From: Acidimicrobiales bacterium
Lineage (GTDB): Bacteria > Actinomycetota > Acidimicrobiia > Acidimicrobiales > Palsa-688
Direction: 5' to 3'
Assembly: GCA_035533095.1 (NCBI GenBank)
Contig: DATLUM010000050.1
Location: 1 to 64,000, forward strand
DNA: 64,000 bases
The notes beneath the pieces are model-generated. The model ran no database searches. It was not told where the DNA came from and saw only the letters and a program-made list of their open reading frames with translations. Positions within the stretch are counted from its first letter, which is position 1. Every line of letters begins with the position of its first letter. The translations under genes and the position numbers were made by a program. Shown piece by piece: positions 1 through 64,000 of this stretch.

Positions 1-1
1 G

Positions 2-760
2 GTCACCGCCTACCAGTTCTCCTTCCAGTTCTTCCAGCTCCCGTACGCCCTCGTCGCGGTGTCGGTCGCCTCGGCAATCATGCCCGACCTCTCCGAACGC
101 TGGACGGCGCGGGACACTCGCGGTTTCGAGCGACAGTTCGTCACTGGGCTCCGCACGACGCTCGCCGTCCTGCTACCAGCGGGTCTCGTCTACATCGCGG
201 TGGCTCAGCCGTTCATACAGCTGGCGGTACACCACGGCAGGGTGAGCGCCCAAGGAGCCCACCTGGTCGGGTCCACGCTCGCCCTCTTCGCCGTCGGGCT
301 GCCGGGGTTCAGCGCTTTCTTCCTCCTGATGCGCGCCTACCAGGCGATGCAGGAGGCACGCGCGATGTTCTGGCTGTACGTGCTGGAGAACGCCCTGACG
401 ATCGCGGCCGCGGCCGCGCTCGACCCTGTCCTCGGGGTGCCGGGTCTCGCGCTCGGCTGGGTGGCCCCCTACACCGTCGTGTCGTTCGTAGCCTGGGCCG
501 ACCTGCGCCGCCGGGTCGGCCGGCTCGGCGGGGCGAACACCACCCGGGCGCTCGTGAGGATTGCCGTCGCCGGGGGGGTCGCCGGCGCGGTTGCCGCTCT
601 GATCGGGCTTCCATTTCCCTCGAGTGCTACCGACCCGGTCCTCGTAGCAAGGCTGGTGCTGCAGGTCGGAGGCTCGGCGGTGGCGTACCTCCTTCTGGCG
701 AGGGTGTTCGGTATAAGAGAGCTGCGCCCCATATTCAGAATGGTGTCGAGGGCCCGCTAG
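2..760 (+). CDS. murJ: MurJ/MviN-type lipid II flippase, C-terminal part
   Basis: The reading frame is open from base 2, so the N-terminus lies outside the window and about 252 residues are seen. They consist of repeated long hydrophobic segments separated by short basic loops, with the arrangement of the last helices of MurJ/MviN proteins, which flip lipid II across the cytoplasmic membrane for peptidoglycan synthesis. A GTG at 59 is an internal codon and not the start, since the upstream codons continue the same membrane pattern. The stop overlaps the stop of the convergent rnhA gene in a CTAG. Family assignment rests on overall pattern, because the catalytic first half is missing. Confidence 0.8.
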   Translation, partial: VTAYQFSFQFFQLPYALVAVSVASAIMPDLSERWTARDTRGFERQFVTGLRTTLAVLLPAGLVYIAVAQPFIQLAVHHGRVSAQGAHLVGSTLALFAVGLPGFSAFFLLMRAYQAMQEARAMFWLYVLENALTIAAAAALDPVLGVPGLALGWVAPYTVVSFVAWADLRRRVGRLGGANTTRALVRIAVAGGVAGAVAALIGLPFPSSATDPVLVARLVLQVGGSAVAYLLLARVFGIRELRPIFRMVSRAR

Positions 761-1266
761 GGCACGCCCTCCCCTGCGCGCCCCACCTGGCGGGCGGCGG
801 CCTCGACGGCCAGGCGGTCGACGAGGTCGTTGTACGGGTCGCCTCCGTGGCCCTTCACCCAACGAAAAGAGATGCGCCTCGGATCACAGCGGTAAGCGTC
901 GATGAGCGGTTCCCACAGGTCGCGGTTCGCGACGGGCTTCTTCTGGCTGTTGGTCCAACCGCGGGACAACCAGCGCTGCCACCAGCCGTCCCGGAAGCAG
1001 TTGACGACGTAGGTCGAGTCGCTGACGACCTCCAACCGCCCGTCGAGGGTCGTGACGGCGTCGAGAACCGCATTTATCTCCATGCGCTGGTTGGTCGTCA
1101 GCGGAGCCGCGCCGCTGCGGAAAGAGCCGTTGGGAATGGCCCAAGCCCAGCCCCCGGGTCCGGGGTTGCCGGAACAGGCTCCATCGGTGTACACGAGAGT
1201 CACCTGGGTAGCGTTGATTCCTACCCCGGAGGGCCGCGCTGCGGGGTCGTCGGGCTTCTCCTGCAT
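757..1266 (-). CDS. rnhA: Ribonuclease HI
   Basis: Cleaves the RNA strand of RNA-DNA hybrids in the cytoplasm. With the ATG at 1266 the protein has 169 residues. The four catalytic acids can be seen: Asp28 in YTDGACSGNPGPGG, Glu63 in QRMEINAV, Asp83 in SDSTYVV and Asp150 in NDLVDRLA, with the flexible-loop His140 in KGHGG. Length and motif spacing match E. coli-type RNase HI. A longer frame starting at 1314 would add 16 Arg/Gly/Ala-rich residues without family likeness and would run into the aceE start, so the later start is preferred. The stop overlaps the convergent murJ stop. Confidence 0.93.
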   Translation of the reverse strand: MQEKPDDPAARPSGVGINATQVTLVYTDGACSGNPGPGGWAWAIPNGSFRSGAAPLTTNQRMEINAVLDAVTTLDGRLEVVSDSTYVVNCFRDGWWQRWLSRGWTNSQKKPVANRDLWEPLIDAYRCDPRRISFRWVKGHGGDPYNDLVDRLAVEAAARQVGRAGEGVP

Positions 1267-1292
1267 CCGCACAGCATGCCCGGCGCGAAGAC

Positions 1293-4037
1293 GTGCGCCG
1301 CTTCCAGCCCTCACGGCGCGAGCATGTAGAGGTGATTTTCGACGGATTCTCTCATCAGATCCCCGACGTTGACCCCGAAGAGACGGCGGAGTGGGTCGAC
1401 TCGTTTGACGCGGTGCTCGACGCGCGGGGGAAGACGCGGGCGCGGTTCCTTCTCATGAAGCTCCTCGAGCGGGCCCGAGAGAACCAGGTCGGGTTCCCCG
1501 CCACCGTGTCGACCCCTTACGTCAACACCATTCCATCGGGCCTGGAGCCGTGGTTCCCCGGCGACGAGCACATCGAGCGGCGCATCAGAGCGTACATACG
1601 TTGGAACGCGGCGATCATGGTGGTCAGGGCGAACCACGCGGCTGAAGGCATCGGCGGTCACCTCGCAACGTACGCTTCGTCGGCCAGCCTCTACGAGGTC
1701 GGTTTCAACCATTTCTTCAGGGGCAAGGACAACGGGCAGGCGGGCGACCAGGTGTACTTCCAGGGGCATGCCGCTCCGGGCATCTACGCCCGGGCCTTCC
1801 TCGAAGGTCGCCTGAGCGAGGAACAGCTCGCCTACTTCCGCATGGAGCTGCAGGGGGAGAAGGCCGGCGTCGGTGGGCTCTCCTCGTACCCCCATCCGCG
1901 GTGGATGCCCGACTTCTGGGAGTTCCCGACTGTCTCGATGGGATTGGGACCCCTGTCGGCCGTCTACCAGGCTCACTTCAACCGCTACCTGCAGAACCGG
2001 CGCATCGCCGATACGTCCGGCAGCAGGGTGTGGTGCTTCCTGGGCGATGGCGAATGCGACGAGCCCGAGACGCTCGGAGCTCTCTCCCTCGCCGGCCGCG
2101 AGCAGCTCGACAACCTGATCTTCGTCGTGAACTGCAACCTGCAACGCCTGGACGGGCCCGTCCGGGGGAACGGCAAGATTATTCAGGAGCTCGAAGCGAC
2201 CTTCCGTGGCGCGGGATGGAACGTCATCAAGGTTGTATGGGGATCGAAGTGGGACGACCTGCTCGCCCGAGACGTCGACGGGGTCCTGCTCAACAAGATG
2301 AACACATCGGTCGACGGCGAGTACCAGAAGTACGCCACCGAGAACGGCGCCTACATCCGGGAGCATTTCTTCGGTCCCGACCCGAGGCTGCGCGCCCTGG
2401 TGGAGCACCTATCGGACGACGACCTTCGCAACCTTCCCCGAGGCGGTCACGACTACCGCAAGCTGTACGCCGCGTACAAGGCAGCCACGGAGACGACGGG
2501 CCAGCCGACGGTGATCCTGGCGAAGACGATCAAGGGTTGGACCCTGGGCCCGGAGATAGAGGCCCGCAACTCGACCCACCAGATCAAGAAGATGAACGCA
2601 GCGCAGCTGAAGCTGCTCCGCGACCGCCTCTATCTCGATGAGGAGATACCGGACTCGGCGCTGGAGAAGGGTGAGCCGCCGTTCTTCCGGCCCGCGCCCG
2701 ACTCGCCCGAGTACCAGTACATGGTCGAACGGCGCCGCGCTCTGAACGGTTCGCTTCCGCACCGGCTGGTCCGCTCCAAGCCACTGCCGGCCCCCGCCGA
2801 GAAGGCCCTTGCCGAGTTCGACACAGGCTCCGGCAAGCGCGCGGTCTCGACGACGATGGCCTTCGCCGTCATGTTGCGCAACCTTCTGCGCGACAAGGGC
2901 GTCGGCCAGCGGGTCGTGCCGATAATCCCGGACGAGGCGAGGACGTTCGGCCTGGACGCGCTGTTCAAGGAGATGAAGATCTACGCTCCCATGGGTCAGC
3001 TCTACGAGCCCGTCGACTCGAAGCTGATGCTCTCCTACATGGAGGCGAAGGACGGTCAGATCCTCGAGGAAGGGATCAGCGAGGCGGGGGGGATGGCCGA
3101 CTTCACAGCCGCGGGGACCTCCTACGCGACGTGGGGACAGCCGATGATCCCGTTCTTCATCTTCTATTCGATGTTCGGGTTCCAGCGCGTCGGCGACCTG
3201 ATCTGGGCGTTCGGCGACATGCGCGGGCGCGGGTTCCTACTTGGGGCGACCGCGGGGCGCACCACCCTCCTCGGCGAGGGGCTCCAGCACGACGACGGGC
3301 ACTCGCTCGTGCTCGCCTCCGCGGTGCCCAACCTTCAGGCGTACGACCCTGCTTTCGCCTTCGAGGTGGCGGCGATCATCGACGACGGGATCCGCCGGAT
3401 GTACGGCCCCGATCCCGAGGACATCTTCTACTACCTGACCCTCTACAACGAGAACTATCAGATGCCGCCCAAGCCGGACGGTATCCACGACGGCATCTTG
3501 CGGGGCCTCTACCGCTTCGCGGCAGCGCCCGAAGGTCCGCCGCGGCGGGCGACGATCCTCTTCTCGGGCAGCGCATCCCAGGCGGCGCTGGAGGCGCAGC
3601 GCGTTCTTGCCGAGCAGCACGACGTCGCGGCCGAGCTTTGGTCGGCGACCAGCTACAAGGCCCTGCGCGAAGACGCGTTGTCGGTCGAGCGCTGGAACCG
3701 GCTGCACCCGAGTCTCCAGCCACGCGTTCCGTACGTTACGGAGGCCCTCGGAGGGGCTGAGGGCCCGATCGTGGCGGTGACCGACTTCATGAAGGCCGTG
3801 CCGGATCAGGTCGCCAGATGGGTTCCGGGACACTTCATCCCGCTCGGCACCGACGGCTTCGGGTTGTCGGACACGCGGGAGGCCCTGCGCCGGCACTTCG
3901 AGACCGACGCCGCTCACGTGGTGGTCGCGGTCCTCGACGGCCTGTTGACGACCGGCGAGGCGAAGGCCAAGGAAGTCGAAGACGCCATCGCCCGCTACGG
4001 CATCGACGCCGATGCTCCCGATCCGAGGCTCAGCTAG
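1293..4037 (+). CDS. aceE: Pyruvate dehydrogenase E1 component, homodimeric type
   Basis: Thiamine-diphosphate enzyme that decarboxylates pyruvate and passes the acetyl group to the lipoyl E2 of the pyruvate dehydrogenase complex. At about 914 residues it has the length of the single-chain AceE found in actinobacteria and proteobacteria, not the alpha/beta type. The TPP-binding block begins with LGDGECDEPE near residue 250 and ends at the NCNLQRLDGPVRGNGKI stretch. The transketolase-like central domain (ISEAGGMADFTAAGTSYATW) and C-terminal domain follow. The start may be the GTG at 1293 or the GTG at 1332, which lies next to EVIFDGFSHQIPD. No E2 or E3 gene is adjacent, so the complex must be completed from elsewhere. 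Confidence 0.95.
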   Translation: MRRFQPSRREHVEVIFDGFSHQIPDVDPEETAEWVDSFDAVLDARGKTRARFLLMKLLERARENQVGFPATVSTPYVNTIPSGLEPWFPGDEHIERRIRAYIRWNAAIMVVRANHAAEGIGGHLATYASSASLYEVGFNHFFRGKDNGQAGDQVYFQGHAAPGIYARAFLEGRLSEEQLAYFRMELQGEKAGVGGLSSYPHPRWMPDFWEFPTVSMGLGPLSAVYQAHFNRYLQNRRIADTSGSRVWCFLGDGECDEPETLGALSLAGREQLDNLIFVVNCNLQRLDGPVRGNGKIIQELEATFRGAGWNVIKVVWGSKWDDLLARDVDGVLLNKMNTSVDGEYQKYATENGAYIREHFFGPDPRLRALVEHLSDDDLRNLPRGGHDYRKLYAAYKAATETTGQPTVILAKTIKGWTLGPEIEARNSTHQIKKMNAAQLKLLRDRLYLDEEIPDSALEKGEPPFFRPAPDSPEYQYMVERRRALNGSLPHRLVRSKPLPAPAEKALAEFDTGSGKRAVSTTMAFAVMLRNLLRDKGVGQRVVPIIPDEARTFGLDALFKEMKIYAPMGQLYEPVDSKLMLSYMEAKDGQILEEGISEAGGMADFTAAGTSYATWGQPMIPFFIFYSMFGFQRVGDLIWAFGDMRGRGFLLGATAGRTTLLGEGLQHDDGHSLVLASAVPNLQAYDPAFAFEVAAIIDDGIRRMYGPDPEDIFYYLTLYNENYQMPPKPDGIHDGILRGLYRFAAAPEGPPRRATILFSGSASQAALEAQRVLAEQHDVAAELWSATSYKALREDALSVERWNRLHPSLQPRVPYVTEALGGAEGPIVAVTDFMKAVPDQVARWVPGHFIPLGTDGFGLSDTREALRRHFETDAAHVVVAVLDGLLTTGEAKAKEVEDAIARYGIDADAPDPRLS

Positions 4038-4055
4038 AGAAGTTAGGCTTCGCCC

Positions 4056-4640
4056 ATGGCCACGCTTCACCTGTCGGGGGACGCCGAAGCGGACAAGCTG
4101 CTGAGCGAGGATCCGCTGGCCCTGCTGATCGGGATGGTCCTGGACCAGCAGATCCCGCTCGAACGGGCATTCAGCTCACCGAAGGATCTCAAGGACCGCC
4201 TCGGTGGACGTCTCGATGCCGCCGAGATAGCCGACATGGACCCGGATCGGCTGTCGGCGGTGTTCTCGGAGCGACCGGCCCTTCACCGCTTCCCGGCGGC
4301 GAATGCGAAGCGAGTCCAGGATCTGTGCCGCATCGTGGTCGACGGCTACGAGGGTTCGGCGTCGAATGTCTGGACGACGGCGGCCACGGGAGACGAGCTG
4401 CTGAAGAGGGTCCGCTCGCTGCCGGGGTTCGGCGAGCAGAAGGCTCGCATCTTCGTGGCGTTGCTCGCCAAGCAAATGGGCGTGCGCCCGAAGGGCTGGC
4501 AAGCCGCGGCAGGGAAATTCGGTGAGAAAGGCAGCTTCCTGTCGGTTGCGGACATCACGGACGGCGTCTCGCTCGGCAAGGTGAGGGCGTACAAGCAACA
4601 GATGAAGGCGGCGGCCAGGGCAGCCGCTTCGGCGCCTTAG
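4056..4640 (+). CDS. HhH-GPD superfamily DNA-repair-like protein
   Basis: A 194-residue protein of the uncharacterised actinobacterial HhH-GPD family. The helix-hairpin-helix is visible as LPGFGEQKARIFVALLAKQ (about residues 122-140), followed by a Gly/Asp-containing segment (SVADITDGVS). Members of the superfamily are base-excision DNA glycosylases, but this subfamily is short and lacks the cysteines of the Fe-S cluster loop of endonuclease III. Substrate is unknown. It lies 18 bases behind aceE and 3 bases ahead of thiS, so it is probably co-transcribed with both. Confidence 0.8.
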   Translation: MATLHLSGDAEADKLLSEDPLALLIGMVLDQQIPLERAFSSPKDLKDRLGGRLDAAEIADMDPDRLSAVFSERPALHRFPAANAKRVQDLCRIVVDGYEGSASNVWTTAATGDELLKRVRSLPGFGEQKARIFVALLAKQMGVRPKGWQAAAGKFGEKGSFLSVADITDGVSLGKVRAYKQQMKAAARAAASAP

Positions 4641-4643
4641 CGC

Positions 4644-4844
4644 GTGGAGGTCATCGCCAACGGCGATCCTGTAAGGCTCGCGGACGCGGCCACACTCCCC
4701 GAACTCTTCGAAGCAATGGGAGTCGGGTCGAAGTGGGTGATCGTCGAGCTCAACGGCGAGCCCGTCGAGCGCTCGCAGATGCCGTCGACGGTGCTTCACG
4801 AGGGGGATCGGGTCGAGCTCGTCAGGGCGGTCGCAGGTGGATGA
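4644..4844 (+). CDS. thiS: Sulfur carrier protein ThiS
   Basis: Small ubiquitin-fold protein of 66 residues that carries sulfur as a C-terminal thiocarboxylate for thiazole synthesis in thiamine biosynthesis. The essential Gly-Gly C-terminus is present (AVAGG then stop), and the beta-grasp pattern VIVELNGEPVERSQ is typical. The GTG start is 3 bases after the preceding stop, and the gene overlaps thiE by 8 bases, which indicates translational coupling. ThiG, ThiF and ThiO are not in the window. Confidence 0.92.
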   Translation: MEVIANGDPVRLADAATLPELFEAMGVGSKWVIVELNGEPVERSQMPSTVLHEGDRVELVRAVAGG

Positions 4845-5529
4845 CGCTCGGCAGCGTCCGGCGGTAACTGCCCTGGAAGGGCGGCGCCTCTACCTGTGCA
4901 CCGCCGACCGGCCGGACCTGGAGGACTTCCTGAGGGAGTGCATCCGCGGTGGAGTCGACGTCGTGCAGTTGCGCGACAAGCGCCTCGACGCTCGCGACCT
5001 GATCAGCCGTGCCGAGCGCGCCATGGCAGTGTGCGCGGAGCACGGCGTGCCGTTCGTCCTCAACGACCGTCCCGATCTCGCCCTCGCGGCGGGGGCCGAC
5101 GGAGTTCATGTCGGCCAGGACGACACGCCACCGGCGGTAGCCCGGCAGATTCTCGGGCCCGACGCCATCGTCGGTCTTTCCACCCACGCACTCTCCGAAT
5201 GGGCGGCCGCCGAGAGCGAACCGGTCGACTATCTCTCCGCCGGTCCGGTGACCCCGACACCGACGAAACCGGGCCGTCCCGGCACCGGCGTGGGGTACCT
5301 GAGGGAAGTCGCGTCGACGCCCCAGGGCCGCCTCGACGGGAGACCCTGGTTCGTCACCGGTGGAGTGACCCCCGAGACGATCCCCGCCATGGCCGCCGCC
5401 GGAGCGCGGCGATTCGTCGTGGTCAGGTACCTGACCGAATCCGGCGAACCGCAGAGTGCCGCACGGGCGCTGCGGAAAGTGATCGACGAGCAAGCCGGCT
5501 GGGGCCCGGCGGTCTGCGAACCTCTTTAG
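4837..5529 (+). CDS. thiE: Thiamine-phosphate synthase
   Basis: Joins the pyrimidine (HMP-PP) and thiazole phosphate moieties to give thiamine phosphate. It is a 230-residue TIM-barrel. Family motifs are clear: DVVQLRDKRLDARDL (pyrophosphate-binding region), FVLNDRPDLA, GADGVHVGQDD, SAGPVTPTPTKP, and VTGGVTPETIPAMAAAGA near the end. The GTG start overlaps thiS. The stop codon lies inside the palindrome CCTCTTTAGAGG and overlaps the stop of the convergent hydrolase gene. No TPP riboswitch was recognised upstream. Confidence 0.95.
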   Translation: MDDARQRPAVTALEGRRLYLCTADRPDLEDFLRECIRGGVDVVQLRDKRLDARDLISRAERAMAVCAEHGVPFVLNDRPDLALAAGADGVHVGQDDTPPAVARQILGPDAIVGLSTHALSEWAAAESEPVDYLSAGPVTPTPTKPGRPGTGVGYLREVASTPQGRLDGRPWFVTGGVTPETIPAMAAAGARRFVVVRYLTESGEPQSAARALRKVIDEQAGWGPAVCEPL

Positions 5530-5532
5530 AGG
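5516..5532. repeat. Stop-codon palindromic element, copy 1
   Basis: On the minus strand the sequence TAAAGAGGTTCGCAGA begins with the stop codon of the hydrolase gene (5526-5528) and continues into the end of thiE. On the plus strand it forms CCTCTTTAGAGG, which contains the thiE stop. The same core recurs at five other gene ends in this window. Confidence 0.6.
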
Positions 5533-6317
5533 TGCTGCCGGTCCAGCCACCCGATGAGGATGGCGATGGCGCGCGGGTCATGGCGGAGACGGTGCGCCGC
5601 GCCTGGCAGCACCCGTAGCTCGACCTCGCCTCCTGCGGCGTCCGCAAGCGCCCTCGCGTCGAGCACCTGGATGACCTCGTCGTTGGCACCGTGGACCAGC
5701 AGGATCGGGCGTGGCGGGATCTTGCCGATGAGGCTCAGGGGCCGCACCTCCCGCAGTTCGCGTGCCCACGCGTCGAGGTCGGGTGGGAAGTTCGGGTCGC
5801 GGATGACCCCTACCGCTCGTGCCTGGGCGACGAACCTGCGGGCGTCCGCAGCCCTTTCCCCGAAGTCCGCCGGAGCCGCGAAGGCAGCCACACCGCGCAC
5901 GCGCGGATCCTCGCCCGCGGCACAGATCGCGAGCGCGCCTCCTGCCGCGAACCCGCACAACCACGCGCCGTCCACACCCGGCGCGCTCAGCAGCGCGTCG
6001 GTGGCGGCCTTGAGGTCGGCCAGCCAGCCACCAAGCGAGAAGTTGCCAGTCGACTGCGAGGTGCCGCGGAAGCTGAACGTCAACACAACCCAGCCGGTGT
6101 CCGCGGCGAGCCGGTCCGCCAGTTCCTCGAACCCGCGGCTCGAGACCGTGCTGTCGTTGGACTCCGACGGGAAGCCGTGGCAGAGCACGAGCCCGTGACG
6201 GCCGGCGCCTCCGGCAGCAGAGGGGGCGGGACGCGCCAAGTAAGCGGCCAGCGTGGCGTCGCCTGATTCGATCGAGAAGGCGCCGCTCGGGGAAGTCACC
6301 CGTTCACTCTCGCGCAC
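5526..6317 (-). CDS. Alpha/beta hydrolase-like protein lacking the nucleophile serine
   Basis: A 263-residue alpha/beta-hydrolase fold protein. The oxyanion-side HGFPSES motif (near residue 48), the strand-helix pattern, a late Asp in LVHGANDEV and a late His in GAAHRLRHD are all in place. At the nucleophile elbow, where GxSxGG is expected, it reads CGFAAGG, with Ala124 (codon GCG) in place of serine. It may therefore be a binding protein, use another mechanism, or be an inactive relative. The closest familiar family is the KANL3/Tex30 or osmC-linked hydrolase group. It is convergent with thiE and lies downstream of the structured leader at 6341-6585. Confidence 0.75.
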   Translation of the reverse strand: MRESERVTSPSGAFSIESGDATLAAYLARPAPSAAGGAGRHGLVLCHGFPSESNDSTVSSRGFEELADRLAADTGWVVLTFSFRGTSQSTGNFSLGGWLADLKAATDALLSAPGVDGAWLCGFAAGGALAICAAGEDPRVRGVAAFAAPADFGERAADARRFVAQARAVGVIRDPNFPPDLDAWARELREVRPLSLIGKIPPRPILLVHGANDEVIQVLDARALADAAGGEVELRVLPGAAHRLRHDPRAIAILIGWLDRQHL

Positions 6318-6340
6318 GGTCGACCTCGGCGTAGAGAGAG

Positions 6341-6550
6341 GCGAGGGGCCGCCCTGAGGCGACCCCTCGCTCGATCTTGCTGGATTGCAGGGCGCTTCCT
6401 TACGCGCCGGGCGGGACCGGCTCCCGGCCGGAGAACACCCCGGGTAGCTGGCTCGGATTCACCAGGTGGTCCAGGCGCCGCCTAGCGGCCAGACACCTCC
6501 GAGGTCCCAAATCGTTGACTGCTCAGCTGGACCACCTCCTTTCCTCGGTG
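6341..6550 (-). ncRNA. Candidate structured leader or small RNA
   Basis: This lies in the 323-base gene-free stretch 6318-6640. Read on the minus strand, a very strong ribosome-binding sequence, AAAGGAGGTGGTCC (6529-6542), can pair over 11 bases with CTGGACCACCT (complement of 6464-6474). That stem encloses two small hairpins, ACCT-CGG-AGGT and GCCGC-TAG-GCGGC, giving a three-way junction. A GC-rich hairpin at 6341-6370 (8 bp, one mismatch, 4 bp, loop CTGA) follows, just ahead of the hydrolase start. The GTG inside the ribosome site opens a 17-codon frame ending at TAG. The fold was worked out by eye and no known RNA family was recognised. Confidence 0.35.
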
Positions 6551-6556
6551 ACACGA

Positions 6557-6585
6557 ATGCTACCGGGAGGAGTGGCCCGCGCCAA
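6557..6585 (-). promoter_or_regulatory. Sigma70-like promoter for the structured leader
   Basis: On the minus strand, TTGGCG (6580-6585) and TAGCAT (6557-6562) are separated by exactly 17 bases. Each matches four of six consensus positions. Transcription would start about seven bases after TAGCAT, just ahead of the AAAGGAGGTGGTCC sequence. Confidence 0.4.
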
Positions 6586-6640
6586 GCATTTACCGACCGG
6601 CACCGTGCACGGCAACAGCTGGCCCCGGTACGGTGCGGAC

Positions 6641-7159
6641 GTGCCCATCTACGCAATAGGCGAGCGCGTTCCTTCGATCGACCCAGAGGCCTACGTCCAT
6701 CCTGATGCCACTGTCATCGGCGACGTCCGGATCGGAGCCCACAGCAGCGTGTGGCCCTCAGCAGTGCTGAGGGGCGACTACGGAACCATCCACGTCGGCG
6801 AAGCGACGTCGATCCAAGACGGCGCCATCATCCACGCCACTTCCGATCTCGACACCAGTATCGGGTCGTGGGTGGTCGTGGGGCACCTGGCCCACATAGA
6901 GGGCGCGACGGTGGAGGACCAGTCGTTGATAGGTGTCGGGTCGATCGTGCTCCACAGGGCCGTCGTCGAGCACGGCTCCACGGTCGCGGCAGGCGCCGTG
7001 ATCACCAACGACATGCGGGTCCCGTCCGGCGCCCTCGCGGTGGGCGTACCGGCCTCGATCAAGCCGGACCGGTCGCACACCGGGCTCATCAAGCTGATGG
7101 CGCAGGTGTACGTCGAAAACACCGCTCGCTACAAGAAGGGCCTGCGCCGGCTCGATTGA
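6641..7159 (+). CDS. Gamma carbonic anhydrase family protein
   Basis: A left-handed beta-helix protein of 172 residues, made of hexapeptide repeats from about residue 12 to 130. The gamma-class metal site is visible: Arg and Asp in LRGDYGTIH, one His in IIHATSD, and two in GHLAHIEGA. Relatives include Cam-type carbonic anhydrases and the PaaY thioesterase, so the true substrate could be bicarbonate or a CoA thioester. The GTG at 6641 is chosen because PIYAIGERVPSIDPEAYVHP begins the family pattern. The longer open frame upstream (from 6377) has none of it and overlaps the structured region. Confidence 0.88.
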   Translation: MPIYAIGERVPSIDPEAYVHPDATVIGDVRIGAHSSVWPSAVLRGDYGTIHVGEATSIQDGAIIHATSDLDTSIGSWVVVGHLAHIEGATVEDQSLIGVGSIVLHRAVVEHGSTVAAGAVITNDMRVPSGALAVGVPASIKPDRSHTGLIKLMAQVYVENTARYKKGLRRLD

Positions 7160-7190
7160 CCCGCCTCGCCGCCCTCTGGGGCGGGATGCG

Positions 7191-8306
7191 CTAGATGCCG
7201 ATTCGCTGTGCGAGCAGCTCGCGGTGGTAGGTCGGGTCCCCGAAGAGCAGTTCCGAGCTCTTCGCCCGCTTGAAGTACAGGTGGGCGGGGTGCTCCCAGG
7301 TGAACCCGATACCGCCGTGGATCTGAATGTTCTCGGCGGTGGCGTGGAAGTACGCCTCGGAGCAATACGACTTGGCCAACGACGCCACGACCGGCAGTTC
7401 GTCGTTGTCCTCTGCCGCGGCCCAACCGGCGTAGTAGGCAGCGGACTTCGCCGATTCCACCTCGAGCAACATGTCGGCACACTTGTGCTTGATCGCCTGG
7501 AAGCTGCCGATCGGGCGTCCGAACTGCACGCGCACCTTGGCGTACTCAACGGCCATGTCCAGAACCTTCTGCGCGCCGCCGACCTGCTCGGCTGCCAGCG
7601 CCACCGCTGCCAGATCGAGCATCTTGGAGATGGCCGGCCACCCCTGCCCGTCGGTGCCCACCAGGCGAGCGGGGGTGGAGTCGAAGGTGAGCTTCGCCTG
7701 CTTGCGCGTCTGGTCCATGGTCGACAGCGGCGTGGCGGTGAAGCCGGGCGCTCCCTTGTCGACGGCGAACACCGAAACGCCGGCGGGTGTCCGGGCGGCG
7801 ACAAGCACCAGGTCCGCGGTGTAGCCGTCGAGCACGTACAGCTTCTCGCCGGACAGTGTCCAGGTGTCCCCGGACCCACTCGCCTCGACGGTCACGCCTT
7901 CTTCGTCCCAGCGCCCGGAGGCCTCTGCGAGTGCGACGGTGGCGATCGTCGAGCCGCTTGCGATGCCTGGCAAGTAGTCCTTCTTCGCCGCGTCGTCTCC
8001 CGATACCAGGAGAAGGTTCGCTGCGAGAGCAACGCTGGAGAAGTACGGCGCGCACAGCAGAGCCCGCCCCATTTCCTCCAGGACCACGATCAGCTCGACG
8101 TACGAGTAGCCCGAACCACCGAATTCTTCAGGGATGATCAGCCCTTGCAGGCCCAGCTGGTCGCCCATCTGCGACCAGACCGCGGGGTCGTAACCTTCGG
8201 TGGTGTCCATGAGGCGGCGGACCTCCGCCTCCGGGGACTTGTCTTCCAGGAAGCGGCGGACCGCCTTCCGCAGTTCCTCTTGCTCCTCGCTGAAGGCGAA
8301 ATTCAC
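7191..8306 (-). CDS. Acyl-CoA dehydrogenase family protein
   Basis: FAD-dependent acyl-CoA dehydrogenase fold of 371 residues: N-terminal helical domain (NFAFSEEQEELRKAVRRFLED), beta domain (TVALAEASGRWD) and C-terminal helical domain ending in IQIHGGIGFTWEHPAHLYFKRA. The catalytic glutamate that usually sits in a YEG-type motif is replaced by the SSELLFGDPTYHRE segment. This ending resembles the non-catalytic partner chains of heteromeric acyl-CoA dehydrogenases in steroid or fatty-acid breakdown. No partner is adjacent. It is divergent from the MBL-fold gene with 62 bases between starts. The exact substrate cannot be told. Confidence 0.88.
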   Translation of the reverse strand: MNFAFSEEQEELRKAVRRFLEDKSPEAEVRRLMDTTEGYDPAVWSQMGDQLGLQGLIIPEEFGGSGYSYVELIVVLEEMGRALLCAPYFSSVALAANLLLVSGDDAAKKDYLPGIASGSTIATVALAEASGRWDEEGVTVEASGSGDTWTLSGEKLYVLDGYTADLVLVAARTPAGVSVFAVDKGAPGFTATPLSTMDQTRKQAKLTFDSTPARLVGTDGQGWPAISKMLDLAAVALAAEQVGGAQKVLDMAVEYAKVRVQFGRPIGSFQAIKHKCADMLLEVESAKSAAYYAGWAAAEDNDELPVVASLAKSYCSEAYFHATAENIQIHGGIGFTWEHPAHLYFKRAKSSELLFGDPTYHRELLAQRIGI

Positions 8307-8368
8307 GCTTGGTCCCCCTCGGGCACTCGGTCGTCTGCAGGTAGTTTCTAGCCCATAGGCTGGTAAGG

Positions 8369-8986
8369 ATGCACCCCGGAACCCTTCACTACGAGGACGG
8401 CCAGGCGGAGATCCACCGGCTCGTCGTCGGCCCCGTGGACAACAACGTCTTCATCCTCCGCTGCAGGCAGACCGGCGACGCGGTCCTGCTCGACGCCGCG
8501 AACGAGCACGAGAAGCTGATCGACCTCTGCTCCCGTCTCGGCGTACGCAAGGTCCTGGAGACCCACGGACACTGGGACCACATACAGGCGGTGCCGGCGG
8601 TGCGCGACGCCGGCTACGACGTGGGGGTGACGGCGGCCGACTCGGAGATGCTCCCAAGTTACGACTTCGTGCTCGAGGACGAGGCCGTCATAGGGGTCGG
8701 CCGGCTCCGGCTCCACACCATCGCGACGCCCGGCCACACTCCCGGCTCCATGTGCTTCAGGCTCGAAGGGTCCCCCGTCCTGTTCAGCGGTGACACCCTC
8801 TTCCCGGGCGGTCCCGGAGCGACCAAGTACCCGGGCGGGGACTTCCCGGCGATCATCCGGTCGATCGAGCACCGGCTGTTCGTCCCGCTTCCCGAGGACA
8901 CGATCGTCATGCCTGGCCACGGGGCCGACACGACGATCGGCACCGAGCGGCCGCACCTTCAGGAGTGGATCGACAGAGGCTGGTAG
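8369..8986 (+). CDS. MBL-fold metallo-hydrolase, glyoxalase II-like
   Basis: A 205-residue metallo-beta-lactamase fold hydrolase. The dinuclear metal site is complete: THGHWDH (HxHxDH), His in TPGHTPGS, Asp in LFSGDTLFPG, and His in VMPGHGADT. This set and the compact length fit the glyoxalase II or hydroxyacylglutathione-hydrolase-like branch. The frame starts at an ATG a short way after the divergent acyl-CoA dehydrogenase start. The substrate is not evident. It converges on the debranching enzyme gene. Confidence 0.9.
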   Translation: MHPGTLHYEDGQAEIHRLVVGPVDNNVFILRCRQTGDAVLLDAANEHEKLIDLCSRLGVRKVLETHGHWDHIQAVPAVRDAGYDVGVTAADSEMLPSYDFVLEDEAVIGVGRLRLHTIATPGHTPGSMCFRLEGSPVLFSGDTLFPGGPGATKYPGGDFPAIIRSIEHRLFVPLPEDTIVMPGHGADTTIGTERPHLQEWIDRGW

Positions 8987-8998
8987 ACCACCCAGGGA

Positions 8999-11134
8999 TC
9001 AGGACCCGGTGAGCGGGTGACGGGGCGCGTCCACGAGTTCCAGGTCTGCCGGCAATCCCTCGACCGAGACCTCGTCGCCTTCCACTGAGACCGTCACCTT
9101 GGCACCCGCAAGCGGGATGCGACCGACACGCAGCCGCCCGATCTGCTCGGGAAGTGCCGGGTGAAGCCAGACCTTGCCCCGGGGAACCCACGGGTCGAGC
9201 CGAAGCAATGTGCGCAGCATCAGCAACGGCGATGCCGCCGCCCAGGCTTGCGGAGAGCACGACGTCGGGTACGACACCACTAGCGGCAACTCCATCCGCT
9301 CGAGTCCGCTGAAGAGCTCGGGCAGGCGACCCCCCTGCGCCACTGCGGCGTCGAGGACGCCCATGATCACGCGCTGAGCCTCCCGCACGTAGCCGTATCG
9401 CATCAGGCCCGCCGCGACGATCGCGTTGTCGTGTGGCCATACCGAGCCGCAGTGGTAGCTGATCGGGTTGTAGCCCACCATCGAAGCCGCCAGGGTTCTG
9501 ACACCCCAGCCGCTGAACATGTCGGGCCCGATCAACTTGCGCGCCACCTGGTCCGCCTTCTCCGCATCGAGAATCCCGGTCCACAGGCAGTGGCCCATGT
9601 TCGATGTCAGCGCGTCCACGGGTCGTTTGTCGCGGTCGAGCCCCATCGCCAGCCAACCCTTGTCCTCCAGCCAGAAGTCCCGGTTGAACGCCGCCTTCAG
9701 TTCGGCAGCACGCGACCGGAGGTCCGTCGCCAGGGCGACATCGCCCTGCTCGGCAGCGAAGAACGCCCGCGCAAGGTAGGCGCCGTACGTGTAGCCCTGC
9801 ACCTCCGCCAGCGCCACCGGCGGATCGGCAATGCGCCCGTCGGCGAAGCGGACGGCGTCGAACGAATCCTTCCAGCCCTGATTGCGCAGCCCCCGGTCAG
9901 ACGTGCGCTGGTACTCGACGTACCCGTCGCCGTCCTTGTCACCGAACTTCTGGATCCAGTCGATCGCCCTGTCCGCGTGCGGCAGCAGCTCGTCGACGGC
10001 CTCACGAGCGAGTCCCCAGCGGCGGAGCTCCCCCAGCAGCATCACGAACAACGGTGTGGCGTCGGCCGTCCCGTAGTAGATCGCCCCACCGCCGAGAGAA
10101 AGAGAGGATGCCTCTCCGAAACGCATCTCATGGAGAATTCGCCCGGGTTCCTCCTCGTTGCCCGGGCGTACGTCGGTGCCCTGGAACCGGGCGAGCGTCT
10201 GGAGCGTCCCCAACGCGAGCTCGGGATCGACCAGCAACGCCATCCACGCGGTGATCAGGGAGTCGCGCCCGAAGAGTGTCATGAACCAAGGGGCGCCGGC
10301 AGCGACAACGGTGCGTTCGGGGTAATCCGGGTCGAAGATCCGCAAGGCCCCGAGGTCCTCGGCACTCCGGTTGACGACCGTCCGCAGGCCTTCATGGTCG
10401 GTGTCCAGCACCGGGATGCTGCGCCTCCATGCGGCCATCCGCTCTGCCGGCTTCGCGCGCGACACCGGTTGACCGCAGAGCCACCTCGGTTCGATCTCGT
10501 CGTCGTCGATGCCGCACGAGAACTGCTCGCAAAGCGTCCAAGCGCCCTTCGACGGGATGATCACCTCCCAACGGGCCGCCGGGCCGTCGAGTTGTGGCGG
10601 GTGAGAAAAAGCGACGCGCAGCGATCGGCGGTGTGCTCCGTTCTTGTGACGGAAGCGGATGTCGCTCTCTCCCTTGTCGGCAACTATGTCCGCCGACCCA
10701 GTAACGCGACCCTCCTTTACCGCGAACAGGTCGGCGAAGTCTGCTCCGTAGCCGATCTCGACCTTGCAATAGGCGGGTTCCTCCCCGAAGTTCCTGACGA
10801 TCAGGTCCTCGCGCATCCCGCGGCCCACGTAGCGGCGCCGCTCGATCATGAGGTTGGAGTCCGCCCGGCCCGGCCCCGGGTGGGTTCTCGCCACGAACGT
10901 GGCCGAATAGGGGTCGGGCACGGACCTGGCGAGCGGCTCGGGCACCTGGCCGTTGACGAGCAGAATCCATCTGGCCAGAAACCTGGTGTCACGGAAGAAG
11001 AATCCCTCGGCTGACTCCGGCGACACTTGGCCGCCAGGAGCACAGATGAGGAATGCCGAGCCCTCGACGAGCGTCACACGGTCGCCCGGACCGCCAAGCG
11101 ACGTGCTGACCTGCGAGTTCCACGGGTCGGCCAT
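8999..11134 (-). CDS. Glycogen debranching-type glucosidase (GDE_N_bis plus amylo-alpha-1,6-glucosidase)
   Basis: A 711-residue cytoplasmic protein. The N-terminal third (VTLVEGSAFLICAPGGQVSPESAEGFFFRDTRFL with the FFRDTRFL signature) is the GDE N-terminal bis domain. The C-terminal part is an (alpha/alpha)6 barrel of the amylo-1,6-glucosidase class, with FGRDSLITAWMAL, VEYQRTSDRGLRNQGWKDS and YHCGSVWPHDNAIVAAGL. Such proteins trim alpha-glucan branches or act on glucosylated small molecules. It stands alone, with no glycogen genes next to it, and is divergent from sufC. Confidence 0.88.
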   Translation of the reverse strand: MADPWNSQVSTSLGGPGDRVTLVEGSAFLICAPGGQVSPESAEGFFFRDTRFLARWILLVNGQVPEPLARSVPDPYSATFVARTHPGPGRADSNLMIERRRYVGRGMREDLIVRNFGEEPAYCKVEIGYGADFADLFAVKEGRVTGSADIVADKGESDIRFRHKNGAHRRSLRVAFSHPPQLDGPAARWEVIIPSKGAWTLCEQFSCGIDDDEIEPRWLCGQPVSRAKPAERMAAWRRSIPVLDTDHEGLRTVVNRSAEDLGALRIFDPDYPERTVVAAGAPWFMTLFGRDSLITAWMALLVDPELALGTLQTLARFQGTDVRPGNEEEPGRILHEMRFGEASSLSLGGGAIYYGTADATPLFVMLLGELRRWGLAREAVDELLPHADRAIDWIQKFGDKDGDGYVEYQRTSDRGLRNQGWKDSFDAVRFADGRIADPPVALAEVQGYTYGAYLARAFFAAEQGDVALATDLRSRAAELKAAFNRDFWLEDKGWLAMGLDRDKRPVDALTSNMGHCLWTGILDAEKADQVARKLIGPDMFSGWGVRTLAASMVGYNPISYHCGSVWPHDNAIVAAGLMRYGYVREAQRVIMGVLDAAVAQGGRLPELFSGLERMELPLVVSYPTSCSPQAWAAASPLLMLRTLLRLDPWVPRGKVWLHPALPEQIGRLRVGRIPLAGAKVTVSVEGDEVSVEGLPADLELVDAPRHPLTGS

Positions 11135-11198
11135 CCCGCGGCAGGTTACCCGCTGTCGTTACCCACTCCTTCCCACCCCCAGTCCGGTACGCAATATT

Positions 11199-11227
11199 TT
11201 TCCCTATCTCGGTAGTGGTAATAGAAT
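11199..11227 (+). promoter_or_regulatory. sufC promoter with palindromic operator
   Basis: TAGAAT at 11222-11227 matches five of six bases of a -10 box. It ends six bases before the sufC GTG, so the transcript should be leaderless or nearly so. The imperfect palindrome CTATCTCGGTAG (11204-11215) lies between the -35 and -10 positions, where a bound protein would block RNA polymerase. The same site occurs ahead of sufB at 27596-27607. Confidence 0.5.
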
Positions 11228-11233
11228 CGTTGC

Positions 11234-11977
11234 GTGCCCCCCCCGCTTTTCGAGGTGCAGGACCTGCACGTATCGGTCGACGGTACGCTGATCCTCCGCG
11301 GTGTCGATCTCGTAGTGGACATCGGCCAGACCCACGCGTTGATGGGCCCAAACGGTTCGGGCAAATCCACCCTTGCCAACACCTTGCTCGGCAACCCGGC
11401 CTACCAGGTCGACTCGGGGCGGGTGCTGTTCAAGGGCGAGGACGTCACGGACTGGCCGGCGGATGTCCGAGGGAAGGCAGGGATGTTTCTCGCCTTCCAG
11501 TACCCGGAGGAGATCCCCGGCGTGCCGATCGCGCAGTTCCTCAGACAGGCTCTCTCCGCCCGACGCGGGACCGAGCTGTCCGTGCTCGAGTTGCGCGTAT
11601 CGATCATGGAGTGGATGAAGAAGCTCGGGATGGACCCCTCCTTCGGGGATCGATACCTCAACGAAGGGTTCTCCGGCGGAGAGAAGAAGCGCAACGAGGT
11701 GCTCCAGATGGCAATCCTGGAGCCCGATCTGGCCATTCTCGACGAGACGGACTCAGGATTGGACATCGACGCGCTCGGGGTCGTCGGCAGAGGGGTCACT
11801 GCCGTTCGCCAAGCCCGGCCGGAGCTCGGAGTGATAGTCGTGACGCACTACCAGCGAATCCTCGAGCAGCTGCTCCCAGACTTCGTTCACCTTCTGATCG
11901 ACGGCAGGATCGTCCAGAGCGGGGGCCCGGATCTCGCCCTTCGCCTCGAGCAGGAAGGGTATGAAGCATGGCGTTGA
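11234..11977 (+). CDS. sufC: Fe-S cluster assembly ATPase SufC, copy 1
   Basis: A 247-residue ABC ATPase that powers the SufB-SufD scaffold. Visible motifs are Walker A GPNGSGKS (about residue 39), the signature NEGFSGGEKKRNE, Walker B LAILDETDSGLD and the switch His in VVTHYQ. The signature and DSGLDIDAL stretch are diagnostic of SufC. Walker B reads DET where most SufC have DEI. The gene starts with a GTG next to its promoter and leads sufC-sufS-sufU. A second SufC is encoded with sufB and sufD at 23 kb, so one of the two may be specialised or redundant. Confidence 0.93.
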   Translation: MPPPLFEVQDLHVSVDGTLILRGVDLVVDIGQTHALMGPNGSGKSTLANTLLGNPAYQVDSGRVLFKGEDVTDWPADVRGKAGMFLAFQYPEEIPGVPIAQFLRQALSARRGTELSVLELRVSIMEWMKKLGMDPSFGDRYLNEGFSGGEKKRNEVLQMAILEPDLAILDETDSGLDIDALGVVGRGVTAVRQARPELGVIVVTHYQRILEQLLPDFVHLLIDGRIVQSGGPDLALRLEQEGYEAWR

Positions 11978-13275
11978 AGAGGTTCGCAGAATCGACCGAG
12001 CAGAAGAACGCTGCCGAGCAGCGTTCTTCTGGACCACCCATCGCGCCAAGGTCTTTAGATGTCGCCACGATAAAGAAGGACTTTCCGATCCTCGACCGTC
12101 AGATCCACGGTCGCCGTCTCGTGTACCTCGACTCGGCGTCGTCCTCACAGAAGCCGGCAGCCGTGATCGACGCCATGAGCCACTATTACGAGACGACTCA
12201 CGCCAACGTCCACAGGGGCGTGTACGCGATCGCCGAGGAGTCGACTCGCCTGTTCGAGGCTTCGCGTGCCGCGCTCGCCAGGTTCATGGGAGCGGGTTCG
12301 GCACAGGAGATCGTCTTCACCAAGAACGTGACCGAGGCGATCAACCTGGTGGCGTACTCGTGGGGGCGCCAGAACCTCGGCGAGGGTGACGTCGTCGTCC
12401 TGACGGAGATGGAGCACCACGCCAATCTTGTGCCGTGGCTCGCGCTCAAGGCAGAGCGCGGTATCGAACTTCGGTACCTGCCCCTGACCGATGACGGCGA
12501 GCTGGACCTGACCGATCTCGATCGGACTCTCGAAGGGGCGAAGCTGCTGGGCGTTTCGGCCATGTCCAACGTCCTGGGCACCATCAACCCGGTCCGGAAG
12601 CTTGCCGACGCGGCTCACGCCGCCGGCGCCCTCATCCTCGTCGACGGCGCCCAACACGCACCCCAGCTGCCGACCAACGTGAGGGCGCTCGGAGTCGACT
12701 TCTTCGGTGTCACCGCCCACAAGATGCTCGGCCCGACTGGCATCGGAGCATTGTGGGCCCGGGCCGAGCTGCTCGATTCCATGCCTGCCTTCCTGGGAGG
12801 CGGGGAGATGATCCGCGACGTCCGCCTCGACGGCTTCACCACCAATGACATTCCGTGGAAGTTCGAGGCTGGTACTCCCCCCATCGCCGAGGCGATCGGG
12901 CTCGCCGCCGCCATCGACTACCTGTCGGCTCTCGGCATGCCCGCCGTCCGCGAACACGAGAAGTCCCTGACCGCGTACGCGCTCGAACAGTTGCACGAAC
13001 GCCATCCCGGGCTGGTCCTGCACGGGCCGCTTGATGCCGAGCGTCGCGGCGGGGTGATCTCGTTCAACTACAACAACGTCCATCCTCACGATCTCTCACA
13101 AGTGCTCGACGAGGCCGGCATCTGCGTCAGGGCCGGCCATCATTGCGCCAAGCCTCTGATGCGCAGACTCGGAGTGGGGGCCACGGCCCGGGCGTCGTTC
13201 TCGGTGTACAACGACGAGGCTGACGTGGACGCCCTCGTGGAAGGTCTCACAACCGCAGACAGATTGTTCGCATAG
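11968..13275 (+). CDS. sufS: Cysteine desulfurase SufS
   Basis: PLP enzyme that takes sulfur from cysteine for Fe-S cluster building. The PLP lysine is Lys252 in VTAHKMLGPTGIG and the persulfide cysteine is Cys393 in VRAGHHCAKPLMRRLG. The ATG overlaps the sufC stop (ATGGCGTTGA), giving translational coupling. The first 29 residues are not part of the family, which normally begins at LDVATIKKDFPILD. No ATG, GTG or TTG exists in frame after residue 3 and before that point, so the extension must be translated. Codons 12-22 of the extension form a perfect 14-bp hairpin. Confidence 0.95.
   Translation: MALKRFAESTEQKNAAEQRSSGPPIAPRSLDVATIKKDFPILDRQIHGRRLVYLDSASSSQKPAAVIDAMSHYYETTHANVHRGVYAIAEESTRLFEASRAALARFMGAGSAQEIVFTKNVTEAINLVAYSWGRQNLGEGDVVVLTEMEHHANLVPWLALKAERGIELRYLPLTDDGELDLTDLDRTLEGAKLLGVSAMSNVLGTINPVRKLADAAHAAGALILVDGAQHAPQLPTNVRALGVDFFGVTAHKMLGPTGIGALWARAELLDSMPAFLGGGEMIRDVRLDGFTTNDIPWKFEAGTPPIAEAIGLAAAIDYLSALGMPAVREHEKSLTAYALEQLHERHPGLVLHGPLDAERRGGVISFNYNNVHPHDLSQVLDEAGICVRAGHHCAKPLMRRLGVGATARASFSVYNDEADVDALVEGLTTADRLFA
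11975..11989 (+). repeat. Stop-codon palindromic element, copy 2 (half site)
   Basis: TGAAGAGGTTCGCAG begins with the sufC stop codon and at the same time codes for residues 3-7 of SufS. It matches the element found on stop codons at 5.5, 21.0, 32.6, 38.5 and 47.2 kb, here without its mirror half. Confidence 0.5.
12001..12031 (+). other. Perfect 14-bp hairpin inside the sufS N-terminal codons
   Basis: CAGAAGAACGCTGC (12001-12014), loop CGA, then GCAGCGTTCTTCTG (12018-12031), an exact inverted repeat. It begins 33 bases after the sufS ATG. In the mRNA it would be a very stable stem positioned to slow translation or transcription between sufC and sufS. No T-run follows, so it is not a classical terminator. 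Confidence 0.7.
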
Positions 13276-13293
13276 GAAGGGCAGGAGCACACG

Positions 13294-13791
13294 ATGCCCG
13301 GTCTTGAAGACCTGTATCGCGAGATCATCCTCGATCACTACCGCAATCCCCGCAACAGGGGGGAGCTGCCGACTCCTCCCGCTCACGCCGAGACGGGATT
13401 CAATCCGCTGTGCGGCGACGAGATCACGCTCTACGTGCAGATCGACGACGACAGGCTCGCTGACATAAAGCTGACCGGCCAGGGCTGTTCGATCAGCCAG
13501 TCGTCCGCGTCGATGATGTCGACCGCCGTCAAGGGCAAGAGCCTTGCCGAGGCCCGAGCGACCATCCGGACCTTCAAGGCGATGATGTCCATCCACGAGC
13601 ATCGACTGGATGGTGACGATGGTGACGGTGACGCCGCCGATGGTTCGGAGCTCCCGGAGCCCGAAGTCGCTCTGGGTGACCTCGAAGCCCTCCAGGGGGT
13701 GGTCAAGTTCCCGGTGCGCATCAAGTGCGCCACGCTGTCGTGGAACACCCTTGCCCTGGCCCTCGATCACCTCGCGCCGGCGGCCGGCTGA
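13294..13791 (+). CDS. sufU: SufU-type Fe-S cluster assembly / sulfur-transfer protein
   Basis: A 165-residue zinc protein that accepts persulfide sulfur from SufS. The metal ligands are Cys40 with Asp42 in NPLCGDEI, Cys65 in GQGCSISQSS and Cys145 in IKCATLSW. The region between the second and third cysteine is longer than in IscU, as is usual in SufU. It holds an acidic run (DGDDGDGDAADG, about residues 107-118) coded by a GATGGTGAC-type DNA microrepeat. It follows sufS by 18 bases with an AGGAG ribosome site, and its stop lies in the loop of a strong terminator hairpin. Confidence 0.94.
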   Translation: MPGLEDLYREIILDHYRNPRNRGELPTPPAHAETGFNPLCGDEITLYVQIDDDRLADIKLTGQGCSISQSSASMMSTAVKGKSLAEARATIRTFKAMMSIHEHRLDGDDGDGDAADGSELPEPEVALGDLEALQGVVKFPVRIKCATLSWNTLALALDHLAPAAG

Positions 13792-13806
13792 AGCCGGCCG
13801 CCGTTT
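13778..13806 (+). terminator. Rho-independent-like terminator of sufCSU
   Basis: GGCGGCCGGC (13779-13788), loop TGAA, GCCGGCCGCC (13793-13802), with one more C-G pair outside, followed by TTT. The sufU stop codon TGA is in the loop. Confidence 0.65.
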
Positions 13807-13843
13807 CCGCTCGACGTTGAACGCCTACTGGTAGAGCTGCGCC

Positions 13844-15409
13844 CTACTGGTAGAAGTTGGCACAGCCCTGCGAGGACCCGAGGTGCCACAGACCGTTGAT
13901 GTCCCCTGCCTGGTAGCTGGCGTAGCCCTGATCGACCGGGTTCATGACCTCGGCAGCGTTCACGTGGGCGAGGCCCATCGCGTGTCCGAGCTCATGCAGC
14001 AGTACCGGCTGCTCGCCTGACGGACCGCTACCACCACTCAGGGAGCCGAGCAGCTGGATCTGTGCCGACACCATCTGGGCGGCGTACCCACTGGTGTTGT
14101 AGTACCAGTAGGTCGTTAGCCCGACATCGTCACCGCCGGTGATCGACGATGTCCAGCTGATCACGATCTTCGACGTGGAGGGGACCGCCGCCGAACTCGA
14201 GAACGCGCCGTCGTAGACGAGCGAGATCCCGGTCGCCGCGCTGACCTGGTTGATGTCGTTAGCCACGTCGGTCTGCCAACCGCTCGGCGCCCCGGGGTAT
14301 ACGACCGCGTAATGCAGCGCTTCGCAGGGATTCCAACGTGCCGGAGCTCCAGAGCCGTTGGTGACCTCGAAGGCGTAGTTGTTGTCGGCGGACGGCGCAG
14401 GACTGCTGGCTGCGACAGGCGCAGCGAACGTCGTCGCGTCCCCTTCGGACAGCACGCGGCCGTTGGACAGGATGATCCAGTAACCGCCACCGTCACCGTC
14501 AGCCACCATGCCGATGGCCGGGAAACCTGCGGTCTGGCCTACTCCCGAACCGTAGAAGGGAGCGTTGCCGAAGTTGAACACACCACCGTCGCGTGCCACG
14601 AGGTAGTAGCCGTCCCCAGCCAGGGTACGAGCCATCCCGACGACGGGCTGGTTGAGGACCATGGCACCTGTGGACCCGTAGAAGCCGGTGTTGCCGAAGT
14701 TGAAGACCCCGCCGTCCTGGGCGACCAACCAGTAGCCGTCACCATGCGGCGCGAGGGCGATTCCGACCACGGACCGGTTGAGCCGGATGTTGCCGGTGGA
14801 TCCGTAGAAGCCGGCGTCACCGAAGTTGAAGACTCCACCGTCTCCCGCGACGAACTCGTATCCGTGCGAGTCCGGCGTCGACACCATCTGCAACGCAGGG
14901 GCGTTCAAGCGGATGTTGCCCGTGGAACCATAGAACGCGGCGTCACCGAACGTGAACACGCCTCCGTCGCTTCCGAGCAACCAGTACCCCAGACCGGTGG
15001 GAGTGGAAGCGATGTCCACGATTGGGCCGTTGAGCGCGTGGCCCGCCATGTCGCCGAACCATGTCGCATCGCCCTCAGTAGTGACCTGACCGTTGCTCCA
15101 GGCCATCCAGAAGCCGCGGCCGTCCGGGGTAGGTGTCGCCGCCACGACCGTCGCAACGGTGGAGGCAGCTGATCCGGAACCGGTCGGAGGCTGCTCCGAG
15201 GTCCTCTCACGGGGTTGCACCCGCGTGACCTTGGTGACGCCTGCAGCGGTCTTCGACACGCTGTGCCCTGCCGGTTGGGCATGAGCGGCGACAGTCGATG
15301 GCGCACCAGCGGCGACGCTGAACAGTGACGTGCCGGGAATCACGGCTGTTGCCGCTGCAGCTGCCACAAGGGCGCGCGTCTTCAGGGACAGGGGACGACC
15401 GTTCCGCAT
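13844..15409 (-). CDS. Secreted matrixin-type zinc metalloprotease with propeller-like repeats
   Basis: From the ATG at 15409 the protein has about 521 residues. It begins with a signal peptide (basic RNGRPLSLKTR, then an Ala-rich core). Next come six tandem repeats of about 42 residues with the consensus GxGYWLVAxDGGVFNFGxAxFYGSTG, which probably form a beta-propeller. The C-terminal peptidase domain has the full zinc motif HELGHAMGLAH and a following MNP Met-turn. It should be exported and may bind surface glycans or proteins through the repeats. A longer frame to 15520 would put 37 hydrophilic residues ahead of the signal peptide, so the later start is used. Confidence 0.88.
   Translation of the reverse strand: MRNGRPLSLKTRALVAAAAATAVIPGTSLFSVAAGAPSTVAAHAQPAGHSVSKTAAGVTKVTRVQPRERTSEQPPTGSGSAASTVATVVAATPTPDGRGFWMAWSNGQVTTEGDATWFGDMAGHALNGPIVDIASTPTGLGYWLLGSDGGVFTFGDAAFYGSTGNIRLNAPALQMVSTPDSHGYEFVAGDGGVFNFGDAGFYGSTGNIRLNRSVVGIALAPHGDGYWLVAQDGGVFNFGNTGFYGSTGAMVLNQPVVGMARTLAGDGYYLVARDGGVFNFGNAPFYGSGVGQTAGFPAIGMVADGDGGGYWIILSNGRVLSEGDATTFAAPVAASSPAPSADNNYAFEVTNGSGAPARWNPCEALHYAVVYPGAPSGWQTDVANDINQVSAATGISLVYDGAFSSSAAVPSTSKIVISWTSSITGGDDVGLTTYWYYNTSGYAAQMVSAQIQLLGSLSGGSGPSGEQPVLLHELGHAMGLAHVNAAEVMNPVDQGYASYQAGDINGLWHLGSSQGCANFYQ
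14425..15121 (-). repeat. Six tandem repeats of about 126 bases in the metalloprotease gene
   Basis: Each unit codes about 42 residues. Units 2-5 are closely alike (GDGYWLVAQDGGVFNFGNTGFYGSTG type), while the first and last are diverged and carry NGQVTTEGDAT and NGRVLSEGDAT instead. Near-identical inner units with diverged ends suggest growth by recent internal duplication. Confidence 0.8.
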
Positions 15410-15525
15410 TCCTCGCCTACTTGCTCGACGTGACCCCTGGATGGTCGGAGATTCCGGTTCCTCGCTTGAGAAGTTCGCGCCAACAACCGCAGAAACAGGA
15501 AAGCGAACCGGTATCGTCACCGTCC

Positions 15526-16752
15526 GTGACAGCCCGGGCTGTAGTGGTAGGTGCGTCTCTCGCAGGCTTGCGTGCCGCCGAGGGATTGCGGCGAAGCGGT
15601 TACGAAGGAGAAATCACGGTCATCGGGGCAGAGCCACATCTGCCTTATGACCGCCCTCCTCTGTCAAAACAGGTTCTCACTGGAAAAGCTGACGCGGACT
15701 CGATCGTCCTCGATCGGACGGCCGCTGACGACGTCAAATGGATGCTGTCCACACGAGCGACATCCCTTGACATCGAAAGAAGGCGCATCACAGTGGAGCC
15801 GGCGACGCCCGCGTCGCCTAGCAGTGCGGGCGAAGAAGTGCCCTACGACCTGCTTGTGATCGCCACCGGGGCCGAGCCCCGTGTGCTGCGTGCGTTCGAA
15901 CCGTCATCCGGCGTGTACTACCTACGGACCATCGAGGACGCGCTGCAAGTTCGCGACGCCCTGCTGAAGGCACAGGAACTGGTGGTGATAGGCGCGGGAT
16001 TCATCGGCCTGGAGGTCGCATCCAGCGCGTCGACCCTGGGCGTGGACGTCACGGTCCTCGAGGCACTCCCTGTTCCTCTGTCGCGGGCCATCGGCGATGA
16101 CATGGGCAACGCCGTGGCCGACTTTCACCGCCGCCACGGGGTGAAGGTACGAACCGGCGTTGCAGTCGAAGGCGTCGTCGCGGAGTCCGGCTGCGTCGAA
16201 GGCGTGAAGCTGGCAGAAGGCGAGGTAGTGCCCGGCCAGGTCGTGGTCGTCGGGGTAGGGGTGAGTCCCGTCACGGCATGGCTGGAAGGATCCGGACTGG
16301 ACATCGACAACGGGGTGGTCTGCGACGACAAGCTGCGCGCCACTGCGGGGGGCCGTCCTGTCCCGGGGGTGGTCGCGGCGGGAGACGTGGCGCGGTGGTT
16401 CCATCCGGCGTACGGCACGCACGTCCGCGTAGAGCATTGGACCAATGCCGTTGAGCAGGGCGAGGCGGCTGCGCGGACTCTCCTGCTCGCCGAGGCGGCA
16501 CCGGTTTTCGAACCCGTGCCGTACTTCTGGTCGGACCAGCACGGAGCCAAGATCCAGTTCGTCGGCGATGCACGCCCTTGGGACGACGTGGTCGTCGTGG
16601 ATGGCTCCGTCGAGGAGGAAAGGTTCGTCGCGGCTTACGGCCGCGGCGGCAAGCTCACCGCGGCGCTGGGGATGCGGCGTCCGGCGAAGGTCATGGCGCT
16701 TCAGAGGTTGATCGGAGAAGGAGCGGCGTTCCCCCCACCCGAGCACGGCTGA
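15526..16752 (+). CDS. NAD(P)/FAD-dependent ferredoxin reductase-like oxidoreductase
   Basis: A 408-residue flavoprotein of the putidaredoxin/rhodocoxin reductase family, which passes electrons from NAD(P)H to a ferredoxin serving P450 or dioxygenase systems. It has an N-terminal FAD site (VVVGASLAGLRAAEGLR), an NAD(P) site (VVIGAGFIGLEVASSA), a late FAD aspartate (VPGVVAAGDVARW) and the C-terminal reductase domain (PYFWSDQHGAKIQFVGDA). The GTG at 15526 directly precedes the first Rossmann strand. The frame is open back to 15325, but those codons overlap the metalloprotease gene on the other strand and look non-coding. No partner ferredoxin gene is adjacent. Confidence 0.9.
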   Translation: MTARAVVVGASLAGLRAAEGLRRSGYEGEITVIGAEPHLPYDRPPLSKQVLTGKADADSIVLDRTAADDVKWMLSTRATSLDIERRRITVEPATPASPSSAGEEVPYDLLVIATGAEPRVLRAFEPSSGVYYLRTIEDALQVRDALLKAQELVVIGAGFIGLEVASSASTLGVDVTVLEALPVPLSRAIGDDMGNAVADFHRRHGVKVRTGVAVEGVVAESGCVEGVKLAEGEVVPGQVVVVGVGVSPVTAWLEGSGLDIDNGVVCDDKLRATAGGRPVPGVVAAGDVARWFHPAYGTHVRVEHWTNAVEQGEAAARTLLLAEAAPVFEPVPYFWSDQHGAKIQFVGDARPWDDVVVVDGSVEEERFVAAYGRGGKLTAALGMRRPAKVMALQRLIGEGAAFPPPEHG

Positions 16753-16755
16753 AGG

Positions 16756-17031
16756 TCAGCTGGCCGGGACCTGCCATCCCATCGACTTGGCGATCTCCTG
16801 GCAGGTCGGGCACACCGGGTAGCGCTTGGGATCGCGCGAGGGCACCCACACCTTGCCGCACAGGGCCTTGACCGCTGTGCCGTTGACGATGCCCTCGACC
16901 ACGGACGGGCCGGCTGACACGAAGTCGCCTTCTTCGGGCTTCCACCCCTCGAGGACGATGTGAGCCATGCGCTCGTGGTCGCCGTCGAGCGCCGGATCGC
17001 TTCGCACCGGCGTGACCGTAAGATCAGTCAT
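16756..17031 (-). CDS. DUF3039 domain protein
   Basis: A 91-residue protein of a small, actinobacteria-specific family of unknown role. The conserved core runs from HERMAHIVLEGWKPEEGDF to a probable zinc site: a Cys in VKALCGKVWVPSRDPKRYP and a CxxC in VCPTCQEIA. The ATG at 17031 is preferred; the longer frame upstream covers the thiolase start on the other strand. It converges with the reductase gene with only 3 bases between stops. Confidence 0.85.
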   Translation of the reverse strand: MTDLTVTPVRSDPALDGDHERMAHIVLEGWKPEEGDFVSAGPSVVEGIVNGTAVKALCGKVWVPSRDPKRYPVCPTCQEIAKSMGWQVPAS

Positions 17032-17071
17032 CGTCACCCACGATACCGGTGCCGAAGGACAGGAGGGTCCC

Positions 17072-18283
17072 ATGCCAGAAGCAGTCATCGTCGCAACCGC
17101 TCGCAGCCCCATCGGGCGTGCGTTCAAAGGATCACTCGTCAGCCTTCGCCCCGACGACATGGCCGCGCAGATGGTCAAGGCGGTTCTCGCCAAGGTGCCG
17201 CAGCTCGACCCTTCCCACGTCGAAGACCTCCTTCTCGGCAACGCGCAGCTTGCCGGCGAAGCGGGCTACAACATGGCGCGTGTCGTGGCGATCCTCGCCG
17301 GAATGCCATCGGTGCCAGGCACCACCGTCAATCGATACTGCTCTTCTTCCCTCCAGACGATACGCATGGCGGCGCACGCAATCCGCTCCGGTGAGGGTGA
17401 TGTGTTCGTCGCGGCCGGAGTGGAGGCGGTGAGCCGCTTCGGCCAGGGCATGGCAGACGGCATGGCCGACACCCACAACCCGCTGTTCCGTGATGCGGAG
17501 GAGCGCAGCGCCGCGAGGTCGCTTGGCGGCAACGACAGTTGGACTCCCGCTCGGGGTTTGCCGGACATCTACATAGCGATGGGCCAGACAGCCGAGAACG
17601 TGCGCGAGAAGGAAGGCGTGAGCCGCAAGGAGATGGACGAGTTCGCTGCGCTCTCGCAGCAGAGGGCCGTGGCTTCGCAGGAGAACGGCTTCTTCGATCG
17701 CGAGATCAGCCCGCTGACACTCACGGACGGAACGGAAGTGACCAAGGACGACGGACCACGACCTGGCACCACCGTCGAGAAGCTCGCCGAACTCAAGCCG
17801 GCATTCAGGCCGGACGGTGAAGTTACAGCCGGCAACAGCTGCCCACTCAACGATGGCGCGGCAGCGACCATCGTCATGAGCGACACCAGGGCGAGTGAAC
17901 TCGGGATCACGCCTCTTGCTCGTGTCGTCTCGTCGGGTGTCACCGCATTGGATCCGGAGATCATGGGACTCGGCCCAATCGAGGCGTGCCGCCAGGCGTT
18001 GAAGCGCGCCGGCATGACGATTGACGACGTCGACCTCGTTGAGATCAACGAAGCCTTCGCAGCACAAGTGGTGCCGAGCGCGAAGCATCTCGGCATCAGT
18101 TGGGACAAGCTCAACGTGCACGGTGGCGCGATCGCGCTCGGCCATCCGTTCGGCATGACGGGCGCGCGCATCATGACCACTCTGATCAACGGCCTGCAGA
18201 CCGAGAACAAGACGATCGGGCTGGAATCGATGTGCGTCGGCGGCGGTCAGGGCATGGCGATGGTGGTTGAGCGCCTCAGCTGA
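17072..18283 (+). CDS. Acetyl-CoA acetyltransferase (thiolase)
   Basis: A 403-residue thiolase that condenses or cleaves 3-ketoacyl-CoA. Catalytic residues are Cys90 (NRYCSSSLQ), His358 (GGAIALGHPFGMTGAR) and Cys388 (MCVGGGQGMAM), with NEAFAAQ also present. An AGGAGG ribosome site 6 bases upstream decides the ATG at 17072. Its role could be fatty-acid beta-oxidation or acetoacetyl-CoA formation feeding the ethylmalonyl-CoA genes at 36 kb. No other beta-oxidation gene is next to it. Confidence 0.93.
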   Translation: MPEAVIVATARSPIGRAFKGSLVSLRPDDMAAQMVKAVLAKVPQLDPSHVEDLLLGNAQLAGEAGYNMARVVAILAGMPSVPGTTVNRYCSSSLQTIRMAAHAIRSGEGDVFVAAGVEAVSRFGQGMADGMADTHNPLFRDAEERSAARSLGGNDSWTPARGLPDIYIAMGQTAENVREKEGVSRKEMDEFAALSQQRAVASQENGFFDREISPLTLTDGTEVTKDDGPRPGTTVEKLAELKPAFRPDGEVTAGNSCPLNDGAAATIVMSDTRASELGITPLARVVSSGVTALDPEIMGLGPIEACRQALKRAGMTIDDVDLVEINEAFAAQVVPSAKHLGISWDKLNVHGGAIALGHPFGMTGARIMTTLINGLQTENKTIGLESMCVGGGQGMAMVVERLS

Positions 18284-18371
18284 GCTCGCGCGAAACACCT
18301 GATCGCGCCCAATGACGGGCATGTCGCAGGGGTGTCGCCCCCTCCCCGTGGGATCGCTGAACGGGAAAGCC

Positions 18372-18410
18372 TTGCTTGCCCCGGCCGGGATCGCCTAAGG
18401 TGAAATCCCG
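18372..18410 (+). promoter_or_regulatory. Promoter of the first NlpC/P60 gene with flanking inverted repeat
   Basis: TTGCTT (18372-18377), 18 bases, then TAAGGT (18396-18401), with the GTG start 11 bases downstream, so the leader is very short. CGGGAT (18386-18391) and ATCCCG (18405-18410) form a 6-bp inverted repeat centred on the -10 box, a possible operator. Confidence 0.4.
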
Positions 18411-18412
18411 TT

Positions 18413-19492
18413 GTGACTACGTGCACGTGGATTTTCCGCCGGCACGCGGGTCGGGTCTTGGTTGCGACCTCAATGGTTGCTGTCATGACTTCAGGTCTCG
18501 TGGCTCCTCGAGCATCTGCAGATCAGATCTCGAGCCTCAAGGCCAAGGCCGCCGCGATTGCTACTCGTATCAACGCGCTCGGACAGCAGGAGGAAGCGTT
18601 GTCCGAGCAATACGACGCAGCGCAGATGCGCATGCAGTCGTTGCAGGAGCAGGTCAACCTGGCTGCTCAACAGGTCGCAACGGCAGAGGCCAGCGCCAAC
18701 AAGGCTCGCCAGGCGTTGAAGGCCGATGCCCTACAGGCGTACGTCCACGGCGGCAGCGACCCGATGTCCGGCGCCGGCGGCATGAGCTCCGCGAACGACA
18801 GTCTCCTGCGTGCCGAGTACGTCAACAGCCTCGCCGCGAACCAGAACGATGCAATCGACAAGTTCCGGCTCGCGGCCCTGCAGGAGCAGGCGGCCAAGAA
18901 CACACTTCAACAGCAACAGGCTTCAGTGCAATCGCAGCTCGACCAGGTGAGCAGGGACCGCCAGGCCGCCACGCAGACCGCAGCGCAGCTGACCGCTCTC
19001 AAGAACCAGGTGACCGGTCAGATCGCAACGCTCGTCGCTGCAGCGCAGAAGGCCGCAGCAGAGAAAGCGCGCCAAGAGGCGTTGGCCCGAGAGGCCGCAG
19101 CAGCACGGCTGGTGAGCATGCCCTCCACCAACGTGCCACCGGTCGGTCATGGTGCGTCGGGTGCTGTCGCCGCGGCGGAGAGCCGCGTCGGGGACTGGTA
19201 CCAGTGGGGAGCTGCCGGGCCCAACACGTTCGACTGCTCCGGCCTCGTCATGTGGGCATATGCGCAGGTAGGTATCTCCCTGCCGCATTACAGCGGAGCA
19301 CAGTACTCCGACACGACTCACATCCCGATGTCGGCGTTGCAGCCGGGCGATCTCGTGTTCCCTTCCAATCCCGGTGAGCACGTGGCGATGTACGTCGGGA
19401 ACGGCGAGATAGTCGAAGCTCCCTACACGGGCGCTCAGGTGCACATCGTGCCCATGAGCTCGTGGTTCGTGCTCGCCAGCCGCGTCGCCTGA
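18413..19492 (+). CDS. Secreted NlpC/P60 peptidoglycan endopeptidase with coiled coil
   Basis: A 359-residue exported cell-wall hydrolase of RipA type. It has a signal peptide (basic FRRHAGR, then a hydrophobic core ending near APRASA), a long Ala/Gln-rich coiled coil from about residue 40 to 225, and a C-terminal NlpC/P60 domain with Cys275 in NTFDCSGLVMW and His323 in GEHVAMYVG. The coiled coil probably keeps the enzyme inactive until FtsX-like or other partners act on it, as for RipA and PcsB. A similar but longer protein is encoded at 45 kb. Confidence 0.92.
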   Translation: MTTCTWIFRRHAGRVLVATSMVAVMTSGLVAPRASADQISSLKAKAAAIATRINALGQQEEALSEQYDAAQMRMQSLQEQVNLAAQQVATAEASANKARQALKADALQAYVHGGSDPMSGAGGMSSANDSLLRAEYVNSLAANQNDAIDKFRLAALQEQAAKNTLQQQQASVQSQLDQVSRDRQAATQTAAQLTALKNQVTGQIATLVAAAQKAAAEKARQEALAREAAAARLVSMPSTNVPPVGHGASGAVAAAESRVGDWYQWGAAGPNTFDCSGLVMWAYAQVGISLPHYSGAQYSDTTHIPMSALQPGDLVFPSNPGEHVAMYVGNGEIVEAPYTGAQVHIVPMSSWFVLASRVA

Positions 19493-19588
19493 TCTTCCCC
19501 CGCAGGTACTCCCCTCCTCGGTCGAGGCCGGCCTGCAGATCCCTGCGGAGGGGAGCCCCATCCGTCCAGCCGGTAGCCTTGGCGCGGC

Positions 19589-20248
19589 ATGAGAGTCGAG
19601 CGCTGCTTCGCCTTCGTGGACCTGAGCGGGTTCACCGCGTTCACAGAGCACTACGGTGACGAGCAGACCGTAGTGGTGCTCGCGAGCTTCCGGACAAGGG
19701 TGAGGGAGGTCGCTGCACGGCGCGGTGTCCGGGTGACCAAATGGCTGGGCGACGGCGCGATGTTGAGTTCAGGTGACACCTCCGCCGTGGTGGCGATGGT
19801 CCTCGAGTTGGCCGCGCTGGTTCCGGGAGAGGTGCCTCTGGAGATCCGCGCCGGGGTGGCCCAGGGGGCGGTGATCATGTTCGAGGGTGACGACTACATC
19901 GGCAGGGCCACGAACGTCGCCTCGCGGCTCTGCGACGCGGCCGCCCCGGGCCAGGTCCTGGCCACGCGGGAGGTGTCCAGCCGGGCCCCGCGATGGGTCT
20001 CGGCGAGCGAGGCGCACCAGTACCCGGCCAACGGGTTCGACCGACCCTTGGAAGCCAACCTGCTGAGCATCGGCAGAGACGCCCAGATGGTCAAGGATCC
20101 CTGCTGCGGGCTCGAGCTCCCGGCGATAGCGGGGCTCGATACCCGGTTCGGTCCCGACAACAGCGTCCTGAGGTTCTGCTCCACCGCATGCGCGCTCTCC
20201 TGGGAGCAGAGCCAGAAGAGCCCCCCGGCCCTCGCACCGCTGGTCTGA
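19589..20248 (+). CDS. Class III nucleotide cyclase domain fused to a YHS-like metal domain
   Basis: A soluble 219-residue protein. Residues 1 to about 160 are a class III adenylate/guanylate cyclase domain with both metal aspartates (FVDLSGFTAF and KWLGDGAM) and the Asn/Arg pair of the active site (IGRATNVASRL), so it may be active. Residues 168-207 look like a YHS domain: DPCCGLELP (Cys172, Cys173) and FCSTACALSW (Cys197, Cys201), a fold that often binds a metal. No membrane or HAMP segment is present, so the YHS part is the likely sensor. The paaX-like gene starts 14 bases downstream. Confidence 0.75.
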   Translation: MRVERCFAFVDLSGFTAFTEHYGDEQTVVVLASFRTRVREVAARRGVRVTKWLGDGAMLSSGDTSAVVAMVLELAALVPGEVPLEIRAGVAQGAVIMFEGDDYIGRATNVASRLCDAAAPGQVLATREVSSRAPRWVSASEAHQYPANGFDRPLEANLLSIGRDAQMVKDPCCGLELPAIAGLDTRFGPDNSVLRFCSTACALSWEQSQKSPPALAPLV

Positions 20249-20261
20249 GCCAGCGCCGCAA

Positions 20262-21020
20262 ATGCAAGCAGCTGACGACGCCCTCGGCCTGCGGCCCCTG
20301 ACCGCCCGGTCGGTCATCCTCTCGGTTCTGCTCGGGACGCACCCGCCGGACCTGCCGGTCCGGACCCTCGTGCGTACGGCCGAGCTGTTCGGGATCACCG
20401 AGGGGACGACCAGGGTCGCGTTGTCTCGTCTGTGCGCGGACGGGGACGTCGTTGCCGAGGACCGGGGATACCGCCTGACGGCCCGCCTGCTCGCCCGTCA
20501 GCGGCGCCAGGACGAAGGCCATCATCCCGAGACCCACGAATGGGATGGGCTCTGGGAGATCGCTATCGCGGCACCCAGTTTGCGGTCGGCCGCAGAGAGG
20601 ATGGCCCTCGGCAACGAACTCGGTGCGCTGCGCCTCGCCGAGCTGCGCCAAGGGGTCTGGATGCGGCCGGCGAACCTCGAGCGGGAGTGGCCACAGGAAC
20701 TCGACGGTCGTGCCATGAGGTTCACCGGCTCCGCGATGTTCGCGGAGCCCTCCGCGGCCGAGCTCGCGGTCTCGTTGTGGGATCTGGAGGGTTGGTCCCG
20801 GCGTGCCAACGAGCTCTTGAGCGCCTTACGCGGAAGCAGCGACCGAGCCCACCGGTTCATGGTCGCGACCGCAATGGTCAGGCATTTCGCGGACGATCCC
20901 GTGCTGCCCGAGGAACTTCTGCCCAACGACTGGCCGGGAGAGGATCTTCGCCGGGCGTACGCGGACTACGAAGTCGAGCTGAGCGAGATGCTGCGGCGCG
21001 AACGTTCCCGCCACTCCTGA
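20262..21020 (+). CDS. PaaX family transcriptional regulator
   Basis: A 252-residue regulator. The N-terminal winged helix is seen in PVRTLVRTAELFGITEGTTRVALSRLCADGDVV (about residues 27-62), followed by GYRLTARLLARQ and the PaaX central and C-terminal domains (WDGLWEIAIAAP, a Trp-rich middle, and a C-terminal helical part). PaaX repressors bind aryl- or acyl-CoA ligands such as phenylacetyl-CoA. No paa genes are near. Its close spacing to the cyclase gene suggests joint transcription. Confidence 0.85.
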   Translation: MQAADDALGLRPLTARSVILSVLLGTHPPDLPVRTLVRTAELFGITEGTTRVALSRLCADGDVVAEDRGYRLTARLLARQRRQDEGHHPETHEWDGLWEIAIAAPSLRSAAERMALGNELGALRLAELRQGVWMRPANLEREWPQELDGRAMRFTGSAMFAEPSAAELAVSLWDLEGWSRRANELLSALRGSSDRAHRFMVATAMVRHFADDPVLPEELLPNDWPGEDLRRAYADYEVELSEMLRRERSRHS

Positions 21021-21040
21021 CAGGCATCGCCGCCTTCGAA

Positions 21041-21050
21041 CCTCTTCAGT
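21041..21050. repeat. Stop-codon palindromic element, copy 3 (half site)
   Basis: On the minus strand TGAAGAGGTTCG begins with the stop codon of the 21046-21675 gene. It lies between two convergent genes. Confidence 0.45.
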
Positions 21051-21675
21051 CGGGATCGAACCGCAGCGTCGCCTTGAATTCCGCTTCGCCCGGCTCCACC
21101 ACCACTTGCGCGCCACCCTCTGCAGCACGCGCCTTCATCGCATCGAGGTGGGGAGAAACGCCGGCCGCGCCCGGTGTTGGAGACGAGCCCCAGACGACCA
21201 CGCAGCCGTGGATCAGGACCTTCATCTCGTCGGCGTCACGCGCGGCGGCGCGGAGGAACTCCGCGGCCATCGCCACGCGGAACCCTGTCAATCCCTCCTG
21301 GACGGCACCGAGCTCCAGCGTGCTCGGAGTGCCCACGATCTCTCGTATGAGCTCCAGCTCCACGGCGAGGGCGGAACCCAGGGTTCCGTCCCACTCGGCC
21401 GGAAGCGGCACGGTTGGGCCCGCCAGCTCGCTCCATTCACGTTCCAGCCGGATCCGCTCCGCCACCTCGATACCACTGCGGTTGCATGCCAGCTGCCGCT
21501 CCAACGCTGCCGTTGCAGCGCCGGCGTCTTCGAGTCGACCCGCGAGCGCCGAGTGAGAACGTTCGAGATCCGCAATCCGTGCCCGAGAGCTCCGCCGCTG
21601 CCGCGCCTGTACGGACACCATGCCGGCGAGCCCGATGACAAGCACCGCCGACAGTGCAGCAAGGGCGACAGTCAT
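21046..21675 (-). CDS. Membrane-anchored coiled-coil protein of unknown function
   Basis: A 209-residue protein that I do not recognise. Residues 1-22 form one transmembrane segment (TVALAALSAVLVIGLAGMV), followed by a basic stretch (QARQRRSSRAR) that places the rest in the cytoplasm. Residues 30-75 look like a coiled coil, and the remainder is a soluble alpha/beta domain with VLIHGCVVVWGSSPTP and a VVVEPGEAEFKATLRF ending. It starts 17 bases after the MFS gene stop and is probably in the same transcript. Confidence 0.6.
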   Translation of the reverse strand: MTVALAALSAVLVIGLAGMVSVQARQRRSSRARIADLERSHSALAGRLEDAGAATAALERQLACNRSGIEVAERIRLEREWSELAGPTVPLPAEWDGTLGSALAVELELIREIVGTPSTLELGAVQEGLTGFRVAMAAEFLRAAARDADEMKVLIHGCVVVWGSSPTPGAAGVSPHLDAMKARAAEGGAQVVVEPGEAEFKATLRFDPD

Positions 21676-21691
21676 GGCGGGTGCTCGGGCC

Positions 21692-23116
21692 TCAACCCGC
21701 GGGTTCGGCGGCGGCCGTGACCTCGGACAAGCCGATCACTCCGTTCATCCCGATTGTCGAAGGGCTCGATCTGAGCGGGCGTATGAGCATCGTCGCGGCC
21801 ACCGCCAGCAACGTCACCACCGCCCCCGCGACGTAGGCCTCCTGGAAGGATCCGACCACCCCGGACACGTGCTCTCGCGAGGTCTGGACGGTCTCCATCA
21901 GCTGGATGCCGGCGACCACCCCGACCTGGTTGGCCACCTGCAGGCCCGCGCTCGCGGAGCCCATGCGGCGTACGTCGGCCGCGTTGGCGACCATGGCCGA
22001 GATCGGCGGCATGGATATCCCGCTGGCAAGGCCCGAGGCGCCAAGGGCGACGATGATGACGAGCACCGACGACCCCGGGCGCAACAGAGCGAACACGACC
22101 ATCGAGGCGATCATGAGCGCTGTCCCGGTGAGCACCGCGGGGCGCTCGCCGGTCCTGACCGCAAGGTAGCCGGCGGCCGGGGCGCTCAGTGCGAACAGGA
22201 GAGGCCTGGCGATCTGCAGCAAGCCGGCGGACCCGATGCTGTAGTGCAGCCCTCGCTCCAGGAACAACGGGGTCAGGAAGAACCCACCCATGTATGCGAA
22301 GTTCATGGCGAACCCGGCGACGCACGGCAGCGTGAAGTTCCGCCGGGACAACCATTCGAGCGGGAAGATCGGCGACGTTCGGCGACGCTCGACCAGCCCG
22401 AACACGGCCAGTGCGATGACCGAGGCGCCGGCGGACCCGAGCACCTGGGGTCGGGTCCATCCGCGGCCTCCCTCGTTGAGCGCGAGCAGCAGCGAGCCGA
22501 CGCCGACCGCCAGGAGCAAGGCTCCAGCGATGTCGAGGTCCTCCCCTTCCGCGCGATCCGTATCGGGCAGTCCCCTCAAGTTCGCCACGAGCGCGACGAC
22601 GATGAGGGGGACCTGGGCGATGAAGATCCACCTCCAACCGAAGTACTGCACCACCGGGCCACCGATCGCGACGCCTATGACCGGGCCACCGGCTCCGACG
22701 AGCGACCACCAGCCGAGAACCTTGGTCCGTTCAGCAGGACCGAACACCCGGAACAGCAACGACCACGACGACGCTGTCAAGCACGCACCTCCGATGCCCG
22801 AGAACAGGCGCGCTGCTATGAGGGAGGTGCCGTTCCACGCGACGGCTGTGAGGGCTGCGCAGATAAGGGACCCCACCAGGCCGAAGAGATAAAGGCGCCT
22901 GTGGCCGCGGAGGTCGCCCAGCTTCCCGAGCAACGGTGCAGACACGCCGACGACGAGCAGAGGGCCGGTGATCGACCACGTGAGCGTGCTCTGCGTCGTG
23001 TGGAGGTTCCGCGCGATGTCTACCAGCGCGACGTTGAAGATCGTGAAGGTGATGTTCGTCGAGAGCAGGCCGAACAGCACGGTGGTCAGCAGCCACCAGC
23101 GCGAACGCTCCTGCAT
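21692..23116 (-). CDS. MFS transporter, DHA2-like drug/metabolite exporter
   Basis: A 474-residue integral membrane protein with about 14 hydrophobic segments. It carries the MFS loop GKLGDLRGHRRLYLFG between helices 2 and 3 and the antiporter motif C-like GWWSLVGAGGPVIGVAIGGP in helix 5. The DHA2 family exports drugs, dyes or metabolites with proton antiport. Substrate unknown. The gene starts 4 bases after the sufC stop on the same strand, so it is a downstream passenger of the second SUF operon or read from an internal promoter. Confidence 0.88.
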   Translation of the reverse strand: MQERSRWWLLTTVLFGLLSTNITFTIFNVALVDIARNLHTTQSTLTWSITGPLLVVGVSAPLLGKLGDLRGHRRLYLFGLVGSLICAALTAVAWNGTSLIAARLFSGIGGACLTASSWSLLFRVFGPAERTKVLGWWSLVGAGGPVIGVAIGGPVVQYFGWRWIFIAQVPLIVVALVANLRGLPDTDRAEGEDLDIAGALLLAVGVGSLLLALNEGGRGWTRPQVLGSAGASVIALAVFGLVERRRTSPIFPLEWLSRRNFTLPCVAGFAMNFAYMGGFFLTPLFLERGLHYSIGSAGLLQIARPLLFALSAPAAGYLAVRTGERPAVLTGTALMIASMVVFALLRPGSSVLVIIVALGASGLASGISMPPISAMVANAADVRRMGSASAGLQVANQVGVVAGIQLMETVQTSREHVSGVVGSFQEAYVAGAVVTLLAVAATMLIRPLRSSPSTIGMNGVIGLSEVTAAAEPAG

Positions 23117-23120
23117 CGTG

Positions 23121-23924
23121 TCAGGCGAGAGGATCGGCGAAGGGGTCGGGATGGACAGCGGCAGGCTGCTTCACCGAGTCGGACTCTTCCTCCGCCCAAT
23201 ACGCGTAGCCAGTCCTCTCGAGCTCGTCTGCGAGCTCCGGCCCTCCACTGGCGACGATCCGCCCCCGTGACAGAACGTGGGTATGGTCCGTTCGCAGTTC
23301 CTGCAGCAGCCTGGTGTAGTGGGTGATCGCCAGCACCCCGAGCCCGATTTCCGTGGTCGCCGCCTCGACCCTGCGCGCGACAGCTCGCAGCGCGTCGACG
23401 TCGAGTCCGGAGTCGATCTCGTCCAGCACGGCGATCCTGGGACGTAGGACGGCCAGCTGGACGGTCTCGTTGCGCTTCCGCTCGCCGCCGGAGAGGTCGA
23501 CGTTGAGGGGCCTGTCCAGGAACCTCTCGTCGAAACCCAGGCGCCGGGCTTCGGAGCGGAGCAGGTCTGTCACGTCGGCGGTATCTCTTTTTCCGGCGGA
23601 GAAAGATTCCGCCATGACGTCGTGCAGGCTCACGCCGGGAACTTCGATCGGGTACTGCATGGCCAAGAACAGACCTGCCTGCGCCCGCTCCCAAACCGGG
23701 AGCCCGAGCAGGTCGACGCCGTCGAGGGTGACGCTTCCGCCTGTCACCGAGTAGCCCGGACGCCCCATGAGGACGTGCGACAGGGTGCTCTTGCCCGACC
23801 CGTTCGGGCCCATGACTGCGTGGACCTCGCCTGAACGGACCGTCAGGTTGATTCCCTTGAGTATCTCCCTGCCTGCTACCCCGGCGCGCAGGTCCCGGAT
23901 GACGAGCTCGCTGCTGCCCCTCAT
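23121..23924 (-). CDS. sufC: Fe-S cluster assembly ATPase SufC, copy 2
   Basis: A 267-residue ABC ATPase, last SUF gene of the sufB operon. Motifs are Walker A GPNGSGKST, signature LSGGERKRNE, Walker B IAVLDEIDSGLD and switch His in LAITHYTRLL. The Walker B DEIDSGLD is the standard SufC form. The ATG overlaps the Rieske gene stop as ATGA. A C-terminal tail of about 20 residues (ESDSVKQPAAVHPDPFADPL) is longer than usual. Being with sufB and sufD, this copy is the likelier partner of the SufBD scaffold. Confidence 0.94.
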   Translation of the reverse strand: MRGSSELVIRDLRAGVAGREILKGINLTVRSGEVHAVMGPNGSGKSTLSHVLMGRPGYSVTGGSVTLDGVDLLGLPVWERAQAGLFLAMQYPIEVPGVSLHDVMAESFSAGKRDTADVTDLLRSEARRLGFDERFLDRPLNVDLSGGERKRNETVQLAVLRPRIAVLDEIDSGLDVDALRAVARRVEAATTEIGLGVLAITHYTRLLQELRTDHTHVLSRGRIVASGGPELADELERTGYAYWAEEESDSVKQPAAVHPDPFADPLA

Positions 23925-24235
23925 CTCTCGTACACCACCACATCCGTCCCTTCGACACGGGCTTCGTAGACACGAACGGGCTGCGTAGCGGGGAGGCATA
24001 GCGGATGGCCGTCCAGCAACGAGAACGTGCTCCCGTGCTTCCAGCACTCCACCGTGCACTCGTCGGCGTCGACGTCGCCCTCGGACAGCGGCACGTTCGC
24101 ATGGCTGCACCGGTCGCTCAGCGCGTAGAAGCTGCCACCGATCCTCACCACGCAGATGCCGTCGGGGCCGCCTTCCAGACGAATAGCTGTTCCGTCCTCG
24201 ATCTTCTCCGCCTCGGCGCGCGCTACCTCAGCCAT
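23921..24235 (-). CDS. Rieske-type 2Fe-2S ferredoxin of the SUF operon
   Basis: A 104-residue soluble Rieske protein. The cluster ligands are Cys43 and His45 (DRCSHAN) and Cys64 and His67 (VECWKHGS). Similar non-heme Rieske ferredoxins sit between sufD and sufC in many actinobacterial SUF operons; they are thought to supply electrons or take part in assembly, but the role is not settled. It overlaps sufD by 8 bases and sufC by 4, so its synthesis is tightly coupled to theirs. Confidence 0.92.
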   Translation of the reverse strand: MAEVARAEAEKIEDGTAIRLEGGPDGICVVRIGGSFYALSDRCSHANVPLSEGDVDADECTVECWKHGSTFSLLDGHPLCLPATQPVRVYEARVEGTDVVVYER

Positions 24236-25550
24236 TTCCCACCGCCTCCGCTCTTGATTGCTCGACGTTGCCGAGCTTCGCGGCGAGCATTCCCCGCAGC
24301 GGCTTCGCCAGTTGCCTGACCGGCAATTGCTCGAGCAGCTCGTCCATGAACCCGAGTGCGATCAGCCGGTCCGCGACCCGCGGCGGCACACCTCGGCTCT
24401 CGAGGTAGAACCGCTGATCGTCGGCGATCGGACCGACGGCGGATGCGTGGCTGCAGCGGACGTCGTTGTCCTCGATCTCGAGGTTCGGGACCGAGTCCGC
24501 GTGCGCACCTTCGTGCAGGACGAGGTTGCGGTTGGTCTGCATCGCATTTGTCCCGGCGGCGCCCTTGTCCACTCGGATCAGGCCGCTGTACACCGAGTGC
24601 GAGTTGTCGGAGACGACCCCCTTGTAGAGCAGCTCCGACTGGGTCTTCGCTGCGGCGTGGTGCTGCACCGTGCGGAAGTCGTGCATCTGAGACCCGGAAC
24701 CGAAGTACAAGGCGAGCAACCGCCCGTTCGCCCCTGGCGCGACGAGCGAAGACTCCGTCCGCAGCCTTGCGTATTCGCCTCCGAGGGTCACGGCTGCCGA
24801 CACGAACGTCGCGTCTCGGCCGACCGTGCTCGACTGCGAGGCGATCTCCCACGCCGTGCCGTCGAGAAGCTGGACCTGCGTGTACGTCAGGCGCCCTGCG
24901 TCCGAGACATCCAGACGCGCCACCGGTGCAACGAAAGCGCCGTGGCCGCCCTCGAGGATCTCGATCACGTTGAGCTCGGCCAGGCGGGCCACCTCTACGC
25001 TGATGCGAGGGAACACCGCCCTGGGGCCGTCACCGACGTGGTGCACGACCACGACGGTGCCCGCCGCCGAACTCGCCGGCGCCTTCAGCTGCAGCCAGCT
25101 TGATGCGAACGCGCGGTTGAGGGTGGCGTAGGGGTCCGGATCCTGCCCGGCAAGGGTAGCCGGCGGTGTCTCGCCGTCAGCGAGGTCCGATATCTCGACA
25201 GTTGCCTCTCCGGCGACGGAGGCCAACCTGCCGTCCACCGTGCGGACCAGGGTCGCTTCGGCGCCGGCAGCGCCCACCAGCTCCGCTAGCAGCCCGCCCA
25301 GATCAGGTGCGGGTGCCCCATCCGTAGCGGGCATGTATCTGCCCAGGTCCAGATCGGCGATGCGGCTGTAGCGCCACTCCTCGAGCGCGTCCGTCGGCAT
25401 ATCGGCGCCGGCGAACGCCTCGACCGCTGACTGCCGCCCGGCACGCAACCATGCCGGACCTCCGAGCGCGGTGGCAGATTCGACGGTGAAAGCGGACAGA
25501 GCAACTCCCTGGGGACCCGGGTGTGGAACGCCGGCCGGGGCCGGCGACAC
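24228..25550 (-). CDS. sufD: Fe-S cluster assembly protein SufD
   Basis: A 440-residue beta-helix scaffold subunit that pairs with SufB. The conserved C-terminal core is visible: GVVSDNSHSVYSGLIRVDKGA, QTNRNLVLHEGAHADSVPNLEI, and RCSHASAVGPIADDQRFYLESRG with the cluster-relevant His. The GTG start is 6 bases after the stop of the preceding membrane-protein gene. The first 20 residues are Pro/Ala-rich and their DNA holds a GCCGGCC-GGCCGGC palindrome, so a slightly later start cannot be excluded. Confidence 0.93.
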   Translation of the reverse strand: MSPAPAGVPHPGPQGVALSAFTVESATALGGPAWLRAGRQSAVEAFAGADMPTDALEEWRYSRIADLDLGRYMPATDGAPAPDLGGLLAELVGAAGAEATLVRTVDGRLASVAGEATVEISDLADGETPPATLAGQDPDPYATLNRAFASSWLQLKAPASSAAGTVVVVHHVGDGPRAVFPRISVEVARLAELNVIEILEGGHGAFVAPVARLDVSDAGRLTYTQVQLLDGTAWEIASQSSTVGRDATFVSAAVTLGGEYARLRTESSLVAPGANGRLLALYFGSGSQMHDFRTVQHHAAAKTQSELLYKGVVSDNSHSVYSGLIRVDKGAAGTNAMQTNRNLVLHEGAHADSVPNLEIEDNDVRCSHASAVGPIADDQRFYLESRGVPPRVADRLIALGFMDELLEQLPVRQLAKPLRGMLAAKLGNVEQSRAEAVGNG

Positions 25551-25556
25551 ACCAGT

Positions 25557-26102
25557 TTACGGGCTCGAGGGGTGGTTGGGCCCATCCGGCTCCGGAGACG
25601 AGGGCCCACCGGCGGGATCCGCGGGGATGTCGACCACGACGCGCGAATGGTCGTCTTTGTCGTAGTGCACCTTGACGGTGCCCCCGACCTTGACCCTGGC
25701 CCGCGCCTCCTGGGTGGGGAACGCGACACGGGTGGTGACCTCGAACGGATCTCCGTCCGCCGGAGTGATCTCGACGGTCAACCGGCTCCGGGTGACCGGC
25801 CCGATCGTCCGCTCGTCGACCACCGAGATGATCTTGGCATCGGTCTGCTCGCCGGTGCGGAGAAGATCGGGAGGGTTGACATCGGTCTCCCCCACCGCCG
25901 GCTCGGCGCTCGGCGGCGGCACGTCAGACGCCGCCGGCTGTGGCTTCCGCTCGCGGGTGCGCTTGGGCGCCGACGGGCTTCGTGCCGGTCGCGCCGGAGG
26001 TGAGACACGCGTTCCTTGCATCGTCTGCTGGCTCTGCATGGCCAGGCTCAGGCCGATCACGACGATTACCAGCACGACGGTCAGCGCGACTGCTCCGGTC
26101 AC
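25557..26102 (-). CDS. Membrane-anchored DUF3592-like protein inside the SUF operon
   Basis: With the GTG at 26102 the protein has 181 residues: one transmembrane segment at the N-terminus (GAVALTVVLVIVVIGLSLA), a Pro/Arg-rich linker, then a small beta domain (DAKIISVVDERTIGPV, LTVEITPADGDPFEV, VKVGGTVKVHYDKDDHSRVVVD). This domain resembles the DUF3592-type beta fold of actinobacterial membrane proteins. A longer ATG frame to 26201 would overlap the sufB end. Lying between sufB and sufD, it could be a chance insertion or a membrane tether for cluster assembly; nothing in it shows a metal site. Confidence 0.65.
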   Translation of the reverse strand: MTGAVALTVVLVIVVIGLSLAMQSQQTMQGTRVSPPARPARSPSAPKRTRERKPQPAASDVPPPSAEPAVGETDVNPPDLLRTGEQTDAKIISVVDERTIGPVTRSRLTVEITPADGDPFEVTTRVAFPTQEARARVKVGGTVKVHYDKDDHSRVVVDIPADPAGGPSSPEPDGPNHPSSP

Positions 26103-26155
26103 ACCGGCGATGCTACCCCCGGTCGTACCCGGCGGGCGGGCGCCGCCGGTAAGCC

Positions 26156-27559
<1,404 letters not shown>

Positions 27560-27595
27560 ACGGCGATTCCTTCCCAGGGAGACGGGGGATTTCTC

Positions 27596-27607
27596 CTATC
27601 CCGATAG
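27596..27607. promoter_or_regulatory. Palindromic operator ahead of sufB
   Basis: CTATCCCGATAG, a perfect CTATC-N2-GATAG palindrome 37 bases upstream of the sufB start. It shares nine of twelve bases and the flanking TAGT with the site in the sufC promoter at 11204-11215. TACTAT on the minus strand just upstream could be the -10 box. Confidence 0.5.
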
Positions 27608-27658
27608 TAACAACCCCTGAGAGGTAGCCGGTAGGTGATCTGCCGAAATTCGGGCGAA

Positions 27659-28660
27659 TCAGACAGCCACAGTGTCGGGCGCGCCGGCGGGACCGTCCGC
27701 CAGCACGGCGAGGGCGGTGGTCAGCCTGCGACCCTCGGCGTTGTCGGTCAGCCAGCGCCGGGTGGACACGTAGGCCGCCAGGGAAACCCTTCCCCGCACG
27801 CGAGCGTCCATCGGGTTGAAACCCATCGCGGCGGCCACGCTGCGACCGGGCTCGATCGCAGCCACTTCTGTACCGCGTCGCCTGAGCGAGGCCACCTCAG
27901 AATGGAGCCGTGCACGCAGCGGCTGGCGCATGATGCTGCCGGTCGCCAGCGCCGGCCATGCGGAAGCGGTGGTCATCGGTGAGCTCACAATCACGAGGTC
28001 CAGTCCGAGGCCGGCGACCAGGTCGAGGTTCACCAGCGACCTGACTCCCCCGTCGACGTAACGGTGCCCGGCGATGGCGACGGGCCGGAAATACCCGGGG
28101 ATCGCACAGGATGCAGCCACGGCGTCGCCGACCGCGGTTCGCGGCGACCCTTCCTGGCCGAACACCACGCGGTGGCCCTCCCGCAGATTGACGGCGGTCA
28201 ACCACAGCGCCTCGTTCGGCCACCGACCCGCGTACACAGCGTTGATCCCGCTCGAGATCGCGTCGGTTGGCACCCGTCCGGCCGGCATCAGAGCCGCCAA
28301 TAAGGGGACGGGCGGGAACACGTGGAGCCGCGTAAGAGCCCTCAGCACGCCCAGGGGGTCCGCGACGGGGCGCATGGACAGGAAGTGGGAGGCGGTCGGC
28401 CGGGGCCGGTGCGGTCGGCCGATCTCGGCGAGCCGTGCTCCCTCCTGCGATAATGCCCCGCCCTCGCTGATCGCACGGAGATCGCCGGCCGGTAGACCCG
28501 CGCGGAGCATCGCGGCGGTCATCGATCCGGCCGACGTCCCGACGATCACCTCCGAGCGGCGGGGATCCCATCCCGTCGCGTCCGCAAGCGCCGACAGAAC
28601 CGCGCCGTGGTAGGCGACACCAACCGATCCCCCAGCCCCAAGTACAAGGCCCACTCGCAT
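27659..28660 (-). CDS. Patatin-like phospholipase family protein
   Basis: A 333-residue patatin-fold hydrolase. It has the glycine-rich oxyanion motif at the very start (VLGAGGSVGVAYHGA), the nucleophile Ser in VGTSAGSMTAA and the dyad Asp in RYVDGGVRSLVN. Members release fatty acids from phospholipids or acylglycerols. The ATG at 28660 puts the glycine motif at residues 7-12, as is usual. The longer frame to 28759 adds an unrelated stretch. Confidence 0.9.
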   Translation of the reverse strand: MRVGLVLGAGGSVGVAYHGAVLSALADATGWDPRRSEVIVGTSAGSMTAAMLRAGLPAGDLRAISEGGALSQEGARLAEIGRPHRPRPTASHFLSMRPVADPLGVLRALTRLHVFPPVPLLAALMPAGRVPTDAISSGINAVYAGRWPNEALWLTAVNLREGHRVVFGQEGSPRTAVGDAVAASCAIPGYFRPVAIAGHRYVDGGVRSLVNLDLVAGLGLDLVIVSSPMTTASAWPALATGSIMRQPLRARLHSEVASLRRRGTEVAAIEPGRSVAAAMGFNPMDARVRGRVSLAAYVSTRRWLTDNAEGRRLTTALAVLADGPAGAPDTVAV

Positions 28661-28718
28661 GAGAAAGCAAGCTACCGCCGGCCCGCAGCGGAACGGCGGA
28701 CCTCCACCGGACGGACTC

Positions 28719-28973
28719 TTATCGTTGCTCCGGCCGGTGGACGGGTCGCATCGCGGCAAGCAGCACGCCTACGACCATCGCCACGCCCACCCCGAAGACC
28801 GTCCACTTCGTGATGTCGGGCTCAACCCAGACGCTGCCGACGATCGGCGAGGCGGCCATGAGAAGGGCGAAGAGGAACTCACCGGGGGCGTAGAGGGCGG
28901 CCGGGCGCATGGGTCGCAGCATACCGGCCCGGTTTTGGACTCGACCAACCTCGCCCTGGATCTTCTGCACCAC
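28719..28973 (-). CDS. Small two-helix membrane protein, hypothetical
   Basis: An 84-residue protein with a polar, possibly amphipathic start (VVQKIQGEVGRVQNRAG) and two transmembrane segments (GEFLFALLMAASPIVGSVWV and WTVFGVGVAMVVGVLLAAM). It has some likeness to SPW-repeat-type small membrane proteins. The frame continues upstream without a usable start codon (AELALLAQHDS), so the GTG at 28973 is taken. An alternative start is the Met at 28922. Function unknown. Confidence 0.5.
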   Translation of the reverse strand: MVQKIQGEVGRVQNRAGMLRPMRPAALYAPGEFLFALLMAASPIVGSVWVEPDITKWTVFGVGVAMVVGVLLAAMRPVHRPEQR

Positions 28974-29083
28974 CGAGTCGTGCTGGGCGAGAAGCGCTAG
29001 CTCGGCGGGTCTCCGTGGATCAGTCAGAATGGCTGCCGGCCGAACCGCCGGCCACCTCGTACGACCACAGTTCAGACGACACA

Positions 29084-29109
29084 GAACCTGTCACATCAGG
29101 AACAGGTCC
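29084..29109 (-). terminator. Hairpin after the F420 oxidoreductase gene
   Basis: On the minus strand GGACCTGT and ACAGGTTC form an 8-bp stem with one G-T pair and a 10-base loop, 15 bases after the stop of the 29124-30176 gene. There is no T-run. Confidence 0.4.
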
Positions 29110-29123
29110 TCGCCAGCAACGCC

Positions 29124-30176
29124 TTAGCTGTCTGCGAGTTCCTTCAACTGCCCGATCAGGTCGGCCGGCGTCTGCCCCCCGGTCGGGACGGGCGTCACCT
29201 GCAGGTGGGTCACGCCGGCCTCTCTCATAGCGGCCACGCGTTCTGCGACATACCCCGCCGGCCCGCAGAGCGACGTGAGCTCGAGCATCTCGTCGGGCAC
29301 GAGGGCCGCGGCCTCGTTCTTCTTGCCCGACAGGTAGAGGTCCTGGATCTCCGCGGCTTCCTTCTCGTATCCGTACCTGCAGGCGAGGTCGTTGTAGAAG
29401 TTGCGACCCTTGGCGCCCATGCCCCCCACATAGAGGGCGACCATGGGTCTCGCCAGTTCCCGCACCTTGGTGACTTCCTCGCCCTCTCCGATGGACAGTA
29501 TCCCTCCGGCGCAGATCATCAGCTTTCCGAGGGACGGGTCACGTTTGGACTCACCCTCCGCGAGCGCGGCGCCCCACACGTCCTTTGCCCTCTCGGGGAT
29601 GAAGAGGATCGGTAGCCAGCCGTCGGCCACTTCTGCAGTCATTGCTACGTTCCTCTCGCCGAGGGAGGCGACCCAGATGGGAATCCGTGGCCGGACAGGG
29701 TGAGCGATGATCTTGAGGGGTCGGCCCAGGCCGGTGCCTTGACCGGCGGCCAGCGGCATGTGGTAGTTGCGTCCGTCGTGGGTCAGCGGCGCCTCCCTAG
29801 CCCACACCTTCCGGCAGATCTCGGCGATTTCGCGTGTTCGCCCGAGCGGGTTGTCATAGGCAACGCCGTGCCAACCTTCGATGACCTGCGGACCGGACGC
29901 ACCCAGTCCCAGATGGAAGCGGCCGTCCGACAGGGCGTCCAGGCCCGCCGCGGTCATGGCGATCAGGGTCGGGGTGCGCGTGTAGATCGGCAGGATGCCC
30001 GATCCGATCTGGACCCTGTCGGTCAGGGCGGCCAGGTAGCCCATCAAGCTCGGTCCGTCGAACCCGTATGCCTCCGCTACCCAGACGAGATCGAGGCCGG
30101 CCTTCTCCATCTCGCCGACCTGGCGGGCGGATTCCTTGAAGCCCCCGGCATAACTGAGCTGCGTGGCGATCTGCAT
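29124..30176 (-). CDS. LLM-class F420-dependent oxidoreductase
   Basis: A 350-residue luciferase-like TIM-barrel protein. The family pattern is clear: EKAGLDLVWVAEAYGFDGPSLMGYLAA, VQIGSGILPIYTRTPTLIAM, GRFHLGLGASGPQVIEGWHG, and PRIPIWVASLGERNVAMTAEVADGW. Actinobacterial members of this branch use coenzyme F420 for hydride transfer to an unidentified substrate, and relatives include methylene-H4MPT reductase-like proteins. No cofactor genes are adjacent. Confidence 0.88.
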   Translation of the reverse strand: MQIATQLSYAGGFKESARQVGEMEKAGLDLVWVAEAYGFDGPSLMGYLAALTDRVQIGSGILPIYTRTPTLIAMTAAGLDALSDGRFHLGLGASGPQVIEGWHGVAYDNPLGRTREIAEICRKVWAREAPLTHDGRNYHMPLAAGQGTGLGRPLKIIAHPVRPRIPIWVASLGERNVAMTAEVADGWLPILFIPERAKDVWGAALAEGESKRDPSLGKLMICAGGILSIGEGEEVTKVRELARPMVALYVGGMGAKGRNFYNDLACRYGYEKEAAEIQDLYLSGKKNEAAALVPDEMLELTSLCGPAGYVAERVAAMREAGVTHLQVTPVPTGGQTPADLIGQLKELADS

Positions 30177-30242
30177 AGGCGGACTATACGTGGCAGCCCG
30201 CCAACGCGGTCCGGGCGGCCTTCTACGGGCACAAATCTGCCT

Positions 30243-30446
30243 TCACCGCTCCGTCCCGAACAGCTCGGCATCCATCGCTGCTGCCGCCGCCCTGGTCGCT
30301 GGGTCGCCGGGTTCGCCGACCATCACCGCTAGCCGCCCGGGACCGTCGGGCAGGGGACCCGGATCGAAGCCCTCAGGGATCACGAGGACGACGTTCGACC
30401 CTGAAAAGACCAGAGCGAACGCCACCGATACGTCCTCGGCCATCAT
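30243..30446 (-). CDS. Small hypothetical protein
   Basis: A 67-residue frame (begins MMAEDVSVAFALVFSG, ends AAAMDAELFGTER) in the gap between the F420 oxidoreductase and the oligopeptidase. Its codon use has the same high third-position GC as the neighbours, and the opposite strand in this stretch looks non-coding. Two adjacent ATGs at 30446 and 30443 are candidate starts; a further in-frame ATG at 30473 shares a CATG with the oligopeptidase start. No domain was recognised. Confidence 0.45.
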   Translation of the reverse strand: MMAEDVSVAFALVFSGSNVVLVIPEGFDPGPLPDGPGRLAVMVGEPGDPATRAAAAAMDAELFGTER

Positions 30447-30471
30447 CGACGCGCAACCTAGCCGTGCCGGC

Positions 30472-32625
30472 ATGACAGGCTCGTTGGATATGCCCTCCCC
30501 GAAGCCGCCCGTTGCCGCCCGGCGCCCGCACGTGATCAGCCACCACGGGCGCGAACGCGTCGACGACTGGTACTGGTTGCGCGACAAGGACGATCCACAA
30601 GCGGTCGCTTACCTGAAGGCCGAGAACGCCTACACGGAGGCGATCCTGGGTCCGACTGAGCGACTGCAGAACGAGCTGTTCGAGGGCATCAAATCCAAGG
30701 TGAGCGAGACGGATGCCGGCGCACCGGTTCGCCACCGCGATTGGTGGTACTTCTACCGGACCGAGGAGGGACGCCAGTACCCGATCGCGTGCAGGGTGCT
30801 GGACTCCGAACGGGCGCTCAGCGCCGTGAAAGTCGCCGAAGTCGCACGGAGCGGCACCTTCCCTGTCGAGGAAGTCCTCCTCGACGAGAACGTGCTTGCA
30901 GTCGGGGACTACCTGGCCCTGGGGGTCTTCGACATCAGCCCCGACCACAACCTTCTCGCATACGCCGTCGACCACGACGGCTCGGAGAAGTTCACTTTGA
31001 GGTTCAAGGATCTCCGGGGCGGCGGGGATCTACCCGACGAGATTATGGGCGTCTACTACGGGTCAGCTTGGGCTGCGGACAATCGGACCTTCTTCTACAT
31101 CCGTCCAGACGAGGCGATGCGCCCGTTCCAGGTGTGGCGACACGTCGTGGGTTCCTCCCCTGACGGTCAAGGCGACGAGCTCGTGTACCAAGAAGATGAC
31201 GAACGGTTCTTCGTCAGCATCGGCCTGTCACGGGACGAGTCGAGGATCGTCATCCACACCGCGAGCTCGGTGACATCCGAGTCGCGATCGGTCGACGCGA
31301 CGTCGCCCGTCGACCAACCGAAAATGATCATGGAGAGGTCGACCGGGGTCGAGTACGACGTCGAGTACGACGGCGGAAGCTGGCTCGTGCGTACCAACCT
31401 CAAGGCTCCCGACGGTTCACCGAGGACAAACTTCGCTCTCTACCGGCTGCCGGAAGGGAGCTCCGACCCCACGGACCTCGAGGTCGTCGTTGCGCACCGT
31501 GAGGACGTCACGCTCGAAGGTGTCGACGCGTTCGAGGGATTCCTCGCGGTCTGGGAACGCGATCAGACGGACGGGCTCTCGCACATTCGCATCGTCTCCA
31601 AGTCCACCGGTGACCAGTACGACGTCGAACACCCGGAGCCGGTGTACAAGATCAGCGGCGAGCCCAATCCCGAGTGGAGCGCAACCTCGTACCGCTTCGG
31701 CTACACCTCCCTGGTCACGCCTGCCACTTCGGTGGAGCTCGACGTGCAGGCGCGCACAAGCCAGCCGGTGTGGAGCCAGCTGGTTCCCTCGGGCCATGAC
31801 CCGGCGGACTACCGCACGGAACGCCTGTGGGCTCACACCAAGGACGGGCGCCTGGTCCCGGTGTCGGTCGTCGGCCGCGCCGACACTCCCCTCGACGGAT
31901 CGGCCCCATGCGTGCTTTACGGGTACGGGGCCTACGAGACAACCATCGACCCGTCCTTTTCCGCCGCAAGGCTCAACCTTGTCGAACGCGGGGTGAACTT
32001 CGCGATCGCCCATGTCCGGGGCGGAGGCGAGCTGGGTCGTACCTGGTACGAGGACGGGCGTCTGGATCACAAGGTGAACACCTTCACGGACTTCATCGCA
32101 GCCGCTGAGTACCTCGTGAGCACGGGGTGGGCGAAGCCTCAACGGTTGGCGATTCGCGGCGGGAGCGCCGGCGGCTTGCTTATGGGGGCGGTCACGAACA
32201 TGCGGCCGGACCTTTGGCGGGCGGTGGTCGCCGAGGTGCCCTTCGTCGACGTGGTGACGACCATGTGCGACCCGTCCCTCCCGCTCACGGTAACCGAGTG
32301 GGACGAATGGGGCGATCCGCTGCATGACCCTTCGGCGTACGACCGGATGCTCGCCTACTCGCCTTACGACAACGTGACGGACGGCCCGTTCCCTGCCATG
32401 TACGTGACTGGCGGGATCAACGACCCGCGCGTCGGCTTCTGGGAGCCGGCGAAGTGGGTGGCCAAGCTCCGGTCACGCGGTGCCGGAGCCGCCGGCCGGC
32501 CTCTGCTGCTGCGTACGGAGATGGGCGCCGGTCACGGCGGTGTGTCAGGTCGCTACGACGCGTGGAAGGACGAAGCCAGGGTGCAGGCGTTCATCCTCTG
32601 GCAGCTGGGCGTCGTCGAGCCGTAG
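30472..32625 (+). CDS. Prolyl oligopeptidase family serine peptidase (oligopeptidase B-like)
   Basis: A 717-residue S9-family peptidase that cuts short peptides, often after basic residues. The N-terminal part starts with PPVAARRPHVISHHGRERVD and WYWLRDKDDP, typical of oligopeptidase B, then a beta-propeller (about 80-430) and the alpha/beta-hydrolase domain. The catalytic triad is Ser565 (RGGSAGGLLMG), Asp651 (GGINDPRVGFWE) and His688 (MGAGHGG). The start is the ATG at 30472 or 30490; the open frame back to 30163 lies antisense to the small gene and is not used. No signal peptide, so cytoplasmic. Confidence 0.93.
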   Translation: MTGSLDMPSPKPPVAARRPHVISHHGRERVDDWYWLRDKDDPQAVAYLKAENAYTEAILGPTERLQNELFEGIKSKVSETDAGAPVRHRDWWYFYRTEEGRQYPIACRVLDSERALSAVKVAEVARSGTFPVEEVLLDENVLAVGDYLALGVFDISPDHNLLAYAVDHDGSEKFTLRFKDLRGGGDLPDEIMGVYYGSAWAADNRTFFYIRPDEAMRPFQVWRHVVGSSPDGQGDELVYQEDDERFFVSIGLSRDESRIVIHTASSVTSESRSVDATSPVDQPKMIMERSTGVEYDVEYDGGSWLVRTNLKAPDGSPRTNFALYRLPEGSSDPTDLEVVVAHREDVTLEGVDAFEGFLAVWERDQTDGLSHIRIVSKSTGDQYDVEHPEPVYKISGEPNPEWSATSYRFGYTSLVTPATSVELDVQARTSQPVWSQLVPSGHDPADYRTERLWAHTKDGRLVPVSVVGRADTPLDGSAPCVLYGYGAYETTIDPSFSAARLNLVERGVNFAIAHVRGGGELGRTWYEDGRLDHKVNTFTDFIAAAEYLVSTGWAKPQRLAIRGGSAGGLLMGAVTNMRPDLWRAVVAEVPFVDVVTTMCDPSLPLTVTEWDEWGDPLHDPSAYDRMLAYSPYDNVTDGPFPAMYVTGGINDPRVGFWEPAKWVAKLRSRGAGAAGRPLLLRTEMGAGHGGVSGRYDAWKDEARVQAFILWQLGVVEP

Positions 32626-32630
32626 CGACC

Positions 32631-32655
32631 TGAAGAGGTTCGCGAACCCCTCTAG
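32631..32655. repeat. Stop-codon palindromic element, copy 4
   Basis: TGAAGAGGTTCGCGAACCCCTCTAG between two convergent genes. AGAGGTTCG pairs with CGAACC(C)CTCT with one bulged C, so it can act as a bidirectional terminator. Its right end is the stop codon of the FtsH-like gene. Confidence 0.6.
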
Positions 32656-34529
32656 TCCACGGAAAAGGTCGGCGCGGGCGCCGTGTCACCGACCGCCTGA
32701 TCGCGGAGATCGACGACCTCGGTCGCGTGGGCGCCGTCATGAGCGGCGTACGCCGACTCGAGAACCCCCGTGATCTCGTCCCCGATGAGTTCTTCGCGTT
32801 CGAGCAACGCGTCGCGCAGCGCTTCCACGAGGTAGGAGTACCGGCTCAATATCACGCGGACATCCTCGCGAGCAGCGTCGAGGATCGCATCGACCCGTTC
32901 GCGGCAAGCATCGTCCGCGAGCACCTTCGCGACGATGTTCGGCAAGCCCGGCGCTTGGAGCGCGTCGAGCGATATCAGCGAACCCGCCATCCCGAAACTG
33001 CCAACCATTTGTGCCGCCGCTTCGGTCGCGGCCTGCAGGTCGCCGGAGACGCCGCTGCTGGTGTCGCCGAAGAACAGCTCCTCCGCCACCAGTCCGCCCA
33101 TCGCAACCCGGATCAGGCCCTCGATCTCGGCCTTGGTCTTCGTCCATCTCTCCTCGGTCTCCGAATGAGCGAGGAGCCCGAGAGCCGAGCTGCGCTTGAT
33201 GATCGAAAGGACCTCGAGGTTGCGTTCGGGCGTGACCAGCCATGCGACGGTCGCGTGTCCCGACTCGTGCGTGGCGATGGTCACCCGCTCCCTCTCGGCG
33301 TACGCAACCGGCTGTGCCAACCCCAGCTCGGCTGTCATCTTCGCCTTCTGAACGTCGTCCCAGCTGAGACGGTCGGCACCCCTGCGCAGCGCCCACACGA
33401 GCGACTCATCGAGAAGGTGTTCCAGCATGACGGGCGAGTAGCCGTAGGTAGATGCCGCCAGCGAATCCCTGAGAGCGGGGTCTTCGAGCTCGTGCTCGTG
33501 AGCCTTGCGCTGGAGGTAGTAATCGAGGATCTCCCGCCTCCCGGCCCGCCCGGGTAGATCGACGGTGATGGTCCGGTCGAACCGGCCGGGACGCAGCAAG
33601 GCCGGGTCGAGGTCGCCGGCGCGGTTCGTGGCGCCGATGACCAAGATGTTCGCCGGTGCCGTCGAAGGCTTGCGGAGCCGGCGCGATGCAGGAAGCCAGC
33701 GGTTGACGAGATCGATCAACGACCCCCTGATGCGGGTCCCCGCCGGCGGCTGGTCGAACGACTGGAGCTGGATGAGCAGCTCGTTGACCACCCCGGAGAT
33801 GCCTTCGCGCCCGGTACCGGGCCCCATTCCGGCGCGCGAGGCGCCGATCGCGTCGATCTCCTCTATGAACCCGATCGCGCCTCCCTCGCGCCGTGCATGC
33901 GCGCGCAGAGCCTTGAAGAAGGACCTGATCTTTCGGTTGGTCTGCCCGTAGTACATCGACTGGAACGCCGAGGAAGAGACGAAGAGGAACGGCACGCCGG
34001 CCTCGGCAGCCATGGCCTTGGCGATGTAGGTCTTGCCGGTGCCCGGCGGTCCTTCGAACAGAACGGCCCGGCGTGGAGTCCCGCCCATGCGCTCCTTGAA
34101 CGTCCGGTATGCGAGGAAGAGGTTCAGGGTCTTGACGACCTCCTCTACGACGACCGCCGATCCCTTGACGTCCGACAGGCGGGTGTCGATCTCCTCGGGC
34201 CGGTACAGGACATGCGGCGAGCGGCCGGCGCCCAGCAACGGGATCGCGAGGACCACGACCAGCACGAGGATCAGGATCACCGACGGCACGTAGGTTCCGG
34301 CGCCGGCTGGCAAGTGCGGGAGCGGCCAGCGGAACGCCGCAGCAGCCCCCTTCAGGTTACCGTTCGCGTACCGAAGACCCCCGACGACCGCCCGTATCAC
34401 GAGCGGCGTGGCGATGATGGCCAGCAGGATCGCGATGCGACGAAGCCGCCGCTGCCTGGCCACTTCGGCCGCCGCGCTGACGTCGCCGAAGCGAAGCACG
34501 TCCGAGCGAGCTAGCGACAGCGCTTCCAT
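32652..34529 (-). CDS. FtsH-like AAA protease with atypical Walker B
   Basis: A 625-residue membrane-bound AAA-peptidase. It has two transmembrane segments in the first 120 residues (IAILLAIIATPLVIRAVVGG and VPSVILILVLVVVLAIPLLG), then the AAA module with Walker A GPPGTGKT (160-167), Walker B GFIEEIDAIG and arginine finger RPGRFDRT. The zinc peptidase domain has HESGH (His421, Glu422, His425) and SGVSGDLQAATEAA with the third ligand. Walker B has Glu in place of the magnesium-binding Asp of FIDEID. Inserts between Walker B and the arginine finger are longer than in canonical FtsH, so this looks like a paralogue. Confidence 0.85.
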   Translation of the reverse strand: MEALSLARSDVLRFGDVSAAAEVARQRRLRRIAILLAIIATPLVIRAVVGGLRYANGNLKGAAAAFRWPLPHLPAGAGTYVPSVILILVLVVVLAIPLLGAGRSPHVLYRPEEIDTRLSDVKGSAVVVEEVVKTLNLFLAYRTFKERMGGTPRRAVLFEGPPGTGKTYIAKAMAAEAGVPFLFVSSSAFQSMYYGQTNRKIRSFFKALRAHARREGGAIGFIEEIDAIGASRAGMGPGTGREGISGVVNELLIQLQSFDQPPAGTRIRGSLIDLVNRWLPASRRLRKPSTAPANILVIGATNRAGDLDPALLRPGRFDRTITVDLPGRAGRREILDYYLQRKAHEHELEDPALRDSLAASTYGYSPVMLEHLLDESLVWALRRGADRLSWDDVQKAKMTAELGLAQPVAYAERERVTIATHESGHATVAWLVTPERNLEVLSIIKRSSALGLLAHSETEERWTKTKAEIEGLIRVAMGGLVAEELFFGDTSSGVSGDLQAATEAAAQMVGSFGMAGSLISLDALQAPGLPNIVAKVLADDACRERVDAILDAAREDVRVILSRYSYLVEALRDALLEREELIGDEITGVLESAYAAHDGAHATEVVDLRDQAVGDTAPAPTFSVD

Positions 34530-34665
34530 GGACGCCTCCTACCTGGTCCGACCGAGTTGACTTTCACAACACGGTAGATACCGCGGACGACCCCGGGACC
34601 CCTCTTCGGTGATTTCGCGTTTGCGCCATCTCAACGGACGCTTCCGCGGATTTCGGGAAAAATCC

Positions 34666-35493
34666 CTAAAGACCGAGTCGCAAACCTTCGAAAGCGGCCG
34701 TCACTTCGAGGCCATGCGGTTGGCCCAGAGCAACCGCCTCGGCGAGGAGCTCGTCCATCCGGTCGTCGCCGTGCGATGGGTCGTGGTGAAACAAGACCAG
34801 CTTGCGCGCATTCGCTTCGAGGGCGACGGTCACGGCGTAATCGACGGTGCAGTGCCCCCAGTGCGACTTCTCCTCGAACTCGCTGCGGGTGTACTGCGCG
34901 TCGTGGATCAACACGTCTGCGCCGTGCGCCAGCTCGACGACCGAATCCGCGACAGTGTCCAGGCCAAGTGGTGCTTGATGGTCGCTGATGTAAGTCACCA
35001 CGCGGCCATCCCAGACAACGCGGTATCCGACCGTCGGCCCGTTGTGGGGTACCGGTCTCACGATCACCTTCGCCGGTCCGATCATGAACTCGTCCTTCAG
35101 AACCTCGTGGAACCGGATGTCGCCGCGGAGCTCCGCGCACGTGACGGGAAAGTAGGGAGGTCGCATGAACCCGTCGAACAGCTCGGCGAGGGTTCCGTCG
35201 TCCTGCTGCGGGCCGTAGATATCGAACCTCGCCCCCTGCCTGTCTGCCGGGGGGAAGAAGGGAAGGCCCTGCACGTGGTCCCAGTGGATGTGGGTCACCA
35301 GTGCGGCGCCGACGAAGGACCCGTCGAGCGGCTGAGTCTCTCCGAACGCCCGCAGCCCGGTTCCGAGATCGAAGACGATCGGGGGGTTGATGCCCTCCGT
35401 CAAGGCGACACAGGCGGTGTTCCCACCGTAACGCCTGTTCGCTTCAGAAGGACAGGGGCACGAACCCCGTACCCCGTAGAAGGTCAACTCCAC
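34666..35493 (-). CDS. MBL-fold metallo-hydrolase (PhnP/RNase Z-like branch)
   Basis: A 275-residue metallo-beta-lactamase fold protein with the metal site THIHWDHVQGLPFF, a later Asp-His in ISDHQAP, DAQYT, and the C-terminal FHHDPSHGD. The N-terminus FYGVRGSCPCPSEANRRYGGNTACV is typical of phosphodiesterase-like members (PhnP or class II cAMP phosphodiesterase neighbours). A link to the cyclase at 19.6 kb is conceivable but not shown. It lies 136 bases downstream of the FtsH-like gene start on the same strand. Confidence 0.85.
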   Translation of the reverse strand: MELTFYGVRGSCPCPSEANRRYGGNTACVALTEGINPPIVFDLGTGLRAFGETQPLDGSFVGAALVTHIHWDHVQGLPFFPPADRQGARFDIYGPQQDDGTLAELFDGFMRPPYFPVTCAELRGDIRFHEVLKDEFMIGPAKVIVRPVPHNGPTVGYRVVWDGRVVTYISDHQAPLGLDTVADSVVELAHGADVLIHDAQYTRSEFEEKSHWGHCTVDYAVTVALEANARKLVLFHHDPSHGDDRMDELLAEAVALGQPHGLEVTAAFEGLRLGL

Positions 35494-35595
35494 TCGAAAC
35501 CCCCCAATGGTGTGGCCGGAAGGCTACAACCCGGCTGGACCAGCAGGGAGGTCGTGTGACGTCCGTAACACGTCGGTGTCATCTACAGGGATGTT

Positions 35596-36108
35596 CTACC
35601 CCCAGCCGGCGTCGGAGTACGGGCGCCTTCTCGGCGGTGCCGCCTCGCGCTTCCACACCATGACCTTCCTGCGGAAGTAGCACACCTCCTCTGACCGCTG
35701 GTTGAAGCCCTTGGTCTCTACCGTCACGACACCACGGTCGGGCTTGCTGGAGGACTCCTTCCTGTCGAGGACCCGGGTTTCCGCGTAGATGGTGTCGCCG
35801 TGAAAGGTGGGCATCTTGTGTGTGAGCTGCTCGACCTCGAGGTTGGCGATTGCCGATCCGCTCACATCCGGGACGCTCATGCCCAAGACGATGCTGTAGA
35901 CAAGGTTCCCGACTACGACATTGCGGCCGTGGACCGTCTCGTGCTCCGCGAACCAGGCGTTTGTGTGCAGAGGGTGGTGGTTCATGGTGATCATGCAGAA
36001 GAGGTGGTCGTCGTACTCGGTGATCGTCTTGCCCGGCCAGTGGCGGTAGACGTCGCCGGGCTCGAAGTCCTCGAAGTAGCGGCCGAAGGGCCGGTCGTGC
36101 GTCGTCAT
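35596..36108 (-). CDS. MaoC-like hydratase, probable mesaconyl-C1-CoA hydratase
   Basis: A 170-residue hot-dog-fold hydratase. The sequence RYFEDFEPGDVYRHWPGKTITEYDDHLFCMITMNHHPLHTN carries the MaoC signature with the catalytic Asp/His pair region. The YRHWPGKTITEYDDHLFCMI pattern is that of mesaconyl-CoA hydratases of the ethylmalonyl-CoA pathway. It is divergent from the methyltransferase/mcd pair, and the CoA-ester lyase that would take its product is 2.4 kb away. The ATG at 36108 begins the family pattern; the frame to 36495 covers the methyltransferase on the other strand. Confidence 0.82.
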   Translation of the reverse strand: MTTHDRPFGRYFEDFEPGDVYRHWPGKTITEYDDHLFCMITMNHHPLHTNAWFAEHETVHGRNVVVGNLVYSIVLGMSVPDVSGSAIANLEVEQLTHKMPTFHGDTIYAETRVLDRKESSSKPDRGVVTVETKGFNQRSEEVCYFRRKVMVWKREAAPPRRRPYSDAGWG

Positions 36109-36153
36109 CGCCGCAGAGGCTAGGCGAGCCGCGGATGCGTACTTCACGCCCGA

Positions 36154-36825
36154 GTGCGTATCGTCGCCGCCGTGCTTGATCTGGAGCTGCGCAACGACGT
36201 GTACCGCCGCCCCCTGGCGACAGCACTCGACCGTCTCGGACTTCGCGAGGGGTGGGTGTGCGCCGACATCGGAGCGGGCGGCGGCGATGTCACGGTCGCA
36301 CTCGCGCGGATCGTGGGGAGGGACGGGCGCGTCTACGCCGTCGACTCGGACCCGGCGAGGCGCGACGAGGTCGCCGCAGCCGCCGCCGAGGCCGCCCAGG
36401 CCCAGGTGGTGGCGCTGACCCAGGCCGGGGAGGAGCTGACCCTGCCGGAACAGCTGGATCTCGCGTTCTGCCGCTTCCTCCTGTTGCACGTTCACTCCCC
36501 CGTCGCCGTCCTGAGGCGGATGCGCTCCGCCGTTCGGTCCGGCGGCTGGGTGGTCGCCCAGGAGCCGGTCACATCGGCCGGCCGAATCGGCGGGCGCCCC
36601 CTGTCGATGACCCTGGCGCGCGATGCGGACGTGGGAGCGGTGCTGCCGGCGCTGGTCCTCGAAGCCGGCCTGGAGCTGGTCGACGCGTGGGCCGAAGCGC
36701 CGGCATGGGCAGGGCCAGGGCCTGTCGCCGACTACCTGGAGGGGATGACCGATGTGGATCCGGGTGACGAGCCGGTGATACTCCCGCCTCTGGTCACCGT
36801 GGTGGCACGTCGAGCGGCTCGTTAG
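36154..36825 (+). CDS. SAM-dependent methyltransferase
   Basis: A 223-residue class I methyltransferase. The SAM-binding motif I is VCADIGAGGGDVTVALAR, followed by the acidic end of strand 2 (VYAVDSD) and FCRFLLLHVHSPVAVLRRM for the later strand. The substrate is not evident. A GTG start is used, 45 bases from the divergent MaoC gene. The stop is 11 bases before the mcd start, so the two are co-transcribed, though methyltransferases are not a known part of the ethylmalonyl-CoA pathway. Confidence 0.82.
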   Translation: MRIVAAVLDLELRNDVYRRPLATALDRLGLREGWVCADIGAGGGDVTVALARIVGRDGRVYAVDSDPARRDEVAAAAAEAAQAQVVALTQAGEELTLPEQLDLAFCRFLLLHVHSPVAVLRRMRSAVRSGGWVVAQEPVTSAGRIGGRPLSMTLARDADVGAVLPALVLEAGLELVDAWAEAPAWAGPGPVADYLEGMTDVDPGDEPVILPPLVTVVARRAAR

Positions 36826-36836
36826 CCTCGCCCATC

Positions 36837-38438
36837 ATGGCCACCCCCACCACCGACCTCGAAGCCGCTGCACGGGCCGTCGCACTGGCACGTTCGGTAG
36901 TCGAACGTGGGGTGGGTCACCTGGCGTCACTGGGAAGCGGTGCGCTCGACGAGAACCAGGCGGTGGCCTACGACGTCGCGCACGCCGCTGCCGCCGTCGA
37001 GACCGCGAGCTCCGTTTTGGAATATGGAAGGCACGGTGCTACGGAGGCTGCGCTCGCAGCGGCGTTCGCGGCCGACGCCGTATGGGACGTCGCCACCCGG
37101 ACTCTCGGCCGGGAGTCCCTGTGGGGTGTGGACCGCGACGCGTTTGGCGCCGCGATGGATTTCATGGGCGCGCACAGGGACCCCGCATGGTTGGCGGGTC
37201 TGGCCGGCGAGAGCGGCCCGCGCCACCTCGACGGCGACTTCCAACTCGTGGCGGAGACGTTCCGCCGCTTCGCCGACGAGAAGATCTCCCCCGTGGCGGA
37301 GCACATCCACCGTGAGAACGCCGACATCCCCGAGAACATCATCTCCGGTCTCGGGGAGCTCGGCGCGTTCGGTTTGTCCATCCCCGAGGAATATGGCGGG
37401 TTCGCCACCGGCGGGGAGCACGACTACATGGGAATGGTGATCGCCACCGAGGAGCTCTCCCGAGGATCGCTCGGCGCCGGCGGCTCCCTCATCACCCGAC
37501 CGGAGATCCTTGCCCGCGCCCTCCTCCGCGGCGGCACCGAGGAGCAGAAGCTCCGGTGGCTTCCGGCCCTGGCTTCCGGCCAGATCATGGCCGGCGTGGC
37601 CGTCACCGAACCCGATTTCGGCTCGGACGTGGCCGGCCTGACGGTGTCCGCGACACGGGATCCGGGCAGCGGCGAGTGGGTCATTTCAGGTACCAAGACG
37701 TGGTCGACTTTCGCGGCTCGCGCGGACGTTCTCATGGTGCTGGCCCGCACCGATCCCGACCGGTCCGCTGGGCACCGGGGCCTGTCGATCTTCGTGGTGC
37801 CCAAGGAGAGAGCGGACGGAGCCGGTTTCGTCCTCGGCCAGGACGGTGGCGGCAGGTTGGAGGGGCGCCCGATCGACACGATCGGCTATCGAGGGATGCA
37901 TTCCTACGAGCTGTCGTTCGACGGTTGGAGAGTGCCCGCTGACCACCTGATCGGAGAGAACGCCGGGCTCAACCGCGGCTTCTACTACCAGATGGAGGGG
38001 TTCGAGAACGGACGCCTGCAAACCGCGGCTCGTGCAGTCGGCGTGATGCAGGCCGCCTACGAAGCCGCGCTCGCGTATGCGGCGGAGCGAGTCGTGTTCG
38101 GAAGACCGATAGGTGAATACCAGCTCACGAAGGTGAAGCTGACCCGCATGGCGGCGATGATCCAGGCGTCCCGCCAGTACATGTACGCGGTGGCCAGGTT
38201 GATGGCAAAGGGAGAAGGCGCGCTCGAGGCGTCGATGATCAAGGCGTATGTCTGCCGCGCCGCCGAATGGGTGGCTCGCGAGGCGATGCAGATCCACGGC
38301 GGGATGGGTTACGCGGAGGAGTACCCGGTGAGCAGGCTGTTCGTCGACGCGCGGGTGCTGTCGATATTCGAGGGCGCGGACGAGACGCTGGCGCTCAAGG
38401 TGGTCGCTCGTCGCCTCGTCGACCGCGCGGGGAACTGA
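36837..38438 (+). CDS. mcd: (2S)-methylsuccinyl-CoA dehydrogenase-like acyl-CoA dehydrogenase
   Basis: A 533-residue FAD acyl-CoA dehydrogenase. It has an unusual N-terminal helical extension of about 130 residues ahead of the normal dehydrogenase fold (from FQLVAETFRRFADEKISPVAEH), which is the mark of Mcd enzymes. The core motifs are AGVAVTEPDFGSDVAG, IHGGMGYAEEYPVSRLFVDARVLSIFEGADE with the catalytic Glu in FEGADE. Mcd oxidises (2S)-methylsuccinyl-CoA to mesaconyl-CoA, the substrate of the hydratase encoded divergently. The assignment rests on length, extension and neighbours; Ccr and the mutases are not in the window. Confidence 0.85.
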   Translation: MATPTTDLEAAARAVALARSVVERGVGHLASLGSGALDENQAVAYDVAHAAAAVETASSVLEYGRHGATEAALAAAFAADAVWDVATRTLGRESLWGVDRDAFGAAMDFMGAHRDPAWLAGLAGESGPRHLDGDFQLVAETFRRFADEKISPVAEHIHRENADIPENIISGLGELGAFGLSIPEEYGGFATGGEHDYMGMVIATEELSRGSLGAGGSLITRPEILARALLRGGTEEQKLRWLPALASGQIMAGVAVTEPDFGSDVAGLTVSATRDPGSGEWVISGTKTWSTFAARADVLMVLARTDPDRSAGHRGLSIFVVPKERADGAGFVLGQDGGGRLEGRPIDTIGYRGMHSYELSFDGWRVPADHLIGENAGLNRGFYYQMEGFENGRLQTAARAVGVMQAAYEAALAYAAERVVFGRPIGEYQLTKVKLTRMAAMIQASRQYMYAVARLMAKGEGALEASMIKAYVCRAAEWVAREAMQIHGGMGYAEEYPVSRLFVDARVLSIFEGADETLALKVVARRLVDRAGN

Positions 38439-38448
38439 TCCCGTCCCG

Positions 38449-38475
38449 CTAAAGAGGATCGCAGAACCTCTTTAG
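38449..38475. repeat. Stop-codon palindromic element, copy 5 (bidirectional terminator)
   Basis: CTAAAGAGG (38449-38457) and CCTCTTTAG (38467-38475) are a perfect 9-bp inverted repeat with a 9-base loop ATCGCAGAA. It lies between the convergent mcd and lyase genes, and the right arm contains the lyase stop codon. Confidence 0.7.
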
Positions 38476-39404
38476 GAGCGCTTCAGCCCCGCACGTTCTC
38501 CTCTGGCCACCAGGGTGACGGCAACCTTGCGAGAGGCCTCGTCGATCATCTCGTCGCCGAGCATCACCGCCCCCTTGCGGTCGCCTTCAGTCGCCTGGCG
38601 GTAGGCGTCCAGCACCTCCCACGCGCGGTCGAACTGCTCCTGTGTCGGCGAGAACACCTCGTTGAGGATCTCGATCTGATCGGGGTGCAGCGACCATTTC
38701 CCGTCGTAGCCGAGGATCTGTGTGCGCCGCGCGTACTCCCGGAAGCCCTCCGGGTCGCGGACCTTCACATACGGCCCGTCGATCACCTGGAGATTGTTCG
38801 CGCGGCCGGCCATGAGGATCTTCATGAACACGTAGTGGAAGTAGTCTCCGGGGTACTCCGGAATGAGCAGACCGCCGGACAACGACGGCATTCCCATCGA
38901 GGCCGAGAAGTCGACCGGTCCGAGTATGACGGTCTCCAGCCGCGGCGACGCCGCACAGATCTCCTCGACGTTGATCAGGCCCTGCGCGGTCTCGATCTGA
39001 GCCTCGATCCCTATTTGCCCTGCCGGGAGCCCTGCGTTGATCTCCACTTGCGTGAGAAGCAGGTCCATCGCGACCACCTGGGCTGCGTTCTGCACCTTCG
39101 GGAGCATGATCTCGTCGAGGCGCGTCCCCGCGTTGGATACGACCTCGATCACGTCGCCGTATGTCCACTTGGTATCCCACGCGTTCACTCGGACGCACAG
39201 CACCGCGTCGCCCCACTCCTGATCGCGGATCGCCGAGACGACCTTCTGGCGGGCCGCTTCCTTCTCCAACGGGGCGACGGCGTCCTCGAGGTCCAAGAAG
39301 AACATATCCGCCGGGAGACTCGGGGCTTTCGAGAGGAACTTCTCGTTGGAGCCGGGGACGGCATGGCACGAGCGTCTGGGAAGGGTGCGCGACCTCTGCG
39401 ACAT
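38472..39404 (-). CDS. HpcH/HpaI-CitE family CoA-ester lyase (malyl/methylmalyl-CoA lyase-like)
   Basis: A 310-residue TIM-barrel lyase. Family motifs are CHAVPGSNEKFLSKAPSL (CoA and substrate binding), MFFLDLEDAVAPLEKEAAR (metal aspartate region), LPKVQNA, and IEAQIETAQGLINVEEI (metal glutamate). In the ethylmalonyl-CoA pathway such an enzyme splits beta-methylmalyl-CoA to glyoxylate and propionyl-CoA, which fits the neighbouring mcd and hydratase. Other CitE-like roles such as citramalyl-CoA cleavage are possible. Confidence 0.87.
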   Translation of the reverse strand: MSQRSRTLPRRSCHAVPGSNEKFLSKAPSLPADMFFLDLEDAVAPLEKEAARQKVVSAIRDQEWGDAVLCVRVNAWDTKWTYGDVIEVVSNAGTRLDEIMLPKVQNAAQVVAMDLLLTQVEINAGLPAGQIGIEAQIETAQGLINVEEICAASPRLETVILGPVDFSASMGMPSLSGGLLIPEYPGDYFHYVFMKILMAGRANNLQVIDGPYVKVRDPEGFREYARRTQILGYDGKWSLHPDQIEILNEVFSPTQEQFDRAWEVLDAYRQATEGDRKGAVMLGDEMIDEASRKVAVTLVARGERAGLKRS

Positions 39405-39426
39405 GCGCCCGATGCTACGGCCGGGT

Positions 39427-40638
39427 TCAGCCGGCGACCAGTTGAGCAGGAATCAACTGCTCGGAGATCAACCGCTCAAAACGACCGGCGTCCCCGCCCA
39501 CGAACTGCCTGCACATCCTGAGGCCGTCGATGTAGCAAAAGACGTACGCCCTCCACGTCGCGTCCACCAGGAACTCCACGGTCTTGGCAGCCCGCGCCCG
39601 AGGCACCAGGGCCCAACGCGCCACGTAGTCGATCGCCTCGTCCATCCCGGCCCCGCGGTCGTGCAGCAGGATCGCCGCGTTGCCGCGCACGGCCCCCAGC
39701 GCCTCTGCCGCGGTTGCCAGTTCGCCGGCGATATCGGCGTCGTATGGGACCTTCAGCGGCTTCAGGTGCTCCGCCACTACCGGCTCGGGCCGGCGGCCGG
39801 CGATGATCTCCAAGCCGAGGTCGGCAAGACCCTCGGCGAGGAGGCACTGCGGGGTGCCGACGAGGAAGATCGTCTCCTCGAGTTGACGCTGCCGGCGGAC
39901 CAGACCGGCCTCCTTGCGGCAGTGCTCGGTGTGGTGACCGGGATAGGCCTCGTGGGCGACGAGCGCTCCGAGTACCGGCGAGAGGACCGGAAGGTCGGTG
40001 TTGATGGCGACCCTGCTGCGAAGGTCGCCCAGGTAGTAGTTGAAACCGCCCCAGGGCTTGTTCGCCGTGAGCTCGAAGTCGACGTGCTCGCCGTCGGGCA
40101 GGCCGAAGGTCTTGGAAGTACGCGAGCGGAAGTCCTCGGCGAGCGATTCGACCGCCTCCCCGAGAACTTCGACAGGCACCACCTGAGCCTCCTTCCAGGC
40201 GATGTACCGGTCGGCAAGATCACCTGTGCCCGGCAGAGCTGCGTCGAGTCGCCCGTGCGCGTCCGCGAACTCGTCTTCGGGGACGAACGTGGCTCGCACG
40301 CCGTAACACGACTCGATCTCGTCCAGGTAGGCGATCGGGTCGCCGTTGAGCTTCTGAGCTGTCGTGTGAAGACCAAGGGCCTGAGAGCGAAGCCAGCGGC
40401 GCCGAGCGGGGTCGAGCCCGCCGTCCGCCGCCAGATCACCGAGCAGCCGGCGGCTCCTGGCAACCAGCGAAGCCGGGTCCTCCGGTGACGACGCGCTGGC
40501 CTGATCCGAAAGCTCCCGGGGACCGTAGTAAGCGTCGACGAAGCCGTCGATGTGCCTGCCTACCGCGAGGCCGAGGCGCAGGTACTCCTCCACGAGCGGC
40601 TCATGTAGCGCGCCGTGCTGCGATGGATCTGCGGTCAC
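39427..40638 (-). CDS. DUF885 family, metallopeptidase-like protein
   Basis: A 403-residue mainly helical protein with a zinc-peptidase motif HEAYPGHHTEHCRKEAG in the middle and LLAEGLADLGLEII further on, which fits a third-ligand glutamate. This is the pattern of the DUF885 family, thought to be M3/M32-like carboxypeptidase relatives. At 403 residues it is shorter than most DUF885 proteins (about 550). The N-terminus is cytoplasmic in character, with no signal peptide. Substrate unknown. Confidence 0.78.
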   Translation of the reverse strand: MTADPSQHGALHEPLVEEYLRLGLAVGRHIDGFVDAYYGPRELSDQASASSPEDPASLVARSRRLLGDLAADGGLDPARRRWLRSQALGLHTTAQKLNGDPIAYLDEIESCYGVRATFVPEDEFADAHGRLDAALPGTGDLADRYIAWKEAQVVPVEVLGEAVESLAEDFRSRTSKTFGLPDGEHVDFELTANKPWGGFNYYLGDLRSRVAINTDLPVLSPVLGALVAHEAYPGHHTEHCRKEAGLVRRQRQLEETIFLVGTPQCLLAEGLADLGLEIIAGRRPEPVVAEHLKPLKVPYDADIAGELATAAEALGAVRGNAAILLHDRGAGMDEAIDYVARWALVPRARAAKTVEFLVDATWRAYVFCYIDGLRMCRQFVGGDAGRFERLISEQLIPAQLVAG

Positions 40639-40662
40639 CGGCAGGAACCTATACGCCGCCCG

Positions 40663-41469
40663 TCAGCCTGCGGGACGCAGCAGTTCCGGCGCGACCGGGC
40701 AGCTCGCGTCGGCGAGGCCGTCTTCGGGGGTCGACGGGCCGTCCGCTGTGATCACCTGGGTCACCAGACCGACGGGGACCAATTCGGCCGCCCGGTCCCA
40801 CGGTTCGTCGCCACTCCCGTCCAGGCGCGCGAGCGCTGCGTCCCACAAGCCAGCCGGCAGCAATCGGCCCGTCGCAACGACGGCCCACACCGGAACACCG
40901 AAGTGCGCCGCCACAGCGGCCGCCGGCAGCGAACCGGGTGGAGCGAGCAGACCCGCCGTGGATGCCATGAGCGCCTCGACTATGACGACGTCCGATACAG
41001 CAGCGGCGGGGCCCACCCCACGGTCCGGCACGAGATCGCACTCGGATCCTCCGTCCCGCAGCCGCCTCGCGAGCACCCCACCTTCACCTCCCGCGTCCAG
41101 GACGAGCACCTCGACGTCCCCCCGGGACCTCAGCGCGGCAGCGGTCGCGTCCGGCCAGCCCACGACGGTGACCGTGGCCCCCTCCGGGAGCTCGCCGGCC
41201 AGAACCCTGTCGGTCCGGTCGGCGTCGAGGTCCGACGCAGCCTGGCGCGCGCCGGCCGCCGGGTCTGCTGCCGAGAGAACCCTGGCGCACATCCACCAGA
41301 CCGGCCCCGACGTGACGTGCCGCTCGATCAGTCGCCGGCAGGCGGGCACGAGCCCGGCGGGCTCGATGCTCGCCATCGATGCGAGCGCGCCCGCAGCTTC
41401 GGAAGCGACGAGCGCCGGGTCCGCCCCCGATACCCGGGCGACGTGTCGGAGGCGCTCGATCGGGTGCAT
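40663..41469 (-). CDS. eIF-2B alpha-like / translation initiation factor IF-2B-like protein
   Basis: A 268-residue protein with the Rossmann-like C-terminal half of the eIF2B/MtnA/R15P-isomerase superfamily: VEVLVLDAGGEGGVLARRL, DVVIVEALMASTAGLLAPPGSLPAAAVAAHFGVPVW. The Asp and Cys residues essential in MtnA isomerases are not evident, so an aldose-phosphate isomerase role is uncertain. Its ATG overlaps the stop of the following membrane-protein gene (TGATG). Confidence 0.6.
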   Translation of the reverse strand: MHPIERLRHVARVSGADPALVASEAAGALASMASIEPAGLVPACRRLIERHVTSGPVWWMCARVLSAADPAAGARQAASDLDADRTDRVLAGELPEGATVTVVGWPDATAAALRSRGDVEVLVLDAGGEGGVLARRLRDGGSECDLVPDRGVGPAAAVSDVVIVEALMASTAGLLAPPGSLPAAAVAAHFGVPVWAVVATGRLLPAGLWDAALARLDGSGDEPWDRAAELVPVGLVTQVITADGPSTPEDGLADASCPVAPELLRPAG

Positions 41470-41957
41470 CAGCTACCCGGCTTGAAGACCATGAGGTACA
41501 CGGCCGCGATGACCAGGACGTTGAAGACACCCCAGCCGAAACCGACCCGCTTCTCGAGACCTTTCAGCTCGGCCACGTCTTTTTCCCTGTTCGACGGATC
41601 TGCCCCGCTCTCGAGCCTGGCCACGAGCGCGGCATACAGCCGCTGATGCCGCTTGATCCATCCGTGCAGGACAGCGATCACCGCGATGTACACGCCGAAC
41701 GCCGCGGACACCCACCCCTGACTGAACTTGACGGTCGAATGGCTCGAAGCGACGGCTCCGATGCCGAATAGCAGCGCCGCGTAGATGAGAAGCTCCGCCA
41801 GTCCCGACACCAGCGCGTTCACCTCGATGATCGCTCCTGTGCCGCCCGCCGGCCGTCGTTGGGCGAGGCTCATGTACAAGGCGTTGTACGCCAGCGCGCC
41901 GAAACCGCCGATCACGCACAGCAGGTGCAGCATCACGAGGATGTGGTAACCGGTCAC
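41469..41957 (-). CDS. Four-helix integral membrane protein (DUF2269/CopD-like)
   Basis: A 162-residue membrane protein with about four transmembrane segments (YHILVMLHLLCVIGGFGALA; LAELLIYAALLFGIGAVA; WVSAAFGVYIAVIAVLHGWI; WGVFNVLVIAAVYLMVF) and a charged cytoplasmic loop. The first helix has a conserved-looking His and Cys. It resembles DUF2269-type proteins of unknown role. Translationally coupled to the eIF2B-like gene. Confidence 0.7.
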   Translation of the reverse strand: MTGYHILVMLHLLCVIGGFGALAYNALYMSLAQRRPAGGTGAIIEVNALVSGLAELLIYAALLFGIGAVASSHSTVKFSQGWVSAAFGVYIAVIAVLHGWIKRHQRLYAALVARLESGADPSNREKDVAELKGLEKRVGFGWGVFNVLVIAAVYLMVFKPGS

Positions 41958-42006
41958 CCCGGCGAAGCTAGCCGCGTGCGCTGCGTTCCACCGCTGCCGG
42001 CACCGG

Positions 42007-42621
42007 TCAATCCACCGGCGGCACCACAGTCAACCCTCTTCGTGGCTCCAGGACGTGGTCGACCAGCCCGTAGTCCTTCGCCTCGGCGGCGCCGAGGATG
42101 TAGTCGCGGTCTGTGTCCCGCGACACCTTCTCGATCGGTTGCCCGGTGTGGTGGGCCAGGATCTCGTCGACGCGCCGACGGAGGAACATGATCTCGCGGG
42201 CGTGGTTCTCGATGTCGATCGCCTGGCCCTGAGCGCCGCCGTGCGGCTGGTGGATCAGGACCCTCGCATTCGGCAGGGCGTTGCGCTTGCCCGAAGCCCC
42301 TCCGGCAAGGATCACCGCTGCGCCCGAGGCGGCCATGCCCATGCAGAACGTGGCCACGTCCGCGCGAATGATCTGCATCGTGTCGTAGATGCCCAGCGTG
42401 GCCGTTACCGAGCCGCCGGGGCTGTTGATGTACAGCGCGATGTCCTTCTCCGGATCCTCGGATTCGAGGTGGAGCAGCTGGGCCGTGAGGAGGTTGGCGG
42501 TCGTGTCGTTGATCTCGGTTCCGAGCACGACGATGCGGTCCTTGAGCAGGCGTGAGTAGATGTCATAGGCCCGCTCTCCCCGCGGGGACTGCTCGATGAC
42601 CGTCGGTACGAGGTAGCTCAT
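42007..42621 (-). CDS. clpP: ATP-dependent Clp protease proteolytic subunit
   Basis: A 204-residue serine peptidase that forms the barrel of Clp protease. The catalytic triad is Ser99 ([10 protein letters not shown]), His124 (VLIHQPHGG) and Asp173 (SRDTDRDYI). No propeptide beyond a few residues. The ATG at 42621 follows GGAGAG. It stands alone rather than in the usual tig-clpP-clpX order, so it is probably an extra copy. It shares its upstream region and two palindromes with the SRPBCC-ArsR pair. Confidence 0.94.
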
Positions 42622-42632
42622 TCGTCTCTCCT

Positions 42633-42652
42633 GTGCAACTTTCTGGTTGCAC
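42633..42652. promoter_or_regulatory. Operator 1, GTGCAAC-N6-GTTGCAC
   Basis: A perfect 7-bp inverted repeat 12 bases from the clpP start. It is the first of two near-identical sites in the divergent control region. Confidence 0.55.
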
Positions 42653-42673
42653 GTTACCTGCCGGGGTCGAGAT

Positions 42674-42693
42674 GTGCAACTATGGGGTTGCAA
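42674..42693. promoter_or_regulatory. Operator 2, GTGCAAC-N6-GTTGCAA
   Basis: Second copy, 41 bases from the first centre to centre (about four helical turns), 13 bases from the SRPBCC gene start. Six of the seven arm positions pair. TTGCAC in each site can be read as a -35 box firing outward over the other site. Confidence 0.55.
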
Positions 42694-42705
42694 TAGGAGG
42701 TTCCG

Positions 42706-43137
42706 ATGATCCGTCGCCACGTCAAGGTCCCCGCCAGCGCCGAGAGGGTCTGGGAGGCTCTCACCGACCCTGAGCAGATGTGCGGGTGGTTCGGAGGGGA
42801 GATGGCCTGGGTCCTCGAACCGGGTGCCCCGCTGTCGTATCACGGCGACGACGGAGAGCGTCGCCAGGGCACGGTGGAAGAGGTGCGCCCGGCAAGGCGA
42901 CTTCGCTTCGTGTGGTGGCCCTCGGACGGCGCCGACAGCGCTGAAGCATCCGAGGTGACCTACCTGCTGCAGCCCGCGGCGGACGGCACGAGCCTCACCG
43001 TTCAGGAAACGCCCCTGCACGCGGCCGGCCCGACGGCACGCGCGAGGACCCCCGCGGGCTGGAGCGACTGGGACAGCCGGCTGGCGGGAGCGTGGGTTGG
43101 CCTGAGCGCCTCTTCGTGGTCGGGTGCCCGAGGCTGA
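42706..43137 (+). CDS. SRPBCC (AHSA1-like) domain protein
   Basis: A 143-residue protein with the START-like fold, beginning [39 protein letters not shown] and ending with [17 protein letters not shown]. These ligand-binding or cochaperone-like proteins are commonly paired with an ArsR repressor, as here: the arsR-type gene overlaps it by 14 bases. An AGGAGG ribosome site precedes the ATG. The ligand is unknown. Confidence 0.85.
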
Positions 43138-43459
43138 AAGCGGAAGGGTCGCGGGCGAGGACCTCTTCGCCGCGCTCGGGGATCCGACCCGGCGGCGCCT
43201 ACTCGACCGCTTGTCGACCGATGGCCCGCTGAGCGCTACCGATCTCGCGCGCGACTACCCCGTTTCGAGGCAGGCGGTCGCGAAGCATCTGGGTACCCTC
43301 ACGGCCGCGGGGCTGGTCCGCCCCCAACGCCGCGGGCGCGAGGTGCTCTACGATGTCGCGCCCGCGCGGCTGGCGGAAGCGTCGCGGTGGCTGGCGGACA
43401 TAGGGGCCAAGTGGGACAACCGCCTCGCCGCGCTTTCTGAACAGCTGAGCGATGGTTGA
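43124..43459 (+). CDS. ArsR/SmtB-type transcriptional regulator
   Basis: A 111-residue winged-helix repressor. [51 protein letters not shown] is the classic ArsR helix-turn-helix, followed by the beta-wing [10 protein letters not shown]. There are no cysteines, so a metal thiolate sensor is unlikely; this is the type linked to SRPBCC proteins. The most likely targets are the two GTGCAAC-N6-GTTGCA sites 430-490 bases upstream, which would give autoregulation and control of clpP. Confidence 0.88.
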
Positions 43460-43472
43460 CGAGCGTTGTAGC

Positions 43473-44870
43473 TCAGCCGACTATGCCACCTCGCGTCATC
43501 GCCTCCACGTCGAGCGCGCGGTCCACTTCCTCTTCTGTTAGCAGTCCCCTTTCCAACACGATCGTCCGGAGGTCCTTGCCTTCGGCGACCGACGCCTTGA
43601 TCACCTTCGCCGCCTCCTCGTAACCGATGTACGGATTGAGCGAGGTGCCGATGGACGGAGAAGAGAGTGCGTAGGTACGGCAGCGCTCCTCGTCGGCCTC
43701 TATGCCGGCGATGCATTTGTCCGCGAACACGACGCTGACCGAGGAAAGCAGCCGGATCGACTCGAGCAGGTTACGCCCGATGACGGGCAGCATGACGTTG
43801 AGCTCGAAGTTGCCGGCGGCGCCGGCAAACGCGACTGCGGCGTCGTTGCCGATCACCTGGGCGACCACCTGCGACACAGCTTCGGGGATGACCGGATTCA
43901 CCTTGCCGGGCATGATCGACGACCCCGGCTGCAGGTCCGGGATACGGATCTCCGCGAGCCCGGTTCGCGGTCCGCTTCCCATCCACCGAAGGTCGGTCGC
44001 GCACTTGTACAAAGACACAGCGATGGTGCGCAGGACACCGGATGCCTCCACCAGAGCGTCTCGCGCTCCTTGCGCCTCGAAATGGTCGCGCGCTTCGGTG
44101 AGGGGGATATCCCGCTCCTCCGCGAGTCGCCTGATCACCCGCGAAGCGAACAGCTTCGGCGCGTTGATACCAGTCCCCACCGCGGTTCCCCCGAGCGGCA
44201 GTTCGCCCACCCGGGGCAGGCAGGACTCCAGGCGCTCGACCCCGTGCTCGATGGCCGCGGCGTATCCGCCGAACTCCTGACCGAGGGTGACCGGTGTCGC
44301 GTCCATGAGATGGGTGCGCCCCGACTTCACGACCGACTTGAACTGGCGGCTCTTCTTGCGCAGGGCCTTCGACAGATGCGTCAGTGCGGGGACGAGCGAC
44401 CCGCGGATCTCCGTCGCCGCGGCGAGGTGGATCGCCGACGGGAACACGTCGTTGGACGATTGAGAGGCGTTGACGTGGTCGTTGGGGTGCACCTTGGAGC
44501 CGAGGCGCTCCGTGGCCAGCGTCGCGAGGACCTCGTTCATGTTCATGTTCGTCGACGTGCCCGAACCGGTCTGGAATACGTCGATGGGGAATTCGGCGTC
44601 CCACTGGCCGGCGGCCACCTCCTCAGCCGCCGAACGAATGGCCTCCGCGACCTTCCGCTCCACCGTCTTCAAGCGGGCGTTCTCGGCGGCGGCCGCGCCC
44701 TTGATGGCGGCAAGTGCCGAAATGAGCGAACGCTCCACAGTGGTGCCCGAGATCGGGAAGTTGTCCACGGCCCGCTGGGTCTGCGCCTGGTACTTGGCCG
44801 TCTTGGGCACCCGCACGTCCCCCATTGAGTCGTGCTCGATCCGGAACTCTCCGCTTGTCTGGCTGCTCAT
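43473..44870 (-). CDS. fumC: Class II fumarate hydratase
   Basis: A 465-residue, iron-free fumarase of the TCA cycle that converts fumarate and malate. The signature [15 protein letters not shown] is complete, as are [12 protein letters not shown] and [22 protein letters not shown]. The ATG at 44870 is used; an ATG six codons upstream is also possible. It converges with the ArsR gene. Tetrameric and cytoplasmic by family. Confidence 0.96.
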
Positions 44871-44916
44871 ATCCGGACCGTACAGCACCGATGGACTGAA
44901 GAGTCAAGGTGACCGA

Positions 44917-44958
44917 TTGGTCAGCCGATGTTGACCAAGTGACTCCTGTGGTTAGAGT
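44917..44958 (+). promoter_or_regulatory. Promoter of the second NlpC/P60 gene with palindromic site
   Basis: TTGACC (44931-44936), 16 bases, TAGAGT (44953-44958). TTGGTCA (44917-44923) and TGACCAA (44932-44938) form a perfect 7-bp inverted repeat with an 8-base spacer that covers the -35 box, a possible operator. Confidence 0.5.
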
Positions 44959-44999
44959 GAATTGAGAGTCGAGCAGAACTGCCCGACGATCGGACATTC

Positions 45000-46235
45000 A
45001 TGACCGACCCGTGTGGACGCTCCCCCCGGCTGGTCCGGGCCACGGCGCTCGCGGCAGCCTTGGCTGCGGCCGCCGCATTCGCCGCCGGCGCGCCTGCGGC
45101 CGCCGCCGCGGGCTCCGGTGGTCCCACGACCACCGCTCCGACGGAGGCCTCGCTCCAGGTCCAGGCGCAGGAACTCGCCGCCCAGATCCAGGCCGACGGC
45201 CGTCAGCTGGACAAGATGGCCGAGGCCTACAACGCCGCTCAGATCAGGAGCACGCAGCTGGCGAGCCAGGTCGCGGCGTTGCAGGCGGAGTCCGCGCGCA
45301 CCGCCGCTGAGGCGGTAGTGACCCGGAAGGTGCTCAAGCAGCAGGCAGTCCTTTCCTACGTCGTAGGAGGGGCTCCAGTTGTCGGCTCGGTCCCCGGCAA
45401 CGCCAACCACGACCCCAACATCGCACTGTCGTACGCCGAGATCGTCAGCGGAGGCCAGAAGCGGGCGCTGGAGGCCTACCAGCAGGTGATGTCCGCGCAG
45501 GCGTCGCAGGCGCGCCAGCTGGCCACGGCGCAACACGACGCCGCGGTCACGCTGTCGACCATCGCTTCCGACAAAGCGGCTGCGATCCAGGCCGACACGG
45601 CCCGGCGCCAGGCTCTCGCGCAGGTGAACGGGCAGATGGCCGTTCTGATCGCACAAGTGCAGGCCCAGCAGCAGGCAGCCGCGAAAGCAGCAGCCCTCGC
45701 GGCACAGCAACACCGGGTATCGGCACCGCCGACCACCTCCAAACCATCACCCACGACCACCCCGCCGGCCGGACACACGTCGACGACCTTGGCCGGCACC
45801 ACACCGGCCACCTCGGGCTCATCGTCGCAGGGCAGCTCCTCGGGGAGTTCCAGCGGCAGCTACACGCAAGCTCCCGGGGCGAACAAAGCGATCGCGTATG
45901 CGTACGCGCAGCTCGGCAAGCCCTACCAGTGGGGCGGCGCCGGCCCCAACAGTTTCGACTGCTCCGGCTTGACGATGATGGCCTGGGAGCAGGCGGGCAT
46001 CTACTTCCCGCACCTCGCTCAAGACCAGTACAACCTCACGCAGCCGGTCCCAGTGTCGAGCGCCATTCCGGGCGACCTCATCTTCTTCGGGACCCCGAAC
46101 AACGTCGACCACGTGGGCATCTACATCGGTAACGGGCAGATGATCGACGCACCCCAGACAGGGCAGAACGTGAGCATCCAGTCGATCTACTGGTCCGACC
46201 TTCTCGGCGCAGGGAGAGTGACCACCTCCAGCTGA
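45000..46235 (+). CDS. Secreted NlpC/P60 peptidoglycan endopeptidase with coiled coil
   Basis: A 411-residue exported hydrolase. It has an Ala-rich signal peptide (residues 1 to about 37), a coiled coil from about 50 to 240 rich in Ala and Gln, a Thr/Pro/Ser linker (about 240-285) and an NlpC/P60 domain with Cys321 (NSFDCSGLTMMAW) and His371 (VDHVGIYIGNG). Same build as the protein at 18.4 kb but with an added linker. Likely a cell-separation enzyme of RipA type. Confidence 0.92.
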   Translation: MTDPCGRSPRLVRATALAAALAAAAAFAAGAPAAAAAGSGGPTTTAPTEASLQVQAQELAAQIQADGRQLDKMAEAYNAAQIRSTQLASQVAALQAESARTAAEAVVTRKVLKQQAVLSYVVGGAPVVGSVPGNANHDPNIALSYAEIVSGGQKRALEAYQQVMSAQASQARQLATAQHDAAVTLSTIASDKAAAIQADTARRQALAQVNGQMAVLIAQVQAQQQAAAKAAALAAQQHRVSAPPTTSKPSPTTTPPAGHTSTTLAGTTPATSGSSSQGSSSGSSSGSYTQAPGANKAIAYAYAQLGKPYQWGGAGPNSFDCSGLTMMAWEQAGIYFPHLAQDQYNLTQPVPVSSAIPGDLIFFGTPNNVDHVGIYIGNGQMIDAPQTGQNVSIQSIYWSDLLGAGRVTTSS

Positions 46236-46252
46236 CGCCTACCATCGTTGCC

Positions 46253-47194
46253 GTGCTTGCTGTCACGACCGGCGACGGACGGATCTCGGTCCAAGAGCAC
46301 CCCGATCCCGTCCCGGGCGCGGGCCAGGTTCTGGTTCGGGTGAGAGCTGCCGGTTTGAACGGCGCAGACATGATGCAGCAGCGCGGCCTCTACCCCGCCC
46401 CGCAGGGAGCACCCCCGGACATACCGGGCCTGGAGCTCGCTGGCGAGGTCGTTGGTGCCGGCCCCGGGACCTCGCGTTTCAGTCTCGGCGACCGGGTCAT
46501 GGCGGTGGTCGGTGGTGGCGGGCAGGCCGAACTGGCAGTCGTTCACGAGCGCGAGGCGATGCCGATCCCGGCCGGCCTGGACTGGGGGTCCGCCGGCGGG
46601 TTGCCTGAGGTGTTCACGACTGCCCACGACGCCCTCTTCACGCAGGCTGGGCTGGCACCTGGCGACCGGGTTTGCATCCACGGGGCTGCCGGCGGTGTCG
46701 GCACGGCGGCGGTCCAGCTGGCTGCCACCGCAGGAGCGAGGGTCGTGGCGACCGTGCGTTCGGTGGACCGCCGGCGGGCGGTCGAAGAACTCGGTGCGAC
46801 CGTCGTCGACCCCGCCGAGACCGAGGCAAACGGCCCCTACGACGTGATCCTGGAGCTCCTCGGCGCAGTGAACCTCGACGTGAACCTGCGTTCGCTCGCG
46901 ACCGGCGGGCGCATCTGCGTGATCGGAATCGGGGCCGGGGCAAGCGGGCAGATCAACCTCGGGTTGCTCATGTCGCGGCGCGGCCGGATCCACGGCTCGA
47001 CGCTGCGCTCGCGGCCTCTCGAGGGAAAGGCAGCCGCCGCTCGGCTCGTGGAGGCACATGTGCTGCCCTTGTTCGAGGCCGGCCGGTTGCGGGTCCCGAT
47101 CGACAGGACCTTCGCCCTGACCGAAGCCGAGGACGCGTACGCCCACTTCGACAGCGGCGGGAAGTTCGGGAAGATCCTGCTGACCACCGGCTAA
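46253..47194 (+). CDS. Zinc-free MDR family quinone oxidoreductase-like protein
   Basis: A 313-residue medium-chain dehydrogenase/reductase. The GroES-like N-terminal part (VRAAGLNGADMMQQRGLYPAPQG, PGLELAGEVVGAG) and the NADPH-binding Rossmann motif (IHGAAGGVGTAAVQLA) are typical of quinone oxidoreductase/crotonyl-CoA reductase relatives. Zinc cysteines are absent. The GTG start is 17 bases after the NlpC/P60 stop. The stop codon begins a copy of the stop-codon palindromic element. Confidence 0.9.
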   Translation: MLAVTTGDGRISVQEHPDPVPGAGQVLVRVRAAGLNGADMMQQRGLYPAPQGAPPDIPGLELAGEVVGAGPGTSRFSLGDRVMAVVGGGGQAELAVVHEREAMPIPAGLDWGSAGGLPEVFTTAHDALFTQAGLAPGDRVCIHGAAGGVGTAAVQLAATAGARVVATVRSVDRRRAVEELGATVVDPAETEANGPYDVILELLGAVNLDVNLRSLATGGRICVIGIGAGASGQINLGLLMSRRGRIHGSTLRSRPLEGKAAAARLVEAHVLPLFEAGRLRVPIDRTFALTEAEDAYAHFDSGGKFGKILLTTG

Positions 47195-47217
47195 AGAGGT
47201 TCGCAGAGCCTCGCTAG
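47191..47217. repeat. Stop-codon palindromic element, copy 6
   Basis: CTAAAGAGG (47191-47199) and CCTCGCTAG (47209-47217), a 9-bp inverted repeat with two mismatches and loop TTCGCAGAG. The left arm holds the stop of the oxidoreductase gene and the right arm the stop of the convergent DUF1707 gene. Confidence 0.65.
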
Positions 47218-47651
47218 GCGCGACGGCGCCTTCGCAGGACGACTCCCTGGACCAGGCCGGTTGTCCATCCCCCCAGGAGCACCAGCGCCCAGCCCCACGA
47301 CACGACAGCGAGCAGCACGGCCGCAGTGATCACGATCGCCACTGTCAGCAGGACCGTCACCGCGGCCGCCAGACGCCGTCCACCACCCGCTTCCTCGCCC
47401 GGGGCGAGACCCCGAGGCTCGAACAGCGAGCCCGACCCCGACCGCTCCCCTGGCATCGAGGGGTCGGCAATGCGCAGCATCGGCAGGTCATGGAGGACCG
47501 CATCGAGATCCTCGAGGGTCGAGGCGCCCATCACCGTCTCGATACGGTGTGCGTACTCGTCGACGTCGATGCGCCCGGCCGCGCAGTGGCGGCGCAGCTC
47601 GTCGATAGTCCGTTGGCGCTCGGTGTCAGAGATGCGCATGGGTGAAGGCAT
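47214..47651 (-). CDS. DUF1707 (SHOCT-like) membrane protein
   Basis: A 145-residue protein. The N-terminal DUF1707 domain (MRISDTERQRTIDELRRHCAAGRIDVDEYAHRIE with a DLDAVLHDLP end) is a common actinobacterial module of unknown function. Two transmembrane segments (AAAVTVLLTVAIVITAAVLL; WALVLLGGWTTGLVQGVVL) and an Arg-rich tail follow. The start is the ATG at 47651 or, four codons later, 47639. Confidence 0.85.
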   Translation of the reverse strand: MPSPMRISDTERQRTIDELRRHCAAGRIDVDEYAHRIETVMGASTLEDLDAVLHDLPMLRIADPSMPGERSGSGSLFEPRGLAPGEEAGGGRRLAAAVTVLLTVAIVITAAVLLAVVSWGWALVLLGGWTTGLVQGVVLRRRRRA

Positions 47652-47668
47652 GGTATTGCGTCGGGGGC

Positions 47669-48595
47669 TCAAGCCTTCGAACTGCCTGGCCCCCCGGCCC
47701 CGTGCAGAGCCTGCATCGCCTGCGAGCGGCCGAGGACGACGACCCCAGCGAACATGACCACCAGTGACAGCACCTCGCCCGCCACGGCCGAAGCTCCCGA
47801 CGCGACGCTCTCCTCGAAGGCCAAGGCGCCTATCAAGATGCTGACCACGGGATCCACCACGCTCATCATCGGTAGGGACACGTCCAGCGGACCGGCCTGA
47901 AATGCGCTTTGTGCCACCAGCATGCCGACCACTCCCGCCGCGACCAGCATGTATGGCTGCCAGTGCTCCAGAAGCACCGGAACCCCTTTCCCGAGCAGAT
48001 GAGCTGCGGTCACCGTCAGCGCAGCCGCGACCCCGTAGATCACGCCGGCCGCTGCCGAGAGCTGCATCGCTCGCTGCCACGGCGCTCGTCTCCGGCTCGC
48101 CAGCACCAAGACGGCGGAAACCGCTCCGCCGCCCGCGAGCAGGGCCGCCCAGACCGGCGCGCTGACGTCGGCGCGGCCTCTCTCCGGCGCGGCCACCGTG
48201 AGGAAGACGGCGAGGCCCGAGCACACGGCGATCGCTGCCAGCCAGTCGCGGACGGTGAGCATCCGCCCCGCCCAGGCGGCACCCACCGGAAGCGCGAACA
48301 GCAGGCCGCAGACGAGAAGGGGCTGCACCACGACTATCGGTCCGCGACCGAGGGCCACGAACTGCAGTGCGTAGCCCGCCACGTCGCACCCGAGCCCGAG
48401 AACCCAAACCGGATGGCGTAGCAGTCGGGCCAGGAGGCCGAACCGCATAGAGCTCTCGAGAGGCTGCTTCGCAGCGCCGCGCTGCTGTAGCACCGATGCC
48501 AGCGCGTACATCATCGCCGCTCCAATGGCGCACAGCACCGCCAACATCGGGCGAGGGTAACCCGGTTCCCTCGCGTCGCCGGCGATCTGGCTCAT
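47669..48595 (-). CDS. DMT superfamily (EamA-like) transporter
   Basis: A 308-residue membrane protein with about nine to ten hydrophobic segments in two EamA-like halves (AVLCAIGAAMMYALASVLQQRGAA; GVVGMLVAQSAFQAGPLDVSLPMMSVVDPVVSILIGALAFEE). The FQAGPLDVSLPMMSVVDP stretch is a hallmark of this actinobacterial branch, whose substrates are unknown. The Met at 48547 is an alternative start that would remove a polar leader. A separate short gap of 18 bases separates it from the DUF1707 gene. Confidence 0.85.
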   Translation of the reverse strand: MSQIAGDAREPGYPRPMLAVLCAIGAAMMYALASVLQQRGAAKQPLESSMRFGLLARLLRHPVWVLGLGCDVAGYALQFVALGRGPIVVVQPLLVCGLLFALPVGAAWAGRMLTVRDWLAAIAVCSGLAVFLTVAAPERGRADVSAPVWAALLAGGGAVSAVLVLASRRRAPWQRAMQLSAAAGVIYGVAAALTVTAAHLLGKGVPVLLEHWQPYMLVAAGVVGMLVAQSAFQAGPLDVSLPMMSVVDPVVSILIGALAFEESVASGASAVAGEVLSLVVMFAGVVVLGRSQAMQALHGAGGPGSSKA

Positions 48596-48658
48596 GCCAG
48601 ACTTGTGCGATGAGAAGCTGTCGCATCTCCCGTCACGCGGCTTGGCGACAGGTTCTGA

Positions 48659-48739
48659 GGGCGCGTGGTGGAATGGCAGACACAGCGGGCTTAAACCCTG
48701 CGGCTTTCGAGCATGAGGGTTCGAATCCCTCCGCGCCCA
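48659..48739 (+). tRNA. tRNA-Leu (anticodon TAA)
   Basis: The acceptor stem GGGCGCG (48659-48665) pairs fully with CGCGCCC (48732-48738), with discriminator A. The anticodon loop CTTAAAC carries TAA at 48692-48694, reading codon UUA. A variable arm of the long class-II type is present, and the T arm is GAGGG-TTCGAAT-CCCTC. CCA is not encoded. Confidence 0.93.
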
Positions 48740-48749
48740 CGGACTGAGC

Positions 48750-50282
48750 TCAGGTCGGCACAGGCGGGTCAGGCCATACCGGCCCAGCGGGCGGCGGGGG
48801 TACCGGCGAGCCCGCGCTGTCCGGTTGGGCTCCCCGCGTCGGACCCTGGCGCACTTCGCGGTCCCGCGACGCCGAGGCTGTTGCCACGTCGGCCGGATAC
48901 GTCCTGACCGCGCGCAGCAGGATCACCCCGCTTGCCAAGAGCAGGACCAAGGTGACGCTGAACGTCAGCTGGAGGCCCTTCCTGCCGTGGCCGAGCACCG
49001 AGTTGGACATGAACCCGAATATCGGCGGGGCCAACGACTGAGCGGCAGTTCGCAGAGCCGTCCTTATACCTTCCGCCCTCCCCCACAGAAGAGGCGGGAC
49101 TATGTCGAGGCGGCCGGCGTCGATCGGAGGGTTCTGGGCGGAGAGCATGAAGGCCGCGGCGGTCAGATAAGGAATGGCGGTGATCGTGCTCCGCGTCAGG
49201 ATCGCCGGCAGGAAGAGGAAGCTCGCCAGGATCGCTGCGACACCCGGGACGACAACCCGCGACGTCAAAAAGCCCCTCTGCAACAGGCGGTCGCTCAGCC
49301 CTCCCGCCAGGAGCACACCGCCGACCGCCCCCACCCCGAGCACGAACAGGAGCAGGTTCGCGAGCGCCTGATCCACCCCGTACTGCTCTTTTACATACTC
49401 CACTGCGAACGTCTCGATGCCCGAGAGGTAGAAGTAGCCGCACGCGCTCGCAATGATGAGCGTGACGTTCGTACGGATCCCGAGCACGACGCGCACGGCG
49501 TCGCGCAGGCCCATGCTGCGAACTTCCGGCCCGAGGATCCTCGCCGGGTCCGGCTGGATACCCCGTTCCTCGGCGAGCCGCTGGGCGTCGGTCGGCTCTG
49601 AAGCCGCGCCCCCCATCCCCCGCAGTGGGTCCTGCTCGCCGCGTTCAGGTTCGGGCAGGTGCAGGACCTGCCAGGCGAGGTACATGGCCGGCAGGGCAAG
49701 GGCGACGAACGCTGCCCGCCACGAAATAGCGGCGATGTCGCCTGTTATCGCGAAGCCGACACCCGCGCCGGCGAGTTCACCGGTGAGGATGTAGCTGTAG
49801 ATGCGCCCCCGCTCGGCGCTGCCGAAGTAGTCGCCGATGAGAGAAGCGACGATCGGCCCGGCGGCGGCCGTCCCCATCCCGAGGAAGAGACGGGACCACA
49901 GCAGCTCGGAAAAAGACCCGGCAGTCGCGCTCCAGAGCATCGCGGCGCTCCAGGTGACGATGGTGAAGCCGAGGACACGGGTTCGCCGCCACCGGTCGGC
50001 AATGATGCCGAAAGGGATGCTGGCGGCCGCAGCGACCAGGGAGCTGACCGCCACGAGGATGCCTATGTCGGCGTTGTCGATGTGCAGCGCCGAGCGGAGC
50101 TGTGTGGCGGATGCGCCGACCGTCGCCGAGTCGGCACTGTTGAGCGCCAGCACGCACGCCATGACCACGATGATCCGGCGCCGATCCGGACCCCCGAGAA
50201 CGCGGTCGAGATGCCTGCCCGTCGCCCGAGCAGCCCGATCCGCGTGCCGGCGCCACTGCCGGCCGTAGTCGATGGCTCCCAT
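48750..50282 (-). CDS. MFS transporter, spinster-like
   Basis: A 510-residue membrane protein with 12 predicted segments. The MFS signature between helices 2 and 3 is GIIADRWRRTRVLGFT, and LFLGMGTAAAGPIVASLIGDYF is typical of the Spns/organic-acid porter group. It has a long polar N-terminus of about 35 residues and a Pro-rich cytoplasmic tail (VPPPPAGPVWPDPPVPT). Substrate unknown. It runs towards the tRNA gene. Confidence 0.87.
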   Translation of the reverse strand: MGAIDYGRQWRRHADRAARATGRHLDRVLGGPDRRRIIVVMACVLALNSADSATVGASATQLRSALHIDNADIGILVAVSSLVAAAASIPFGIIADRWRRTRVLGFTIVTWSAAMLWSATAGSFSELLWSRLFLGMGTAAAGPIVASLIGDYFGSAERGRIYSYILTGELAGAGVGFAITGDIAAISWRAAFVALALPAMYLAWQVLHLPEPERGEQDPLRGMGGAASEPTDAQRLAEERGIQPDPARILGPEVRSMGLRDAVRVVLGIRTNVTLIIASACGYFYLSGIETFAVEYVKEQYGVDQALANLLLFVLGVGAVGGVLLAGGLSDRLLQRGFLTSRVVVPGVAAILASFLFLPAILTRSTITAIPYLTAAAFMLSAQNPPIDAGRLDIVPPLLWGRAEGIRTALRTAAQSLAPPIFGFMSNSVLGHGRKGLQLTFSVTLVLLLASGVILLRAVRTYPADVATASASRDREVRQGPTRGAQPDSAGSPVPPPPAGPVWPDPPVPT

Positions 50283-50359
50283 TCAGACCAACGATAAGGC
50301 TGACGGAGCCCACAGCGGCGCAGCCCCGAGAGGCTCCGTGGGGCCAGCGCCTGTGGTTT

Positions 50360-50776
50360 CTACTTCTTGGTCTCCCAGAAGATCTTGTCGATCTCGCCGA
50401 TCTTGGCGAGGAGGTCCTCGGCGACGGACACATCGTTGGTCTTCTTGGCTTCACCGGCGGCCTTGGTCGCGTTCCAGAACAGCTCGTGCAGCTCCGGGTG
50501 AGCTTCGAGGTGGTTCGGCTTGAAGTAGTCGGTCCACAGCACCCAGAGGTGGTGCTTCACGAGCTCCGCTCGCTCCTCCTTGATCATCACGGCGCGGGTC
50601 TTGAAGACGTTGTCGTCGGAGCCGTTGAACTTCTCCATGCACGCTTTGACCGACTCTGCCTCGATCCGGGCCTGCGCCGGGTCGTAGACGCCACAGGGCA
50701 GGTCGCAGTGCGCGTGGGCCTGCTGCGGCGCGCTTACGCGATCCGCGAAGCTGAACAGTCGAGAGACAATCGTCAT
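50360..50776 (-). CDS. sodN: Nickel superoxide dismutase
   Basis: Detoxifies superoxide. From the ATG at 50776 the precursor has 138 residues. The nickel hook HCDLPCGVYDP is present at residues 23-33, so a 22-residue leader must be removed to expose His23 as the N-terminal ligand with Cys24 and Cys28. The helical bundle that follows (EERAELVKHHLWVLWTDYFK, HPELHELFWNATKAA) is standard. A GGAG site eight bases before the ATG favours this start over an ATG seven codons upstream. The maturation protease gene is divergent next to it. Confidence 0.96.
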   Translation of the reverse strand: MTIVSRLFSFADRVSAPQQAHAHCDLPCGVYDPAQARIEAESVKACMEKFNGSDDNVFKTRAVMIKEERAELVKHHLWVLWTDYFKPNHLEAHPELHELFWNATKAAGEAKKTNDVSVAEDLLAKIGEIDKIFWETKK

Positions 50777-50795
50777 AATCCGAGGCTCCTTCGTC

Positions 50796-51206
50796 ATGGT
50801 CTGTGAGCGTTCTCACCCTACCCACTCTCCCCGACGCGGTTGGCCGGCGGCGGCGGTCCTCGGGACCGTCGCGGCTGCAGCGTGGGAGATCGCGCGTCGC
50901 TGCAGGCGCCTGGAGGTCGTGGGCGACAGCATGCTGCCGTCGTTCGAGGCCGGCGACCGTCTGCTGGCGGTCAGGGCGGGGCGAATCCGTCCCGGCGACG
51001 TCGTCGCGGTGCCGGATCCCGGGCAAGAGGGACGGCTCCTGGTGAAGCGTGTCCATAGCGTCTCCCGAGATTCCCTGGAGGTGAGGGGCGACAACGACTC
51101 GGCCAGCACCGACAGCCGCACCTTCGGCCCGGTGCGCCGGAGCGCGGTGGTGGGGAAGATCGTGTACCGCTACGCGCCGACGGAAAGGGCCACGTGGCGT
51201 CCCTAG
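50796..51206 (+). CDS. sodX: Nickel-type superoxide dismutase maturation protease (S26 family)
   Basis: A 136-residue signal-peptidase-like protease that cuts the SodN leader. The catalytic Ser45 lies in VVGDSMLPSFEAGDRLL and the general-base Lys84 in LLVKRVHSV; box E RGDNDSASTDSRTFG is also seen. One hydrophobic segment near residues 17-30 may anchor it. Only 19 bases separate its ATG from the sodN ATG, and the 3' end overlaps the acyltransferase gene. Confidence 0.92.
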   Translation: MVCERSHPTHSPRRGWPAAAVLGTVAAAAWEIARRCRRLEVVGDSMLPSFEAGDRLLAVRAGRIRPGDVVAVPDPGQEGRLLVKRVHSVSRDSLEVRGDNDSASTDSRTFGPVRRSAVVGKIVYRYAPTERATWRP

Positions 51207-52099
51207 TACCATCGGATCTCATGTCGCCACCGGCCGGGGTCACGCAGCACCCAGCCCGCGGGGGTGCCCTGGTCCCGCTCCGTCCCCTGGAGGAGCCGGC
51301 TCCACCACCCGACCTGCGGCACAGCGACGTGGACGAGTGGGGCCGGTCCGAATCGGCCAGGGAGCTCTTCCGGCGCATCTATACACCCCTGTACCGGTAC
51401 TGGTTCAGGGTCGAGTGGGAGGGGATCGAGAAGATCCCGGCCAAGGGCGGGGCGCTCCTCGTCGCCAACCACGCCGGCGCGATACCGGCGGACGCTCCGA
51501 TCATCATGCACGGGATCGAGGAGGAGATCGGAAGGCCCGTGTACGGCATGGCCGACCACCTGTTCCGGTCCCTGCCCGTGGTGGGCACGCTGTGGGCCCG
51601 GGGCGGTGGTGTCGCCGCCCACCCGGACAACGCCTACCGGCTCCTGCACGACCAGGGGCACCTTGCGCTCGTGTTCCCCGAAGGCACCAAGGGAACCGGA
51701 AAGGCCTTCACCGAGCGTTACAAGCTCAGGCGTTTCGGCAGAGGGGGATTCGTCGAGATCGCCATGCGGGCGGGCGTACCGGTGATCCCGATCACCGTCG
51801 TCGGCTCGGAAGAGGTCATGCCGATCGTGGTCAAGGCGCAGCGCCTGGCCAAGATCCTGGGTGTCCCGTATGTCCCGATCACGGCGAACATGCTGCTGCT
51901 CGGACCACTCGGGCTACTCGGCTACTTCCCCGCGAAGATCAAGGTGCGAGTGCTCGACCCGGTCACCTTCGACGTCGAGCCGGACCAGGAGAGATACCCG
52001 CGAAGCCACGTATTCGAAGAGGCCGAGGCGATTCGCCGGAGAATGCAGATGAGCATCTACGACATGCTTCGCAAACGCCGCAGCGTGTGGTTCGGGTGA
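51194..52099 (+). CDS. Lysophospholipid acyltransferase (PlsC-like)
   Basis: A 301-residue acyltransferase. Block I is ANHAGAIPADAP, where His and Asp are spaced as in the NHSGWLPWD type of actinobacterial enzymes, and block III is VFPEGTKGTGK. It transfers acyl chains from CoA or ACP to a lysophospholipid or glycerol-3-phosphate product at the membrane. The GTG at 51194 overlaps sodX by 13 bases; an ATG at 51221 is an alternative. The SDR gene starts 4 bases after its stop. Confidence 0.88.
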   Translation: MASLVPSDLMSPPAGVTQHPARGGALVPLRPLEEPAPPPDLRHSDVDEWGRSESARELFRRIYTPLYRYWFRVEWEGIEKIPAKGGALLVANHAGAIPADAPIIMHGIEEEIGRPVYGMADHLFRSLPVVGTLWARGGGVAAHPDNAYRLLHDQGHLALVFPEGTKGTGKAFTERYKLRRFGRGGFVEIAMRAGVPVIPITVVGSEEVMPIVVKAQRLAKILGVPYVPITANMLLLGPLGLLGYFPAKIKVRVLDPVTFDVEPDQERYPRSHVFEEAEAIRRRMQMSIYDMLRKRRSVWFG

Positions 52100-52103
52100 C
52101 GTT

Positions 52104-53141
52104 TTGGGCCGCCGACTCCTGATCACAGGCCTTTCCACGTATTGGGGCGGCCGCCTGGCGCTCGCGTTCGAGCGCGACCCCGACGTCGAGGTGATCGTCG
52201 GGATGGACAGCGAGAACCCCGTGGTCCCGCTCGAGCGCACCGAGTTCGTTCGCGCGGACGACAACTACTCGATCCTCGCCCGCTTGATGAAGGCGACGCA
52301 GGTCGACACGGTCGTCCACGCCGGACTGGTCGTCGACTCGTCGCTCATGCCCGACCGGCGCATCCACGAGAAGAACGTCATCGGCACGATGAACCTGCTC
52401 GCTGCGGCTGGAGGCGAGGACAGCAAGGTCCGGTGCCTGGTGGTGAAGTCTTCGGCCCTCGTGTACGGAGCGTCGCGGACAGATCCAACCTGGTTCAGCG
52501 AGGAGACCCGGCGCACCGGTCCGGCTCGCACGCGCACGGAACGGTCGCTGCTGGAGGTGGAGAGCTACCTGAGAGCGTTCGCGGAGGACAACCCTGCCGT
52601 CGCGGTTTGCGTGCTGCGCTGCGCGAACGTGCTCGGCGACGGTCTGGCGACCTCGCTATCCAAGGCGCTGTCCATGCCGGCTGTCCCGTCGATCGTCGGT
52701 TTCGACCCGCAGCTGCAGTTCGTGGAGCAGGAAGACGTCGTGCGCTCCATCGAGTTCGTGATCCGGGGGTGCCTCGAAGGGGTCTACAACGTCGCCGGCG
52801 ACGGGCGGCTGCCATGGTCGGAGATCCGGGCCATCGCCGGCAAGCCCGCGCTCCCCCTCAGCCCGGTCCTGACAGGTCTTGCGGTCGCACCGCTCAACCG
52901 GGCCAGGATCTTGTCGCTCCCGCCGGAGGTGCTCGACCTTCTCCGGTTCGGCCGCGGAATCGACAACCGCAAGCTGAAGGCCGCCGGCTTCCGCTACCGC
53001 TACACCACCGCGGGCGCCGTCGAGAACTTCGTGGAGGACACCCGGTTGCGTCGCGTGATGGGCGAGACGAGGCCGACGTACCGCTACGAGGGCGACGTGG
53101 AGGCCTTCTTCCGGCATTCGCCGGCTGTCGTACGCCATTGA
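52104..53141 (+). CDS. NAD-dependent epimerase/dehydratase (SDR) family protein
   Basis: A 345-residue extended-SDR protein starting at a TTG. The nucleotide-binding start is LLITGLSTYWGGRLALAF, an actinobacterial variant of TGxxGxxG, followed by VDTVVHAGLVVDSS and a serine-containing SSALVYGA; the catalytic Tyr-x-x-x-Lys is not in its standard form (ERSLLEVESYLRAF). Often found next to PlsC-like genes in actinobacteria, as here, which suggests a role in lipid or envelope metabolism. Confidence 0.83.
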   Translation: MGRRLLITGLSTYWGGRLALAFERDPDVEVIVGMDSENPVVPLERTEFVRADDNYSILARLMKATQVDTVVHAGLVVDSSLMPDRRIHEKNVIGTMNLLAAAGGEDSKVRCLVVKSSALVYGASRTDPTWFSEETRRTGPARTRTERSLLEVESYLRAFAEDNPAVAVCVLRCANVLGDGLATSLSKALSMPAVPSIVGFDPQLQFVEQEDVVRSIEFVIRGCLEGVYNVAGDGRLPWSEIRAIAGKPALPLSPVLTGLAVAPLNRARILSLPPEVLDLLRFGRGIDNRKLKAAGFRYRYTTAGAVENFVEDTRLRRVMGETRPTYRYEGDVEAFFRHSPAVVRH

Positions 53142-53169
53142 GGACTCCGCCCGGTAACTCCTCCGTGCG

Positions 53170-53817
53170 CTAGGAGTCGCCCTCGTCGGGCAGGATCCAC
53201 GCCGCCATGAGCTCCTCGCGACGCTCGGCCCACTCCTCGAACGTGATCGCGTAGCGCACGTGGTCCTCCCAGACCCCGTTGATCTGCAGGTAGCGCACCG
53301 CGACGCCCTCGTTTCGCAAGCCCAGCTTCTCGACCACCCGGTGACTCGGCCGGTTCCGCGGGATGATCGACGCCTGCAGACGGTGCAGGGACAGATCGTC
53401 GAACGCGAACCTGCAGAGCACGGCGAACGCCTCGGGCACGTAGCCGTGACCGGCCGCGGCCTCGTCGATCCAGTAACCGACGTATGCGTTCTGGTAGGGG
53501 CCCCGCTGGACCGACCCGAGGTTTATCTCGCCGGCAAAGCGGTCGCGCCCCGGCCCGACGAAGATGCCGAACCCGTAACCGCTCCCGAGCTGCCGCTCGC
53601 GCTCGCGAGCCCCGCAGCGGGCGGCGAACACGCGGCGATCCTCCGTGGCGTCCGGCTGGCCCGGCAGCGGCCGCGGCTCCCACTTCACGAGCCAATCCCG
53701 GGAGCGCGTCCTCACCTCGCGCCACGCCTCGAAGTCCGCCGGGGTGAGCGGGCGCAGGAGCACCCGTCGCCCGGTGAGCGAGGGCACGCTCACCCGGTTG
53801 GTGCCGATCCAGCTCAC
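53170..53817 (-). CDS. GNAT family N-acetyltransferase (RimJ/RimL-like)
   Basis: A 215-residue acetyltransferase. It has the RimJ/RimL pattern LLRPLTPADFEAWREVRTRS, the acetyl-CoA strand with IDEAAAGHGYVPEAFAVLCRFAFDDLSLHRLQASIIPRN and RVVEKLGLRNEGV. Such enzymes acetylate protein N-termini or antibiotics. The GTG start overlaps the aminotransferase stop (GTGA), so it is the last gene of the long minus-strand run that starts near 64 kb. Confidence 0.9.
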   Translation of the reverse strand: MSWIGTNRVSVPSLTGRRVLLRPLTPADFEAWREVRTRSRDWLVKWEPRPLPGQPDATEDRRVFAARCGARERERQLGSGYGFGIFVGPGRDRFAGEINLGSVQRGPYQNAYVGYWIDEAAAGHGYVPEAFAVLCRFAFDDLSLHRLQASIIPRNRPSHRVVEKLGLRNEGVAVRYLQINGVWEDHVRYAITFEEWAERREELMAAWILPDEGDS

Positions 53818-54893
53818 CGGCCGAGTATCTCGCCGAGCGCTGCGAGCAGCAGGGTCACGTTGCGGAGGCGCGCGGTGTGACCCATGCACCCGATACGCCA
53901 GATCTTGCCGGCCCAGGGCCCGACCCCGCCGCCGATCTCGATGCCGTAGCGCGAGAGCAGGGTGCGGCGCACCGTTGCGTCCTCGACACCGGCGGGGACC
54001 ACGACCGTGGTCAGCTGCGGGAGGCGGTGGCCTTCGGCGGCCCACAGCTCGAACCCCATCTTCTGCAGACCTTCCTGCAACGCGGCCCCGCATTCGGCGT
54101 GCCGGGCCACGGCCGCATCGAGCCCCTCCTCGATCAACGCGCCCAGCCCTGCGTGCAGCGACATGACCATCGCGATCGGGGCGGTGTGGTGGTATTTGCG
54201 CGTAGCCCCGGCGGTGTAGTCACCGATCATCCCGAGGTCCAAGTACCAGCTGCGCGGCCACTCCACCCTGCGGCCCCAGGCGCGGGGACCGACGGTGATG
54301 GGCGCGAGGCCAGGCGACACCCCGATGCACTTCTGTGTGCCGCTGTACGCCACGTCGACACCCCAACCGTCGATGTCCACCGGTATGCCGCCGAGCGAGG
54401 TGACGCAGTCCGCCAGCACGAGGGCGTCCCCCTTGCCTGCGGCGACCGCGGCCACGTCGTTGCGCACCCCTGTGCTGGTCTCGGCGTGCACGAGGGCGAT
54501 CATCTTGGGCGCGGGGTGGGCCGACAGCAGAGCGTCCGGATCGACCGGCTGCCCCCACGGGAAGTCCACGCGGACGACCTCGGCGCCGCAGCGGGCCGCC
54601 ACGTCGCACATCCGTTCACCGAAGAGACCGTTCACGCCGACGACGACTACGTCGCCGGGCCCGACCAGGTTGACGAACGCCGCTTCCATGCCGGCCGACC
54701 CGGTGCCCGAGACGGGCAACGTCACCGGGTTGGTGGTCTTCCACACCGAGCGCAGACGGTCGCAGGTTTCGTCGAGGATGGTGATGAATTCCGGGTCGAG
54801 GTGCCCGAGCATCGGGCGGGACAGCCCGGCTGTCGCCTCCGGATAGGGGTTGCAGGGGCCGGGACCCATGAGCACTCGATCGGTCAGAACCAT
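53814..54893 (-). CDS. Class V aminotransferase (alanine/serine-glyoxylate type)
   Basis: A 359-residue PLP enzyme. MGPGPCNPYPEATAGLSRPMLGHLDPEF is the family N-terminus, SGTGSAGMEAAFVNL the cofactor loop, LADCVTSLGGIPVDIDGWGVD the PLP aspartate region, and YSGTQKCIGVSPG holds the PLP lysine. It probably transfers amino groups from alanine or serine to glyoxylate, which would suit the glyoxylate formed by the CoA-ester lyase at 38 kb. It starts 12 bases after the DUF501-Ppx stop. Confidence 0.9.
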   Translation of the reverse strand: MVLTDRVLMGPGPCNPYPEATAGLSRPMLGHLDPEFITILDETCDRLRSVWKTTNPVTLPVSGTGSAGMEAAFVNLVGPGDVVVVGVNGLFGERMCDVAARCGAEVVRVDFPWGQPVDPDALLSAHPAPKMIALVHAETSTGVRNDVAAVAAGKGDALVLADCVTSLGGIPVDIDGWGVDVAYSGTQKCIGVSPGLAPITVGPRAWGRRVEWPRSWYLDLGMIGDYTAGATRKYHHTAPIAMVMSLHAGLGALIEEGLDAAVARHAECGAALQEGLQKMGFELWAAEGHRLPQLTTVVVPAGVEDATVRRTLLSRYGIEIGGGVGPWAGKIWRIGCMGHTARLRNVTLLLAALGEILGR

Positions 54894-54904
54894 GGGTGCC
54901 GATG

Positions 54905-56212
54905 CTAGACGCCGGTGTGGGGAGCCGAACGGGCCTGAAGCAGGCTCATGACCATCCCGTCCAGGATGTCAGCCTCGGACGTGAGGCAGTCGTCGAAGCC
55001 GAAGTGGTCCATCAACGCCGCGAGCACGATCGTCCCGCCGACGATGACGTCGACCCTGCCAGGCTCCACGCCTGGCCGCCGGGCGCGTTGCTCGGCCGTG
55101 TCGCGCGCCAAGACGTCGAGCATCTCCTCCACACACTGGCGGCTCAGGTGGTAGTGGTGGACCCGGCTGCGGTCGTACTCGTCCAGCCGTTGGTCTATCG
55201 CTGCGAGGGAAGCGACCGTGCCGGCGAGGCCGACCAGTGTCGCCGCCGTCCCGAAACCCGGGTGGACGGCGGACGCTTCCTTCAGCACCCCCGACACGTG
55301 TCGCCGCGCCGCGGCGATGCTCGGTACCGCCGGGGGGTCGCCGTCAAGGAAGCGCTCGCTGATGCGTACGCATCCAACGTCGAGGGAGACCACGTCGATC
55401 GGATCCCCGCCTGGCTCGTCCCCCACGGCCAGCTCCGTCGACCCGCCGCCGATGTCGGCCACCAACCACGGTGCTCCCGACGGGTCGAGCCCTGCTGTGG
55501 CACCGGCGAAGGACAGCGCGCCCTCCGTGTCTCCTCCCAGCAGTTCCGGGCGCACGCCGACCACCGCCTGGGCACGCCCGAAGAAGTCTTCGCGGTTCGC
55601 CGCGTCGCGCGCCGCCGAAGTCGCCGCGATCCGAACCGGCCCGACCCCGAAGCTGTCCATCACGGTGCGGTACTCCGACAGCACGCTGATGGTCCTGTCG
55701 ATCGCGACGGGCCGGAGACGTCCCGTCTCGTCGACACCCTGACCGAGTCGTGTTATCCGCATCAGCCGTTCGACCGTGCGCCCTTCCGCGTCGGCCACGA
55801 GAAGGCGTGTGGAGTTGGTCCCGCAGTCGATCGCCGCCAGCGACTGTGGGCGCAGACGGCCGGCCACCCACCGGCCCACGGGATCATCGCCGCCGGCGAG
55901 AAACCACGCGTAATGGGCGTGTAGGCACTTCACCCCCGCGCGGGCGCCTCCGACCCCACCCGAAGGCGCCGGCCCCTCCCACCCGGGGGGGAGGAGCCGG
56001 CCGCGCTCCGCGGCGTAGCGAGCGTGAGACCTCGCGATCTCCTCTGCGTCCACGGCGGCTTCCGCCTCTCGGACACCGCCACCCGCCTCGAGGCGGTCCA
56101 CCGCCAGGCGCTCCTCCCGGCCGACCAACCAGTACAGCGTCGGCATCGGCGTCCCGTCGACGAGCAGGGGGTCATTGCGGATGACGACCGGGTCGCCGCC
56201 CGCGTCGCGCAC
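54905..56212 (-). CDS. ppx: Fused DUF501-Ppx/GppA phosphatase
   Basis: One uninterrupted frame of 435 residues from the GTG at 56212. Residues 1 to about 120 are DUF501 (LLVDGTPMPTLYWLVG and GVKCLHAHYAWFLAGGDDPVG). The rest is an exopolyphosphatase/guanosine pentaphosphatase: AAIDCGTNSTRLLVADAEG, ATSAARDAANRE, VADIGGGSTELAVG, GLAGTVASLAAI. In most actinobacteria these are two adjacent genes. Codons upstream of the GTG continue the DUF501 pattern (VAELLGREPRGPFEVAV), but hold no ATG, GTG or TTG, so translation may begin at a CTG at 56293. Ppx hydrolyses polyphosphate or pppGpp. Confidence 0.88.
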   Translation of the reverse strand: MRDAGGDPVVIRNDPLLVDGTPMPTLYWLVGREERLAVDRLEAGGGVREAEAAVDAEEIARSHARYAAERGRLLPPGWEGPAPSGGVGGARAGVKCLHAHYAWFLAGGDDPVGRWVAGRLRPQSLAAIDCGTNSTRLLVADAEGRTVERLMRITRLGQGVDETGRLRPVAIDRTISVLSEYRTVMDSFGVGPVRIAATSAARDAANREDFFGRAQAVVGVRPELLGGDTEGALSFAGATAGLDPSGAPWLVADIGGGSTELAVGDEPGGDPIDVVSLDVGCVRISERFLDGDPPAVPSIAAARRHVSGVLKEASAVHPGFGTAATLVGLAGTVASLAAIDQRLDEYDRSRVHHYHLSRQCVEEMLDVLARDTAEQRARRPGVEPGRVDVIVGGTIVLAALMDHFGFDDCLTSEADILDGMVMSLLQARSAPHTGV

Positions 56213-56301
56213 GGCTACTTCGAACGGCCCTCTTGGCTCCCTGCCCAGAAGCTCGGCTACACGCCGGCGGTCGGCTTCTCCCGCTTGGCTCAGGACGCCG
56301 C

Positions 56302-57072
56302 CTACGACCCGGCTATCGCGAGCCGCGCCCGCGTCCGGGCGCGCCGCCTCGACATCACCACGAAGATGATCACCACCACCCCCGCCAAAGGCAGAAGGCG
56401 CTTGAGCGTCGATCTTCCCGCCACTGCGAGCAGGTCCACGGGTTGCGCTTCCGGGCCGTCGATCCGCCTTGGGCCGGACTCCACTGCTTCAGCCGCCCCG
56501 CCGACGGCGGCCGCCTCCGAAAGGCCGCTCGCCGCGGCCGCCGCGCTCAGCGGGCCCGGCTCGGGCTGGCCGTCCTCTTCCGCCCCGCCTGCCGCCGGAG
56601 CTTCGGACTCCGCCGGCGCCTGGCGTCCCGACGCGGCGAGGTCGGCCTCGAGGGCGTCGACGAACTGGCCAAGCAGCTTGGCGCTCACTTCCGCCATCAC
56701 GCCGCGGCCGAACTGGGCGACCTTCCCCGTCACGGTCAGGTCCGTGACGACGGTGACCTGGGTTGTGTCCCCGGCCGGCTCCATCGTCGCCGTGATGGTG
56801 GCGCTGGCGTTGCCCTGACCCCTGGTGTCGCGACCTGACGCGGAGAGCACCACCTTGCCGGCGGCCTCGTCGCGCTCCACGAACTTGGCGGTTCCCTTGT
56901 ACTGGGCCGTGATCGGGCCGACCTTGACCTTGACGACTCCCCGGTACTCGTCGCCCTCTACCTCCTGAAGCTGCGCTCCTGGAAGCAGCGGCGCGATCCG
57001 CTCGACGTCGGTAAGGACCTTCCACGCTTGCGGGACCGAGATCCCGACGCGAAAGTCGTTCTTCAACTCCAT
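56302..57072 (-). CDS. coxG: CoxG-like SRPBCC protein with C-terminal membrane anchor
   Basis: A 256-residue protein. Residues 1-150 are the carbon monoxide dehydrogenase subunit G domain (MELKNDFRVGISVPQAWKVLTDVERIAPLLPGAQ; YKGTAKFVERDEAAGKVVLSASGRDTRGQGNA). A Pro/Ala/Glu-rich linker follows, then one transmembrane helix (LLPLAGVVVIIFVVMS) and an Arg-rich tail. In CO oxidisers CoxG recruits the dehydrogenase to the membrane. It overlaps the nucleotidyltransferase gene by 10 bases. Confidence 0.88.
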   Translation of the reverse strand: MELKNDFRVGISVPQAWKVLTDVERIAPLLPGAQLQEVEGDEYRGVVKVKVGPITAQYKGTAKFVERDEAAGKVVLSASGRDTRGQGNASATITATMEPAGDTTQVTVVTDLTVTGKVAQFGRGVMAEVSAKLLGQFVDALEADLAASGRQAPAESEAPAAGGAEEDGQPEPGPLSAAAAASGLSEAAAVGGAAEAVESGPRRIDGPEAQPVDLLAVAGRSTLKRLLPLAGVVVIIFVVMSRRRARTRARLAIAGS

Positions 57073-57614
57073 CTAACTAGATCCTCTCGGGTGTCGATGT
57101 CGGTTGGATCGCCCTCGCAGGGCACTTCCTCCACCAGTTCGGGCCGGCGCCGGACGACCGATCGGGCGCCCTCGTCGCCGGCGGTCGGCAGCAGATCCCA
57201 GACCGCCGCCGACAACCTCACCGGGTTGCGGCGCTGCCCATCGTAGGTGGCAACGGCGATCGACGCCTCACTGGACGCCACGGCCTCCCACGCGGACGGG
57301 GGGATCGACGGTTGATCCGCGAGTCCGACGACCACAGCGTCGAGGCCGGCCCTCCGAGCGGCCTCGATCGCGACCTGCAGGGATGTCGCCTGGCCCTCCT
57401 CCCAGCGGGAGTTGTGCAGGACGGACACACCCTCTGGGACCACGCCCGACAGGTCCGCGGCACCGTCCACCACCCACACCGGGCCGACGGCCGCCGAGAC
57501 GGCTGCCTCTATCGCCCAGACGACGAGCGGCCGGCCCCTCCAGGGCACGAGCAGCTTGTGCGGGCCCTCACCGCCACGGGCGAAGCGCACTCCTGCGCCG
57601 GCCGCGAGCACCAC
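57063..57614 (-). CDS. MobA/MocA-like nucleotidyltransferase
   Basis: A 183-residue NTP transferase (VVLAAGAGVRFARGGEGPHKLLVPWRGRPLV with the nucleotide loop; VVVGLADQPSIPPSAWEAV with the metal aspartate). It probably makes the cytosine dinucleotide form of molybdopterin for the Cox-type hydroxylase. The GTG at 57614 falls in the middle of the first strand. The six codons before it (CTG then SGCAA) complete the usual N-terminus, and that CTG overlaps the preceding stop as CTGA, so the true start may be 57632. Confidence 0.85.
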   Translation of the reverse strand: MVLAAGAGVRFARGGEGPHKLLVPWRGRPLVVWAIEAAVSAAVGPVWVVDGAADLSGVVPEGVSVLHNSRWEEGQATSLQVAIEAARRAGLDAVVVGLADQPSIPPSAWEAVASSEASIAVATYDGQRRNPVRLSAAVWDLLPTAGDEGARSVVRRRPELVEEVPCEGDPTDIDTREDLVRWS

Positions 57615-57628
57615 CGCCGCGCAGCCGC

Positions 57629-58447
57629 TCAGGAGTCCCCCCGTGGCGCCTGCGGGTGGATCGGACCTTCGCGATCGCGAAGCGACGGAGCGACCTTGCG
57701 GGTGCGCATGGCGATGATCTCCGCGCAGATCGCGACTGCGGTCTCCTCCGGTGTCCGCGCTCCGATGTCGAGCCCGATCGGGCCCATGACCCTCGCGAGT
57801 CCCGCGTCGTCGACGCCGGCCTCGCGCAGGCGCTCTATCCGTTCGAGGGTCGTGCGCCGCGAACCCATCGCCCCCAGGTACCCGGCTTTGGTGCGCAGCG
57901 CCGAGGTGATCGCGGGGACGTCGAACTTCGGGTCGTGGGTCAGCACGCAGACCGCGTCGCGCTCACCGAGCGTCTCTCCGACTTCGCCAAGGTGCTTGTC
58001 CGGCCACGCGACGACTACCTCGTCGGCCATAGGGAACCTGGCCCTGGTCGCGAACACCGGTCGTGCGTCGCACACCGTGACCCGGTATCCGAGGACCTTG
58101 GCGATCTTCGCTAGGGCGGCGGTGAAGTCGACCGCCCCGAAGATGATCATCTTGGGTGGCGGCGCGAACGACTCGATGAAGACCGAGACGTCCCTCGCGC
58201 GTGCTTCTCCGTGGCGCCCGTAGTGACGGGTCGCGGTGAGACCGGCCGCGAGCTCGCCGGCGGCGTCGCGGGCAACGACGCGGTCGAGGTCCGGATCGCC
58301 CAACGACCCCAGGACCTCGTTGTCCGTGCCGGGGAGCATGAGGAGCTTCCCTCCGAGGAGCTCCCTCGGGCCTTCGATCACCTCCGCGAGCGCGGCAGGG
58401 CGCTCGTCGCGCAGTGCTCGTGCGAGCTCGCCGAACAGCTCGCTCAC
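57629..58447 (-). CDS. XdhC/CoxF-like molybdenum hydroxylase maturation protein
   Basis: A 272-residue protein with an N-terminal XdhC/CoxI-type part and a C-terminal Rossmann domain (KMIIFGAVDFTAALAKIAKVLGYRVTVCDARPVF; VCVLTHDPKFDVPAITSALRTKAGYLGAMGSRRT). XdhC proteins bind and protect sulfurated molybdenum cofactor before insertion. The stop TGA lies in CTGA with a possible CTG start of the next gene. It begins 4 bases after the small XdhC-domain gene. Confidence 0.9.
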   Translation of the reverse strand: MSELFGELARALRDERPAALAEVIEGPRELLGGKLLMLPGTDNEVLGSLGDPDLDRVVARDAAGELAAGLTATRHYGRHGEARARDVSVFIESFAPPPKMIIFGAVDFTAALAKIAKVLGYRVTVCDARPVFATRARFPMADEVVVAWPDKHLGEVGETLGERDAVCVLTHDPKFDVPAITSALRTKAGYLGAMGSRRTTLERIERLREAGVDDAGLARVMGPIGLDIGARTPEETAVAICAEIIAMRTRKVAPSLRDREGPIHPQAPRGDS

Positions 58448-58451
58448 CCGC

Positions 58452-58769
58452 TCACCAGTCCAGCGGCTCTACGAATACCCGGATGGTCCCCCCGCAGGTC
58501 AAGCCGACAGCGAACGCCTCGTCGTCGGAGTACCCGAACGTGCACAGCTTCGGGGTGCCGTCGCCGGCGAGCACCTCGAGCGCCTCGGCCACGACCGCCC
58601 CCTCGACGCAGCCGCCCGAGACGGAGCCGGCCACCTCACCGGCGTCCGACACGACCATGGTCGCACCGGGCAGACGCGGTCCTGAGCCTTCGAGGCCCAC
58701 CACCCTGGCGAGCGCCACACGCTTGCCCTCCGACTGCCATCTCTCGATGTCGCTGAGCACTTCTTTCAC
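58452..58769 (-). CDS. Small XdhC-domain protein
   Basis: A 105-residue protein holding only the N-terminal XdhC/CoxI domain: ERWQSEGKRVALARVVGLEGSGPRLPGATMVV, VAGSVSGGCVEGAVV and GLTCGGTIRVFVEPL with the conserved CGG. In many species this is one chain with the Rossmann part; here it is a separate gene ahead of it. The ATG overlaps the coxE stop (ATGA). Confidence 0.9.
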   Translation of the reverse strand: MKEVLSDIERWQSEGKRVALARVVGLEGSGPRLPGATMVVSDAGEVAGSVSGGCVEGAVVAEALEVLAGDGTPKLCTFGYSDDEAFAVGLTCGGTIRVFVEPLDW

Positions 58770-59905
58770 ACGGGCTCCTTCTGCCGACGGCCTGAGGAGA
58801 TCACACGCGCCAGGTCTTCCAACGAGGCGACAGCGTGACCCTCCACGAACTGATCAACATACGGCAGTGCGGCGGCCATTCCGCGGGCCAGCGGCTCGTA
58901 CCCGGGGGAGGCCTTCAGCGGGTTCACCCAGATCACGCGGCGGGCGACCCGGGAGAGCCTGGCCATCTCGGCGGCGACCACCTCCGGGTCCCCTCGGTCC
59001 CAGCCGTCCGAGCAGATCACGACTATTGCGCCGCGGGCCATTCCTCGCACGCCCCAGCGGTCGTTGAACTGCCGGATGCTCGCGCCGAGCCGGGTGCCGC
59101 CCGACCAGTCCTCGACAGCGCCGGCGACGGCGTCCAGGGCCGCGTCCGGGTCCCGCCGCCGGAGCTCCTTCGTGATCCGCGTGAGTCTCGTGCCGGCCGC
59201 GAAGACCTCGACGCCGCCCACCCGCCGCGATGCCAACGCGGCATGGGCGAACAGGGCGAGCCCGCGGGCATAGGGGTCCATGCTGCCCGAGACGTCTAGC
59301 AGGAACACCAGCCTGCGCGGCCGGGACCCCGGCACCTTCCAGGCCCGGTCTATCGGGGCGCCGCCGCGGCGCATGTTCCGGCGCATCGTCGCCCGGAGAT
59401 CAGGGCTTCCCCCGGTCCGGCGCCGCGACGGGCGCCGGCGGCGGGTCGGCCGTTCCTCGGCCGAGACTCGCAGGGCGGATATGAGCCGCCGCGCCTGCGC
59501 CCACTCGTCGGCTGTCAGCGCCGACAGGTCCCGCCGGCGAAGGATCTCGACGACCGAGTATCTGACCGCCTGGATCTCTTCGGCGCCGGCGTCCTCCGGC
59601 GCGTCGCCGGTCTCGGGTTCCCCGTCGTCGGTGGCGAGGACAACGGGGACCGCTTCGGTGACCAGCGGTGACAGTTCGACTGGTCTGTCCTCCCAGTACG
59701 CGGCGAAGACCCGGTCGAACACCGCCAGGTCCTCCTGCCTGTACACGAGGGTCGCCCGCGCGGCCCAGTACACCCGCTGGCGGTCAGCGAGGCCAACCTC
59801 TGCCAGAGCGCGGGCGAACAGAACGACCGAACCGGTCGGGACCGCCAGGCCGGCCCCGCGCAGCGCCGAGGCGAAACCCGTGACGATCCGGTCGGCGTCC
59901 GCCAT
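58766..59905 (-). CDS. coxE: CoxE-like VWA-domain protein
   Basis: A 379-residue protein with a helical N-terminal half and a C-terminal von Willebrand A domain. The metal site DxSxS is seen in FLLDVSGSMDPYARG, and VVICSDGWDRGDPE gives the later aspartate. CoxE works with the MoxR-type ATPase CoxD to mature the Cu-Mo active site of CO dehydrogenase. It follows coxD by one base, so the two are translated together. Confidence 0.92.
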   Translation of the reverse strand: MADADRIVTGFASALRGAGLAVPTGSVVLFARALAEVGLADRQRVYWAARATLVYRQEDLAVFDRVFAAYWEDRPVELSPLVTEAVPVVLATDDGEPETGDAPEDAGAEEIQAVRYSVVEILRRRDLSALTADEWAQARRLISALRVSAEERPTRRRRPSRRRTGGSPDLRATMRRNMRRGGAPIDRAWKVPGSRPRRLVFLLDVSGSMDPYARGLALFAHAALASRRVGGVEVFAAGTRLTRITKELRRRDPDAALDAVAGAVEDWSGGTRLGASIRQFNDRWGVRGMARGAIVVICSDGWDRGDPEVVAAEMARLSRVARRVIWVNPLKASPGYEPLARGMAAALPYVDQFVEGHAVASLEDLARVISSGRRQKEPV

Positions 59906-59906
59906 G

Positions 59907-60815
59907 TCAGCTCCCGCGCAGCAAGGCGGAACGCACCAGTTCCGCGACTCCGACCGCCCTGACCCGTTCCTGGTCCTCCTGGTACTTGAGTACCGTCCCG
60001 AGGGTGAGGTCCAGGGTGTGCTCGTCGATCTCGCTCCGGCCCAACGACGCCAGCGCGGCCGCCCAGTCGATCGACTCGGCCACCCCCGGCGGCTTGTAGA
60101 GGTGCATCTCCCTCAGCGACTCGACCAGCGCGGCCACCTGCCTCGCCAGGCGAGGCACAGCTTCGGGCGCCCGCAAGCGGACGATCGCCACCTCCCGCTC
60201 GAAGTCCGGGTGCTCGACCCAGTGGTATAGGCACCGGCGCTTCAGGGCGTCGTGGACGTCCCTCGTCCGGTTGGAGGTGATGATCACGAGGGGAGGGTCG
60301 AGCGCCTTGAACGTCCCCAGCTCGGGGACGGTAACCGCGTACTCCGAGAGGAACTCGAGCAGGAAGGCCTCGAACTCGTCGTCTGAGCGGTCCACCTCGT
60401 CGATCAGGAGGACCGGCGGCACCGGGGCTGTGTGGTCGATCGCGCGCAAGAGCGGCCGACGTACCAGGAAACGCTCCGAGTAGACGTCGTCCTCGCTCGC
60501 AGACACCCCTCCCGCCTCTGCTGCACGCAGGTGGAGCAGTTGGCGCGCGTAGTCCCACTCGTAGACGGCCTGCGCCACGTCGATGCCCTCGTAGCACTGA
60601 AGGCGCAGCAGCTCGCCGCCGGTCCAGGCGGCCAGCACCTTCGCGACCTCGGTCTTGCCGACGCCAGCGTCGCCTTCGAGAAGCAGAGGTCTGTGCAACA
60701 CCATCGCCAGAAAGATGGATGTCGCGAGTCCCTCATCGGCGAGGTAGCCGTGCGCGGCAAGAGCCGCGGCGACGTCGTCGACGCTCAAAGGGGTTAGCCG
60801 GTCGGGGCCTGTCAC
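59907..60815 (-). CDS. coxD: CoxD-like MoxR-family AAA ATPase
   Basis: A 302-residue AAA+ ATPase. Walker A is EGDAGVGKTEVAK, Walker B PPVLLIDEVDRSDDEFEAFLLEFLSE, sensor 1 VIITSNRTRDV, and an arginine finger region LKRRCLYHWVEHP. In Oligotropha CoxD is needed to insert sulfur and copper into the CO dehydrogenase active site. The frame starts with a GTG/ATG 9 bases after coxM. Confidence 0.92.
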   Translation of the reverse strand: MTGPDRLTPLSVDDVAAALAAHGYLADEGLATSIFLAMVLHRPLLLEGDAGVGKTEVAKVLAAWTGGELLRLQCYEGIDVAQAVYEWDYARQLLHLRAAEAGGVSASEDDVYSERFLVRRPLLRAIDHTAPVPPVLLIDEVDRSDDEFEAFLLEFLSEYAVTVPELGTFKALDPPLVIITSNRTRDVHDALKRRCLYHWVEHPDFEREVAIVRLRAPEAVPRLARQVAALVESLREMHLYKPPGVAESIDWAAALASLGRSEIDEHTLDLTLGTVLKYQEDQERVRAVGVAELVRSALLRGS

Positions 60816-60824
60816 GCCCCCAGG

Positions 60825-61649
60825 CTAGGCAGCGCCGGCCTCTTCCAGGGCCCTGCGCACGAGAACCTGGGCCAAGTGACGCCTGTACTCGGCGCTGGCG
60901 TTGAGGTCCTCGGGCGGCTCCAGGCCGTCCGCCGCGTGAGCCGCGGCCTCCGAAGGCGTCGCTCCCGACGCCAGCGCGGACTCGACAGCGCCGGCTCGGA
61001 TGGGTGTGGCTCCCATGTTGATCAGGCCGATACCGGGATTCGCTCCCGTCACCGCGGCGACCCCGACGATCGCCCAGTCCTGCGCGCGGCGGTTGAACTT
61101 CTGAAAGGACCAACCGGCCCCCGTCGCCTTCGGGACATTGATCTCGACGAGCATCTCGTCGGGTTCGAGGGCCGTCTCGAGGAAGCCCCTGAAGAAATCC
61201 GAGGCCTCGATCTGGCGCTTGCCGCTGGGCCCTTCGACCATGAACGTCGCGCCCAGCGCCAGGCACGCCGCCGGCAGGTCGGAGGCGGGATCGCCGTGCG
61301 CTATCGAACCACCGATCGTCCCGCGGTGGCGGACCTGCGGGTCGCCGATCTGCCCTGCGACGTGAGCGAGCAGGGGCGTATGGGATATCAGGACGTCGTT
61401 GATCTGCAGATCTCGGTGCCTGGTCAGGGCGCCCACCGCGACACGGTCGCCTTCCTCCCGCACGTAGGACAGGTCGGTCAACCTGCCGATGTCGACGAGA
61501 ACGGACGGGGCGGCTAGACGGAGCTTCATGAGCGGCAGCAGTGAGTGGCCGCCCGCGAGCAGCTTCGCCTCCTCGCCGCCGTCGGTCAGCAGCTGGAGGG
61601 CCTCGCCGAGCGAGGAAGCCCTGCGGTACTCGAATGCCGCGGGGATCAC
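60825..61649 (-). CDS. coxM: CO dehydrogenase-type medium (FAD) subunit
   Basis: A 274-residue FAD-binding subunit of a molybdenum hydroxylase. The two FAD motifs are [15 protein letters not shown] and [20 protein letters not shown]. The GTG at 61649 overlaps the coxS stop (GTGA); the longer frame to 61823 runs antiparallel inside coxS and is not used. It would carry electrons from the 2Fe-2S clusters of CoxS to the quinone pool or NAD. Confidence 0.93.
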
Positions 61650-62113
61650 TTGGCTGCCCCCTGACCGGAGGCGGCGAGAACGGCCTCGACGATGTTGTGG
61701 TAGCCGGTGCACCGGCAGAGGTTGCCCTCGAGCCCCTCGCGCACCTCGCGCTCGGTCGGGTGAGGGATCTCCTCCAGCAACGACACGGCCGCCATGACCA
61801 TCCCCGGAGTGCAGTACCCGCACTGCAGCGCGTGGTGCTCACGGAACGCCTCTTGCATCGGGTGCATCTTGTCGCCGGTGGCCAGCCCCTCGATGGTGGT
61901 GATGTCGGTCCCGTCGGCCTGCACCGCCAGCATCGTGCACGACTTGACCGATTCGCCGTTCACGAGAACAGTGCACGCCCCGCATGAGGAAGTGTCGCAA
62001 CCGATGTTGGTGCCGGTGAGTCCCACCACGTCGCGCAGGTAGTGGACCAGCAGGGTCCGCGGCTCGACGTCATGGTCGCGTGCCTCTCCGTTGACACGAA
62101 CTGAGATCTTCAT
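61646..62113 (-). CDS. coxS: CO dehydrogenase-type small 2Fe-2S subunit
   Basis: A 155-residue iron-sulfur subunit. The plant-type cluster is held by Cys39, Cys44, Cys47 and Cys59 ([22 protein letters not shown]); the second by Cys98, Cys101, Cys133 and Cys135 ([16 protein letters not shown]). Family members serve CO dehydrogenase, xanthine dehydrogenase and related enzymes. The large molybdenum subunit is not in the window, so the actual substrate cannot be named. Confidence 0.95.
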
Positions 62114-62175
62114 ACCCTCCCCTTAACGGTGGTGAGAGGCCCCGTGACGCGGATGGCCGGGCCCGCGACCTGAAA

Positions 62176-63812
<1,637 letters not shown>

Positions 63813-63836
63813 TTACTTCGGCGCGCGGCCGGAGCG

Positions 63837-64000
63837 TCACTCCCCGAGATCGGGCCCCTGCCAGGACTTGACCTCGTCCCAGAGCTCGTCGGTCACCGGC
63901 ACCCCGCGCCGCTCCGCCAGGGCCTCGACCGCTGTGAAACGCCGGCGGAATTTCGCCGACGCGTCCCTCAGCGCTGCCTCCGGGTCGATGCCGAGATGGC
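63837..64000 (-). CDS. mazG: MazG nucleotide pyrophosphohydrolase, C-terminal end (partial)
   Basis: The last 54 codons of a gene that enters from beyond the window. IDPEAALRDASAKFRRRF followed by TAVEALAERRGV is the conserved C-terminal helix pattern of MazG (DPE-ALR---KF--RF--VE). MazG cleaves non-canonical NTPs or ppGpp-linked pools. Its place upstream of eno is the usual actinobacterial order. Confidence 0.82.
   Translation of the reverse strand, partial: HLGIDPEAALRDASAKFRRRFTAVEALAERRGVPVTDELWDEVKSWQGPDLGE

What the first reader, a model, noticed from the sequence alone, without database searches (positions are those of the whole stretch)
6341..6585. Possible structured leader with an occluded super-Shine-Dalgarno on the minus strand
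A good promoter, a 14-base near-perfect complement to the 16S rRNA 3' tail, an 11-bp distant complement that can mask it, two nested hairpins making a three-way junction, and a terminal GC-rich hairpin all fall in 245 bases upstream of the serine-less hydrolase. This is the build of a cis-regulatory RNA or a small RNA. The 17-codon frame inside (ends EVSGR) may be a leader peptide.
Basis: partly seen in the sequence, partly recalled or inferred. Interest (0 to 1): 0.6.

Follow-up and report, generated by a model that had tools for sequence, protein, structure and literature searches.

The report
Phylum-wide translated pseudoknot small RNA
The stretch is one copy of a small RNA found across many actinobacteria (a distant relative of the catalogued 'Ms_IGR-5' RNA) in which a tiny, apparently translated reading frame is base-paired to the rest of the molecule, so that ribosomes and RNA folding should compete for the same bases.

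Summary
On the minus strand lie a promoter, a very strong Shine-Dalgarno (SD), a distant complement that can mask it, a short reading frame and a terminal hairpin. It is a divergent relative of Rfam RF02471 (Ms_IGR-5, actinobacterial sRNA): 33.6 bits, below the 45-bit cut-off, but my covariance model and RF02471 mark the same loci in distant genomes. It is usually single-copy, in 137 of 396 sampled genomes of the phylum.

Two findings go beyond the annotation. (1) All 227 distinct elements examined keep a 10-17-codon frame at SD spacing. Starts are ATG/GTG/TTG or near-cognates (CTG here; ATC, ATT, ATA, ACG elsewhere). Eleven elements read the conserved core in another frame, so translation itself, rather than the peptide, appears conserved. 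(2) The frame pairs with downstream RNA through two covarying helices, one a pseudoknot absent from the Rfam model.

Neighbouring genes differ between lineages; in mycobacterial-type loci the downstream genes are convergent. So it is a free-standing transcript, not generally a leader of the hydrolase. Best guess: a ribosome-gated regulatory RNA. Targets and output are unknown and the switch is inferred.

The parts
6557..6585 (-). promoter TTGGCG-17-TAGCAT
   Evidence: Read directly; -10-like box conserved at fixed distance from the SD in 227 relatives. Predicted RNA 5' end near 6549-6551.
6526..6543 (-). extended SD GAAAGGAGGTGGTCCAGC (strand A of helix H1)
   Evidence: Complement of 16S tail read in relatives; core unique in genome; near-invariant in relatives
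6482..6526 (-). short reading frame CTG...TAG, 14 codons (L/M)SSQRFGTSEVSGR*
   Evidence: Frame kept in 227 of 227 distinct elements; ATG subset 49/52 in frame versus 2 and 3 in the other frames
6503..6508 (-). GGGACC, 5' strand of pseudoknot helix H3, inside the frame
   Evidence: Covaries with 6413-6418
6489..6497 (-). GGTGTCTGG, 5' strand of helix H2, last codons of the frame
   Evidence: Covaries with 6443-6451
6477..6489 (-). small hairpin H4 GCCGC-TAG-GCGGC with the stop codon in its loop
   Evidence: Sequence; 86% of cells paired in near relatives, one double change
6460..6475 (-). segment C, CCTGGACCACCTGGTG, complement of the SD (strand C of H1)
   Evidence: fold; H1 87% paired in near relatives but mostly one-sided changes, weaker across the phylum
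6455..6460 (-). conserved GAATCC motif, unpaired in the H2/H3 architecture
   Evidence: Seen in most relatives just before segment D
6443..6451 (-). segment D, CCAGCTACC, 3' strand of helix H2
6388..6442 (-). 3' domain: outer stem H6 (6438-6442 with 6388-6392) and hairpin H5 (6423-6427 with 6407-6411) whose loop holds GGTCCC (6413-6418), the 3' strand of H3
   Evidence: H5 and H6 covary on a sequence-only alignment; H3
6341..6370 (-). terminal GC-rich hairpin, probable terminator (tail CTCTCTCT, not a clean T run)
   Evidence: Sequence and fold; hairpin at same place in relatives; not listed by the consensus terminator scan

Best explanation
This is a free-standing transcript of about 220 nt, made from its own promoter, in a family that contains Rfam RF02471. 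Its 5' end is a very short reading frame with an exceptionally long SD and, here, a weak near-cognate start codon (CTG). The second half of that frame is base-paired to the 3' domain: GGGACC with the loop of hairpin H5 (pseudoknot H3) and GGTG..TGG with segment D (helix H2). The SD can itself be masked by segment C, and possibly by GGGACC. Proposed mechanism: ribosome gating. An initiating ribosome competes with masking of the SD; an elongating ribosome must unzip H3 and H2. Translation of the frame thereby sets which fold the RNA adopts and whether its 3' domain is exposed, so the RNA reports initiation capacity to a target in trans. Shown here: homology, conserved frame, covariation of H2 and H3, conserved -10 box, no common downstream gene. 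Inferred: that the frame is translated in this organism, that the folds exchange, and the whole output side.
For: RF02471 match over its full length; R1 and RF02471 mark the same places in distant genomes; frame kept in 227/227 elements, ATG subset 49/52; near-cognate starts at offset 13 in 96 of 100; core read in another frame in 11 elements while the frame stays open; H3 93.6% paired, 27 double-change cells versus 4.6 shuffled, slid versions at most 55%; H2 swap test 182 versus 29; -10-like box conserved; differing neighbours; expression of relatives and ribosome-protected reads in mycobacteria.
Against: No expression data for this organism; no target or output known; ribosome-protected reads can come from co-sedimenting RNPs, as the authors themselves say; H1 has little covariation and fades across the phylum; folding with ribosome masks did not clearly show a switch; in the window's order the hydrolase is a constant downstream neighbour.
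Confidence: 0.45

Rival explanations
1. Ribosome decoy: the long SD captures 30S subunits, and the short frame and stable fold hold or recycle them, damping translation generally. Segment C, which resembles the 16S tail, could also mask SDs of other mRNAs.
For: 18-nt match to the 16S tail, unique in the genome; segment C resembles the 16S tail.
Against: A decoy needs no covarying H2/H3 between frame and 3' domain, nor a conserved stop; segment C is not kept in Streptomyces- and mycobacterial-type relatives.
Confidence: 0.2
2. Small-peptide gene or dual-function sRNA: the 10-17-residue peptide itself acts, and the structure only tunes its synthesis.
For: EV[A/T/S]GR* recurs in most clades; frame always open.
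Against: The recurring residues lie on paired bases; N-terminal residues and length vary; 11 of 227 read the core in another frame and make unrelated peptides.
Confidence: 0.15
3. Cis attenuator: translation of the frame controls read-through of the terminal hairpin into the downstream hydrolase gene.
For: Hydrolase downstream on the same strand in all 13 loci of the window's order; its start lies 24 nt after the hairpin.
Against: Other lineages have other genes or convergent genes downstream; no antiterminator that overlaps the terminal hairpin is visible (inference).
Confidence: 0.12
4. Chance: an ordinary GC-rich intergenic stretch with accidental complementarity.
For: GC-rich regions fold stably; consensus promoter and terminator scans are negative.
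Against: Conservation across the phylum, covariation, frame conservation and published expression of relatives.
Confidence: 0.01

Closest known systems
Rfam RF02471, Ms_IGR-5, actinobacterial sRNA
   Same: Full-length match; reciprocal model hits at the same loci; same layout of SD, frame, segment D and 3' hairpin domain in the RF02471 members read.
   Different: Below the curated cut-off (33.6 versus 45 bits); the Rfam structure has only local hairpins, without H2 and the H3 pseudoknot; the reading frame is not part of the annotation; CTG start.
infC of E. coli (AUU start codon, initiation-factor IF3 feedback); from general knowledge
   Same: Recurrent weak near-cognate start codon with a strong SD.
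   Different: Here a 10-17-codon frame on a separate structured transcript; no link to IF3 was tested.
Leader-peptide attenuators (trp, erm type); from general knowledge
   Same: Short frame under an SD, paired with downstream RNA, followed by a terminal hairpin.
   Different: No shared downstream gene, no run of regulatory codons, peptide frame not conserved across clades.
Dual-function sRNAs such as SgrS and RNAIII; from general knowledge
   Same: Structured regulatory RNA that contains a short reading frame.
   Different: Here peptide sequence and even frame are not conserved, and the frame itself is paired to the 3' domain.

Membership tests
RF02471 Ms_IGR-5 | score at or above the curated gathering cut-off (45 bits) | tested here: not met
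   33.6 bits, E 3.9e-6
RF02471 Ms_IGR-5 | homology to members: independent models mark the same loci | tested here: met
   R1, built from the window's relatives, hits for example G077:C1:5201048-5201241 where RF02471 hits 5201054-5201239 with 175.9 bits
RF02471 Ms_IGR-5 | expressed as a small RNA | not testable with these tools
   Published for relatives; conserved -10-like box
cis-acting leader or attenuator | same downstream gene on the same strand across the family | tested here: not met
   Met only inside the window's order (13 loci); other lineages differ
leader peptide / translated short frame | frame conserved between start and stop across relatives | tested here: met
   227/227; ATG subset 49/52 versus 2 and 3
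small-peptide gene | conserved peptide sequence | tested here: not met
   Only E-V and neighbours recur, over paired bases; 11 of 227 use another frame
structured RNA | compensatory base changes | tested here: met
   H3, H2, H5/H6

The most novel reading that the evidence does not exclude
A phylum-wide translation-status sensor. The RNA uses an extreme SD, often with a near-cognate start codon, to measure initiation capacity (free 30S subunits or initiation-factor stringency), and a ribosome passing through a frame locked in a pseudoknot converts that into a trans-acting signal from the 3' domain. The act of translation matters; the peptide does not.
Probability: 0.3. Interest if true: 0.85.

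Novelty: new variant of a known kind. Interest (0 to 1): 0.6.

Why it matters
Ms_IGR-5 is catalogued as a small RNA; I found no function for it in the open-access papers searched. That every relative examined holds a short reading frame, base-paired to the rest of the molecule by covarying helices, turns an orphan sRNA into a testable ribosome-gated regulator in laboratory models (M. smegmatis, S. lividans). Recurrent near-cognate start codons at a fixed SD spacing would be natural cases of selected weak initiation. The Rfam model could be rebuilt with H2 and H3 to recover many missed members.

Tried and rejected
The gathering-score Rfam scan listed only a tRNA; the sub-threshold scan revealed RF02471, and the other weak Rfam hits there (cold-seep-1, CC2171, miRNA families) are at chance level. 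The local hairpin of SD GGTCC with GGGACC is compatible in 94.7% of cells but shows no double change; kept only as a possible alternative state. Ribosome-masking folds with ViennaRNA were indecisive because pseudoknots are not modelled. The alignment-free swap test had no power for H3, because most elements share the same six bases. The 16S tail pattern is absent from the window's own assembly and was read from relatives. Paper searches for a function of Ms_IGR-5 or of the mycobacterial neighbour locus found none.

Full report
What was checked. The fold is more stable than any of 200 shuffles (z -3.2). The 16S 3' end read in relatives is GGCTGGATCACCTCCTTTC, so the SD matches 18 nt with one G-U pair. 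The core AAAGGAGGTGRTC is found once in the whole genome.

Identity. The normal Rfam scan finds nothing here, but a permissive scan matches RF02471, Ms_IGR-5, over its full length at 33.6 bits, E 3.9e-6, below the 45-bit cut-off. DNA similarity finds the element in 29 of 41 related genomes. An RF02471 search over 246 genomes of the phylum finds 49, only 24 over the cut-off. A covariance model R1, built from 24 sequences none of which reaches deeper than 44 bits or so with RF02471 except L044 (45.5), finds 94 of 198 genomes of the class and 137 of 396 of the phylum, nearly always one copy, and marks the same places as RF02471 in distant genomes. The window element is thus a divergent relative of Ms_IGR-5 that fails its curated cut-off.

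The reading frame. In the first 50 loci a short frame begins shortly after the SD and ends just after the conserved GAGGTG core. Over 227 distinct elements every one has such a frame, of 10-17 codons. That count allowed any of eight start codons in a ten-base window, so it is partly permissive. The stricter subset is the 52 elements with an ATG in that window: 49 are in frame with a stop at the core, against 2 and 3 for the other frames. Starts are CTG 65, TTG 65, ATG 49, ATC 17, GTG 13, ACG 9, ATT 6, ATA 3; stops are TAG 176, TGA 32, TAA 19. The five near-cognates sit at offset 13 from the first G of GGAGG in 96 of 100 cases, and ATG never does. The set was enriched for some clades by the pattern search and many sequences are related, so these counts are not independent events. 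In 11 elements the core is read in a different frame (GGA GGT GGC instead of GAG GTG GCT), giving unrelated peptides, yet the frame stays open. I infer that translation is conserved rather than the peptide.

The structure. Six helices were defined from one sequence and counted on alignments. H2 pairs the last codons of the frame with segment D; H3 pairs GGGACC of the frame with the loop GGTCCC of hairpin H5, a pseudoknot. H3 was not part of the model used for the larger alignment, and on 99 sequences it is 93.6% paired with 27 double-change cells (shuffles 4.6), while slid versions reach at most 55%. Pair types include GGGACC/GGTCCC, GTGACC/GGTCAC, GCGACC/GGTCGC, GTGACG/CGTCAC and CGGACT/AGTCCG. 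H2 has double changes in 7 of 9 pairs; since that alignment leans towards H2, an alignment-free swap test was added: a genome's own segment pairs better than one from another genome in 182 cases, worse in 29. On a sequence-only alignment of 24 sequences H5 and H6 also covary. H1, which masks the SD, is compatible (87% in near relatives) but shows only one-sided changes there and fades across the phylum. The Rfam-like hairpin of SD with GGGACC shows no double changes. Without pseudoknots, folding favours H1 in the free RNA (mean 0.78).

Context. In the window's order an alpha/beta hydrolase lies downstream on the same strand in all 13 loci compared. In Streptomyces-type relatives the neighbours are PAS-domain, PdxH-like or citrate-synthase-like genes (names from my reading of the sequences). 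A -10-like box is conserved at a fixed distance upstream of the SD, and sequence conservation starts sharply at ACC ten bases before it. So the element is its own transcription unit; read-through into the hydrolase in this order is possible but not general.

Literature. Relatives are expressed in Streptomyces (PMC8079986; PMC8780764) and overlap an RNA detected in M. smegmatis (PMC10454040). Ribosome-protected reads are reported for MS_IGR-5 homologues in M. abscessus and M. smegmatis (PMC4974804), with the authors' own caution about co-sedimenting RNPs. I found no described function and no description of the reading frame in the papers searched; the library holds open-access papers only.

Mechanism. 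The anatomy suggests competition between ribosome and fold: the SD can be masked, and the second half of the frame is locked in H3 and H2, which a translating ribosome must open. I propose a ribosome-gated regulatory RNA acting in trans through its 3' domain. What is shown is homology, frame conservation and covariation; exchange of folds, translation in this organism and the output are inferred. Rivals are a ribosome decoy, a peptide gene and a cis attenuator, in that order.

Noticed in passing
window 5526-6317 (-): The downstream alpha/beta hydrolase has GFAAG in place of the usual GxSxG nucleophile motif; the same GFAAG is found in 8 of the 13 neighbouring-gene relatives that my motif search could read, so the serine loss is old.
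   Followed up: partly
L180, L183, L185-L187, L190, L194-L198: Shorter variants of the element in other families of the phylum lack the GGGACC strand of H3 and read the GGAGGT core in a different frame, mostly ending GGGSS*.
   Followed up: partly
all elements: Stop codon TAG is used in 176 of 227 elements, while TGA is the commonest stop of neighbouring genes (143 TGA, 70 TAG, 15 TAA); RNA pairing of the stop hairpin or a release-factor preference could explain it.
   Followed up: no
all elements: Near-cognate starts (CTG, ATC, ATT, ATA, ACG) lie almost always 13 nt from the first G of GGAGG, whereas ATG lies at 15-18 nt, as if codon strength and spacing were traded off.
   Followed up: partly
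L002, L003, L005 and window 6308-6318 (-): A GCGCGAGAGTG motif is conserved just after the terminal hairpin at the hydrolase start in near relatives.
   Followed up: no
G385, G142, G019: Two matches in these genomes; whether these are true second copies or assembly duplicates was not examined.
   Followed up: no
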